Shown here: positions 1-33,830 of the stretch, piece after piece
How the letters are laid out: each line of letters begins with the position of its first letter
Numbering within the stretch: the first letter of the stretch is position 1
Origin: a virus
Virus record (IMG/VR): IMGVR_UViG_3300031576_000212
Span: 1 to 33,830 of that record
DNA: 33,830 bases
Direction: 5' to 3' (one strand)
Position numbers and translations under genes: made by a program
Notes under the pieces: generated by a model
What the model saw: the letters and a program-made list of their open reading frames with translations, nothing else
Databases searched by the model: none
What the model was told of the DNA's origin: nothing

Positions 1-8
1 GCGGTCTT
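1..8. repeat. 8-bp terminal direct repeat, left copy (GCGGTCTT)
   Basis: The first 8 bases equal the last 8 (33823-33830). Joining the two copies restores the HNH reading frame. It may be an assembly overlap of a circular or circularly permuted genome, or reflect cohesive ends. Confidence 0.6.
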
Positions 9-358
9 GCAGAGGTTCCCTGCGTCAGGATTTTCACCGCCCTCTCCCGGCCGAAGCCGCCGTCAAGCTCGATAGTCTTCCGGCTGTGACAGCCATGCGC
101 GTAGGCTCTCAGATTGCGACGATCCAATCGCGCACCACCGGCGGACACTGCGATGATGTGGTCAACGTCCGTGGACCTCTCGCCGCAACCGCAGGCGCAG
201 TACGGCTCCTCGAGCAACACTAGGTAGCGAAGTCGCCGCCATTCGGCATCGTAGCCGCGTTGTGCTGCCGATGGGCGTTGGTGCACCGCGCACCTGCCCT
301 CTCGAACGCGCTTGTTAGCGCATCCGAGAATGACGCAGGTCCGTAGGACTGCGGCCAT
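1..358 (-). CDS. HNH endonuclease, cut by the window edge
   Basis: The frame starts at the ATG at 358-356, overlapping the stop of the small acidic ORF (TAATG), and runs off the left edge after 119 codons. The HNH layout is clear: a CxCxC metal-binding segment near residues 53-57, the DVDHII motif near 63-68, an Asn near 81 (NLR) and a CHSRKT end near 89-94. This is the compact HNH type that sits beside terminase in many cos phages and assists DNA packaging and end formation. If position 1 is joined to 33822, merging the shared 8 bases, the frame continues as LQPIRGYL and stops at a TGA about 45 bp before TerS. That gives about 127 aa, normal for the family. The sequence shows the motifs; the packaging role is family knowledge. 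Confidence 0.88.
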   Translation of the reverse strand, partial: MAAVLRTCVILGCANKRVREGRCAVHQRPSAAQRGYDAEWRRLRYLVLLEEPYCACGCGERSTDVDHIIAVSAGGARLDRRNLRAYAHGCHSRKTIELDGGFGRERAVKILTQGTSARP

Positions 359-453
359 TACTCGGCGCTGTCTCCGTCGTCGTCGTCTCCGCCCTCCGGT
401 TCGGTATCTGGTTCGGGTTCACCGTTTGGCCTGGGCTCCGGGTCGTACAGCAT
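358..453 (-). CDS. Small acidic protein, 31 aa
   Basis: A 31-residue ORF starting at 453 behind a strong ribosome site (GGAGGAG) and ending in a TAATG overlap with HNH. It is rich in Pro, Glu and Asp, with four consecutive Asp near the C-terminus, and has no hydrophobic core, so it is probably disordered. It is the first gene after the late promoter and leader hairpin, so it may also couple translation into HNH. The overlapping 69-aa frame at 315-524 is judged a shadow because it lacks a ribosome site and spans the terminator. No family was recognised. Confidence 0.6.
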   Translation of the reverse strand: MLYDPEPRPNGEPEPDTEPEGGDDDDGDSAE

Positions 454-480
454 CGATTACTCCTCCCTGAAATGAGAAGA

Positions 481-500
481 CCCCCGGCTTTCACCGGGGG
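481..500 (-). terminator. Leader hairpin terminator before the late genes
   Basis: CCCCCGG (481-487) and CCGGGGG (494-500) form a perfect 7-bp G+C stem with a 6-nt loop. In the minus direction it is followed by TCTTCTCATTT, a moderately T-rich tract. It lies only about 25-45 nt after the predicted start of transcription, so it would act on the nascent leader, as in an attenuator or an antitermination target. Confidence 0.65.
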
Positions 501-531
501 CCCTGGACGGTATCCCGCCCACACTACCAGA

Positions 532-561
532 AATATACTACCGCCTATTCAGATTCGTCAA
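532..561 (-). promoter_or_regulatory. Sigma70-type promoter for HNH/terminase (late) operon
   Basis: On the minus strand a TTGACG -35 box (561-556) and a TATATT -10 box (537-532) are separated by 18 bp. The -35 begins right after the stop codon of the upstream gene (564-562). The predicted start is near 525. GGTAGT occurs twice around the -10 box, spaced 16 bp apart, and could be a regulator site. This is the best promoter-like sequence on this strand outside the 8.6-kb control region. Confidence 0.65.
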
Positions 562-1026
562 TCAGGTGTGGGCGCGCGGGTCTTCTGCGCCATCTGTCGG
601 CGCGCTGGGGCGGAACATCCGGAACAAAACCTTCGGATAACGCTCCGCTTTGAGCGCGGCAATGGATGCTGGCGTCCAGTCCTGAGACACGATCAGGGCG
701 GCGCGATCTGGCTCGCGGGCGAGGTCTCGGTGAACCGTCCAGGCCACTAATGACACGCGCGTGTCATTAGTCCAGGCTTCGGCTACCCGGCGGTACTCAC
801 GCAGGGTACTGAAAGACATCCCGATGTCCTCTGCGTACTGCCTCAGGCGGTCGAGTGCGCCCGTGGACACGCCGGGCGACCCGATGGCCTCCGCCTCTAG
901 CGCGAGGTCGCCGATCTCGAACCGCGGCTCGCCTCGATCTGCGTCTGCGAGCGCTCGGCCGCGTTCGACAAGGCGGTTCCATTTGGTCTCCGTGATTTTC
1001 TTTGGGGCTGTAGCTGTTTGGGTCAT
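562..1026 (-). CDS. Putative DNA-binding regulator (helix-turn-helix-like)
   Basis: 154 aa from the ATG at 1026, preceded by a purine-rich ribosome site (GAGAGGGGAG). An upstream in-frame ATG at 1059 is less likely. The middle contains a pattern of the form FEIGDLALE, then LRQYAEDIGMSFSTLREYR, then VHRDLA. This resembles the short HTH-bearing proteins (DUF6192-like) of actinobacteria and their phages, in which a helix-turn-helix selects 'G-x-S-x-x-T-L-x-x-Y'. It is the last early gene, and its stop codon abuts the -35 box of the late promoter, the classic place for a late-gene activator or antiterminator. The regulatory role is inferred from position and a weak motif. Confidence 0.5.
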   Translation of the reverse strand: MTQTATAPKKITETKWNRLVERGRALADADRGEPRFEIGDLALEAEAIGSPGVSTGALDRLRQYAEDIGMSFSTLREYRRVAEAWTNDTRVSLVAWTVHRDLAREPDRAALIVSQDWTPASIAALKAERYPKVLFRMFRPSAPTDGAEDPRAHT

Positions 1027-1081
1027 TGGTAAAGACTCCCCTCTCTGGTGATATTCCATTCAGAGTTGGCCGATATCGCCC

Positions 1082-1486
1082 CTATAGCACCACCTCCCTA
1101 CGTCCGTTCAGCACCGCGCACACCCCCTTCACCACCCGGTCCACCGTCCGCACCAGCTCGCCCTGCTCCACGCCCCACCAGTCGGCCACCCGCTCCCGCC
1201 ACGCGTGCGTCCCGCCCGTACGCCAGCTCGAATACCCCATCGCCAGCACCATGAACGCCATCTGCACGTCCGCGAACGGCAGCTCCCGCAGCGCCCGCTC
1301 GATATCCGCCTTCACCGCAGCCCGTCGGCTCCAGGACGCTTCGTGCAGCGGCGGCGGGCGCGAACCCAGCTGCTCCTCGTTCTTCGGCGGCCGCGCTCCC
1401 TGCGCCCAGCGCTGGTAGTCGCACAGAAACTGCCGCACCCGCTCGCTCGTGTAACCGCTCCGCTCCACCGACGCCGCTACCCTCAC
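1082..1486 (-). CDS. Putative late transcription regulator, ArpU/RinA/sigma-like
   Basis: 134 aa from a GTG at 1486 whose GTGA overlaps the stop of the VRR-NUC gene. An extended frame to 1603 only shadows that gene. It is entirely alpha-helical in character: an N-terminal segment with VRQFLCDYQRW, a middle ELPFADVQMAFMVLAMGYSSWR, and a C-terminal segment AWRERVADWWGVEQGELVRTVDRVVKGV. The last part reads like a recognition-helix domain similar to sigma region 4. The size and place before terminase match ArpU/RinA-type activators of late genes. Sequence-level similarity is only suggestive, so the function is inferred. Confidence 0.45.
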   Translation of the reverse strand: MRVAASVERSGYTSERVRQFLCDYQRWAQGARPPKNEEQLGSRPPPLHEASWSRRAAVKADIERALRELPFADVQMAFMVLAMGYSSWRTGGTHAWRERVADWWGVEQGELVRTVDRVVKGVCAVLNGRREVVL

Positions 1487-1827
1487 GCCAACACCCGCTC
1501 GATCTCCGGCCAACCCTGCGGACGCCAGACGTACACCTGGGGATGCCAGCGAGCTCTCGAACCCGATAGCCACGTCGCCGATGCCTTGAGCGTCGCAATC
1601 CATTCCTCTTGCTCCGCGCTCAGCTTCCCCTTCTCCGCCTTCAATTCCGCGAACAGCATCCGGTCCCCGCGCACCGCCACGATATCAGGGAAGCCAGCGT
1701 CCCCCTGGATTGCCGTACGCCAACTCCGCGCCGTCATCGCTGGCCGGAAGTGCGCGTATCTCCACCCACGCAGCCGCAACAAATCGCACACGGCGCGCTG
1801 AAAGTCGCGCTCTGTCTGCGGGATCAC
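1483..1827 (-). CDS. VRR-NUC domain nuclease
   Basis: 114 aa from a GTG at 1827, overlapping the upstream stop. The PD-(D/E)xK fold of the VRR-NUC family is visible: TERDFQRAVCDLLRLRGW at the N-terminus (with the family's conserved Glu), then GDAGFPDIVAVRGDRMLFAELKAEKGKLSAEQEEW, holding the catalytic Asp (FPD) and the ExK (ELK) pair. Stand-alone VRR-NUC proteins are common in phages and are structure-specific nucleases acting on junctions or flaps. Here it follows the replication genes and could process recombination intermediates together with RecT, since no YqaJ/RecE-type exonuclease is seen in the window. Confidence 0.85.
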   Translation of the reverse strand: MIPQTERDFQRAVCDLLRLRGWRYAHFRPAMTARSWRTAIQGDAGFPDIVAVRGDRMLFAELKAEKGKLSAEQEEWIATLKASATWLSGSRARWHPQVYVWRPQGWPEIERVLA

Positions 1828-2126
1828 GCCCCGTACCAGTCCCGCAACAGCGCCGCACCCAACGCCGGGATGGGACAGTCGGGGGCATGCCTTCCCCGCA
1901 TTGCATGACCAGGCCGCATCGTTACATTAAGCAACGCGTAATTACAAGCGTTGCATCGCAGATCGCCATCAGGCCACCGATATAGCGCCCATTCAACCGT
2001 CCTCTGCACCGCGTCACGGAGCTCCTGACGGTCGTCCAACCGGTGCCAGTGTAACGGCCACGTCACGGCCTCTCCTGAGTCCCATCCGAACGCAATCAGG
2101 CTTTCCCGTTCAGCAGGATTAGTCAC
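1824..2126 (-). CDS. Hypothetical protein with possible zinc site
   Basis: 100 aa from a GTG at 2126 with GGGGGAG upstream; its end overlaps the next gene by 4 bp. The C-terminal half has CNACNYALLN and then GRHAPDCPI, a C-x2-C ... H-x3-C arrangement that could bind one zinc ion. Many Trp and Arg residues, no membrane segment. It lies in the operon between DnaC-like and VRR-NUC genes, so a DNA-metabolism or regulatory accessory role is possible. No family recognised. Confidence 0.65.
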   Translation of the reverse strand: MTNPAERESLIAFGWDSGEAVTWPLHWHRLDDRQELRDAVQRTVEWALYRWPDGDLRCNACNYALLNVTMRPGHAMRGRHAPDCPIPALGAALLRDWYGA

Positions 2127-2129
2127 GGC

Positions 2130-2456
2130 TCACACTCCCCCTGTGCATTGATGACGCCTGTAGACGTAAATTGGAATACCCGGCCAACGCCTGCGACCAG
2201 CCAACGCATAACGCTGCTCCACTGCTATCGACAGGCCGTACTTAGCAGCTTCGTCACCTAGATACTTCCAGAGACTCAACCCGAGACCCTCTTCGATGTC
2301 CACATAAATCCGCTGACCGAACGGGGCGAAGAAATCCACTCCACACCACGGGCTAACAATGACGGCCTCATGCTCTTTCAGCAGCCCCTCGACGTAAGGC
2401 ACCATAATGTGTGGAACGTCTGTAGAGTGCTCAGCTCGATAGGGCGGCCTACTCAC
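2130..2456 (-). CDS. Hypothetical protein, 108 aa
   Basis: The GTG start at 2456 overlaps the TGA of a 16-codon mini-ORF, so it is probably read by translational coupling. The protein is soluble with mixed alpha/beta character (VDFFAPFGQRIYVDIEEGLGLSLWKYLGDEAAKYGL ... IPIYVYRR in the translation). The C-terminal 'GIPIYVYRR' strand is reminiscent of small phage proteins of unknown role. No catalytic motif seen. Confidence 0.6.
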   Translation of the reverse strand: MSRPPYRAEHSTDVPHIMVPYVEGLLKEHEAVIVSPWCGVDFFAPFGQRIYVDIEEGLGLSLWKYLGDEAAKYGLSIAVEQRYALAGRRRWPGIPIYVYRRHQCTGGV

Positions 2457-2503
2457 GGCTGCCGGGCATCCTGCACCGGCATCTCAATTGTGTCTAGCTT
2501 CAT
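2453..2503 (-). CDS. 16-aa leader mini-ORF
   Basis: ATG at 2503, preceded by AAGGAGAGG, encodes MKLDTIEMPVQDARQP and stops at 2453-2455 within the GTGA that starts the next gene. The strong ribosome site belongs to this peptide, and the 108-aa protein has none of its own. The peptide may matter only as a coupling device. Confidence 0.5.
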   Translation of the reverse strand: MKLDTIEMPVQDARQP

Positions 2504-2518
2504 TGCTCGCCTCTCCTT

Positions 2519-3148
2519 CTACCACGACCAACATGCATACGAGGCTATCCAAGGATTTAATCCTTGTTCGTTAAAAAGTTCGTACGCCTTCGTCGCGTTC
2601 CAACGCGGATCGCCCCACTTCTCCCAGAAATCGGACCATCGTGTCGAGTGGATGCTGTGCAATTGGAACAAACCGTAGACAGAACCATTCCGCGCCATCG
2701 ACCCGGATACTGGCACGGAGAAGTCTGTTGGGCCAGATTCGCAGTGTGCAATCCGCACGCCGGTTACGCAATCCGCACCCCAAACTTGGCAGATAATCTC
2801 CGCCAGAGGGTCGCCCGTGATGAGCACCCCGTAGGCCACCGGTACGACCGGCGCGGCTGTTGGTGCAGCCGGCGGAGGCGGTTCAGCATCATCCGCTCCG
2901 TCTGTCGCTGCTGGTAGTCCGGGATCCAGCCCCACAGGAGTTCCCGTAGCATCCTCTAACCCCTTATCTGCGGATCGCTCCGCCTCTGCCCACAGTCGGC
3001 GCATTTCCACATCCCATCCGGGAGCATCTGATGTAGCCGACGGGCTGGGTAACACTGCCCCTCGCAGAGCAACATCACCACGTCCCCCGGTATCAGCGTA
3101 GACACCGAGCACCGCCGTTATCGTGAGCGCCAGCAAGGGCGCGACCAT
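2519..3148 (-). CDS. Membrane-anchored lytic transglycosylase-like protein
   Basis: 209 aa from the ATG at 3148; a TTG one codon earlier is possible. Residues about 2-19 form a hydrophobic signal/anchor. Then comes a long Pro/Ala-rich linker. The C-terminal half is a transglycosylase-like (SLT/lysozyme-fold) domain: VRIAHCESGPTDFS carries the catalytic Glu of the I-x-x-C/R-E-S-G signature, and YGLFQLHSIHS is the matching 'GLFQ' motif, followed by AYELFNEQGLNPW. Such proteins cleave the glycan strands of peptidoglycan. It is unusual here because it lies in the early/replication operon, 9 kb from the endolysin, so it could act at entry, in exclusion, or as a second lysin. Confidence 0.75.
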   Translation of the reverse strand: MVAPLLALTITAVLGVYADTGGRGDVALRGAVLPSPSATSDAPGWDVEMRRLWAEAERSADKGLEDATGTPVGLDPGLPAATDGADDAEPPPPAAPTAAPVVPVAYGVLITGDPLAEIICQVWGADCVTGVRIAHCESGPTDFSVPVSGSMARNGSVYGLFQLHSIHSTRWSDFWEKWGDPRWNATKAYELFNEQGLNPWIASYACWSW

Positions 3149-3176
3149 CAACCATCGCAGTTACTCATTCCCTCCG

Positions 3177-3815
3177 CTAGACCTGGGATCTCCGGGCATC
3201 ACGGCCGGCGCACACCACCAGCCCCGTCGCGTACCTCGAGACCAGGCGCCCGTCGAGAGACGACAGCGCCACGTTCGACGTGATGATCGTCGGCAACTGC
3301 AAGTCACACCGCCGGTCCAGCACGCGGTACAGCACTTCGCCCGCCCACTCCGTGCGCTTCTCGACGCCCAGATCGTCGAAGACGACCAGGTCAGGGTCGT
3401 CGGCAGTATCCGAGATGACCTGCGCCTGCGGAAGTTCCCGGTCGTGGATGCAGAACCGGACGTAGTCCAGGTACGCGGGCACCTTCCAGAAGTTCCCGGC
3501 GCCCGCCGCGTTTAACGCCGCGATCGCGAGATGCGTCTTGCCGGTGCCGTAATCGCCCGTCAGGAACGCGGACCACTCGCGGCCTTTCGCCACGGCCTGG
3601 ACGCGGATGTAAGCCTTCCTGTTGGCATCGGTGGCACGGAACGTCTCGAACGTATCCGTGAGCCGCGGCCTGGGCACGCCCCTGACACGACGCCGGCACG
3701 AGCAACGGGTGTAAAGGGCCATCTCGCCCGGGATCCGCAGCGTGCCGGCGTCGCCGCACCGGAGACACGAAATCCCCTCTTCGGCGATGTCAGCCACTGC
3801 TTGCAGCGCGTTCAC
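3177..3815 (-). CDS. DnaC-like helicase loader (AAA+ ATPase)
   Basis: 212 aa from the GTG at 3815 with GAGGCG upstream. A longer frame to 4061 shadows the DnaD-like gene. An N-terminal zinc motif (CLRCGDAG ... CSCRRR) is followed by the Walker A GDYGTGKTH, the Walker B LVVFDDLG and a sensor-I-like TIITSN. This is the standard layout of phage DnaC/IstB-type loaders that place the host replicative helicase on initiator-bound origin DNA. Its start overlaps the end of the DnaD-like initiator gene by 26 bp, the usual pairing of initiator and loader. Confidence 0.9.
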   Translation of the reverse strand: MNALQAVADIAEEGISCLRCGDAGTLRIPGEMALYTRCSCRRRVRGVPRPRLTDTFETFRATDANRKAYIRVQAVAKGREWSAFLTGDYGTGKTHLAIAALNAAGAGNFWKVPAYLDYVRFCIHDRELPQAQVISDTADDPDLVVFDDLGVEKRTEWAGEVLYRVLDRRCDLQLPTIITSNVALSSLDGRLVSRYATGLVVCAGRDARRSQV

Positions 3816-4551
3816 GGTTCGCCTCGACTTCGGCCTGGACGGCCCGCGCTTCGGCGAATCTGTCTTCGGGATCAGATCCGCCAGGCTTCGAAGGCTTCCC
3901 GCTGAAGCAGCCTTCGGCTCGGTGACGGCGGGCGATGGCGCCGACGTAGCGCCAGTTTCGCTTGTTGAGTTCGCTGGCTTCGTGGAAGCAGTGGCTGATG
4001 CATTCGTCGGACCAGCCATCATCAATTTCCTCCTCGATTTGCTGCGCGACGTGCGCGTCAAGTGAACCGATTGTCGATTCGTACAGGCCGAAAGCCAGCG
4101 CCGCCGGGCCTACGCGCGCACGCGCGTTCTGGCTCTGCTTCTGCTTCTGCTTCTGCTTCTGCTTCTGTTCTGTATCTGTTTCTGTATCTGTATCTGTATC
4201 TGCCGCGCGCGTGGCTCCAGTTTCGGAAACGTTTCGGGAACGGCGGTATCTACGTACACGCGCGGTTACATCGTCACTGACTGGCTGCCATTTCGCCCAG
4301 TTGTGTACAGATACGCCGTCAGGTAGGCGGTCTAACAGACATCTGGCGACCAGCTCATCGACGCCGGTTAGCACCCGGTCTTCATTCATCCGGAGCCGAA
4401 ACGCGATCTCCGCCGTGGGTGGCAATACCCATCGGGGGTATGAACCGCTCGCTAAACAGAGCAAGTTGACCCAGAGTTTGAATAAATGCGGCGACAACCG
4501 CTGCACTTTCGGGTCGTCCAAACTGCACTCCCAGTATCGAAACCACTTCAC
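3790..4551 (-). CDS. Replication initiator, DnaD-like replisome organiser
   Basis: 253 aa if read from the GTG at 4551, whose GTGA overlaps the relic C-terminus of the methylase. Residues 1-100 (KWFRYWECSLDDPKVQRLSPHLFKLW ... VHNWAKWQ in the translation) are a winged-helix DNA-binding domain typical of phage replisome organisers. Residues about 115-145 are a low-complexity linker of repeated DT/ET and QK pairs. The C-terminal part (ALAFGLYESTIGSL ... KRNWRYVGAIARRH) is a DnaD/DnaB_2-type domain. In this family the origin often lies inside the initiator gene. An alternative ATG upstream at 4605 adds 18 residues and cannot be excluded. Confidence 0.85.
   Translation of the reverse strand: MKWFRYWECSLDDPKVQRLSPHLFKLWVNLLCLASGSYPRWVLPPTAEIAFRLRMNEDRVLTGVDELVARCLLDRLPDGVSVHNWAKWQPVSDDVTARVRRYRRSRNVSETGATRAADTDTDTETDTEQKQKQKQKQKQSQNARARVGPAALAFGLYESTIGSLDAHVAQQIEEEIDDGWSDECISHCFHEASELNKRNWRYVGAIARRHRAEGCFSGKPSKPGGSDPEDRFAEARAVQAEVEANRERAASSG
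4135..4202. repeat. Hexanucleotide repeat tract in initiator gene (possible origin iterons)
   Basis: Plus-strand CTGCTT occurs five times in a row (4135-4164). It is followed by a run of TCTGTA/TCTGTT hexamers to about 4202. In the protein this is the alternating QK and DT/ET linker. Hexamers keep the reading frame when copies are gained or lost. Repeats in the linker region of an initiator gene recall the lambda O/ori arrangement, so this is a candidate origin. Confidence 0.7.
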
Positions 4552-4945
4552 AGCAACACCGCTTGCGCCAGCCGCTCCCGCATCATCGCCACGTACTCCG
4601 GACATCACGAAACACCCCCACCAAGTTCGCCACGTACTCATCCAGCGTCGGCTCCATGCCGATGCCCGCGTCCTCACGGACTGCACCGCAGTGACCGCAC
4701 ATCGTTCGGAACGGAACCGATGACCGCTCGACGTTGGCCGCAGAGGCTTCCGGGGATTTACCGAGCCCCTGTGATGACGTTCCGCCCATCAGTTTGAAAT
4801 GGCTGCACTCAGCATCACCGCCTATCCAGGTGGCCGTCCCGTAGTCCCGCTGGCCCCAGTAAGGCGGGGACGTGATGCAGCAGTGCACCGAACCGTCCGC
4901 CATCCCACGGAGCACCTCGCGGCAGTCGCCCTCAATGCACGTCAC
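4548..4945 (-). pseudogene. DNA methyltransferase with internal deletion
   Basis: The frame from the GTG at 4945 (GTGA overlap with recT) gives 120 aa and stops at 4583. It has the start of a phage amino-DNA-methyltransferase: TCIEGDCREVLRGM, the motif IV TSPPYWGQRDYG near residue 32, a CGHCGAVRED segment and MEPTLDEYVANLVGVFRDV. In intact relatives this is followed by motif V-VIII and the SAM-binding FxGxG motif. Here all of that is missing. In another frame, 4601-4548 encodes PEYVAMMRERLAQAVLL and stops in a GTGA overlap with the initiator gene, which is exactly how such methylases end. Head and tail therefore survive, and the middle has been deleted with a frameshift. The remnant cannot bind SAM, so it is presumed inactive. 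Confidence 0.8.
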
Positions 4946-5832
4946 GGCTTCACAGCCCCGTCCGTCTCCGCCAATGCCGCCCATTCGCCCTCGACGGTCT
5001 CCTGCTTGAATGCCTTGAGCTGCACGAGCATCGCTGCCACCACTTCCGGCAACGTCATGCCCTGCGCCTCTGCGATGCCCTCCGCGTGCGCCAGGAGCGC
5101 GCCGTCAGTCTCCGCCACTCCGAAGAAGGCATGGACTCCCGGCTTGTCGTACCCCAGGTCCCGCGCTGTCGCCCAGAACTCAGCCCACCGGGGCTCAAAG
5201 CCCTCTGGCGGCGCGTGCACCTCCGCCGGCATATCCTCCGGCTCCGGCTCGATCAGTCGCGCCGTCCCTGCGATGTACGGCTCCTCAGATACGTCGTTGC
5301 CACTGAGCACAGACGGGCAGTACGTCTTCACTCCCGTCGATAGCGCCCGGGCGAAGAGCATCGTCGCGGGGTACTTCTTCCAGGCCGAGTAGTCCGTGAT
5401 GAGTCCCGCGCGCTTGGCGTCCTCGATCGTGAACACAGACGCGCCCAGGCGTCGCTCGGTCGCGGCGTCGTACCGGTAGAAGACGACCCGGCATTCGGTG
5501 TCCGTCTTCGCCTCGACTTCGTACCGGTACTTCCCCGATCGCTGCACCAGCGCGGCGAGCACCTGGTACCCAAGATGGATCTTCGGCGCCGGGTCCTTCG
5601 CGTTCTCCCGAGGCGGGATCACGTGGACGTAGTTCAAGCTCTCGATGAGCGACAGCCCCATCTCGCGCCCCACGGCGATCTTGAACGCCGCCTGCGCGAC
5701 TGACCGCATCGTGGGATAGTACCCCGACGCCACGACCATGCGCGCGGTGTCCGTTATCTCCGCCGGAAACGTCGTCTCTTCGTGCCACGCAGCGAGCGCG
5801 CGCGCGTCCCGCTTGGCGTCTGTCTGTGTCAT
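4942..5832 (-). CDS. recT: RecT-family single-strand annealing recombinase
   Basis: 296 aa from the ATG at 5832 with GGGGAGAG upstream. The RecT signature runs from KIAVGREMGLSLIESL through the IHLGYQVLAALVQRSG block to KYPATMLFARALSTGVKTYCP. The N-terminal half is the annealing core and the last 100 residues form an acidic tail. RecT anneals complementary single strands during phage recombination. It usually partners with a 5'-3' exonuclease and SSB; neither was recognised in the window. Confidence 0.92.
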   Translation of the reverse strand: MTQTDAKRDARALAAWHEETTFPAEITDTARMVVASGYYPTMRSVAQAAFKIAVGREMGLSLIESLNYVHVIPPRENAKDPAPKIHLGYQVLAALVQRSGKYRYEVEAKTDTECRVVFYRYDAATERRLGASVFTIEDAKRAGLITDYSAWKKYPATMLFARALSTGVKTYCPSVLSGNDVSEEPYIAGTARLIEPEPEDMPAEVHAPPEGFEPRWAEFWATARDLGYDKPGVHAFFGVAETDGALLAHAEGIAEAQGMTLPEVVAAMLVQLKAFKQETVEGEWAALAETDGAVKP

Positions 5833-5845
5833 GCTCTCCCCTTCT

Positions 5846-6073
5846 TTATCCGCCACTTATTGCTGACGGCGGGGTCACCTTCTGCGATGTAATGACTTCG
5901 AGTTGTGGCTCATCCATCCATTGCGTCTCAGGGAGCTTTCCGTCCTTGTCCACCGGTTGCTGGATGGCGATGCGAATGCAGCCGTTCAGGTACTCCGTTC
6001 GCGAAACAGCGATGCCTTCTAGCCCCGATACGCTGTCGCGAACCTTATCTCCTAGCCCAATTTTCTGTGTCAT
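5846..6073 (-). CDS. Small SH3/KOW-like phage protein
   Basis: 75 aa, ATG at 6073 with ATGA overlap to the upstream gene and a good ribosome site (GGAGAGAG). The pattern GDKVRDSVSGLEGIAVSRTEYLNGC...IAIQQP...DGKLPETQWMDEPQLEVI is a small beta-barrel sequence. It is typical of short phage proteins that begin 'xGDxVxDxVSGxxGIAxxRxxYLxGC'. Their role is unknown. It sits directly upstream of recT in the recombination block. Confidence 0.75.
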   Translation of the reverse strand: MTQKIGLGDKVRDSVSGLEGIAVSRTEYLNGCIRIAIQQPVDKDGKLPETQWMDEPQLEVITSQKVTPPSAISGG

Positions 6074-6594
6074 GCTCTCTCCTTCTCCGGCGCAGCCCTG
6101 CGGCCTTCGCGCGCCTCAACCCACGTGGATGTCTTGGTCTCGATCAGCTCCTCGATTGCGTCAGCATCGATGCCGGCTGCTGTCCCTGAATCGCGTAGGC
6201 GCGAAGGGTCAAGGGATTTGGCGGACACCGCCGCCAACCCGACCAGGACGTTACCGGCGATTTCGTGCCGCGCGGCCCAATCCTCAAGTTGCTCAGCGTA
6301 TGCCGTCTCTGTGGTGCGGCTCCGGAAGCTGACATACCCGTACTCACTGCCATAACGCTCTATCCCCTGCTTCGCGAGGAGCGCGCCCGCTACGGACCCG
6401 AGCATCCCCTTGTACGACTTCCAGAGCTTCTCCTGCCGGGTGCACTCGATCATCCGTTGGGTCAGAAAAGCGAGGCGCTCTGGCACGTCGGCTATGCCCT
6501 CCGGCCACTCGATCACCTCGCCGGTGTCCTCATCGATGATGAGCTCGCCCACCTTGGCGATGTGGGCGCCGTACGGAGCGACCGTCTCCGTCAC
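6070..6594 (-). CDS. Hypothetical protein of the recombination block
   Basis: 174 aa from the ATG at 6594 (ATGA overlap). The sequence is helix-rich and charged. It opens with GELIIDEDTGEVIEWPEG and continues with coiled-coil-like segments (ERLAFLTQRMIECTRQEKLWKSYKGML). Overlaps at both ends place it in one translation unit with the small SH3-like gene and the 117-aa gene before it. A Gam-like nuclease inhibitor role would suit the position, but I see no specific signature for that. Confidence 0.7.
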   Translation of the reverse strand: MTETVAPYGAHIAKVGELIIDEDTGEVIEWPEGIADVPERLAFLTQRMIECTRQEKLWKSYKGMLGSVAGALLAKQGIERYGSEYGYVSFRSRTTETAYAEQLEDWAARHEIAGNVLVGLAAVSAKSLDPSRLRDSGTAAGIDADAIEELIETKTSTWVEAREGRRAAPEKERA

Positions 6595-6944
6595 GACTTT
6601 GTCCCTGGGATGGCGACATCCCGTTCATATTCGATGCCCTGCTCATCGAGAAGCTCCGCCACCTTGTCGGCGAACTCATCGCCCCCGCCGATCTTGACCG
6701 TGACCTTCTCGATTCCGCTCTGGTCAGCGAACTTCTCGCCGAGCCGCAATTGCGAATCGGCCAGCCCGAGGAGGACTTGCTCGCCCTTAATCATCTCGAC
6801 GATGTCGCCCGTGTTGACGCTGTCCCCGTCAAATTCGAGCGTCAGCGTGCCGCGCTTAACCGTCTCTGTATAGTCTTCGTGTTTCTCCAGCTTCTCCGTC
6901 ACCTGGACGCGCTTGACCGTGACCCGGAACGTGAGCGGGCTCAC
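6591..6944 (-). CDS. Hypothetical protein, 117 aa
   Basis: Starts at a GTG at 6944 whose GTGA overlaps the stop of the zinc-ribbon gene; a longer frame to 7037 is a shadow. The N-terminal half is beta-rich (TFRVTVKRVQVTEKLEKHEDYTETVKRGTLTLEFDGD in the translation). The C-terminal half carries a repeat-like pair, KVTVKIGGGDEFADKVAELL. No motif of known function. Confidence 0.65.
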   Translation of the reverse strand: MSPLTFRVTVKRVQVTEKLEKHEDYTETVKRGTLTLEFDGDSVNTGDIVEMIKGEQVLLGLADSQLRLGEKFADQSGIEKVTVKIGGGDEFADKVAELLDEQGIEYERDVAIPGTKS

Positions 6945-7444
6945 GAGAGCGCTCCCTGCCGCGCGGCGCGCTGACAGCCGCAGCGGTCGCAAGGCATCGC
7001 GCTGTAGGCGTTCCACGACTGCCCGCAGTTCTCGCACATGTACGCGCCCGGCCTGTGCTGGCCCTTGTCGATGGCGATGTGCTTCACCGCGGCGTCCCGG
7101 TCCGTGAGCGCATCGCTCGGCCCGCGTCCCCGCCAGAGCATCCGATACGAATACTCGCCGATGAAGTCCTCCGGGCGTTGCTCCGCCCAGGGGTGCGATA
7201 CGTGGATGACGATGAGCTTGTCCGCGACGCCGTCCTCGTGGTTGCGGAAGATGTACACGGCGTCGCGCTCACGCTTCGCGAGTGCTTCCAGCGCCACGAG
7301 GACGCGCTCGGCGGAGACCTCCGCCAGGCCGCGTACGATGGCGCCCTCGCACGGCCGGCAGAACGAGTCCAGGGGGATGCCATGTAGACACGTGTCGCAT
7401 CGACCGCTCGGCGCGGTATCCTGAGTGTTGAGCTGGGTGGACAT
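6941..7444 (-). CDS. Protein with two zinc-ribbon-like motifs
   Basis: 167 aa from the ATG at 7444, preceded by GGTAGGTGA. A C-x2-C pair (CDTCLHG) plus FCRPC lies at the N-terminus, and CENCGQSW ... CDRCGC at the C-terminus, each able to bind zinc. The middle (ERVLVALEALAKRERDAVYIFRNHEDGV) is helical. It ends in a GTGA overlap with the next gene. Several small zinc-binding proteins cluster in this operon; they may be regulators or host-takeover proteins, but no specific role can be given. Confidence 0.7.
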   Translation of the reverse strand: MSTQLNTQDTAPSGRCDTCLHGIPLDSFCRPCEGAIVRGLAEVSAERVLVALEALAKRERDAVYIFRNHEDGVADKLIVIHVSHPWAEQRPEDFIGEYSYRMLWRGRGPSDALTDRDAAVKHIAIDKGQHRPGAYMCENCGQSWNAYSAMPCDRCGCQRAARQGALS

Positions 7445-7460
7445 TTCACCTACCTCTCTT

Positions 7461-7487
7461 CGCCCGGTGACCGATGCGCACCGGGCG
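7461..7487 (+). terminator. Perfect 9-bp hairpin, T-rich on the plus side
   Basis: CGCCCGGTG (7461-7469) and CACCGGGCG (7479-7487) pair perfectly around a 9-nt loop. On the plus strand the stem is followed by ATTTTCTT, as in an intrinsic terminator. On the minus strand it is followed by the ribosome site of the 7444 gene, so there it would be only a structured leader. It may stop antisense transcription into the early operon, or be an operator. Confidence 0.5.
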
Positions 7488-7496
7488 ATTTTCTTG

Positions 7497-7781
7497 CTAG
7501 TGAGTTGGGCGCCCCGGATCGCCCCGACAAATACGCCCGGAGCGCCCAGCAAAGCCAGCCCTTGCCGAGAGAGTGGCAAGCGCTGACGGCGGGCGATCAG
7601 GGGGGAGGAAGGACAGCTTTCGGGGGGTCGGCGAGTCCAGCCCGTCTGATCGCCCAGCGTCAGCGTTCGCACGTCGCCAGCTGGCCAGTAGTTCAGCACA
7701 TCGCGGGTTCGTGACCCTGAGAACAGCCTCCGCCTGCTCGGACGAGTACCAGACTTCCTTGCGCGTGGCCTCGGAGCTCAC
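7497..7781 (-). CDS. Hypothetical protein, 94 aa
   Basis: GTG start at 7781, a few bases after the previous stop, with AAGGA upstream. The first half (KEVWYSSEQAEAVLRVTNPRCAELLASWRR) looks like an ordinary helical protein. The second half is Pro/Arg-rich and compositionally poor, so it may be a disordered tail. No family recognised. Assigned because otherwise 280 bases of the operon would be empty. Confidence 0.5.
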   Translation of the reverse strand: MSSEATRKEVWYSSEQAEAVLRVTNPRCAELLASWRRANADAGRSDGLDSPTPRKLSFLPPDRPPSALATLSARAGFAGRSGRICRGDPGRPTH

Positions 7782-7784
7782 GAA

Positions 7785-7982
7785 CTAGTCCTTCGCCAGG
7801 AACATCCGCCCGCCGTACCCCAGCGGCCGGTTGGCCTTGCAGCGGTTGTAAAAGATGCACCCGTGCCGCTCCTTGAAGTGCGCGCACCGTGCGCACGAAT
7901 ACTTCTTGACCCGCTGAAACATGGCTTCCTTCGGATCCACGGGCGGCGTGAGCGTGCGCCCGGTGTTCACAATCAGCGTCAT
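7785..7982 (-). CDS. Small Cys-rich zinc-finger-like protein
   Basis: 65 aa; the ATG at 7982 overlaps the upstream stop (ATGA). The core CARCAHFKERHGCIFYNRC supplies four Cys and a His for metal binding, flanked by basic residues. It is tightly packed with its neighbours in the early operon. Function unknown. Confidence 0.7.
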   Translation of the reverse strand: MTLIVNTGRTLTPPVDPKEAMFQRVKKYSCARCAHFKERHGCIFYNRCKANRPLGYGGRMFLAKD

Positions 7983-8374
7983 GCGGAGGCCTCCGCCAGC
8001 CTGTGGGCCTTGTCGACCTTGCTTACGAAGAAATCGCCACACACCTCGCACTTCGGCGCTTTCACCTCGCTCCGCGCTTTTGCCGGCTGCAGCGCCCGCA
8101 GCGCCTTGTCAATCACCTTCAGCTGAGCGCGCTGTTTGACGAGCGTAGCGGCGGTGGCCCGCTCAGCGCGGCGTAGGGCGTCCGCCGTTTCTGCCATCAC
8201 CCGTATCAGGTTGACGAACGGGTCCCCCTCCGCTTCGTAGCCGTTGCCAGAAACGGCGTCCACCTGGCGGTCGCCGCACGCGAGGCAAACGAGATCATCG
8301 CCCTCCAGGAACACAGAGCCCCTACATCCCTCGCGCCTGCACCGCTGGGCCACGGTAGCTGTCTGGGCCGTCAT
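7979..8374 (-). CDS. Zinc-ribbon and coiled-coil protein
   Basis: 131 aa; the ATG at 8374 overlaps the stop of the ribbon-helix-helix gene. The N-terminus has CRREGCRGSVFLEGDDLVCLACG in the translation, a four-Cys zinc ribbon. The middle (ETADALRRAERATAATLVKQRAQLKVIDKALRAL) is a coiled coil, and near the end lies a further CEVCGDFF. It may bind nucleic acid. It is the second gene of the early operon. Confidence 0.7.
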   Translation of the reverse strand: MTAQTATVAQRCRREGCRGSVFLEGDDLVCLACGDRQVDAVSGNGYEAEGDPFVNLIRVMAETADALRRAERATAATLVKQRAQLKVIDKALRALQPAKARSEVKAPKCEVCGDFFVSKVDKAHRLAEASA

Positions 8375-8562
8375 GCCGTGGCAAGCTCCGGCGCGGGCAG
8401 TTCCCGGCGCTGCCGCAGCCAATCTTCGAGGATCACGGTCACCAGTTGCGACCGAGACTGTCGCTGCCGTGCCGCTACGTTGTCCAAGCCACGGATGACG
8501 GTCGCGGGTACATGGACATTGATTGTCTTGGAGCCATCTGGATAGAGCGGTTTCGGCGGCAA
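8371..8562 (-). CDS. Ribbon-helix-helix (CopG/Arc-type) repressor
   Basis: 63 aa from a TTG at 8562 with AGAAGGG upstream. The pattern KTINVHVPATVIRGLDNVAARQRQSRSQLVTVILEDWL is a ribbon-helix-helix domain: a short basic beta strand (TINVHV) that enters the DNA groove, then two helices joined by a turn (SRSQ). Such dimers bind arrays of short palindromic sites. As the first gene of the early operon, next to an array of four 10-bp sites overlapping its own promoter, it is probably autoregulatory. Confidence 0.85.
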   Translation of the reverse strand: MPPKPLYPDGSKTINVHVPATVIRGLDNVAARQRQSRSQLVTVILEDWLRQRRELPAPELATA

Positions 8563-8578
8563 ACGGGGTATCCCTTCT

Positions 8579-8632
8579 GTCTGTAGTCGGTGACTGTAGT
8601 CCGAATTTAAACTGAAGTCCTAGACTGTTGTC
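8579..8632. promoter_or_regulatory. Four-site operator array (CTGWWGTC)
   Basis: The 8-mer CTGTAGTC or a close variant occurs at 8581, 8594, 8612 (CTGAAGTC) and 8625 (CTGTTGTC). The spacing is 13, 18 and 13 bp, a symmetric arrangement. With flanking bases several sites are near-palindromes, for example GACTGTAGTC. The -10 box of the early promoter falls between sites 2 and 3, and site 4 covers the shared -35 region. This fits cooperative binding by the ribbon-helix-helix protein. Confidence 0.7.
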
Positions 8633-8634
8633 AA
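8606..8634 (-). promoter_or_regulatory. Early promoter (leftward)
   Basis: A perfect TTGACA -35 box (8634-8629) and TTTAAA -10 box (8611-8606) with 17-bp spacing on the minus strand, upstream of the ribbon-helix-helix gene and the early operon. Confidence 0.75.
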
Positions 8635-8657
8635 GTCCTTTATTAACAAGATACAAT
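8628..8657 (+). promoter_or_regulatory. Divergent promoter for XRE/lipoprotein genes
   Basis: TTGTCA (8628-8633) and TACAAT (8652-8657) with 18-bp spacing. The -35 box shares five bases with the leftward -35 box, so two RNA polymerases could hardly bind at once. This looks like a mutually exclusive switch. Confidence 0.7.
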
Positions 8658-8665
8658 AATTTCCC

Positions 8666-8682
8666 TTGACAAAGATTGACAA
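8666..8682. promoter_or_regulatory. Tandem TTGACAA sites before the XRE start codon
   Basis: TTGACAA occurs at 8666-8672 and 8676-8682, exactly 10 bp (one helical turn) apart. They lie just downstream of the rightward promoter and 7 bp before the ATG at 8689. The complement of the same word occurs at 8628-8634. They are likely operators for the XRE protein or the other regulator. Confidence 0.5.
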
Positions 8683-8688
8683 GAGTCA

Positions 8689-8940
8689 ATGACCATGCTT
8701 ACTCTGACGGCGATGAGCATCCCTCAACTGGTTGAGGGGCTGGCTCGGAAGTACGGGAGCGTGAGCGCAGCAGCCCGCGCCTGCGGGATACCGGAAGGAA
8801 CGATGCACCGACTACACAGCGGAGAACGAACCAATCCCACGCTGGAGACGTTGCAGGCGCTCGCCCGTGGCTACGGTAAGCCAGTCTCTGAGATCGTGCG
8901 CATGCTGGAACGGGATGTTCGCACTAGCCGGACTACATAA
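8689..8940 (+). CDS. XRE/Cro-family HTH regulator
   Basis: 83 aa, ATG at 8689, with in-frame ATGs at 8695 and 8713 as alternatives; no strong ribosome site. SIPQLVEGLARKYGSVSAAARACGIPEGTMHRLHSGERTNPTLETLQALARGYG in the translation is a complete helix-turn-helix of the XRE family (A-x-x-x-G-I-P-x-x-T-x-x-R-x-x-x-G). There is no C-terminal peptidase or dimerisation domain, so it is Cro-sized rather than a full CI repressor. Transcribed away from the early operon, it probably controls the divergent promoters. Confidence 0.85.
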   Translation: MTMLTLTAMSIPQLVEGLARKYGSVSAAARACGIPEGTMHRLHSGERTNPTLETLQALARGYGKPVSEIVRMLERDVRTSRTT

Positions 8941-8945
8941 CTACC

Positions 8946-8976
8946 GCCGCCCTATCGGAGCGGCAGGCTCTTATTT
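8946..8976 (+). terminator. Weak hairpin after the XRE gene
   Basis: GCCGC (8946-8950) pairs with GCGGC (8960-8964), followed by a mixed T-rich tail (CTCTTATTT). It could terminate part of the rightward transcript. A TATATA/TATAGT sequence follows near 8989-8994 but lacks a clear -35. Confidence 0.3.
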
Positions 8977-9028
8977 GGCCCGGAGCATATATAGTGCGAA
9001 GACTTTATGAGGAAGGGAAGCAACGAAA

Positions 9029-9271
9029 ATGACCGGCCCGACGTCCATAACACGGGATACTGCCATGTTCAGAGAGCGCGGAATACGCCCGCTGGATTGC
9101 ATCTGCGACGGCAGGGGCCGGACGTGCGCCGTCTGTCTGGTGCTTTCCGCCTGCTCGCTGCGCGTAGACCATCCGGACTCGCTCAGCATCGGCATGCTAA
9201 AGCGCCGGATACCGGGCATCAGCGGCCGCGAGGCGGCGATTCTGCTGGAAGCGTCGAAGCTCTGGCGGTGA
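9029..9271 (+). CDS. Small Cys-containing protein, 80 aa
   Basis: ATG at 9029 with GGAAGGGAAG upstream. An overlapping 90-aa frame from 9007 has poor composition and is rejected. CICDGRGRTCAVC gives four Cys in a C-x-C...C-x2-C pattern suited to zinc. The C-terminal part (ISGREAAILLEASKLWR) is a helix. It lies between the XRE regulator and the lipoprotein in the plus-strand unit. No family recognised. Confidence 0.6.
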   Translation: MTGPTSITRDTAMFRERGIRPLDCICDGRGRTCAVCLVLSACSLRVDHPDSLSIGMLKRRIPGISGREAAILLEASKLWR

Positions 9272-9275
9272 TAGA

Positions 9276-9734
9276 ATGATGCCGCTGATGAAACGCGTGC
9301 TTTATGCCCTGCCCGTGCTCGTCGGCTTCGCATGCGGTGGCGGCGACGGCCCTCTTGCCAACACGCCGGAAGGGGCCGTCCTGCAATTGTTCGACTACAT
9401 AAACAAGGGACAGTGGTCACGGGAGTGGGACGCACTCCATCCCGTGCACCAGAAGCGTGTTCCCAAGGAGCACTTCATTGAATGTGCCGAGAGAGCGGAT
9501 GTTCCGGACATCGACGGTATCGATATCTTGGAGGTCTACGACGAGACGATTCCGCTGCCGGGCTACACCAAAGAGGTGGACACCACCGCCGTCACAGTTC
9601 GGTTGGAGCTATCCAGCGGACTGTTCAGCAAAGAGAGCGAAGATACTTTTCATGTGGTGCTGGTTGACGGAGTGTGGCGCTGGCTTATGTCGGACCCCAA
9701 TGGCTACTCGGGCGCCGATTGCCCGTCCGGCTAG
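9276..9734 (+). CDS. Predicted lipoprotein, NTF2-like (possible superinfection exclusion)
   Basis: 152 aa from the ATG at 9276, or 148 from the ATG at 9288. MKRVLYALPVLVGFACGGG is a lipoprotein signal peptide with the lipidated Cys after GFA. The rest resembles DUF4878/NTF2-like lipoproteins: TPEGAVLQLFDYINKGQW and LHPVHQKRVPKEHFIECA, ending in a strand pair FHVVLVDGVWRWLMSD. These act at the outer face of the cell membrane. A lipoprotein expressed with the repressor-like gene and against the lytic genes is the typical place for superinfection exclusion or lysogenic conversion; that role is inferred. Its stop codon overlaps that of the convergent holin in a CTAG. Confidence 0.75.
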   Translation: MMPLMKRVLYALPVLVGFACGGGDGPLANTPEGAVLQLFDYINKGQWSREWDALHPVHQKRVPKEHFIECAERADVPDIDGIDILEVYDETIPLPGYTKEVDTTAVTVRLELSSGLFSKESEDTFHVVLVDGVWRWLMSDPNGYSGADCPSG

Positions 9735-9949
9735 AGCCGCGGCTTCACGTAGCGGTCGAACAGCCCCGCCAGGAAGAAGCTCAGGAACACCAGCACCGGC
9801 GTCAGTATCGTGAGGTCGTCCGACGTCAGCCAGTCCGTCTTGTTGCTGACGAATGCAAGCACCGCCACCAGCGCCGCGAACAGCATCCCCCGCGTCGTCC
9901 CGTCCTGAACCGGGGTATCCGTGGATCCCGTTACCGTCCGTATCGCCAT
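9731..9949 (-). CDS. Holin, two transmembrane segments
   Basis: 72 aa from the ATG at 9949 behind the strong ribosome site AGGAGGTAAG, which is part of the upstream gene's end. Two hydrophobic helices (GMLFAALVAVLAFVS and LTPVLVFLSFFLAGLF) are joined by a short polar turn NKTDWLTSDD, with a basic C-terminus DRYVKPRL. This is the layout of class II/III phage holins, which open the membrane for the endolysin. It is the last gene of the lysis block and runs tail-to-tail into the lipoprotein gene. Confidence 0.75.
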   Translation of the reverse strand: MAIRTVTGSTDTPVQDGTTRGMLFAALVAVLAFVSNKTDWLTSDDLTILTPVLVFLSFFLAGLFDRYVKPRL

Positions 9950-9953
9950 CTTC

Positions 9954-10379
9954 TTACCTCCTGTACTTCCCTCGCAGATATGCCCGCAGTCTGTGCGCTC
10001 TCACCCTGAGACTCCCCGGTTGCTTACCGTCCTTGCGTTTGCGGTAGTCCGACGCCACCGAGTACCAGAGCAACCAGCCCACCTTCTCAGGGTCACCCAG
10101 GCACGCCGCCTTGATGTCGATGTAGTCGTCGGCGGCGAACACAGCAGCGGGGATGTCAAACTCCCAATCCTCCTCCAGGCCGCGCCGGACGAGTGATGCA
10201 GCCCGGTGCTTCCGCTCGTCGCGCCATACCGTGTCTCGCGTCCAGCGCGCCAACTGCCATGCTCCGATCTTCTCCCGTGGCGGGAAGCGCAGAAACCGCA
10301 CCCATATCTGCTGATACAGATCCTCGTCCGCCCTCGCCACGCTCTGGGCGATGCGGGCGAGGTCGGCGTACGGCAACAT
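9954..10379 (-). CDS. Sigma-70-like (ECF-style) protein, putative
   Basis: 141 aa from the ATG at 10379. The N-terminal part (LARIAQSVARADEDLYQQIWVRFLRF, then ARWTRDTVWRDERKHR) resembles sigma region 2, where a D-x-E-D-L-x-Q-x-x-W-x-x-F motif precedes a helix ending in 'xxR.xR'. The C-terminal part (LGDPEKVGWLLWYSVASDYRKRKDGKQPGSLRVRAHRLRAYLRGK) resembles region 4 with its recognition helix. It sits between the metalloprotease and the holin in the same direction. It could direct expression of lysis or late genes; this is inferred from a distant resemblance. Confidence 0.45.
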   Translation of the reverse strand: MLPYADLARIAQSVARADEDLYQQIWVRFLRFPPREKIGAWQLARWTRDTVWRDERKHRAASLVRRGLEEDWEFDIPAAVFAADDYIDIKAACLGDPEKVGWLLWYSVASDYRKRKDGKQPGSLRVRAHRLRAYLRGKYRR

Positions 10380-10382
10380 GGG

Positions 10383-11093
10383 TCATCGAAAGAACGGCGA
10401 CGCTCTGAGCGCCGCCCTCTCCCCTTCCCTGAGTCCTACCGCCGGGTACGCCAGGAACCGCCACCACGGCAGCATAATCGTGTCCGCGTCCGCCCAGTCC
10501 GTCGGGTGCGGGAGGCCGCAGAAGCAATGCCCGAGCTCGTGGGCGATGGCGCCCCACCACTCGCGCGACTCGTCGGCGTGCGCTTCCGGCGGCGTGTCCC
10601 GCTGCGGATAGTTCATCGCCATCAGTTCGAGTCCCCACCCTTGCAGCCCCGTGCGCCCCGGCCACGGCCACGTGGGGATGTCCTCTGCGTCCATGCGGTA
10701 GTTGTCGATACCGATGGTGCCGCCGATCCAGCCCAGCGGCGCGATGGCAAAACTCACCCATACCCGCCGCTCGTCGCCCTTATCCACGAGCCGCCCGCCG
10801 ACATAGATGCGCTGAGCCGCGGCTGTATCGAGGATGTGGGCCGTCCCCTCGTACATCCCGAACCCGTGCTCGAATTGCGCCGCCGGCACAGTGCCGTTAA
10901 CCGTTACGCAGGGGTACGTCCGGAACGTCTTGCCGACGTGCTTCCAGTACCACATCTGGATCAGGCCCATGCCCAGGTCGATGCCCCGCTTGTAGTCGTC
11001 TACAGGACGCGCTGCGCGGTCGTGGTCGGTGGGAACGTAGACGATGGCGCCGACTCCCAGCGTGTTCCTCTGCGCCCGGTCCAGCCAGCTCAT
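10383..11093 (-). CDS. Zincin metalloprotease
   Basis: 236 aa; the ATG at 11093 overlaps the stop of the small membrane protein. WWGAIAHELGHCFCGLPHP carries the HExxH zinc site near residue 185, followed by GLPH. In metzincins the third ligand lies at H-E-x-x-H-x-x-G-x-x-H; here one extra residue (Cys) separates the first and third histidines. DTIMLPWWRF downstream could supply the Met-turn. No signal peptide or anchor is visible. Placed between endolysin and holin, it may cleave cell-wall peptides, host proteins or a virion protein. The fold call is firm; the substrate is unknown. Confidence 0.75.
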   Translation of the reverse strand: MSWLDRAQRNTLGVGAIVYVPTDHDRAARPVDDYKRGIDLGMGLIQMWYWKHVGKTFRTYPCVTVNGTVPAAQFEHGFGMYEGTAHILDTAAAQRIYVGGRLVDKGDERRVWVSFAIAPLGWIGGTIGIDNYRMDAEDIPTWPWPGRTGLQGWGLELMAMNYPQRDTPPEAHADESREWWGAIAHELGHCFCGLPHPTDWADADTIMLPWWRFLAYPAVGLREGERAALRASPFFR

Positions 11094-11260
11094 GGCGCCG
11101 GACTCGGGGTCGCTACTGCCGCATTGATGCTCACGTCCTGCTGCTCCACCACCGTCTGCGGCTCGTCGTCTGTGAACGCAAGGTAGAACGTCAGCACGCT
11201 GAACGTGAGGATTACCACCAGCAGGATCGTCGTCAGGTCAGGGGCCTGCCGCATGGTCAT
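11090..11260 (-). CDS. Small single-span membrane protein of the lysis block
   Basis: 56 aa. The ATG at 11260 overlaps the amidase stop, and the TGA overlaps the metalloprotease start (ATGA at both ends). One hydrophobic helix near residues 9-29 (LTTILLVVILTFSVLTFYLAF in the translation) is followed by an acidic tail. It could be a second holin, an antiholin or a spanin-like partner. Position and topology support a lysis role, but no family was recognised. Confidence 0.7.
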   Translation of the reverse strand: MTMRQAPDLTTILLVVILTFSVLTFYLAFTDDEPQTVVEQQDVSINAAVATPSPAP

Positions 11261-11967
11261 GGCCCGTGGTGATGGCTTCCAGTGGCACTCGCCTCGTGCG
11301 CCGTCAGCGCATCATCCACAATCGCGGTCACCGCCCGGTGAATCCAGCCCGTCAGCCGCGCAATGGGCTCTGTGTTGCTGTCCGGATCCCCGGCGTAGTC
11401 CTTGCCGTAGCCCAACAGCTTGATTACCAGGTCGAGCTTGGCTTCCTGTTCCGGCGTCATGTCTGCACCTCCTACGATGATTGCGGCGATGTCGTTCCAG
11501 CGGATGCGGTCGTTAGGGCAAGACGTAGTCCCCGGCGCAACCCGTCTGTGTTCCTCGAACCCCTGCCCCAGCACCGGCGCTTTCAGGTGTGGGCAGAGCT
11601 TCCGTAATTCAGAATAGATGTGCGCGTCGGCCTCTACCTGGGCGTTGGTCTCCGGCGCGGTGAAATCGCCGGGTACGCTTTCGTGCTCGACGCCCACGCC
11701 CGTCTTGTTGGCCGGTGGGTTACCAGATGTCCACGTCGCCATCTCCAACTCGTAGTGCTGCCAGATCGTCCCGTCGGTGAGCACACTGGCGAGCCATGAC
11801 GCCGTGGCGCCGGGCCGGTGGCCCTGTTGTAAGTACGCCCGATAGCCCTGAGCGTCATGGCAGATGAGCTTGTCGATGTCCGCGAGGCTGCGGGCGAAGA
11901 ACTTGCCGTGGGGATACGCGGGGTCAAACGTTGCGGGCTTCCAGATGGCAGCCGTGATTCGGGTCAT
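11257..11967 (-). CDS. N-acetylmuramoyl-L-alanine amidase (endolysin)
   Basis: 236 aa from the ATG at 11967. The Amidase_2/PGRP-like domain is in residues about 15-170: LICHDAQGY supplies the first zinc histidine, GTIWQHYELEMATWTSGN the core strand, VGVEHES the next segment and GFEEHRRVAPGTTSCPND the last His and Cys ligands. The C-terminal 60 residues form a helical tail (MTPEQEAKLDLVIKLLG) ending in a short His run, probably a wall- or membrane-associating segment. It cuts the bond between muramic acid and the stem peptide. No clear ribosome site precedes the start; the hammerhead ribozyme lies on the opposite strand just upstream. Confidence 0.9.
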   Translation of the reverse strand: MTRITAAIWKPATFDPAYPHGKFFARSLADIDKLICHDAQGYRAYLQQGHRPGATASWLASVLTDGTIWQHYELEMATWTSGNPPANKTGVGVEHESVPGDFTAPETNAQVEADAHIYSELRKLCPHLKAPVLGQGFEEHRRVAPGTTSCPNDRIRWNDIAAIIVGGADMTPEQEAKLDLVIKLLGYGKDYAGDPDSNTEPIARLTGWIHRAVTAIVDDALTAHEASATGSHHHGP

Positions 11968-11975
11968 GCTACAAT
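11967..11975 (+). promoter_or_regulatory. Extended -10 promoter candidate before the ribozyme
   Basis: TGCTACAAT (TG-n-TACAAT) on the plus strand; no good -35 box. Initiation near 11982 would put the hammerhead ribozyme about 40 nt into the RNA. CATGCTACAAT is repeated with one mismatch at 12241, before the tRNA. On the minus strand the same bases straddle the endolysin start codon, so a function on that strand is also possible. Confidence 0.4.
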
Positions 11976-12022
11976 CCGTAGTCCGTGGGTTCCCCAGGGC
12001 GGCTGACAACGGGAACATCTGG

Positions 12023-12097
12023 CCCGGCAAAACGGCTGATGAGCGGTTGAGACCACCGCGAAACGCTAAAGCGTCCCGTGGAGTCCTCCCTGCCGGG
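12023..12097 (+). ncRNA. Type I hammerhead self-cleaving ribozyme
   Basis: All core elements are present in order. Stem I: CCCGGCA (12023-12029) with TGCCGGG (12091-12097), and ACGG (12032-12035) with CCGT (12076-12079). Core CTGATGA (12036-12042). Stem II: GCGG (12043-12046) with CCGC (12056-12059), 9-nt loop. GAAA (12060-12063). Stem III: ACGC (12063-12066) with GCGT (12071-12074), loop TAAA. Cleavage nucleotide C12075 follows GT, giving the preferred GUC triplet; cleavage is predicted between 12075 and 12076. Stem I has an asymmetric internal loop (AA opposite 11 nt), where natural hammerheads make the tertiary contact with loop II. The open stem is stem I, hence type I. It is antisense to the lysis operon, 56 nt upstream of the endolysin start. 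Confidence 0.92.
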
Positions 12098-12111
12098 GAA
12101 TAACTGAGGAC

Positions 12112-12243
12112 CTAGGCCGCCCAACTTCGCACCTCCTTCACGTACCTGTCCGCTGCGTCTCCCGTCGGCGTCCACCCCTCCAGCGCGTCCAGCCAGGCGT
12201 CCCAGATGGCGACGGCGACGAGGATGCCGAAGAAGAAGACCAT
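12112..12243 (-). CDS. Small membrane protein, 43 aa
   Basis: ATG at 12243, stop at 12112-12114. A short N-terminal hydrophobic helix (VFFFGILVAVAIW) is followed by an amphipathic, charged C-terminus. There is no clear ribosome site; the start shares the sequence ATTNTAGCATG with the endolysin start. It could be a small lysis protein or a by-product. It lies antisense to the stretch between the ribozyme and the tRNA. Confidence 0.5.
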   Translation of the reverse strand: MVFFFGILVAVAIWDAWLDALEGWTPTGDAADRYVKEVRSWAA

Positions 12244-12251
12244 GCTAAAAT
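12243..12251 (+). promoter_or_regulatory. Extended -10 promoter candidate before the tRNA
   Basis: TGCTAAAAT (TG-n-TAAAAT) on the plus strand, with no clear -35 box. Transcription would start near 12258, giving a 5' leader of about 13 nt before the tRNA and including the outer clamp. It is nearly identical to the element before the ribozyme. Confidence 0.4.
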
Positions 12252-12270
12252 GCGCTCCGGGCGACGGGCT

Positions 12271-12351
12271 TATCCGATAGCTCAATGGCAGAGCAGCTGG
12301 TTCGGGATTCCCCGAGCCAGCAGGTTCTCGGTTCGAGTCCGGGTCGGATAA
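12271..12351 (+). tRNA. tRNA-Pro(CGG)-like with 9-nt insertion in the anticodon loop
   Basis: Acceptor stem TATCCGA (12271-12277) pairs with TCGGATA (12344-12350), discriminator A. T8 and A9 follow. D arm GCTC/GAGC (12280-12283/12291-12294) with GG in the loop. T arm CTCGG/CCGGG with loop TTCGAGT (12332-12338). Variable loop AGGTT. The anticodon stem GCTGG/CCAGC (12296-12300/12317-12321) encloses 16 nt instead of 7. These begin TTCGGGA, the usual tRNA-Pro(CGG) loop, then TTCCCCGAG. The extra 9 nt pair with the loop, making one 11-bp hairpin with an ATTC tetraloop and hiding the anticodon. Outside the tRNA, GGCGAC (12260-12265) pairs with GTCGCC (12355-12360). CCA is not encoded. It fills the gap between two minus-strand genes exactly. 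Confidence 0.8.
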
Positions 12352-12360
12352 ATCGTCGCC

Positions 12361-12615
12361 TCATGTCGTCCAGGTGATCTCGGCTAGCGGCGTTTCGGAG
12401 TCCGGGGAAGAGCCATAGTCCTCCTCTGGGAAACAGTGCTTGCATAGAACCTTCCCCTCTTCAGTCAGTGATGGGACTTGGTCTTCGCTCAGCTCAATAT
12501 TCGCCATGATCTCCGGACATTCAGGTGGGTCAAACAGTAGCCCGCCATTATCAACCCAGCGATGCACCTCGCCGGTCGCGCTGTTAAGCATGAACTTGAT
12601 CGTTTTATCAGGCAT
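12361..12615 (-). CDS. Cys-motif protein, tandem paralogue A
   Basis: 84 aa from the ATG at 12615, which overlaps the end of the next-upstream paralogue. It shares a head (KFMLNSATGEVHRWVDNGG) and a tail (LCKHCFPEE) with the protein at 12608-12820, so the two arose by tandem duplication. The CxHC pair with nearby acids may bind metal. No family was recognised. It lies between the small membrane proteins and the endolysin. Confidence 0.65.
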   Translation of the reverse strand: MPDKTIKFMLNSATGEVHRWVDNGGLLFDPPECPEIMANIELSEDQVPSLTEEGKVLCKHCFPEEDYGSSPDSETPLAEITWTT

Positions 12616-12820
12616 CGCTCTCCTCCTTGAAACAGTGCTGACAGCGCTCACAGCCCACATCGAGGAAGGCCTGTATCTCACCTTCCTCGATGTCGCGCTT
12701 TTCCTCCATGTCATCGAGGTTGCACATTTCACTTGTTAGCCGTGGCCCGCCGTCAATGACCGCCGTCCGGTGTATCTTGCCGCTCGCCTTGTTCAGCACG
12801 TACTCATAGTAGTTGCTCAT
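12608..12820 (-). CDS. Cys-motif protein, tandem paralogue B
   Basis: 70 aa from the ATG at 12820. YVLNKASGKIHRTAVIDGG and CERCQHCFKEE line up with the paralogue downstream (LNxAxGxxHR ... DxGG ... CxHCFxEE). It has one more Cys (CERC) than paralogue A. It overlaps its neighbours on both sides and is translated with the holin-like genes. Confidence 0.65.
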   Translation of the reverse strand: MSNYYEYVLNKASGKIHRTAVIDGGPRLTSEMCNLDDMEEKRDIEEGEIQAFLDVGCERCQHCFKEESDA

Positions 12821-13107
12821 CGCCTTGCCCCTTCCCGCGCGTCCAGCCATGCCAGCAGCAACGCCTGGGCCGCGCCTAGCAGGAACACCATCATCGATGC
12901 CGAGATCAGCCAGCGGTTGACCTCCACCGTCGTCATCCCCGCCAGCCTGAGCGCCGTCGCCAGTCCGAGCGTCATCACCGTGCCCCCGCCCGCGATCAGC
13001 GCCTCCCGCCCATAGCGCGAGTAAGCGGTCGCCGACAGGCCGACAGTGATCATAGTGGCACCCGTGATGAGAGAGCAGATCATCAGGACATAGGACGCAG
13101 CCGTCAT
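12817..13107 (-). CDS. Three-span membrane protein, holin-like
   Basis: 96 aa; the ATG at 13107 overlaps the upstream stop (ATGA). Three hydrophobic segments (YVLMICSLITGATMITVGL, ALIAGGGTVMTLGLATAL, WLISASMMVFLLGAAQALLL) and a basic C-terminus (DAREGARR) match class I holin topology. It follows an XhlA-like gene, and XhlA/holin pairs are common. The small two-span protein at 9731-9949 is a competing holin candidate; one may be an antiholin. Confidence 0.6.
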   Translation of the reverse strand: MTAASYVLMICSLITGATMITVGLSATAYSRYGREALIAGGGTVMTLGLATALRLAGMTTVEVNRWLISASMMVFLLGAAQALLLAWLDAREGARR

Positions 13108-13331
13108 CCCGAGACCCTCGCCGCGACAATCCCGATCAGCGCCGAGATCCCAGCGCCAGCCGCGAGTACCGCCAGCCCGCGGAGGATCATGTTTTCCCAC
13201 TCTAACCTGAGCATGCGCTGGACAAGTCCGGGCTTACTGTTGCCGAACACGGCGGTGATCAGTCCAGGCGTCTGCCGTGTACCGTAGACTGCTGCTTCAA
13301 GCGCCTCAATGCGACCCTCCAATTCCGTCAT
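13104..13331 (-). CDS. XhlA-like coiled-coil membrane protein
   Basis: 75 aa from the ATG at 13331 (ATGA overlap). An N-terminal coiled coil (MTELEGRIEALEAAVYG), a polar middle and a C-terminal membrane helix (ILRGLAVLAAGAGISALIGIV) follow the plan of haemolysin XhlA-type proteins that work with a holin at the membrane. The sequence resemblance is limited to architecture. Confidence 0.6.
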   Translation of the reverse strand: MTELEGRIEALEAAVYGTRQTPGLITAVFGNSKPGLVQRMLRLEWENMILRGLAVLAAGAGISALIGIVAARVSG

Positions 13332-13597
13332 GTGGGTGGCCAGTCCGTCTCCAGCGCCACGCCTTCCGTCGCCTGCCCCGTGTTTACCGCCGCGTAGTCC
13401 GCCGTGAACTTCGCGTCCTTCACACGCCGGATGACCTCCGCCCTTGATGTTGGCAGCAGCCATGCTAGATATGCCGCCGCTGTCTCCGCGTTCGTTGCCC
13501 CGCCGAAGGCCGTCCTGATCCGGGGGATGGCGGAGTCCGGCACCGTAACCTCCGCCAGGAGACTGTTGGCGTCCGTCCGTATCTGCAATCTCGCCAT
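13328..13597 (-). CDS. Hypothetical protein after the tail fibre genes
   Basis: 89 aa from the ATG at 13597, behind GGAGG. It has a short N-terminal beta segment (ARLQIRTDANSLLAEVTV) and helical remainder. It couples the tail-fibre genes to the lysis block by ATGA overlap. It is probably a structural or assembly accessory; no family recognised. Confidence 0.65.
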   Translation of the reverse strand: MARLQIRTDANSLLAEVTVPDSAIPRIRTAFGGATNAETAAAYLAWLLPTSRAEVIRRVKDAKFTADYAAVNTGQATEGVALETDWPPT

Positions 13598-13600
13598 GTT

Positions 13601-14857
13601 CTATCCTCCGATCACCTGCGCCCGGCCGATGCCGCGCCGCGATATCTCATACTCATCCGCGCCGTGCAGCATGTACATCCCGACCTGGCTTACCCGTCGT
13701 TCCTGCCCGGCGCTGTCCGCTATCGAGTGGCCCCATTCGCACGTCGTGTTCAGGTCTGTGTCGTCCCAGCGATCTGTTTCAACCGGTCGTACCGCCGTCG
13801 TCCGGGCCGGGGGGATTACGCTGGAAAAGACCTGCGCGTAGAAATACTTTGCCGCCTCCGGAATCAGTTGCTGGCCGTAGAAAAGGTTTGCCCCGTGCTT
13901 CAGCCGGACTCTCGCGGCGGCGTTCAGCGTCTGCCCGTAGCAACGCGCCACGCCGCCAACGCCCAGAATGTTCTTGCCCGTAGGGAACCCGGCGTTCCGG
14001 TAATACTGGATAACGGCGGCAGTGTTATCCACCGCCGTGATCTTGACGTAGGATGTGCTGACGTCGCTTGGCGGCACTTCGTTCACGTACCCCGGTTCGT
14101 TGGCGGCATCGTCTGTGCCGGTGTCGCCTTTGACCCAGGAAGCGTGGTTCGTGCTGACAACGTTCGGCATCAACCACTCGAAGTTCGGCAGCCACGGAGG
14201 CCAGCCGCCGCCCGCCCACATCGAGAAGTTGGTCATGTAGTACGCGCCGGACGCGCTGCCGTAGGGACGTCCCCATCGCAGATAGTTGGTCGAGCCGAAC
14301 TGCTTGTCGTAGGCGGAGACGGTCTCCAGTAAGTCCCACGCCCCCGAGTTGTATTTGAAGATGCGGAAGTCCAGGCTCCGGTTTGGCACGCTCCATCTGT
14401 GCTCGATGAGATACCAGTCCGGGGACGCCGCGTCGATGACGGTCGTGCTCGGCCCCGCCAGCGTCACGCCTAGGTAGGACGTGAGAAGCAGTTGCTTGCT
14501 GGTGTTGAGCGCGGGGATGAACCCGCCAAGAGAGCCGGTGTCAGGCCCGAAGAGGATAGGCAGCAGCGCGCCGGGGTTGGTCTTGGGGCGAAGCAGGGCG
14601 CTCATCGAGCCGTCCTGGATGTCCGCCAAAGCGTCCTGCCGCGTTATTTGTATCAGCCCGGAATCGATGCCGCCGAACGTGGAATCAACTTCGAGGCACC
14701 GTCCTCCACCGTTCACCGGAGTCGCGGGCGGAGATGGGGTCGCCACCACTACCTCTACTGGGACGTTGCCCTCGTAGTGGACCGTGCCGCCATGCTCATA
14801 GTTGCTCTGCGTCGGCCAGTTGCAGGCGAACACCAGCTCATTGACCGGCGTCGCCAT
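13601..14857 (-). CDS. Tail-tip protein with lectin-like domain (receptor binding candidate)
   Basis: 418 aa from the ATG at 14857 (TAATG overlap with the fibre gene). The first 220 residues show a beta-sandwich pattern of LamG/concanavalin-like domains (NYEHGGTVHYEG, DGSMSALLRP, PDWYLIEHRWSVPNRSLDFRIFKY in the translation). The second half (WLMPNVVSTNHASWVKGDTGTD...) has a different beta-rich composition, perhaps a second binding module. As the most distal tail gene it is a likely receptor-binding protein. The fold call rests on pattern only. Confidence 0.6.
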   Translation of the reverse strand: MATPVNELVFACNWPTQSNYEHGGTVHYEGNVPVEVVVATPSPPATPVNGGGRCLEVDSTFGGIDSGLIQITRQDALADIQDGSMSALLRPKTNPGALLPILFGPDTGSLGGFIPALNTSKQLLLTSYLGVTLAGPSTTVIDAASPDWYLIEHRWSVPNRSLDFRIFKYNSGAWDLLETVSAYDKQFGSTNYLRWGRPYGSASGAYYMTNFSMWAGGGWPPWLPNFEWLMPNVVSTNHASWVKGDTGTDDAANEPGYVNEVPPSDVSTSYVKITAVDNTAAVIQYYRNAGFPTGKNILGVGGVARCYGQTLNAAARVRLKHGANLFYGQQLIPEAAKYFYAQVFSSVIPPARTTAVRPVETDRWDDTDLNTTCEWGHSIADSAGQERRVSQVGMYMLHGADEYEISRRGIGRAQVIGG

Positions 14858-16431
14858 TACTGCCTCACCAGCGCAATCACGTACTTGACCCCGCTCTTAT
14901 CGCCCGCCGTGTGCTGCACCGTGAACCGCTCATGCTGAGCCGGTGTCACCGACCACGACGAGAGATCACCCCTGTTTGGCCCCGGTGCACCTGTCGGAAT
15001 CGTCAGCGTCCCGAGCGAGACGCCGTTCTTGAACACCTCGAACGTCTGCGCTGCTCCGACCGCCGACTCGGAGTAGGCCATCGCCTTGTAGCTGGCGACC
15101 GCCGTCGCCCCTGCCCACGGCACGAAGCCCTTGTTCGCGCTGGTGGTATTCACCCCGAACAGTTCCAAGATACCGGTCTTTTTCTCCCACGACAGGCTCG
15201 CACTAGACGCCGAGTATTGGGCTGTGACCCTCAAGATGGCGTCGGCGGTAGTGTCGATCGCCGCCGTGCCGTAGCCCAGGCCTATCCAGTTCTCAACTGT
15301 GCCGCTGGCTCCGGTGACTATCAGGTTGTCGGCAGTGATGTCGGAGATCATCAGCTGCGCCGAGCACCGTTGGGCGTTCGTCGCCGTGTTATGTATCCAG
15401 ACTACCAGCACCCACTTAGCCTTGTTCGTGGCTACGTTTTCAATGTCGATGGCGGCGGACGCGAGGATAATCGTCGCTCCCAGCCGGACGCGGAATGTGA
15501 TCGTGCCCGCTGCGTTATTCAGGACCATGCCGGTCAGCGTGAGCCTGAGCCCGCCCGTGGCCCCGATGGTATTGGCCGGGATCGTGTAACCCGGCTCGCC
15601 CACGAAGAAATCCGTCTCGGTGGTAGATGACACAATACTCTTGTCGGTGTTGTCCCGCTTGAGTACGGTTACGGCGTCGGGAAACGCCGTGGCATTGATG
15701 GCGGGATCGTCCAGCGGGATCAGTACCACCTCTGGGTCTATGCGCTTGTGCACATGGTCACCACGCGCCACCTTTGGCGACGTACCCGCTGCCTCGGCGG
15801 CACCTACGTCCGCGATTTCCGCCGTGGTCGCGTAGTCCACGTTTACGTCCGTCTCGTCGCTGCCCGCGTCATCAGTGGCGATCAGGCCATCCACGAAATT
15901 AAGTCCAGTGCGGGCAGTCAACCCCGTCCCGTTCTCTTTAATCGTGTGTCCACTGCCGCCCGCATGAGTGTGTAGCGTGGTCGACCCGCCGTCCGTCAGG
16001 TCGATGTAGTTGGCGTCGGCCAGGCGCACGAGCAGCGAGCCGTCAACGATGTCCGTCTCAGGGTGCGTGTGCGCCGTGGCCGCGTACCCGAGCGAGACGT
16101 CGCCCACTCCGTTGTCTGTCAGCGTGCCGTTCGGCACCCTGATAACCGTAACGGCGGTGTCAATCGGCGTGCCGTCCTCCTCCTGGACGGTGAGCGCTGC
16201 GTCGCCGCCGCCGCCGCTGATGACGAGCTCCATCTCGTCGTTGGCGGGGTCGTCCGTGAGCGTGCCGCCGGAGATGATGTTTAGAATGCGGCGGGTGCCC
16301 TTCGTCGTGCCGTTCTCTTTGAACGTGAGGACATTGAGCGTGTCCTCGCGGACGTTCTTCCAGAGCGCTGCCCAGCGCCCATGCCGTCGTATCTGCCGCT
16401 GCTTTAGTGGCGGTATTGCGCGCGGCGTCAT
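14857..16431 (-). CDS. Tail fibre / tip protein with HxH motifs
   Basis: 524 aa from the ATG at 16431 (ATGA overlap). The N-terminus (RGRWAALWKNVREDTLNVLTFKENG-like region) attaches to the tail tip. Residues 55-235 are repetitive, beta-rich stretches with HTHPETDI (121), HTHAGG (154) and GDHVHK (225). HxH triplets of this kind bind metal along the axis of trimeric phage fibres, as in T4 gp12-type needles. The C-terminal 280 residues form two beta-rich domains and end with a strand VKYVIALVRQ. It acts outside the cell in host attachment. Confidence 0.7.
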   Translation of the reverse strand: MTPRAIPPLKQRQIRRHGRWAALWKNVREDTLNVLTFKENGTTKGTRRILNIISGGTLTDDPANDEMELVISGGGGDAALTVQEEDGTPIDTAVTVIRVPNGTLTDNGVGDVSLGYAATAHTHPETDIVDGSLLVRLADANYIDLTDGGSTTLHTHAGGSGHTIKENGTGLTARTGLNFVDGLIATDDAGSDETDVNVDYATTAEIADVGAAEAAGTSPKVARGDHVHKRIDPEVVLIPLDDPAINATAFPDAVTVLKRDNTDKSIVSSTTETDFFVGEPGYTIPANTIGATGGLRLTLTGMVLNNAAGTITFRVRLGATIILASAAIDIENVATNKAKWVLVVWIHNTATNAQRCSAQLMISDITADNLIVTGASGTVENWIGLGYGTAAIDTTADAILRVTAQYSASSASLSWEKKTGILELFGVNTTSANKGFVPWAGATAVASYKAMAYSESAVGAAQTFEVFKNGVSLGTLTIPTGAPGPNRGDLSSWSVTPAQHERFTVQHTAGDKSGVKYVIALVRQ

Positions 16432-17627
16432 GCGTTCCCCTTGAAGATGTGCGTCTCGCCCGATGCCCCAGCCCGGCCCGCGCCGCCCGCTGCCCCGGCC
16501 TGAGCGCCCGCCCCGGCGCTGCCACCCGTACCCGCTGCCCCGCCCGCTCCGCCCGTCGCCGTAAAGGTGCCGTCGTTGATCGACTCGATGCACATGACGA
16601 CGATCATGCCGCCGCCACCACCCGCGCCGCCACCGCCACCTCCGCCGCCGCCCAGGCCAGCGCCAGCCCCGTTCGTTCCATTGGCGCCTGCCGTCCCATT
16701 GCCTCCGTTCGACCGCGCTGTGCCGCTGTTATTCCACCGCTCGCAGCAGACGATGAGGATGCCGCCGCCCGCACCGCCAATGCCGCCCGCTCCGCCCGCC
16801 GTTGAGCTATAACCTTGACCGCCCGCGCCGCCTCCACCACCGCCCGCTCCGCCGTTGTGGGTCTCGACAAAATCGAGGAGCGCCTGCAAGTAATCCAGGT
16901 TGTCGTAGATATTGGCCCCGACAGCACCAATGGGCGAACTGCCAGCGACCGGCGACGCCCCACCGCCGAACCCCTTTGTGCCGCCGGTCCCCGCTTGCAA
17001 CACGTAAGTCTGCGTACCGTAGGCCCGGCCGCCGATGCCACCGTCACCGCCTTCTTTCCCGTTCTCGCCGCCCGCGTCGCCACCGCCGCCGCCGCCGCCG
17101 CCTCCTCCTCCTGCGCCAGATGACCATCCCCGCCAGAACTGGGGCGGGCTGTAGATGGCCGTCGCACCGCCGCCATCCCGCGCAACGTCAGTAACGTACG
17201 TCCCCCCCCGGTCACTCTGTGCGCCCGCGCCGCCGTCGTTCGCCGGGTCACCGCCACCCGCCGCGCCTCCGGCACCTGCGATGGGGCCGAGAGCATCCAC
17301 GTGTAAAAGTCCCGATGCCTCGATGGTGAAATCACGACAGAAGATCAGTATCGGCGACAGCGTCGCCGAACCTGTGAGGATGCCTGTGCTGGTGATCTCG
17401 ATGTCCCGGTAACGGTTGACCTTGTTCGTCAGCGTCGTCGTGCCGCCGGTTACCGTCAGGTCGGTTGTCGAGTCGTTGTTGAACGGGAACCGCACGCCGT
17501 ACCGGTAGATGCCGGCCACTTCCCGCAGGAAGCTGATCGCCGTCTTCGATACGGGGTCGTACGAGATGAAGCTGATCGGATCCCGCACCGGCCCGAGAGC
17601 CCGTCTGTAGCCCGCTGGAATCGGCAT
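16428..17627 (-). CDS. Glycine-rich tail fibre protein
   Basis: 399 aa from the ATG at 17627. Residues 1-110 are beta-rich and ordinary. From about 115 to the end the chain is dominated by GG, GA and GGGG runs with interspersed polar loops (SPIGAVGANIYDNL, CERWNNSGTARSNG). Such sequence forms polyglycine-II bundles, seen in phage adhesins, with the loops as receptor-contacting tips. The DNA is accordingly a long CCG/CGC repeat-like tract (16.5-17.3 kb), prone to recombination. Placed between tail tip and fibre, it is a strong adhesin candidate. Confidence 0.7.
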   Translation of the reverse strand: MPIPAGYRRALGPVRDPISFISYDPVSKTAISFLREVAGIYRYGVRFPFNNDSTTDLTVTGGTTTLTNKVNRYRDIEITSTGILTGSATLSPILIFCRDFTIEASGLLHVDALGPIAGAGGAAGGGDPANDGGAGAQSDRGGTYVTDVARDGGGATAIYSPPQFWRGWSSGAGGGGGGGGGGGDAGGENGKEGGDGGIGGRAYGTQTYVLQAGTGGTKGFGGGASPVAGSSPIGAVGANIYDNLDYLQALLDFVETHNGGAGGGGGGAGGQGYSSTAGGAGGIGGAGGGILIVCCERWNNSGTARSNGGNGTAGANGTNGAGAGLGGGGGGGGGAGGGGGMIVVMCIESINDGTFTATGGAGGAAGTGGSAGAGAQAGAAGGAGRAGASGETHIFKGNA

Positions 17628-17669
17628 TACAACCCTTCCTTTACAACCCTGTGCGGGTGTACTGCATCG

Positions 17670-20534
17670 TCATAGGCCCTGAGCAAACCAGTCATCGAGT
17701 ACATGGCCCGCCGCCGCTGCGTTGGCGTACATCCCCGCCTTCGTGGCCGTGTTGTGCGCGCTGTCCGTGAAGTCGGCGACGAGCTTCCGATTGAAGTAAA
17801 TCCGGTGCCGGTCGCCCTGGACGATGGCGCGCAACTCTTCGGCGCCGGTCTGGGTGATGACCACGTTCGCTTTCGTGGATGGCGTCCCGGCTGTCACCTT
17901 CTCGACCAGCAGCCTCGAGCCCGCCGCAATCGCCAACTGCACCCGGTAGTAGTTGCTCGCGTCCACGATGCGGTAAGCCATGCCGAGCTTTTCAGATCCC
18001 GTGACCGCGCCGCCGGACGTCGAGACTTCGACTACCATCTGCGCCGCGCCAAGCTCGATCCACGTCAGCCGGTCGGCGCCGGTGTCAGGGTCTGCCTGGC
18101 TCGAGGCGATCGCCCACCCCGTCGTGTTCAGCCACGTATCCCCGGAGACGGATATCCCGAGCGTGCCGTCCGGCCGCGTGAAGAGGTCGAAGGCGATGTT
18201 ATCCAGGTCACGATAGGCCGATGACGGCGTCAGGCGAAATTCCGCCGACGTAATCTGATTCGGCCCGAGGTCGTACTTGATGGCGTCGACGTAAAACCAG
18301 TCGTTAATCATTGCCCCGAATTCCGCGCCCAGCGCTGTGTCCTTGTACAGCACAAGGTCACCGAGTTCGGCAGAGAGCAAGTCCGCTGCCGTCGCGTCGT
18401 CGTGCAGGTCGAACGCCAGCACGAGCGCTTCCACCGGGTAGCGGTGAGTGCGGAGCAGCGAGTAGGAATAGTGCGATGCCTTCTCGCCGGTCTCGTCCGC
18501 AAACGGCACGGTGATTGACGCGCTCGCGTCAGACGGCTGGCCCGCGACGCTCTTCGCGGACACGAATATCGGCGTGTCCCCGAGGATCGTCTCGACCACG
18601 CCGCGCAACCGGAACGCGGTCACGTACAGGTCGACGCTGTTCGGCCCGAGCTTGATTGTCGCGCCGCCGCCCTTGTCAGTGACACTCACCACGAGATCAG
18701 CCGTGCGGTCTGTCCCCGAGCCGTCGTTGGCGCTGTTCGCCAGGTAATCAATATTTGCTTCCGGCGTCGTCAGCGTTATCACCGCGCTGTCGTAATTGAA
18801 GTCCGCCTGGTACACCTTGCCGGCCGCCAGAAAGAAGGCGTCGGGCGGCTGGTTGTGCTTCCCTTTGCTGAAGCGAAACACCTCCTGCTCTAGCTGGTCC
18901 GCCTGGTAGACGCTGGCCTGCACCTGCACCTTTGTAATGAAGTCGTCGGCGCGGGTGTCATAGGCGATGCGCTTGGGGACGATGGTCGTCCCGTCGCCCC
19001 ATGTGTGCAGAATGCCGCCGGAGTTGCCGAACGCGAAGAAGTAATAGGCGAAGGCGGAGACGGAGTTCACCTCCGCATCCGAGCCCACCTGGAACTGACC
19101 ATTTGCCGGCGTCATAGACTCGATCCGGTCGCTGACCGTGGCGCCCGTCGCGTACTGGAACGAGGCATCCCCCACGGGCGTCGCCAGGGTACGCCATGCG
19201 GCCTCCTGTGCGGTATCGCCCTTGATGCCGACGACAGTCGGGCTGAAGGACATCGGCGCGGCCGGAAGGCTGCGTGTGGATCCGTTGCCCGTGTAGGTCC
19301 CCACCACGAGGTTCTGAGCGTTCTCGAACGTAACGTAGTGGTACGTGATGCTGCTCTGGTTGACGTTGGCGCTGGCCCCGACGCTGAAGCCGTCCGAAGT
19401 CAGCGCCGTGATTTCGTCCGTCGCCCCGGCGGACAGGTTGAAGTCGAAGCTGTCCGCGCCCATACCGGTCGTGCGGAAGAACGGCCCCGCCGTCCCCAAC
19501 CGGATCACCCACGCCATGACGGGCGTAAACCCGGACCCGCTGACCGTCTGGCTGGTGCCGTTGCCCGTGTACGAGCTTGTGGTAACCCCATCGCCGCCGA
19601 AGGCGTACCAGTAATACGCTTTCCCGGACTCGTTCACGCGCCCGGTCGCCGAAGCGACATGAGCGACGGTGAACCCGTCCGTATCCAGGGACTGAATGCC
19701 ATCGTCCTGGGTGCCGTTGGTGATGTTCTGCGCGTCGCCCATCGTCGTCGTGCGGATCATCGCGTGACCGTTCGTGGCGTGGTTGGCTTTGACGACTACA
19801 ACCTTCGGCGCGAACCCGAGCCCGCTGATTGCCTGCGTGCCGCCATCGCCGGTATAAGTCCCGTAGGCGACGCGGATTTTCGTCTTGGTGCCGAGGCGCT
19901 GGCTGCGCGCTTCGAACCGTGGCGCGCCGGCCTTCGTGATCCAGAAGACCCCACCCATCTCGGCGTAAGCGCAGTCCATGATCGCCGATAGCGCCTGCTG
20001 CGCCCGGACGAAATGGAACGGCATCGTGTGCACGCCGACATCGAGATCCCGCGCGCCCGTCCAGCCGATGGAGTCCAAGACGGCGCCCACCCCTTGATCC
20101 GTGCGGCGGCTCTGCGACGAGAGCACATCCACCGCATCGAAGCGCCGCAGGTATTCCGCCAGGTCGACGGCTGTGAAGGACGCCGTGTTCTCCAGCGGCC
20201 CCGCTTCGCGGTTCCAGAGGTTGGACTGCCGCTGGATGTATCCCGTCCAGATCACGTACTCGATAGCGTTGTGCGTGGCCTTCAGCTGCACGGGGATGCC
20301 AGGGTCGAACTGTCCGTAGACCGCGCCCGCGCTGTTGCCGGGGGTGTATCGCCCGTCGTAGTTCGTGATCTGGAACGCGAGTTGCGAGACGCGGTATACG
20401 CCGTCCTCCCCGAGCCCGCGGTCAACCGACAGCCCGCCGGTGCGCTCGCTGACCTTCGCCGTCAACACCTCCTCGTATGTGCCGTCGCGGTTGAAGTCCG
20501 CCAAGAGCGCCCATGTCGGTACGGTGAGCGCCAT
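17670..20534 (-). CDS. Large tail-tip / baseplate hub protein with repeated domains
   Basis: 954 aa from the ATG at 20534, overlapping the tape-measure stop (TGATG). Residues 1-230 (VPTWALLADFNRDGTYEEVLT ... YDGRYTPGNSAG ... YVIWTGYIQ in the translation) are the N-terminal domain typical of siphovirus tail-tip proteins of Gram-positive hosts. Three related blocks then follow, each opening with a YTG(D/N)G(T/G/S)xxxxS motif (about residues 268, 363 and 460) and each containing an F-x-F/Y-beta pattern. The middle (residues 540-790) matches hub-like folds. The final 150 residues form a LamG-like lectin domain (YYRVQLAIAAGSRLLVEKV, HRIYFNRKLVADFTDS). Confidence 0.75.
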   Translation of the reverse strand: MALTVPTWALLADFNRDGTYEEVLTAKVSERTGGLSVDRGLGEDGVYRVSQLAFQITNYDGRYTPGNSAGAVYGQFDPGIPVQLKATHNAIEYVIWTGYIQRQSNLWNREAGPLENTASFTAVDLAEYLRRFDAVDVLSSQSRRTDQGVGAVLDSIGWTGARDLDVGVHTMPFHFVRAQQALSAIMDCAYAEMGGVFWITKAGAPRFEARSQRLGTKTKIRVAYGTYTGDGGTQAISGLGFAPKVVVVKANHATNGHAMIRTTTMGDAQNITNGTQDDGIQSLDTDGFTVAHVASATGRVNESGKAYYWYAFGGDGVTTSSYTGNGTSQTVSGSGFTPVMAWVIRLGTAGPFFRTTGMGADSFDFNLSAGATDEITALTSDGFSVGASANVNQSSITYHYVTFENAQNLVVGTYTGNGSTRSLPAAPMSFSPTVVGIKGDTAQEAAWRTLATPVGDASFQYATGATVSDRIESMTPANGQFQVGSDAEVNSVSAFAYYFFAFGNSGGILHTWGDGTTIVPKRIAYDTRADDFITKVQVQASVYQADQLEQEVFRFSKGKHNQPPDAFFLAAGKVYQADFNYDSAVITLTTPEANIDYLANSANDGSGTDRTADLVVSVTDKGGGATIKLGPNSVDLYVTAFRLRGVVETILGDTPIFVSAKSVAGQPSDASASITVPFADETGEKASHYSYSLLRTHRYPVEALVLAFDLHDDATAADLLSAELGDLVLYKDTALGAEFGAMINDWFYVDAIKYDLGPNQITSAEFRLTPSSAYRDLDNIAFDLFTRPDGTLGISVSGDTWLNTTGWAIASSQADPDTGADRLTWIELGAAQMVVEVSTSGGAVTGSEKLGMAYRIVDASNYYRVQLAIAAGSRLLVEKVTAGTPSTKANVVITQTGAEELRAIVQGDRHRIYFNRKLVADFTDSAHNTATKAGMYANAAAAGHVLDDWFAQGL

Positions 20535-23239
20535 CAGAACATCTCCCGCTGCCACTCTTTGCGGATGGCCGCCGCGAGCTGGGGCGCGATGCGCTGGACG
20601 CTGGCCCCGTCGATGGCGCTGATGTTGATGTGCACGATCGGGGCCATCTGCTGCTGCCAGCGCGGGGAGTCGTGCGCCGTGATGCGCTCGCCGCCATGTA
20701 CCAGCGCCAATCGCTCCATGCCGAGCGGCCCGGGGACGACGCCGCCGTAGCGGAAAGCGAGGCCATGCTGACGCAGCGTCTCCATAAAGTCGTGAACGGC
20801 AAACCTGTCGTAAAGCGCGAATGCTCCCATTGGCCCAGTTAGGCCCCAATGGTCCCGCAAAACTGCCATCATCCCGCCCTGTGACGAGTAGAGGTGATTA
20901 AGATCGCGAGCGATTTGCGTCCACATCGTCGGTACGTGCTGCGTAATTGCCCAGAACTCATCAAACGCCCCAGCGCGACCGAGCAGTGTATTAACGGCTT
21001 CTTCCCAGTTGGCGGGAATACCCGTGAATTCGGCTGGCGGCGTGCCAGGCGGTAAGCCGCCAGATACTGGCGGCGGGTTGGGCGGTAAGCCGCCAGGCAG
21101 CGGCGCGGGCGGGTTGGGCGTGCCCGGAACGCCGATCCCAGGCAGCGGCTGCGCGCCGCCGATAATCGCGTTCCAATCCTCGATTAGTTTTCGGAGTTCA
21201 TCGAGCAGCATCTGGCGTGTCTGCTCGTCAATGGTGCTCAGTAGGGCCAGCCGCACCTCGCGTATCGCGCGCCAGATATCCTCCATCCGGTCCTTCATCC
21301 CCAGCGCTAAGCCGAGGACGAGATTGCCGCCAATCTCCGCCATCAGGCGGGACGGAGACGTTATACCGAAGAAGTCCAGCAGAACACCCGGAAGCTCGGC
21401 AATCTTGTCCCATAGCCAATCGATAAACCCATCCCAGGCTTCGGCAATGCCTTGCTTCAATCCGGCCACAATCTGCCTTCCAGCTCCCAGAAGCAACAGG
21501 CTGAGGTCGCCAAGAGCACCGAGCATCACCAGCGGCAGACCCGCCCACCAGGGGAGAAGTGTGTTTAAGTAGAAGTCCTGCGCGCCGTCAAGCAGTCCCT
21601 TCAGCAACTCGAAGCCCTTCGGATAAAGCGTCGTGAGCACGTCGCCAATCGTGTTAAGGACGAGCAGAGGGAACCCGACGTAGTACCAGTACACGACATC
21701 GTCCCAGTACCGCTTGAAGCCGTCCCAGATCGCTCCGAGTAGCTCCTGGCCCTTCTGCAGGAGTACCGGCGCAGCGGCCACCAGCCGCGCGACGATCTCA
21801 TCAAGGAACCCGAGTTGCAGATAATCGAGAAACAGGTTCAGGATCCCGGTGGCGATATCCTTCACGTCCTGCCACGCTGCCTCCCAGTCGCCCTTGAACA
21901 CGTTGTTGAAAAACGAGATTACCTCTTCGGCAACGGTGATGATGCTCTGGATGTAGTCGATGATGTCCCCCACCTGATCCTCGACAATTCCGGCGACGTA
22001 CGTCACCACATCGCTGATGACGTTGAACGCAGGGATGCGGGCGGTGATATCGTCAAGGACTTCCTGTACCTTCGCCTTGATCGCATCCCAGTTCTCCCGC
22101 ACAAGCCCGAGTACCGTGATGAGCCCTACAATCGCCGCGATAGCAACTGCTCCAGGTCCAAGCGCGATCAGGATGCCCACCCCGATGGCAGTGATCGCGG
22201 CAATCAGGATGGGCTTGTTATCGACGATGAACTGGACGACTGGCGTCAGTGCGTCCTGGATCGTCTGTAACCCGAGCACGAAGGCGGGTGCGAGATGCTC
22301 CTGCACGACCGCCGCCACGTCCTCTAGCACGGGGCGTATCTCCTCGTCGAAGACCACCAGCATCCGCTCGACAGCGGGGATCACCTGGTTGACGATGGCT
22401 TCCGTCAATTTCAGCTTTGCCTGCGTGATTAGTAGCGTCACCGGCAGCAGCTTCTCGCCCAGCTTGGCCTGTAGCTCCTCCGTCTTCGCCGCCGCGATCC
22501 GCTGCGAGTTGGCGAGCTCGCCGGACGTGCTTGCGAAGTCGCCCTGTACATCCGACGTCTGCTCCATGATGAGCGCGAGGGACGCCGCCTTCTTCTCCTG
22601 ATCCGTGAGCGACGAGGCTACGTCCTTCCCCGTCATCGCCAGCGCCTTGCTTTCGATCGCCGCTGCGTTCAGCCCGACCCCGAATTTCTCCAGCGGATCA
22701 GCCTCACCCCTAAGCCCTGCCTGGATCGCCCCCAGCGCCTCGCCCACGTCCACGTTAAACACGGACGCCATGTCCGCCGCGCGCTTCGCTAGCTCGATGC
22801 TCTGGTTCGCCGCCTCGTCCGCCGAGAACCCGTAGTTCTGCAACATCGCCCCGAGCGGCGTCACGAGCTGGTTGAACTCGCGCGAGGACAGGCCGAACGC
22901 CGTGGCGTTCTTCTGGCCCCAGTCAAGGATTTTCCGCGCGGAGTCGCCGAAGACGACGTTTACGGCGTTGAGTGACTCGCCCAGATCCTTCGCCGCGTTA
23001 ACAGCGCCGCCCACGAACCCCGTGACCGCCGATACGCCCGCGCTGAGCACGTTGGCGCTAAACACGCCAGCAGCGATGGTGCCGACGTTACGGAGAGTAT
23101 CTCCCATCCCGCCCAACGGCCCGCGCGACCGCTCGGCGTGGTCGCCTATGCGCTCGATGTCGCCCTGCACGTCCCGCAGAGTGCGCGACGCCTCGTTCAC
23201 CGCGCGGATGGCAAAGCTCAGTTCAGCGGAACTAGCCAT
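20534..23239 (-). CDS. Tape measure protein
   Basis: 901 aa from the ATG at 23239. An N-terminal coiled coil, then a TP901-type tail tape measure domain (SLNAVNVVFGDSARKILDWGQKNATAFGLSSREF in the translation), and several hydrophobic helices around residues 330-380 (PILIAAITAIGVGILIALGPGAVAIAAIVGLI) and later. The Pro/Gly-rich linker near residues 690-740 repeats GGLPPNPPPVSGGLPP. It sets tail length, occupies the tube lumen and leaves during DNA injection. About 0.15 nm per residue predicts a tail near 135 nm. It overlaps the frameshifted chaperone gene by 8 bp. Confidence 0.92.
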   Translation of the reverse strand: MASSAELSFAIRAVNEASRTLRDVQGDIERIGDHAERSRGPLGGMGDTLRNVGTIAAGVFSANVLSAGVSAVTGFVGGAVNAAKDLGESLNAVNVVFGDSARKILDWGQKNATAFGLSSREFNQLVTPLGAMLQNYGFSADEAANQSIELAKRAADMASVFNVDVGEALGAIQAGLRGEADPLEKFGVGLNAAAIESKALAMTGKDVASSLTDQEKKAASLALIMEQTSDVQGDFASTSGELANSQRIAAAKTEELQAKLGEKLLPVTLLITQAKLKLTEAIVNQVIPAVERMLVVFDEEIRPVLEDVAAVVQEHLAPAFVLGLQTIQDALTPVVQFIVDNKPILIAAITAIGVGILIALGPGAVAIAAIVGLITVLGLVRENWDAIKAKVQEVLDDITARIPAFNVISDVVTYVAGIVEDQVGDIIDYIQSIITVAEEVISFFNNVFKGDWEAAWQDVKDIATGILNLFLDYLQLGFLDEIVARLVAAAPVLLQKGQELLGAIWDGFKRYWDDVVYWYYVGFPLLVLNTIGDVLTTLYPKGFELLKGLLDGAQDFYLNTLLPWWAGLPLVMLGALGDLSLLLLGAGRQIVAGLKQGIAEAWDGFIDWLWDKIAELPGVLLDFFGITSPSRLMAEIGGNLVLGLALGMKDRMEDIWRAIREVRLALLSTIDEQTRQMLLDELRKLIEDWNAIIGGAQPLPGIGVPGTPNPPAPLPGGLPPNPPPVSGGLPPGTPPAEFTGIPANWEEAVNTLLGRAGAFDEFWAITQHVPTMWTQIARDLNHLYSSQGGMMAVLRDHWGLTGPMGAFALYDRFAVHDFMETLRQHGLAFRYGGVVPGPLGMERLALVHGGERITAHDSPRWQQQMAPIVHINISAIDGASVQRIAPQLAAAIRKEWQREMF

Positions 23240-23785
23240 GCGCCTCCGCTTTCATCCGGGCGATCTTCGCCGCCTCGGCTTCTGCGCTCATCACCAGGAG
23301 CACGTCCTCGTAGGCGAGCGCGTCCTCACACAGCGCGCGGTACGCGAGATACCCGCCGGCACGGTCCATCACCGCTACCCAGCCGAGTTCGGCAGGCCAG
23401 ACGCCGCCGCTTGCGAGCTCCCGTTTAAATTTCTGGACTCTTCCTCTGAGCGCGCCCGCCACAGGTCGTTGAGCGCCGCCTTGATACAGTCCACGCTCGG
23501 CTCGTCGAGCGCGCGGATATTCTCGGGCGTCACGGGATCCGTAAACGACCAGCGCTTGATTGCGATATCCAGCGTGGCGAACTCGGCCGCTTCCAGCACG
23601 GGCGCCGCTGTCAGGTCTGATACCTGTAGCCCTCCCCTGCCATCGGCGGACAGGTGCGCGCCGCCGGCCGTCGCCTGCTGGACGCGCACAAGGTCGTAGC
23701 GGCTGGGCCGCCGCTTTACCTCCACCCACTCGCCGTTTTCGGGCAAGTCGATACGAACGAGATCATCCTCTCGGATCAGGGGCAT
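23232..23785 (-). CDS. Tail assembly chaperone G-T fusion made by -1 frameshift
   Basis: The ribosome reads frame 0 from the ATG at 23785 for 120 codons, slips back one base at 23432-23426, and continues to a stop at 23232. This gives about 184 aa. The extension (KRELASGGVWPAELGW ... YEDVLLVMSAEAEAAKIARMKAEAHG) ends inside the tape measure start. G and GT chaperones coat the tape measure during tail tube assembly; this gene order (major tail, G/GT, tape measure) is universal in siphoviruses. Confidence 0.8.
23375..23785 (-). CDS. Tail assembly chaperone G
   Basis: 136 aa, zero-frame product from the ATG at 23785. It begins MPLIREDDLVRIDLPENGEW and VEVKRRPSRYDLVRV, a beta-rich head, followed by a helical C-terminal half. 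It stops at 23375 when no frameshift occurs. It shares its first 120 residues with the G-T fusion. Confidence 0.85.
   Translation of the reverse strand: MPLIREDDLVRIDLPENGEWVEVKRRPSRYDLVRVQQATAGGAHLSADGRGGLQVSDLTAAPVLEAAEFATLDIAIKRWSFTDPVTPENIRALDEPSVDCIKAALNDLWRARSEEESRNLNGSSQAAASGLPNSAG
23426..23432 (-). promoter_or_regulatory. Programmed -1 frameshift site AAATTTA
   Basis: On the minus strand the heptamer A AAT TTA is exactly in the phase required (X XXY YYZ) for frame 0, near the end of G. Slippage joins G to the downstream frame. Confidence 0.8.
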
Positions 23786-23795
23786 AAAGCCTCCT

Positions 23796-24812
23796 CTATA
23801 TGGCGGCTAGCAGGTTCTGAGCCGCGAATTCCAGCGTCTTAGTACCCGTCTCGTCGTACACACTCTCAAGCTCCATCGAAACCAACACTTGCTCACCGTC
23901 ATGCGAGAAGGAAGGCGGACTCACGAACCGGTACGCGCCATCGATGTTGACGTACCGGAGCGCGCTTACCGCGCCGATCAGCGACCCGTTGTTGCGGAGC
24001 CGGATGTAGACGATTGAGTTCGACCGGTACAGCGCAAACTTGGCCGCGCCCACAGAGTCGTATTCCATCACGAGCGACAGCCTGGCCCGGATGTTCCCCA
24101 CCTTGTGCAGCCCGAAGTCAGCGTCCGCGCGCCCGTCCAGGACGTAGTCGGGCTCGTAGCCCGTCGTGACTTCGAGTGACCCGGAACGCACAAGGCCCGT
24201 GAGCGCTGTCCCGCCCATCCCGGCGTATGTCGTGTCCCAGAAGATCGCCAGCAGGTTGGACGCCAGCGACTCTCGGGGCGAGTAAGCCGAGAGCGCGGCG
24301 GTCGGGGTGCCCGTCTGGCGCGCCCGCGCAAAGAGCTTCACGTTCAACTTGGCGATCTGGTTGAATGCCCAGTCGATCTTGAAGCTCTGGCACATCCCAT
24401 AACCCGACTCGCCGTAGTAGTGGTTCGTCACGCCGTCGCCCCGGATCATCTCGACGGTCGCCGTCTTGATGGTCGGCACGCCCGTCGTCAGCTCGGGGAG
24501 GTACGTCCACAGCCTGGCATTGGTATCCACCGTCGATGGCGAAATGCCGCCCTTCACGCCGGTCTCCAGCGCCCACAGTATCTCCTCGGCGGTCAGCTCG
24601 GTGTTGACGTCGATCATCGTGCCCCGGCGGAGGACAGTCCCGGCGCCGCCCGTGTTCGCGCGCACGCCGGCCGGGTACGTCGACCGGTAGAAGTCCAGCT
24701 CCTCGGCCATCGTGTGCTCGCCGATGAGGACGCGGGTCGCCGCAACGAGCGTGCCTTTGGTGGTCTCTATGCCCACCTGGAGCTTGTCAAACGGGTGTAT
24801 CGATGCAGCCAT
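23796..24812 (-). CDS. Major tail (tube) protein
   Basis: 338 aa from the ATG at 24812. Beta-rich throughout. The opening KLQVGIETTKGTLVAATRVL is a typical tube-protein start (GxExTxGTxVAAT). Central segments SFKIDWAFNQIAKLNVKLFARA and GSLEVTTGYEPDYVLDGRADADFGLHKVG are strand-turn-strand repeats, followed by a C-terminal domain. Tube subunits form stacked hexameric rings. Gene order supports the call; it lies just before the chaperone and tape measure. Confidence 0.85.
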   Translation of the reverse strand: MAASIHPFDKLQVGIETTKGTLVAATRVLIGEHTMAEELDFYRSTYPAGVRANTGGAGTVLRRGTMIDVNTELTAEEILWALETGVKGGISPSTVDTNARLWTYLPELTTGVPTIKTATVEMIRGDGVTNHYYGESGYGMCQSFKIDWAFNQIAKLNVKLFARARQTGTPTAALSAYSPRESLASNLLAIFWDTTYAGMGGTALTGLVRSGSLEVTTGYEPDYVLDGRADADFGLHKVGNIRARLSLVMEYDSVGAAKFALYRSNSIVYIRLRNNGSLIGAVSALRYVNIDGAYRFVSPPSFSHDGEQVLVSMELESVYDETGTKTLEFAAQNLLAAI

Positions 24813-24815
24813 CGT

Positions 24816-24992
24816 CTATTCCCCTTCCTCTTTCGTCTCGGCGTCCTTCACGGCCTTCTGGTAGTTGCCGGCCGCGATCTTTGCTTTAGCTATCGCCGGG
24901 TCCGGCTCGTCGTGGTCTTCGGCAGCCCAGCCTTCCGGCAACGGCACGATGCCCACTTCGTCGATAGTCTTTCCGATGTACTTAAGTTGCAT
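24816..24992 (-). CDS. Small charged protein between tail terminator and tube genes
   Basis: 58 aa; ATG at 24992, stop at 24816-24818. It begins MQLKYIGKTIDEVGIVPLPEGW and has a charged helical C-terminus (KIAAGNYQKAVKDAETKEEGE in the translation). It follows the tail terminator by 3 bp. Very short proteins opening with a strand of this kind occur at this place in several siphoviruses; their role is unknown. Confidence 0.7.
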   Translation of the reverse strand: MQLKYIGKTIDEVGIVPLPEGWAAEDHDEPDPAIAKAKIAAGNYQKAVKDAETKEEGE

Positions 24993-24995
24993 GGC

Positions 24996-25454
24996 CTAAC
25001 TCCCTGCTGCTGGCGTTGCCGCCGCCTGCTCGCTTATCTGAAATGTGATCTGGTATCCGGTATACAGAGTCCCGCCATAATCCAGGCCGACCAGCCCACC
25101 ATCACCGTTTGATAGACGGATGCAGTGATTCACGCGGCCGCCGAGGGTCACGTTGCCCACAAACTTTTCCAGAAGCGCATCGAGGTAAGGCAATACACTC
25201 GCTGACCGGGCGCCGAGGTCCGGGCCGGACTCAAAGATCTGGATTGTCACCAGGTATGTGTGTCGGTGCTGGCCTACGGTCAGGATGTACTCTTGATCCG
25301 GCCCCTTGTTGACAATGACGCATGGGAACTCCGTCAGAGACGGCGGGATGGCGTTGGCGTCGGTTTCGGACGGCGAATACACCCGCTGTATACCGGTGAT
25401 CTCTGCGATCAGGTCGCGGATCTGGGCCAGCGCCGTGATCGTTGATAAGGCCAT
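24996..25454 (-). CDS. Tail terminator / completion protein
   Basis: 152 aa from the ATG at 25454. The pattern ALAQIRDLIAEITGIQRVY ... LTEFPCVIVNKG ... RHTYLVTIQIFE ... VLPYLDALLEKFVGNVTLGGRV in the translation is that of gpU-like tail terminators. They cap the tail tube and join it to the head. It lies between the gp10-like protein and the tube protein, as expected. Confidence 0.75.
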   Translation of the reverse strand: MALSTITALAQIRDLIAEITGIQRVYSPSETDANAIPPSLTEFPCVIVNKGPDQEYILTVGQHRHTYLVTIQIFESGPDLGARSASVLPYLDALLEKFVGNVTLGGRVNHCIRLSNGDGGLVGLDYGGTLYTGYQITFQISEQAAATPAAGS

Positions 25455-25922
25455 CTAGTCGCCCCGCCCCGCTACGCGCGCCCACTCCCGCTCGTACGCC
25501 TGGATGAGCTTGCGCCCCACGTCATTCTTTACAGCCCCCACGGCCGCATCGCCCCTCCTGATCCCGACGAACGGTCGCGCACGCTGGCCAGGTGACGCCT
25601 GAAATGCTTGGCCGGACCGCTGGCGGCGGCCCGTGAAACCGCGGTAATACTTGCGCCGGCCAAACTCCATGCTCTTCGCACCTGGATGGCGCACCTTAAC
25701 CGTCGCCCGGATGCGCGCGCCCGAGCCCCGCACACCAATGAAATCGACGGTCTGAGCGATCCCTCCAGGTGCCCGCCCGCGCGCCGCACCCGTGAGTAAC
25801 TGTCCGCTCTCCTCCATCGCTTCACGGACAAATGGGGCTTCAACGTCCTGCATGAGCCTGAGTGCGCGGATCAACGATCGCGCACCCCTTACTTCGATAT
25901 CAACGCTGGCCGATCGCACCAT
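25455..25922 (-). CDS. HK97 gp10-like head-tail joining protein
   Basis: 155 aa from the ATG at 25922 (TGATG overlap). The sequence VDIEVRGARSLIRALRLMQ ... VREAMEESGQLLTGAARGRAP is typical of the gp10 family of neck proteins, followed by a beta-rich, basic middle (KVRHPGAKSMEFGRRKYYRG). The C-terminus carries a helix (KLIQAYEREWARVA). It closes the neck between connector and tail. Confidence 0.8.
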   Translation of the reverse strand: MVRSASVDIEVRGARSLIRALRLMQDVEAPFVREAMEESGQLLTGAARGRAPGGIAQTVDFIGVRGSGARIRATVKVRHPGAKSMEFGRRKYYRGFTGRRQRSGQAFQASPGQRARPFVGIRRGDAAVGAVKNDVGRKLIQAYEREWARVAGRGD

Positions 25923-26728
25923 CAGGAGACCACCAGCCGCAGATACGGTGCAAGCATGTCCCGGATTGCCGGATAGAGAGAGGCGAACGCGTAACCCCCG
26001 TATTGCGGATCGCCCAGAGTCCCCGAGTATCCGGTCTGCTGGTCCCGGAGTAGGCGGGATACCTGCATCGCCACAGCGCGCTCTATCGGCCGCTCGAAAC
26101 GGCGCCGGTACACCGCCGCGCCATTCGCGTGCGCTGCAGCTGCGCTGGCGTTCAGTCCGCGCGTCACAGTCACTGTGTTAGTGGCGATGGCCGTGATGTC
26201 GAGCTGCTCCGTACCGATGACCAGCGTATCCCCGACCGAAAGCGCTGCGGCACTGGTAAGATCCAGCGCCGTCTCGCTCCCGTCGTCGTCTTCAGCCAGC
26301 GTCGTCACCAGCGCCGTTTCATTCGAGTATCCGAACATCCCCACGATCTCAATCCGTCGGCGGCCGACTGGCCATGCCGTAAGCGAAGTCGATTGGGGGT
26401 TGAGGTCGATGCGCCATTTTGGGCTAACGTTGTCCGGCCACAACCAGTAGTCCGTGTTTACCGCCAGCGTCTTCTCAAACGTGCCGTTTCCGTCCTCGTC
26501 CACCTTGAGGCTCGTCACCGTGAGCAGGTCATCGGGCAGCCAGAGCTGGCTCAGTCCATTGCCGTCGTAGACGCGCGTCGCGATTTCGCTGTAAAAGCGG
26601 TGGTTTGTCTCGTTGTCCACTGCCCGGCTTACCTCTTCGATGAGCCGGAGCAATGCGGCATCGTCAACGGTGGACGTCTGCCGGTTATCGGCCTTGACGC
26701 TCGCCAAAGAAACGTATAGGTTCGGCAA
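25922..26728 (-). CDS. Head-tail connector / adaptor protein
   Basis: 268 aa from a TTG at 26728 with AAAGG upstream. The N-terminal helix (LLRLIEEVSRAVDNETNHRFY), the segment RIEIVGMFGYS and the C-terminal ERAVAMQVSRLLRDQQTGYSG are typical of gp6/gp15-like connectors. The middle 60 residues (SETALDLTSAAALSVGDTLVIGTEQL) form an inserted Ig-like beta domain, so the protein is longer than usual for the family. It forms a ring below the portal. Confidence 0.75.
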   Translation of the reverse strand: MPNLYVSLASVKADNRQTSTVDDAALLRLIEEVSRAVDNETNHRFYSEIATRVYDGNGLSQLWLPDDLLTVTSLKVDEDGNGTFEKTLAVNTDYWLWPDNVSPKWRIDLNPQSTSLTAWPVGRRRIEIVGMFGYSNETALVTTLAEDDDGSETALDLTSAAALSVGDTLVIGTEQLDITAIATNTVTVTRGLNASAAAAHANGAAVYRRRFERPIERAVAMQVSRLLRDQQTGYSGTLGDPQYGGYAFASLYPAIRDMLAPYLRLVVS

Positions 26729-27025
26729 TTATCCGGCCTTTCGCCCCCTCGAACGCGGCCTGACCGCCGCCTCTGGCGCTTCCAGCGTCGCCGCCTCCGG
26801 CTCGTCCGCTTCTGGCTCTTCGTCTTCCTCGTATGGCGCCGGCTCGATCAGCGGCTCGCCACTGTGAAACTCCGCCTTGTTATTTCCGACCAGGTGCTGC
26901 GCCAACGCTCGGTTGTCTCCCACGTCCACGATGTCCCCCGGCCGGAAGACCGGCGGATCGCCCGTTCCCGGCTCGAAGACCGGCGGCTCCGCTATCGTCG
27001 TCGCCCGAAGAATGCGAATCTTCAT
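26729..27025 (-). CDS. Hypothetical acidic protein, head region
   Basis: 98 aa from the ATG at 27025, behind a strong GGAGGG site, so it is real even though the glycosyltransferase frame overlaps it by 146 bp. MKIRILRATTIAEPPVFEPGTG is followed by a degenerate repeat (PPVFxPG twice) and GDIVDVGDNRALAQHLVGNNKAEF. The second half is Glu/Pro-rich and probably disordered, ending in a basic RPRSRGRKAG. Small proteins of this kind next to connectors may be virion-associated. Function unknown. Confidence 0.65.
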   Translation of the reverse strand: MKIRILRATTIAEPPVFEPGTGDPPVFRPGDIVDVGDNRALAQHLVGNNKAEFHSGEPLIEPAPYEEDEEPEADEPEAATLEAPEAAVRPRSRGRKAG

Positions 27026-27716
27026 TCTTCCCTCCTATACGCTGTCTCGCGTTCTTGATTTCGTATCGCAGCCCCGTCGGCTCGATCTGATCACAGACAA
27101 TGGCCCCGTGGACGTACCACGAAAGCCCAGCCTTCTCAGCTTCGACCGCTAGTGCGTAGTCGTCTGTGCCGTCCTCCAGGCGGAAATACTCCCGGACCTC
27201 CCACGGCCCCTTGCTTGTCTGGAACGTCTTTACGGGCACCTCGATCTTTCGAATGCTTGACGTCCGGTACATCGTGAAACCAGTCCCGGTCATCCACACC
27301 TTATGTATCCGCCCGTCTTCCCACCCCCACCACGGCTTACCCGAGGCTTCCATGGTTACGATCGGCGCCGGGATGTTCTGCCTGGCCGGGTATACCCCGC
27401 CCAGGATGTCTATCTCGGGGTTCTGCTCCATCGTCTCCAACATTGTCTCGACGGCGCCGCCGGACAATGGGATCACGTCATCGTCCCAGAACATGAAGTA
27501 TTCCCACCCCTGGCCCTCGGCCGCGTTCCATGCGTAATTCCGCGCGTCCTGGATTCCATAGCCCACCACGAATACGAAGGCTTGGGCCTGGCCGAGCGGC
27601 ATTCCCGTGCTCAGCATCATCGCCTCGTGCTCCACTCGCAGTGTTCCAAGCGTGCAGATACCGATTGCGAGCTTGTTCGGGGCGTCCATGTCCCCACGCC
27701 GGAATATCCCGATCAT
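26880..27716 (-). CDS. Glycosyltransferase, GT-A-like
   Basis: 278 aa from the ATG at 27716 (ATGA overlap with the methyltransferase). KLAIGICTLGTLRVEHEAMM is the N-terminal strand, WEYFMFWDDDVIPLSGGAVETM holds the DxD-type metal site, and GGVYPARQNIPAP, VWMTGTGFTMYR and FRLEDGTDDYALAVEAEKAG are typical of small phage or family-2-like transferases. The last 48 residues overlap the next gene and are low in complexity, so the functional part is likely the first 230. Set between capsid and connector genes, it could glycosylate the capsid or tail. Donor and target are not visible. Confidence 0.75.
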   Translation of the reverse strand: MIGIFRRGDMDAPNKLAIGICTLGTLRVEHEAMMLSTGMPLGQAQAFVFVVGYGIQDARNYAWNAAEGQGWEYFMFWDDDVIPLSGGAVETMLETMEQNPEIDILGGVYPARQNIPAPIVTMEASGKPWWGWEDGRIHKVWMTGTGFTMYRTSSIRKIEVPVKTFQTSKGPWEVREYFRLEDGTDDYALAVEAEKAGLSWYVHGAIVCDQIEPTGLRYEIKNARQRIGGKNEDSHSSGDDDSGAAGLRAGNGRSAGLPAGGHRGRGRQPSVGAAPGRK

Positions 27717-28381
27717 GCCTGCTCCTTCCGCAGCCAGGTGTGCATGCTGAATAGGTGCCGCTTGGGCAGGGCTTCATCAACCCTGAACCGGGCGTCGTCA
27801 AACTCCCGCACTGCCTCCCACGGGCCAGGTCCATGTTCCGGATGTACAGGGTGACCGTTAAGGTTCGTATCCTCGACGACCATGTATTGGCCGGAAGTCA
27901 CGATGTCTTTGTAGACGTCCAGTTCCCTCGCCACGTGATCTTTTCGGTGATCTGAATCAAGCGACGCCATCACTTGCAGGCTCTCGCCAATTTGCGCAAT
28001 TTCCTCCCTTACGAGATCAGCCAGGGCGACGCTATCGCCCTCCAGGTAGATGATCCGCGGGTGCTCAGGGCGCCGGCTGCCTGGATTGATATCGATTGAG
28101 ACGACGCATCCCTTTCCGATCAGATCCATGCAGTGGGCGAAGAACATGGCGCTTCCGCCGTAATACGTCCCGGTCTCGATTAACACGTCCGGCCGGTTGC
28201 GGTGCAGGAGTTCCGCATAGATGAACAGGTCAGCCGGCCATTTAATCATGTTGTGGCCCATCCATTGCAGGCTCCACGTCCGCTTAGTCCAATAAAGGCG
28301 GTGGAAAGCGTTGACGATCGCCTCTTCGACCTCCGGGGCGGGGTACGTCACCCCGCCCCGGTTCGATACTTCGATCGTCAC
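27713..28381 (-). CDS. CmcI-type methyltransferase (cephalosporin hydroxylase family)
   Basis: 222 aa from a GTG at 28381, overlapping the capsid stop (TAGTG). The segments ETGTYYGGSAMFFA (SAM-binding loop), GCVVSIDIN, IYLEGDS, ASLDSDHRKDHVARELDVY and YMVVEDTNLNGHP...HGPGPWEAV are those of the CmcI/rhamnosyl O-methyltransferase family. Members methylate hydroxyls on small molecules or sugars. The gene directly precedes the glycosyltransferase, which suggests an O-methylated sugar on the virion; this is inferred. Confidence 0.82.
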   Translation of the reverse strand: MTIEVSNRGGVTYPAPEVEEAIVNAFHRLYWTKRTWSLQWMGHNMIKWPADLFIYAELLHRNRPDVLIETGTYYGGSAMFFAHCMDLIGKGCVVSIDINPGSRRPEHPRIIYLEGDSVALADLVREEIAQIGESLQVMASLDSDHRKDHVARELDVYKDIVTSGQYMVVEDTNLNGHPVHPEHGPGPWEAVREFDDARFRVDEALPKRHLFSMHTWLRKEQA

Positions 28382-29733
28382 TAGGTCGTCGCGTCCTTCA
28401 TCACGCTCCAGCTCTCCGCGTGCCGGACCTGGAAGTCGGCGAACATGAGCGCCACCAAGCGCACCACGCCGGCATTGCCGCCGGTGTACGGGTCGACCAG
28501 GATTTCCAGGTCGCTCCAAACGGCAACGATGCCTTCTTCCCAGTTCCCGAAGAAGATCGCCGAGCACGTGCTGACGGTCCCCTTCGTCAGGTCGCTGCGC
28601 ACTTGGTTCGTCACGAACGCCCGGTAACCGTTGAGCGGGGTCCCCGGGGTCGCTGGCGCCAGGTTCGCGGGATCCTGCCAGATGAAGAGCCCGGACGAGC
28701 TGACCCGCTCCGTGTTCTTCAGCTTGCCTCGGACCTTCGAGTTCGTGATGTAGGCCAGCCCGCCCATATCGGCGTTGGCGACGGCCACGTCCGTTTCCAA
28801 CTCCACGATGTGAGCCCACGTTGGCGCTGCGCCGTTCGTGCCGCCTGCGACGTCTCCAATACCGGATGTGTTGAACACGCCGGCTGGCTCCGCGCCTGAG
28901 CCCGACCCGTGGAGCACGGTCCGGTCAACCTCGACCGCCAGGTTACTTGCGAGGTCCTCGCGGATGAAGCGCTCCACGTCCATCGAGCCCTGAAGCAGCG
29001 TCTGGCGCGTGATGTCCGTGTAGCAGGCGAGTTGGCTTGGCGAGAATTTGACCTGTCCGAATGTCGCAACGCCCTCTGTCGGCGCGACGCCCTCAGACAC
29101 CCAGGCAGTGTTCGTTGTCGCCGCCGTGTGCTTTGGAAGAAGCAGGTCGCCGCGCAGGCCCGTAATGAACCGCACACCAGCCGCCCTGGTGACCATGCGG
29201 TTACGGAGTAGCTCGATAACTCCACCGTGCTCTACCTGGACGATGTCGGCGCCCTCCGTGCCGACGGTCAGGTCGCGCTGTTCCCCCATCATCACTTCAA
29301 ACGGGATGTGCGCGCTGCCCGGAGTGTTGGCCTTACCGGATCGCTTAGCGACCGCCTCGCTGACCTCCAGCTCCAACCGGGCATCCTTCTCGGAAATGAT
29401 GCCGGCTTTTGCCGCGATCAGACGGCGGATGCTGAACTTATTGATGTCGTCACGCGACATACCGATGTAGTTCGGCGCGTCCGACGGATGGGGCTTGATC
29501 GCCCGGTCCGGGGTTCCTGAGTTGGCCTCTTCGGCCATCCGCATCTCTTCCTCGTTGCGGATCTGATTCAACCGCTTCTGTACGTCAGCCATCACGCCGT
29601 CGTACTTCAACTGCTCGTCCGGTGTGAAGTCCCGGTCTTCTGCGTTCACGTCGGAGAGCATCGCTCCCGCTTCGTCCAGCAGCTTCTTCCGCTCCCGCTT
29701 CAAGGCGTCAACGTCGACGCTCTGTCGTGTCAT
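28381..29733 (-). CDS. Major capsid protein, HK97 fold
   Basis: 450 aa from the ATG at 29733, overlapping the protease stop (ATGA). Residues 1-110 are a helical N-terminal delta domain (LKRERKKLLDEAGAML ... EQLKYDGVMADVQKRLNQI), which acts as an internal scaffold and is removed by the protease. The rest is the HK97-type shell domain (AAGVRFITGLRGDLLLPKHT, GQVKFSPSQLACYTDITRQTLLQGSMDVERFI in the translation). About 400 copies form the head in this size class; that number is a family estimate. Confidence 0.93.
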   Translation of the reverse strand: MTRQSVDVDALKRERKKLLDEAGAMLSDVNAEDRDFTPDEQLKYDGVMADVQKRLNQIRNEEEMRMAEEANSGTPDRAIKPHPSDAPNYIGMSRDDINKFSIRRLIAAKAGIISEKDARLELEVSEAVAKRSGKANTPGSAHIPFEVMMGEQRDLTVGTEGADIVQVEHGGVIELLRNRMVTRAAGVRFITGLRGDLLLPKHTAATTNTAWVSEGVAPTEGVATFGQVKFSPSQLACYTDITRQTLLQGSMDVERFIREDLASNLAVEVDRTVLHGSGSGAEPAGVFNTSGIGDVAGGTNGAAPTWAHIVELETDVAVANADMGGLAYITNSKVRGKLKNTERVSSSGLFIWQDPANLAPATPGTPLNGYRAFVTNQVRSDLTKGTVSTCSAIFFGNWEEGIVAVWSDLEILVDPYTGGNAGVVRLVALMFADFQVRHAESWSVMKDATT

Positions 29734-30473
29734 TTCTCTTCTCCTTCTCCGTATTGCTTGCCGGCCTCCATCGCGAGACGCCATTGTTTGACGTTCATAC
29801 TTCGCGATTTGACCGAAACCTCTTCTTCCACCGAGTGGTCTTGCGCCGGCTCGGTGGGTTGCTCTTCTTCCGCCGAGTGGTCTTGCGCCGGCTCGGTGGG
29901 TTGCTCTTCTTCCGCCGAGTGGTCTTGCGCCGGCTCGGTGGTTATAGCCAGTGAAAGCGCCCGCGCGGACACGATCGTGTCCTTGTAGGCGGGAAAGACG
30001 ACGGGTCCAACGTCGAACAGCCGGACTTCTTTCAGCGTCCGCAGTCGCTGCCCGCCCTCTTCCGGCAGACTCCAATCGTCCTGAATGACCTGGAAGCTGA
30101 AGGACTGACTGACGACGTCGCCGCGCCTGATAAGCTCCAGGACATCGCGTCCGGGCTCCGTATTGGGCATCTTGACGCGCATATGAAGCCCCTTTTTGTC
30201 CTCTTCCAGCTGCAAAGTGCCGTTTCTGGTGGATCCTAGCACCTGATCCGGATTGTGGTTGAAGAGCGCGACGATAGCGGGGTTCTCGGCGATTGTCTTC
30301 GCGAAGGCGCCCGGCGCGATCTGTTCCACGAACCCGCCCAGATTCTCGGATTTTCGGTTAAAAACGGCAGCATAGCCGTCGATGACGCCCTCCGAATCGT
30401 CCGTCAGGCGCAATTCCAGCGGCATTGTCCGGCGTTCCGGCGGCTCTGTGAGTCGCTCTGCATCGTTTGTCAT
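29730..30473 (-). CDS. HK97-type prohead protease
   Basis: 247 aa from the ATG at 30473; a TTG one codon upstream is also in frame. The protease domain (residues 15-165) shows IDGYAAVFNRKSENLGGFVEQIAPGAF, then ALFNHNPDQVLG with the catalytic His, and RRGDVVSQSFSFQV with the catalytic Ser. It cuts capsid delta domains during maturation. The C-terminal part has a tandem 14-residue repeat (TEPAQDHSAEEEQP) before a basic helix (VKQWRLAMEAGKQYG). Family members often carry scaffold-like C-termini; the repeats are unusual. Confidence 0.9.
   Translation of the reverse strand: MTNDAERLTEPPERRTMPLELRLTDDSEGVIDGYAAVFNRKSENLGGFVEQIAPGAFAKTIAENPAIVALFNHNPDQVLGSTRNGTLQLEEDKKGLHMRVKMPNTEPGRDVLELIRRGDVVSQSFSFQVIQDDWSLPEEGGQRLRTLKEVRLFDVGPVVFPAYKDTIVSARALSLAITTEPAQDHSAEEEQPTEPAQDHSAEEEQPTEPAQDHSVEEEVSVKSRSMNVKQWRLAMEAGKQYGEGEEK
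29821..29941. repeat. 42-bp tandem repeat in the protease gene
   Basis: Two full copies (29821-29862, 29863-29904) and a partial third (to 29941), almost identical at the DNA level. Their translation is three acidic 14-residue units. Perfect DNA repeats suggest recent expansion. Confidence 0.9.
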
Positions 30474-30476
30474 CAA

Positions 30477-31739
30477 TCACCGTCCTTCCAGGAATTCGAC
30501 GACCGCGTCGATAGCATCTGACGCGGCAGGATCCACTTCCCGCACCTGAACGGGCACGGGCGCCGTATTCAGCGGCACGTAATAGCTATCCCCGTCCGTG
30601 ATGGGGTTCATGTTCTCCAGGCGCCGGATATCATTCGGACTCAGGGCCCCGAGAGACCACAGAGTGCGATAAAAGTTAGCCCTGGACGCGGCGTCGCCGC
30701 GCAAAAGCCCGTCCAATTTGTGCTCCACGAAGAACTGTGCTCGCTCTTCTGGTGGCATTAGCTGCTGCTGAATCGCCTGTTCCCAACGAACCGCCCAGGG
30801 TCGCACAGTGCTGACGACGTGGTCGATATTGGCCTGTTCTACGCTCGAATAGGACATCGAGCCCTGCGTTACAGCGATTTTGTGGGGTTGTACGCGGTAT
30901 AAACGCGCAATTTCGAGGACAGTGAAGCCTCTGGACTCAAGGAATTGGGCATCCTCCGGACTTACCATCGACTCTTTGACGCTCATGCCTTCTTCAAGGA
31001 TGGCTGTCCGCTGGGCATTGCTTACACCCGCCAGCGACCCCTCCAGGTCGGCTCTGAGTCGTTGATGTGCCGCCTCTGAGAGCTGGCCAGGATGCATAAA
31101 GTAGGCCGAAGGGCGCAATCCATGCGCGAAAAACCCGGCCCCGAACTGCTCCGCCGCGAGTCCCATGCCGATCGTCTCCCGCGCATAGCCGATCGGCGAA
31201 AGCCCCTGGATGCCGTTGGCCGACAGGCCCCAGATATGGAACATCCGGTTCGTTTGGATGCGTTTTGTTTCCCCGTAACTGGGCTGAACGTAGTATTCCA
31301 GCTCATTTGACGCCGTATTTCGCCTGAGCGAGACAGAAGATGGATGCAACGGCCACAGGTGACGGACACGGCCCATCCCATCATCCTCAATCTGCGCGAA
31401 GGCGTTGCCGTACGTAAGCAGATGGGCCGTCATCGTCTCCCGGAACACCATCGCTGACATCTCCGGGTTCGGCGCATCGTGCAAAATGCTGTACAGCGGG
31501 TGCTCTGGCGCGATTTCTTTGCCGTCTTCGATACGCCGATAGACCGCGAGAGGGAGGGACGATATGTCTTCGGTGATCACGCGGACGCAGGCCCACACCG
31601 CCATGAGCCGGAGCGCCGTATCCTCGTTCACGGGGACGCCGGCCTGGGCGATGTTGGCTCGATACAGATGCTGCAACAGCACGGAATAGTTGTACTGTCG
31701 CTCTTCAACCATCTTCTTGCCGAACGGCCATAGCTTCAT
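30477..31739 (-). CDS. Portal protein, HK97 type
   Basis: 420 aa from the ATG at 31739 (ATGA overlap with TerL). VNEDTALRLMAVWACVRVITEDISSLPLAVY and GNAFAQIE lie in the N-terminal half, followed by FHIWGLSANGIQGLSPIGYARETIGMGL and the long stem helices (IARLYRVQPHKI ... YSSVEQANIDHVVSTVRPW). These are the HK97-type portal hallmarks. The dodecamer forms the DNA channel at one head vertex and binds terminase. Confidence 0.93.
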   Translation of the reverse strand: MKLWPFGKKMVEERQYNYSVLLQHLYRANIAQAGVPVNEDTALRLMAVWACVRVITEDISSLPLAVYRRIEDGKEIAPEHPLYSILHDAPNPEMSAMVFRETMTAHLLTYGNAFAQIEDDGMGRVRHLWPLHPSSVSLRRNTASNELEYYVQPSYGETKRIQTNRMFHIWGLSANGIQGLSPIGYARETIGMGLAAEQFGAGFFAHGLRPSAYFMHPGQLSEAAHQRLRADLEGSLAGVSNAQRTAILEEGMSVKESMVSPEDAQFLESRGFTVLEIARLYRVQPHKIAVTQGSMSYSSVEQANIDHVVSTVRPWAVRWEQAIQQQLMPPEERAQFFVEHKLDGLLRGDAASRANFYRTLWSLGALSPNDIRRLENMNPITDGDSYYVPLNTAPVPVQVREVDPAASDAIDAVVEFLEGR

Positions 31740-33325
31740 ACGCTCAGCACTCCCCGCTCTTCGTAGACGGATGGCGTTACCAGATGCGCGCCGGCGGCGA
31801 TCGCATCTTCGCGCGCCTGCCAGGACAAGCAAGCGGCTATGGCCGCGTCAATCTTTAATGGCGAATCCGGCCGCTCTTTCTGGATCGTCCACATCAACAG
31901 GTCGTCGTCGTCCCGAAAGCCGTGCATCTGCTTGAATGAGTTGCTGATGGCGCCGATAAGGCGATGGTCTCCGTCGTGCGAGAGGTCTCCGCGGACTATC
32001 GCGACCCGGTATTGCGCGAGGGCGTGCGCCATCTTCCGATACGCCGTCGTCGCCCACGCGTAGACGACTTCTCCATATTGGCCTGCCCATTTCGCGAGGT
32101 ACGTGCCCCACTTGTAAGGGTCCGCGTACATCCTCCAGACCTTGAACCGCTCGAAGGCGTACGCGACCGTCTCATCCACGGCCGCGAAATCGATCTGCGG
32201 CTCCGGCCCAGCAGGTTCCCAGTAGCCGATCACCCACTGATAACCGGTCTCTACTTCCGTTCCGATCAGCGCCGTATGATCGCGGCTCAGTGATCCGTCA
32301 AAGCCCAGAGTCACCAGGGCGCCGGCCTGGGGCACATAATCAGCGCGCTTCAGTTCTTCAAAGCGGCGTACATCGAAGGGTTTATCCTCGAGCGCCGTGA
32401 TCTGGTTCAAGTAGAATCGCCGCGCCATCGCCGCTGTCGTTCGCGGGTCTCGGATCTCTGCCAGTAGCCGTTCCGGATCGATCCACTCGGAGTCCCCACG
32501 GGCGGTCACAATCCCGGCCCTCACTGCCGCGTCGTCATCAAGATCGAGGATTTCAGGCGCTTCGAGTGAGTCATAGAGAATATCGGTGCCGGCTGGAGAT
32601 TGCTGCATTTGCCGGTAGGCTTCCCAATCGTGCTCGGCGTCTGAGTCCTCGCCCGGTGCGTGCGCGTTTGAGATCGCCAAGACCCGCGACGCTCCGTCTC
32701 TCGACTTCGCCGCGTTCCTGGCGATTACCTTGCTCATTTCGTGGCCCTCATTCGGGCGGAGCCAGTGGTGTGTTTCGTTCTTCAGCACAAACGTAGCGCG
32801 GCCGCCTTCGAGCGCACGCGGCGAGCTAGTCACAGCCTCGATGCGCTTCCGCCCCCGCAGGCCGTAGATGATTTCTTTCCCGAGGTCGATCTCGTATCCG
32901 GCGATCGCTGCCGGCGACAGCATCCCGGGAAACAGCGTCATCGTATTGCGTGTCTGTTCGCGGGATACTGCGGCGGTTTGTATCCAGGCGGCTGAGTGCG
33001 GCATCGCGACCGGCTGGCTGCCATTCCAGTGAGAAAACCGACACGGCCCCACGAATTCGATGCAGCAGAGCGCCGCACCGAGCGGGTCCTTTCCGTGCCC
33101 CTTCATCCGCCGAAACATCCCGTACCTGTACACAAACCGGCCGGCGCGGTCGACGGCGTACCAGTTGAGCACGAACAGCGCCTGTTCATCGGTGAACCGC
33201 CACGGCTCCCCGGCTCGCGGGCCGTCCGGTTGTAGAAGATTCTCGGCCGCCCATCCCAGGATTTCCCACCCGAGCGTATGGCGTGGAACCTTTCGCGGTC
33301 CGATTCGCACTGCTGCCTGCTTCAA
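31736..33325 (-). CDS. Terminase large subunit
   Basis: 529 aa from a TTG at 33325 whose TTGA overlaps the TerS stop. The ATPase motif is RRMKGHGKDPLGA (a K-x-x-G-K-D/S variant of Walker A seen in phages of high-GC hosts). The nuclease domain is marked by LGFDGSLSRDHTAL (acidic residue), WRMYADPYKWGTYL and KIDAAIAACLSW (C-terminal acidic residue). It pumps DNA into the prohead and cuts it. Confidence 0.93.
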   Translation of the reverse strand: MKQAAVRIGPRKVPRHTLGWEILGWAAENLLQPDGPRAGEPWRFTDEQALFVLNWYAVDRAGRFVYRYGMFRRMKGHGKDPLGAALCCIEFVGPCRFSHWNGSQPVAMPHSAAWIQTAAVSREQTRNTMTLFPGMLSPAAIAGYEIDLGKEIIYGLRGRKRIEAVTSSPRALEGGRATFVLKNETHHWLRPNEGHEMSKVIARNAAKSRDGASRVLAISNAHAPGEDSDAEHDWEAYRQMQQSPAGTDILYDSLEAPEILDLDDDAAVRAGIVTARGDSEWIDPERLLAEIRDPRTTAAMARRFYLNQITALEDKPFDVRRFEELKRADYVPQAGALVTLGFDGSLSRDHTALIGTEVETGYQWVIGYWEPAGPEPQIDFAAVDETVAYAFERFKVWRMYADPYKWGTYLAKWAGQYGEVVYAWATTAYRKMAHALAQYRVAIVRGDLSHDGDHRLIGAISNSFKQMHGFRDDDDLLMWTIQKERPDSPLKIDAAIAACLSWQAREDAIAAGAHLVTPSVYEERGVLSV

Positions 33326-33759
33326 CGCCCACGCCCCGTGAGTCGCTTCTTGTAGTCCTGGATGGCCGTGATCCCCAGCTGCTCCTCATCGGGCGTGCTG
33401 TCCACGTACCTGATCCTCAGGTCCCGGAGCGCATCGGCCGTCGTGCCCATCACCTTCTCCCGTAACCGCAGCTCGCCGGCCACGCGCAGATCGCCAGCAT
33501 GGAAGGCGGCCGCCAGAAGTGCGGTATCGGTTGCAAACTGCCAGTCGGAGTCCTTCCACGAAACACAGTGCGGCATTCTGGAGATCGCAGCCCACCAGCT
33601 CTTTGTCGCCTTCGGCCATGGCATCCCGTTCGGTTGCCACCTGGGCAGCTTTGGCGCCCCATCGAATGGATGGTTCTGGACCTCCACCCAGTCGTGGACG
33701 TGCTTGTTTGGGTTGCGCCGCTCAGCGTCAGACTTGGGCTTGCGCCCCACGATCGCCAT
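33322..33759 (-). CDS. Terminase small subunit
   Basis: 145 aa from the ATG at 33759, with TAAGG upstream. It opens GRKPKSDAERRNPNKHVHDWVEV and contains KATKSWWAAISRMPHCVSWKDSDWQF ... ELRLREKVMGTTADALRDLRIRY in the translation, typical of P27-like TerS proteins. These recognise the packaging site and load the large subunit. It is the first structural gene after HNH across the sequence junction. Confidence 0.85.
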   Translation of the reverse strand: MAIVGRKPKSDAERRNPNKHVHDWVEVQNHPFDGAPKLPRWQPNGMPWPKATKSWWAAISRMPHCVSWKDSDWQFATDTALLAAAFHAGDLRVAGELRLREKVMGTTADALRDLRIRYVDSTPDEEQLGITAIQDYKKRLTGRGR

Positions 33760-33830
33760 CAGCCTTAAATCGCGAGATTCTCCATCGGTCGCGAAATCAT
33801 AAATACCCTCTGATGGGTTGGAGCGGTCTT
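33760..33830. other. Terminal intergenic stretch with TCGCGA pair and HNH tail
   Basis: Two TCGCGA palindromes lie at 33770-33775 and 33789-33794, 19 bp apart, next to the TerS start and close to the sequence junction. Downstream, the minus-strand TGA at about 33803 becomes the HNH stop once the ends are joined. The position beside terminase makes this a candidate packaging or TerS-binding site. Confidence 0.35.
33823..33830. repeat. 8-bp terminal direct repeat, right copy (GCGGTCTT)
   Basis: Identical to bases 1-8; see the left copy. The merged junction would read through HNH. Confidence 0.6.

Follow-up and report, generated by a model that had tools for sequence, protein, structure and literature searches.

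The tRNA cluster of phage T4 contains two small stable RNAs, C and D, and the RNA family described here likewise consists of small phage RNAs, some of them found near tRNAs. Among self-cleaving RNAs, the closest known systems include the type I hammerheads surveyed in phage and prophage genomes (Perreault et al., 2011, PMC3088659; RF00163), with which our family shares the CUGANGA / GAAA / H17 core, the open stem I, the short stems, the U3-A8 swap and the phage or prophage location. Theta ribozymes, which have an HDV-like fold, are also self-cleaving and also occur near tRNA genes in Caudoviricetes (PMC10879173). The non-circularly permuted (type SGC) hammerheads (HRIMA-1; PMC10085705) resemble our family in joining a hammerhead core to pseudoknots and natural permutation, and the two-piece (permuted) tmRNA exemplifies an RNA working as two pieces or in permuted form (PMC10085705), a concept that recurs here.

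The locus lies in a window of 33,830 nucleotides, positions 1 to 33,830 of the 33.8-kb IMG/VR virus record IMGVR_UViG_3300031576_000212. The genes that we identified there lie without exception on the minus strand; they encode terminase, portal, head protein, tape measure, tail fibre, an amidase endolysin, a RecT-like protein and a DnaC-like loader. No close relatives turned up in a search with the window's neighbouring proteins. The interval holding the RNA and a tRNA-like gene is flanked by the endolysin gene on one side and by small ORFs on the other. As the initial annotation had stated, both RNAs are specified by the plus strand, opposite to the identified genes on either side (endolysin; DNA-replication, head and tail genes). 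The RNA gene is about 140 nt long and comprises the following elements:

11983–12122, plus strand: whole phage non-coding RNA, with two pseudoknots and an embedded hammerhead (homologues, alignment, covariation)
11989–11994, plus strand: P1 5' strand GUUCCC, pairing with 12011–12016 (100% of cells paired; both-side changes in 5/6 pairs)
11997–12004, plus strand: P2 5' strand GGGCGGCU, pairing with 12115–12122 and crossing P1 (longest-helix test; permuted members)
12011–12016, plus strand: P1 3' strand GGGAAC (covariation alignment)
12016–12022, plus strand: nearly invariant single-stranded CAUCUGG (alignment columns)
12023–12028, plus strand: P3 5' strand CCCGGC, pairing with 12092–12097 (99.2% paired; both-side changes in 4/6 pairs)
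12077–12084, plus strand: nearly invariant CGYGGAGU, the 3' strand of hammerhead stem I and the entry to P4 (alignment columns)
12083–12088, plus strand: P4 5' strand GUCCUC, pairing with 12106–12111 and crossing P3 (97.7% paired; both-side changes in 4/6 pairs)
12092–12097, plus strand: P3 3' strand GCCGGG (covariation alignment)
12095–12105, plus strand: nearly invariant GGGGAAUAACU (alignment columns)
12106–12111, plus strand: P4 3' strand GAGGAC (covariation alignment)
12115–12122, plus strand: P2 3' strand GGCCGCCC (longest-helix test)

Using blastn against phage records, we found that window positions 11983–12117 match the Arthrobacter phages Karkharias and Constance (80.7% identity, E 6e-26), while shorter parts of the element match the Mycobacterium phages Gaia and phiGD24-3 and the Microcystis phage Mwe-JY26, in whose copy the two ends of the element are preserved but the hammerhead is absent. 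Scans of IMG/VR with patterns taken from conserved parts of the element other than the hammerhead returned more than 100 contigs among the matches listed. When the same pattern was run once over 257 billion bases of prokaryote genomes, there were six matches: L222 and L224–L226 parse as family members, and the family model recognizes L223 and L227. Two independent anchors combined with helix tests yielded 98 distinct linear members among the matches listed, before thinning; our alignment comprises 87 linear members, to which 16 permuted members are additional. The family thus extends over more than 100 distinct phage and prophage sequences, with relatives in isolate phages of Arthrobacter, Mycobacterium, Microcystis, Enterobacter and Pectobacterium, on an Aquitalea plasmid and in E. 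coli prophages, a spread that takes in phages of actinobacteria, proteobacteria and cyanobacteria and MAGs of other phyla. Judged by sequence comparison, the hammerhead is an insert in this larger conserved RNA. Three loci deserve separate mention. A hammerhead-less member (L225) resides in a contig binned as archaeal (JANQNF010000005, MAG labelled archaeon); L037 and L117 each carry the RNA in two tandem copies at one place, the helix sequences differing between copies; and Streptomyces phage phiSASD1 (L230, 2920–3040) retains a remnant that extends from the 5' part to P1' only, adjoins the holin gene and is preceded by a tRNA-like sequence with a 9-nt anticodon loop.

The core of the RNA consists of two pseudoknots, P1 crossing P2 and P3 crossing P4, and the strands of the linear form follow the order P1 P2 P1' P3 P4 P3' P4' P2'. 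Across the 87 aligned members, the counted structure contained 439 double-change cells, compared to 129 in shuffles and 36–90 in slid controls, with 95.9% of cells paired as against 75.4% in shuffles and a covariation score of 0.428 versus 0.114. For P2, alignment gaps bar direct counting, so we determined the longest helix that the P1 loop can form with the 3' tail. This helix averaged 7.8 bp, compared to 4.86 bp when the tails of different members were exchanged (200 shuffles, maximum 5.2). The unpaired segments CAUCUGG, CGYGGAGU and GGGGAAUAAC are nearly invariant throughout the alignment, in hammerhead-less members too. Neither the window, searched against Rfam 15 at E up to 5, nor 12 related loci, searched at E up to 2, gave a match to the pseudoknot core, and the same searches gave no tmRNA match to the element; the whole RNA was matched weakly and in its hammerhead part only. 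The strand order of P3 and P4 is similar to that of group I introns, but conserved intron elements are missing, and we discarded this assignment. In the open-access literature searched, we found no description of the core. Taken together, we are all but certain that the core defines a new RNA family with a double-pseudoknot fold. Structured RNA families with such covariation and phage spread are rarely found outside Rfam.

Embedded in this core is the ribozyme, for which the window predicts the following elements:

12032–12079, plus strand: type I hammerhead ribozyme (core, homology, covariation)
12032–12079, plus strand, parts: stem I ACGG/CCGU; core 12036–12042; stem II 12043–12059; GAAA 12060–12063; stem III 12063–12074; C17 at 12075
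12075–12076, plus strand: self-cleavage predicted between C12075 and C12076 (the junction coincides with the ends of permuted relatives)

The window sequence runs from CTGATGA through stem II (GCGGT/ACCGC), GAAA and stem III (ACGC/GCGT) to C17, with every base of the consensus core (C3 U4 G5 A6 N7 G8 A9 / G12 A13 A14 / A15.1-U16.1 / H17) present at 12036–12075. The bare hammerhead pattern occurs once in the window compared to 0.59 times expected; the Rfam model HH9 scores the window hammerhead at 16.5 bits, below its gathering score of 52, and in the 12 related loci searched the best family member reached 28.7 for RF00163, where the gathering score is 34. Because the bare pattern is near chance and the Rfam score far under threshold, homologues were needed, and it is homology, namely the blastn relatives and a family of about 100 members keeping the core, that confirms the plus-strand hammerhead of the initial annotation. 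The sub-threshold scores say more about the limits of the models than about the ribozyme, whose membership in type I rests on the core and on covariation. The insert is located between the P3 5' strand (ending in GGCA) and CGYGGAGU, its stem I borrowing the CGYG of the latter segment. It is present in roughly 70% of members (63/88 linear), whereas in about 28% (25/88 linear) the junction is closed, with 1–20 nt replacing the ribozyme, implying that cutting is not needed for the fold.

The hammerhead could be parsed in 61 of the 87 aligned members. The CTGANGA core was found in 58 of these and a compensated U3-A8 in two more, a swap that is natural and active in hammerheads (PMC3088659), and position 17 was C or A in 58. 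The innermost pair of stem I varies (GC 31, CG 25, AU 6; UG also occurs), the inner pairs of stem II covary, and stems II and III differ in length with pairing kept, stem III measuring 3–9 bp in nearly all parsed members. Pair 10.1-11.1, which adjoins the core in stem II, is mismatched in about half, mostly as A.A and also as U.U or another mispair; as the 2011 survey discarded hits mispaired at this position (PMC3088659), many hammerheads of the family may have been missed earlier. PaP3, a phage with a hammerhead in that survey, gave no family match in its genome and was dropped as a candidate member. On a tree of the cores, hammerhead presence changes at least 22 times and permutation at least seven times, a hint, given the approximately 110 columns available, that both were repeatedly gained and lost. 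The hammerhead would very likely cut in vivo.

Searching with P3 and P4 only, we found 16 distinct circularly permuted members. Permuted copies are carried by the Pectobacterium phages Pappous, Taid and Setonix, the Enterobacter phage SDFMU_EhYP and E. coli prophages. Their order is [hammerhead]-CGYGGAGU-P4-P3'-GGGGAAUAAC-P4'-P2'-hairpin-CGUGGG-P1-P2-P1'-CAUCU-P3, and in all 16 both P1 (6/6 pairs) and P2 (6–9 bp), neither of which was used in the search, re-form. The hammerhead adjoins CGYGGAGU exactly on its 5' side in 15 members, and the remaining one, L129, is flanked on either side by tRNAs in place of the hammerhead. The ends of the permuted members coincide exactly with the predicted hammerhead cut site of the linear members, for which the most likely reading is that the ribozyme opens the RNA at one fixed junction. 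This arrangement hints that the RNA withstands being opened at the P3/P4 junction and often provides for it, and it is our strongest hint at mechanism. In two E. coli lambdoid prophages (L232 and L233, ~6000–6220), the permuted member has the Q antitermination gene on one side and the holin gene on the other. Among complete E. coli genomes, 108 of 5426 have at least a partial match, with 15 covering most of the query.

Each of the two RNAs of the window is preceded by a promoter-like element:

11967–11975, plus strand: extended -10 promoter-like TGCTACAAT, with a predicted start at about 11982–11984 that coincides with the conserved 5' end (repeat and spacing)
12243–12251, plus strand: second extended -10-like TGCTAAAAT, before the tRNA and outside the RNA (repeated element)

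The window contains exactly two copies of the motif CATGCTAMAAT, at 11965 and 12241 (expected 0.00), and 9 of 88 members have TGnTAnnnT 11–15 nt ahead of CGTGGG, compared to 0.45 expected over the five offsets. The pair is therefore not due to chance and the spacing recurs in relatives, in keeping with the promoter-like elements proposed in the initial annotation. The CAT of each copy is the complement of a minus-strand ATG, one belonging to the amidase endolysin and the other to a 43-aa ORF, and for this reason the likeness of the two elements could partly stem from translation starts. The 43-aa ORF (12111–12243, minus strand), whose start is the CAT of the second element, encodes a peptide with a hydrophobic N-terminal part (MVFFFGILVAVAIW...), and the ORF extends into the RNA at the latter's 3' end. 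In L003, L004, L083, L187 and phiSASD1, a tRNA or tRNA-like sequence directly precedes the RNA and could provide its 5' end through tRNA 3' processing. Downstream terminators are only mildly enriched among members (12/86 versus 5%); downstream of the RNA in the window, we saw none.

As a whole, the locus is best explained, and with good probability, as a stand-alone phage non-coding RNA that is opened by its hammerhead. Transcription would start at the RNA's own extended -10 promoter, and the transcript would fold and be cut by the hammerhead after C12075, during or after transcription. Going by the sequence data, self-cutting into two pieces is probable; the product would be a two-piece RNA whose parts stay joined through P2 and P3, CCGUGGAGU carrying a 5'-OH, and in the permuted form the same cut would make the 5' end. 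That opening the P3/P4 junction is the ribozyme's actual purpose is an evenly balanced proposition. The opened RNA would then act in trans, its target probably being a component that many hosts share. We consider trans action moderately probable, given the several host phyla, the opposite neighbours and the frequent location at tRNAs or in the late region. In L010, L038, L047, L063 and L210, as in the window, the RNA runs opposite to both neighbouring genes, indicating a separate gene and making a cis-acting part of any single gene unlikely. Among the members' loci we found no common gene neighbour, and the function in trans and its target are accordingly guesses; wide phage spread combined with the lack of such a neighbour points to a host component shared by all, and the link to tRNAs and the late region suggests, as a guess, translation or RNA processing. 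The full proposal, a new and widespread class of phage RNA whose mature form is a deliberately opened double pseudoknot (two-piece or permuted), opened by the hammerhead and acting in trans on a universal host component, is tentative and falls somewhat short of an even chance.

The main rival holds that the RNA is a natural aptazyme, in which the double pseudoknot senses a ligand, switches the hammerhead and so controls a transcript in cis. Such ligand-controlled cutting in cis has a named parallel in glmS. The conserved unpaired CAUCUGG, CGYGGAGU and GGGGAAUAACU resemble a binding pocket, the core and hammerhead stem I have a 3' strand in common, and the E. coli prophage copies located between Q antiterminator and holin could control lysis. 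We nevertheless regard an aptazyme as unlikely, as about 28% of members have no hammerhead and many of those are surrounded by tRNA genes, where no obvious target of regulation is present, as the RNA often runs antiparallel to the genes on both sides, and as the neighbouring genes differ between members.

Much less probable is a unit of hammerhead and tRNA, as proposed in the initial annotation, in which the ribozyme processes a co-transcript and frees a masked tRNA. The masked tRNA itself held up:

12271–12351, plus strand: tRNA-like gene with an 11-bp anticodon arm (12296–12321) and no 7-nt anticodon loop (Rfam, ARAGORN)

RF00005 recognizes this gene with 54.3 bits (E 3.4e-9), and the cloverleaf and T arm are present; the anticodon arm is an 11-bp helix with an ATTC cap in place of the decoding seven-base loop, so that the tRNA cannot decode, and ARAGORN labels it 'tRNA-???'. 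In favour of a unit, ribozyme and tRNA follow each other on the same strand within 150 nt in the window, theta ribozymes adjoin phage tRNAs (PMC10879173), and the tRNAs within 500 bp of relatives are always on the same strand (27/88 members, with no opposite-strand case, compared to a tRNA at 7.2% of random places more than 1.5 kb away on the same contigs). The expected recurrence of hammerheads within 500 bp of a same-strand tRNA was seen for 15 of the 63 hammerhead members, whereas the remaining 48 show no recognisable tRNA at this distance, and hammerhead-less members are found among tRNAs more often than hammerhead members (12/25 compared to 15/63 within 500 bp). Moreover, the tRNA is upstream of the RNA in some members and downstream in others, and the window tRNA carries its own promoter-like element 20 nt upstream and need not share the ribozyme's transcript. 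The hammerhead sits inside a separate, larger pseudoknotted RNA, which is what the ribozyme of the permuted members would trim. The window tRNA is best treated as a separate neighbouring unit, with tRNAs being facultative neighbours of the RNA.

Most of the neighbouring tRNAs look canonical by ARAGORN and by a crude parse, and we abandoned an aberrant anticodon arm as a family trait; the few odd ones occur in L003, L013, L077, L187 and phiSASD1. An exact scan of IMG/VR viral contigs for the masked anticodon arm gave no match. Just upstream of the hammerhead-less member of L173 (IMGVR 3300034152_000478), positions 1982–2122 hold a permuted tRNA with its 3' half first, which we set aside as a different RNA, since it scores as YrlA-like (Y RNA-like; 45.3 bits, gathering score 69); a further tRNA-like sequence at 1716–1784 has an anticodon arm capped by GAAA.

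Two further explanations, each about as improbable as the other, can be dealt with briefly. A packaging or virion RNA that would act with terminase and portal, in a role by analogy like that of phi29 pRNA, would suit the copies between the terminase large subunit and portal genes (L071, L112) or near terminase or portal genes (L008, L234), but the link to packaging genes is not fixed, other members lying among tRNAs, at lysis genes or near helicase or integrase. A mobile or decaying passenger of no benefit to the phage would fit the truncated phiSASD1 remnant, the tandem copies and the scattered distribution, but is opposed by strong purifying covariation in all four helices across distant phages, by the fold being kept after permutation and by our finding no associated mobility gene.

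Compared to the systems outlined at the outset, the stand-alone RNA opened by its hammerhead differs in several respects. In contrast to the described type I phage hammerheads (PMC3088659), the ribozyme here is housed in a loop of a double-pseudoknot RNA, the 3' strand of its stem I is common to both, pair 10.1-11.1 is mispaired in about half of the cases, and scores fall below the Rfam cut-offs. Unlike the theta ribozymes (PMC10879173), it is a hammerhead and not an HDV fold, belongs to another RNA whose strand order departs from the nested double pseudoknot with catalytic C of HDV, and is not at a tRNA 3' end, the tRNA being optional; theta ribozymes lie 3' of the tRNA, whereas the window tRNA is downstream of the ribozyme, and Rfam gave no HDV-like match in the window or in the 12 related loci. 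In contrast to HRIMA-1 (PMC10085705), the hammerhead here keeps the classic CGS (type I) order and the surrounding RNA is circularly permuted. In contrast to the two-piece tmRNA, the phage element has no tRNA-like domain or tag frame. The T4 RNAs C and D were considered as homologues and rejected, the family model R1 giving no match in that T4 region (L228) and no common motif being visible by eye. Three unusual traits come together in this family, interlocked pseudoknots, a ribozyme in one loop, and permutants ending at the cut site, and its presence in E. coli prophages makes a study in a laboratory host possible. The proposed opening would give phage and prophage hammerheads, which have no known purpose, a concrete role. 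In sum, the ribozyme is of a known kind, and the RNA that carries it appears to represent a new class.

Follow-up and report, generated by a model that had tools for sequence, protein, structure and literature searches.

Type I hammerhead ribozymes (Rfam RF00163; PMC3088659) have a CUGANGA/GAAA/UH core and three helices with stem I open, and they are known from phages and prophages (Perreault et al. 2011, PMC3088659). GOLLD and ROOL are structured RNAs of phages and prophages, often near tRNA islands, that form RNA-only oligomers (PMC12286853). Theta ribozymes are self-cleaving and lie beside phage tRNAs (PMC10879173), and the type III antitoxin RNAs and phage pseudo-ToxI are short pseudoknotted units from a tandem precursor; phages carry mimics of such antitoxins that block a toxin (PMC3475682). 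The predicted RNA described here resembles each of these in part. It lies in a viral sequence of 33,830 nt (IMG/VR record IMGVR_UViG_3300031576_000212), the whole stretch of DNA that was analysed and that we call the window. A complete type I hammerhead is found at 12023-12097 on the plus strand, with all core elements seen both by reading the sequence and with a descriptor:

12023-12029 and 12091-12097, plus strand: outer helix CCCGGCA/UGCCGGG, which is helix P2 of a larger RNA
12032-12079, plus strand: type I hammerhead core (stems I, II and III and the catalytic nucleotides), matched by the descriptor
12032-12035 and 12076-12079, plus strand: hammerhead stem I, ACGG/CCGU
12036-12042, plus strand: hammerhead core CUGAUGA
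12043-12047 and 12055-12059, plus strand: hammerhead stem II, 5 bp, GCGGU/ACCGC
12060-12062, plus strand: hammerhead GAA
12063-12066 and 12071-12074, plus strand: hammerhead stem III
12075, plus strand: C17, with predicted cleavage at 12075/12076 (C17 / N2)

The descriptor asked for CUGANGA, stem II, GAA, stem III ending in U16.1, H17 and stem I, each stem with at least 4 bp. In its strict type I form it matched the window once and none of 600 shuffled windows (~41 Mb; first-order Markov shuffles of the window, both strands). CUGANGA, GAA, A15.1-U16.1 and H17 are all present, stems I, II and III are paired with stem I open, and the 10.1-11.1 pair closing stem II is a Watson-Crick G-C. An earlier, sequence-only reading had placed the universally required hammerhead elements in order at these positions, on the strand opposite to the surrounding genes and with a 7-bp outer extension of stem I, and we find the same; the stem II that it gave as GCGG/CCGC is present and is one pair longer than claimed. 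The Rfam hammerhead models, which it had proposed as a check, gave a less favourable answer: the best score in the window (Hammerhead_HH9) is 16.5 bits against a cut-off of 52, the gathering score being a cut-off for searches rather than a criterion of chemistry. When the 75 nt are folded in isolation, nearest-neighbour energies are -24.0 kcal/mol for the hammerhead and -33.6 kcal/mol for the best fold. Since the hammerhead is not the minimum-energy fold of its 75 nt, support for it rests on comparison. A pattern search with the exact hammerhead stems gave no match.

The hammerhead had been taken for the whole element; instead, it is part of a larger conserved RNA of ~140 nt that begins near 11983 and runs to ~12125 on the plus strand. 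When the surroundings were compared with phage records by blastn, Arthrobacter phages Constance and Karkharias matched over ~11983-12117, and Mycobacterium phages Gaia and phiGD24-3 and Microcystis phage Mwe-JY26 over shorter stretches; in Mwe-JY26 the flanks are kept and the hammerhead is absent. Pattern scans of IMG/VR yielded 53, 17 and at least 120 contigs, and 4 bacterial or archaeal MAG contigs also matched. Among the matches listed from blastn and pattern scans there are at least 88 distinct unpermuted relatives, 64 with a hammerhead and 24 without a recognisable one, and at least 24 circularly permuted relatives, all with a hammerhead. As the pattern scans selected on unit-B letters, the invariance of unit B is partly by construction. 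The carriers are phages and prophages of Arthrobacter, Mycobacterium, Microcystis, E. coli, Enterobacter and Pectobacterium, as well as Clostridia-labelled contigs. No family in Rfam 15 covers the larger RNA in the window or the scanned relatives at gathering and E-value thresholds, a plasmid search for it gave no match, and no description of it was found in the open-licence literature. By these comparisons, the predicted ~140-nt RNA is previously unclassified and new as a whole, belonging to no family among those tested, with a hammerhead domain of a known kind as one removable arm. Its parts in the window are as follows:

11983-11988, plus strand: 5' motif of unit A, N1CGUGG (here CCGUGG), and likely 5' end of the RNA; invariant except N1 in 110 of 111 members
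11989-11994, plus strand: 5' strand of P1, the hairpin stem of unit A, pairing with 12011-12016
11997-12003, plus strand: loop of unit A and 5' strand of PKb (GGGCGGC), pairing with the unit B tail at 12116-12122
12011-12016, plus strand: 3' strand of P1, by covariation
12017-12022, plus strand: junction A, AUCUGG; AUCUNG in 106 of 111 members and AGCUAG in 3
12023-12029, plus strand: tail of unit A and 5' strand of P2 (CCCGGCA), the outer stem I of the earlier reading, by covariation
12076-12082, plus strand: 5' motif of unit B, N2CGUGGA, a repeat of 11983-11988 with N1=N2 across members
12083-12088, plus strand: 5' strand of stem B (PKa), GUCCUC, pairing with 12106-12111
12091-12097, plus strand: 3' strand of P2, inside the loop of unit B, by covariation
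12106-12111, plus strand: 3' strand of stem B (PKa), GAGGAC, by covariation
12112-12115, plus strand: junction B, CUAG, the commonest junction; being in the search pattern, it is conserved partly by construction
12116-12122, plus strand: tail of unit B and 3' strand of PKb, by covariation and loop-tail pairing

The 3' end probably falls within about 5 nt of the unit B tail (12122). To assess the fold, we aligned 41 distinct unpermuted cores with the hammerhead cut out, which gave a nearly gap-free alignment. Four helices were counted (P1, P2, PKa and PKb), two of them pseudoknots, and they covary strongly: 97.1% of cells are paired over the four helices, and 204 cells are doubly changed against 51.3 in shuffles, a control that ignores relatedness. 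Pairing drops to 36-49% when the helices are slid, a control that keeps relatedness. P1 is paired in 99.6% of cells with double changes at 5 of its 6 pairs, P2 and PKa are each paired in 100% with double changes at 3 pairs, and PKb shows double changes at 6 of 7 pairs. P2 is also found in relatives without a hammerhead. What the sequence-only reading described as an asymmetric stem-I loop facing loop II turns out to be a covarying pseudoknot strand, the 5' strand of PKa falling within it, together with the repeated CCGUGGA motif of the larger RNA.

The RNA is built of two homologous tandem units, each comprising NCGUGG, a 6-bp hairpin, a CUNG junction and a 3' tail, which presumably arose by duplication. 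Unit A has the layout N1CGUGG-G(U/C)xxxx hairpin-AUCUNG-tail and unit B the layout N2CGYGGA-GUxxxC hairpin-CUAG-tail. The loop of unit A can form at least 7 bp with the tail of unit B in 101 of 111 members, compared with 6% for mismatched members, and the tail of unit A forms at least 6 bp with the loop of unit B in 108 of 111. Such reciprocal loop-tail pairing (PKb and P2) would produce a pseudo-two-fold, interlocked fold. Single-unit versions, i.e. potential homodimers, were also sought; the pattern returned only loci already in the set, and self loop-tail pairing was mostly 5 bp or less. The first nucleotides of the two units go together as well: N1=N2 holds in 110 of 112 members, namely 86 of the 88 that are unpermuted (23 of 24 among those that have no recognisable hammerhead) and all 24 that are permuted. 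On a tree built without the N1 and N2 positions both change alike on 20 branches, and no other column has mutual information with N1 above 0.26 bits. This concerted change suggests contact of both units with one common partner, or with one another. As a possible cause we considered pairing of N1 at the base of the outer stem; it occurs in some permuted members only and so does not account for N1=N2.

In the permuted members (n=24) the order is hammerhead, unit B, small hairpin, unit A. The ribozyme is at the same point of the fold and the four helices are again supported (94.3% of cells paired and 61 doubly changed against 19, n=16), and the predicted cut also lies directly before N2 in 24 of 24. 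In E. coli prophages the permuted locus sits between the antiterminator Q and holin genes (15 of 5,426 genomes), in Enterobacter phage SDFMU_EhYP between structural genes, and in Pectobacterium phage Pappous just upstream of tRNA-Met. Both circular permutations of one fold thus exist, as would be expected if the RNA were circular, formed by cleavage and ligation or by RtcB joining, with the two gene orders as linear forms of one circle. Hammerheads are able to ligate. However, there is a single hammerhead per locus, so that a second defined end is missing, and there are no tandem copies; we consider a circle quite improbable. Comparison among members establishes, at the level of sequence, the fold, the two-unit design, the permutation and the conserved ribozyme site. 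Upstream of the permuted RNA in locus L118 (3819-3873, minus strand), and also in L125, there is a weak match to tmRNA_permuted (26.3 bits against a cut-off of 47) that spans a tag-like reading frame, ANDDVVLMAA-stop. The inverted repeat that flanks the hammerhead RNA recurs at a separate short hairpin upstream in the same two loci.

To follow the ribozyme across the family, we parsed 38 hammerhead-bearing members in detail, without requiring a Watson-Crick pair at 10.1/11.1. All 38 parse as hammerheads with an invariant U16.1, H17 is C in 27, A in 9 and U in 2 and never G, and the predicted cleavage site is immediately 5' of N2 in every one. Pairs in stems II and III vary with compensation among relatives. 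The earlier reading had counted loss of the core with retained flanks against a ribozyme: some relatives do lack any hammerhead, but where one is present the CUGANGA consensus is intact in 37 of 38. The core of Gaia is degenerate (UUGAUAA). At 10.1/11.1, 26 of the 38 have a non-Watson-Crick combination (A.A in 18, U.U in 5, C.A in 2 and A.G in 1), which may slow cleavage. Perreault et al. (2011) rejected hammerhead hits with 10.1/11.1 mispairs (PMC3088659), and this may be the reason that the family was missed. None of 20 loci scanned reaches an Rfam hammerhead gathering score (best values among relatives 30.9 against 48.5 bits and 28.7 against 34 bits). In PaP3 and Bcep176 (L152 and L153), hammerhead phages of the same study, our own descriptor found no canonical hammerhead and no sequence like unit B. 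Seven A/T-rich loci (L007, L015, L019, L037, L060, L106 and L127) have an insert of ~25-50 nt within hammerhead stem III.

From the comparisons above, we think it probable that an independent phage RNA of ~140 nt and two units carries the hammerhead as an arm, and that the ribozyme frees the units to work in a nicked, pseudo-symmetric form. It would lie between the units, in the linker that leads from A to B, and its cut would generate the exact 5' end of unit B, which corresponds to the 5' end of the RNA itself. After folding and cutting, the two units would be held together by about 13-14 bp (P2 and PKb). In permuted members the hammerhead would occupy the same place in the fold, with the molecule opened on the other link, and the two NCGUGG motifs would contact one shared partner. 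Beyond the fold itself, we infer that the cut happens in vivo, that it parts the two units, still held by P2 and PKb, and that it has functional importance. Not every member needs the cut, since 24 have no recognisable hammerhead. In the main rival explanation the RNA acts as a single chain, and the hammerhead would be an optional arm of the linker, selfish or structural perhaps, whose cleavage is tolerated but not exploited. Members without a recognisable hammerhead are otherwise fully conserved, the state with or without hammerhead switches many times on the tree, and the degenerate core of Gaia points the same way. Yet the intact cores, the absence of G at H17 and a cut that is always on the N2 boundary, permuted members included, speak against such an arm, and we judge a one-chain RNA unlikely, if still a serious contender.

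The proposed nicked two-unit RNA must also be set against its genomic neighbours. PHROG scans of ten neighbouring window proteins gave endolysin-like matches only, and these weak matches (E 1e-6 to 9e-5) bear out the earlier placement of the hammerhead beside an endolysin gene; a search of viral contigs for homologues of this endolysin found none. The gene probably starts with the ATG at 11967, in which case the RNA leads away from the gene and need not overlap the coding sequence. In the C-terminal part (29730-29900, minus strand) of a distant window ORF, 29730-30476, we noted about three tandem copies of a AEEEQPTEPAQDHS-like repeat. Around the RNA, we noted the following promoter-like and tRNA-like elements:

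11967-11975, plus strand: extended -10, promoter-like TGCTACAAT, from a pattern search, just upstream of 11983
12243-12251, plus strand: second extended -10, TGCTAAAAT, upstream of a tRNA-like gene, with the same caveat of a pattern search
12270-12352, plus strand: tRNA-like gene without anticodon, an 11-bp arm and tetraloop replacing the anticodon arm (ARAGORN tRNA-???; Rfam tRNA 54.3 bits)

The extended -10 pattern has 3 matches in the window where 0.8 are expected, a count that is not significant alone, since 6 of 100 shuffles also attain it; no promoter came out of a full sigma-70 scan there. Where no tRNA adjoins the RNA, the hexamer TANNNT is enriched 6 nt ahead of unit A, in 9 of 63 members against ~1 at other offsets. 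The sequence-only reading had left the choice between an antisense and an independent RNA; the extended -10 just 5' of 11983 and the varied neighbours of relatives fit an independent one better. An element that acts on the adjacent lysis transcript, as an antisense RNA or by processing it, would suit the adjoining endolysin in the window and the site between Q and holin in E. coli prophages. But the likely endolysin start lies outside the RNA in the window, and where the RNA is found in tRNA clusters, in structural operons or in the E. coli late leader, it shares the strand of the adjacent genes. We regard such a role as very improbable.

A tRNA gene lies on the same strand within 300 nt in 34 of 112 members and on the opposite strand in none. 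The RNA of Constance, Gaia, phiGD24-3 and Mwe-JY26 is within or beside tRNA genes or tRNA-like sequence, and in some relatives tRNA genes end 0-1 nt before the unit A motif; N1 directly abuts the upstream tRNA in L003 and L032, and a downstream tRNA gene begins within a few nt of the unit B tail in L032, L042 and L045. Such proximity would be expected of a theta-like, tRNA-processing ribozyme that trims nearby phage tRNAs. However, the predicted cut is inside the conserved RNA and away from tRNA ends, many members have no nearby tRNA, and theta ribozymes have an HDV-like fold and are located in 3' trailers (PMC10879173), so we give tRNA trimming scarcely any credence. For the nicked two-unit RNA, the neighbourhood suggests that unit A probably gets its 5' end from transcription initiation or tRNA processing, and that the hammerhead would create that of unit B. 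Other features were seen around the RNA in individual relatives. L028 has a clear tmRNA gene (3523-3882, 116 bits) ~540 nt upstream of a hammerhead-free copy, among many tRNAs. In Constance (L001), degenerate tRNA-like sequences at 2434-2500 and 2648-2705, neither called by ARAGORN, flank the RNA, and L017, L022, L038 and L041 (and L033) have TTCGCCCAACAGGGCAACG-like repeats on both sides of it.

A bolder form of this proposal, doubtful but worth stating, is a widespread class of phage RNAs acting as self-processed, pseudo-symmetric heterodimers, with the 5' end of the second protomer made by the ribozyme, that bind or decoy a host partner. If so, N1=N2 would mark the shared contact, and a dimeric tRNA-cutting defence enzyme, a translation factor or the ribosome would be examples of possible partners. 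More generally, a phage hammerhead is here given a precise, conserved place, the boundary of two homologous halves, and with it a testable role, in small, tractable loci that occur in phages of laboratory hosts (Arthrobacter and Mycobacterium smegmatis, for example) as well as in prophages of E. coli.

How does this RNA compare with the known systems? While RF00163 hammerheads share its core, the present one is embedded in a larger, pseudoknotted RNA of which its outer stem I is a helix. Theta ribozymes have an HDV-like fold and cut tRNA 3' trailers, whereas ours is a hammerhead with its predicted cut inside another RNA. ToxI repeats are 36 nt long and tied to a toxin gene, whereas here two units of ~45 nt would be reciprocally paired with a ribozyme between them; by analogy, the likeness to type III antitoxins may serve as a lead for function, nothing more. 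The predicted combination of reciprocal loop-tail exchange, two circular permutations and an optional ribozyme has no match among the families tested. GOLLD and ROOL, whose covariance models match neither the window (at gathering), nor the element (E up to 10), nor the scanned relatives, are several times larger, and they differ in that the present RNA has its symmetry inside one transcript, with a hammerhead separating the halves. This pseudo-symmetry suggests an intramolecular counterpart of the RNA-only homo-oligomers of GOLLD and ROOL.
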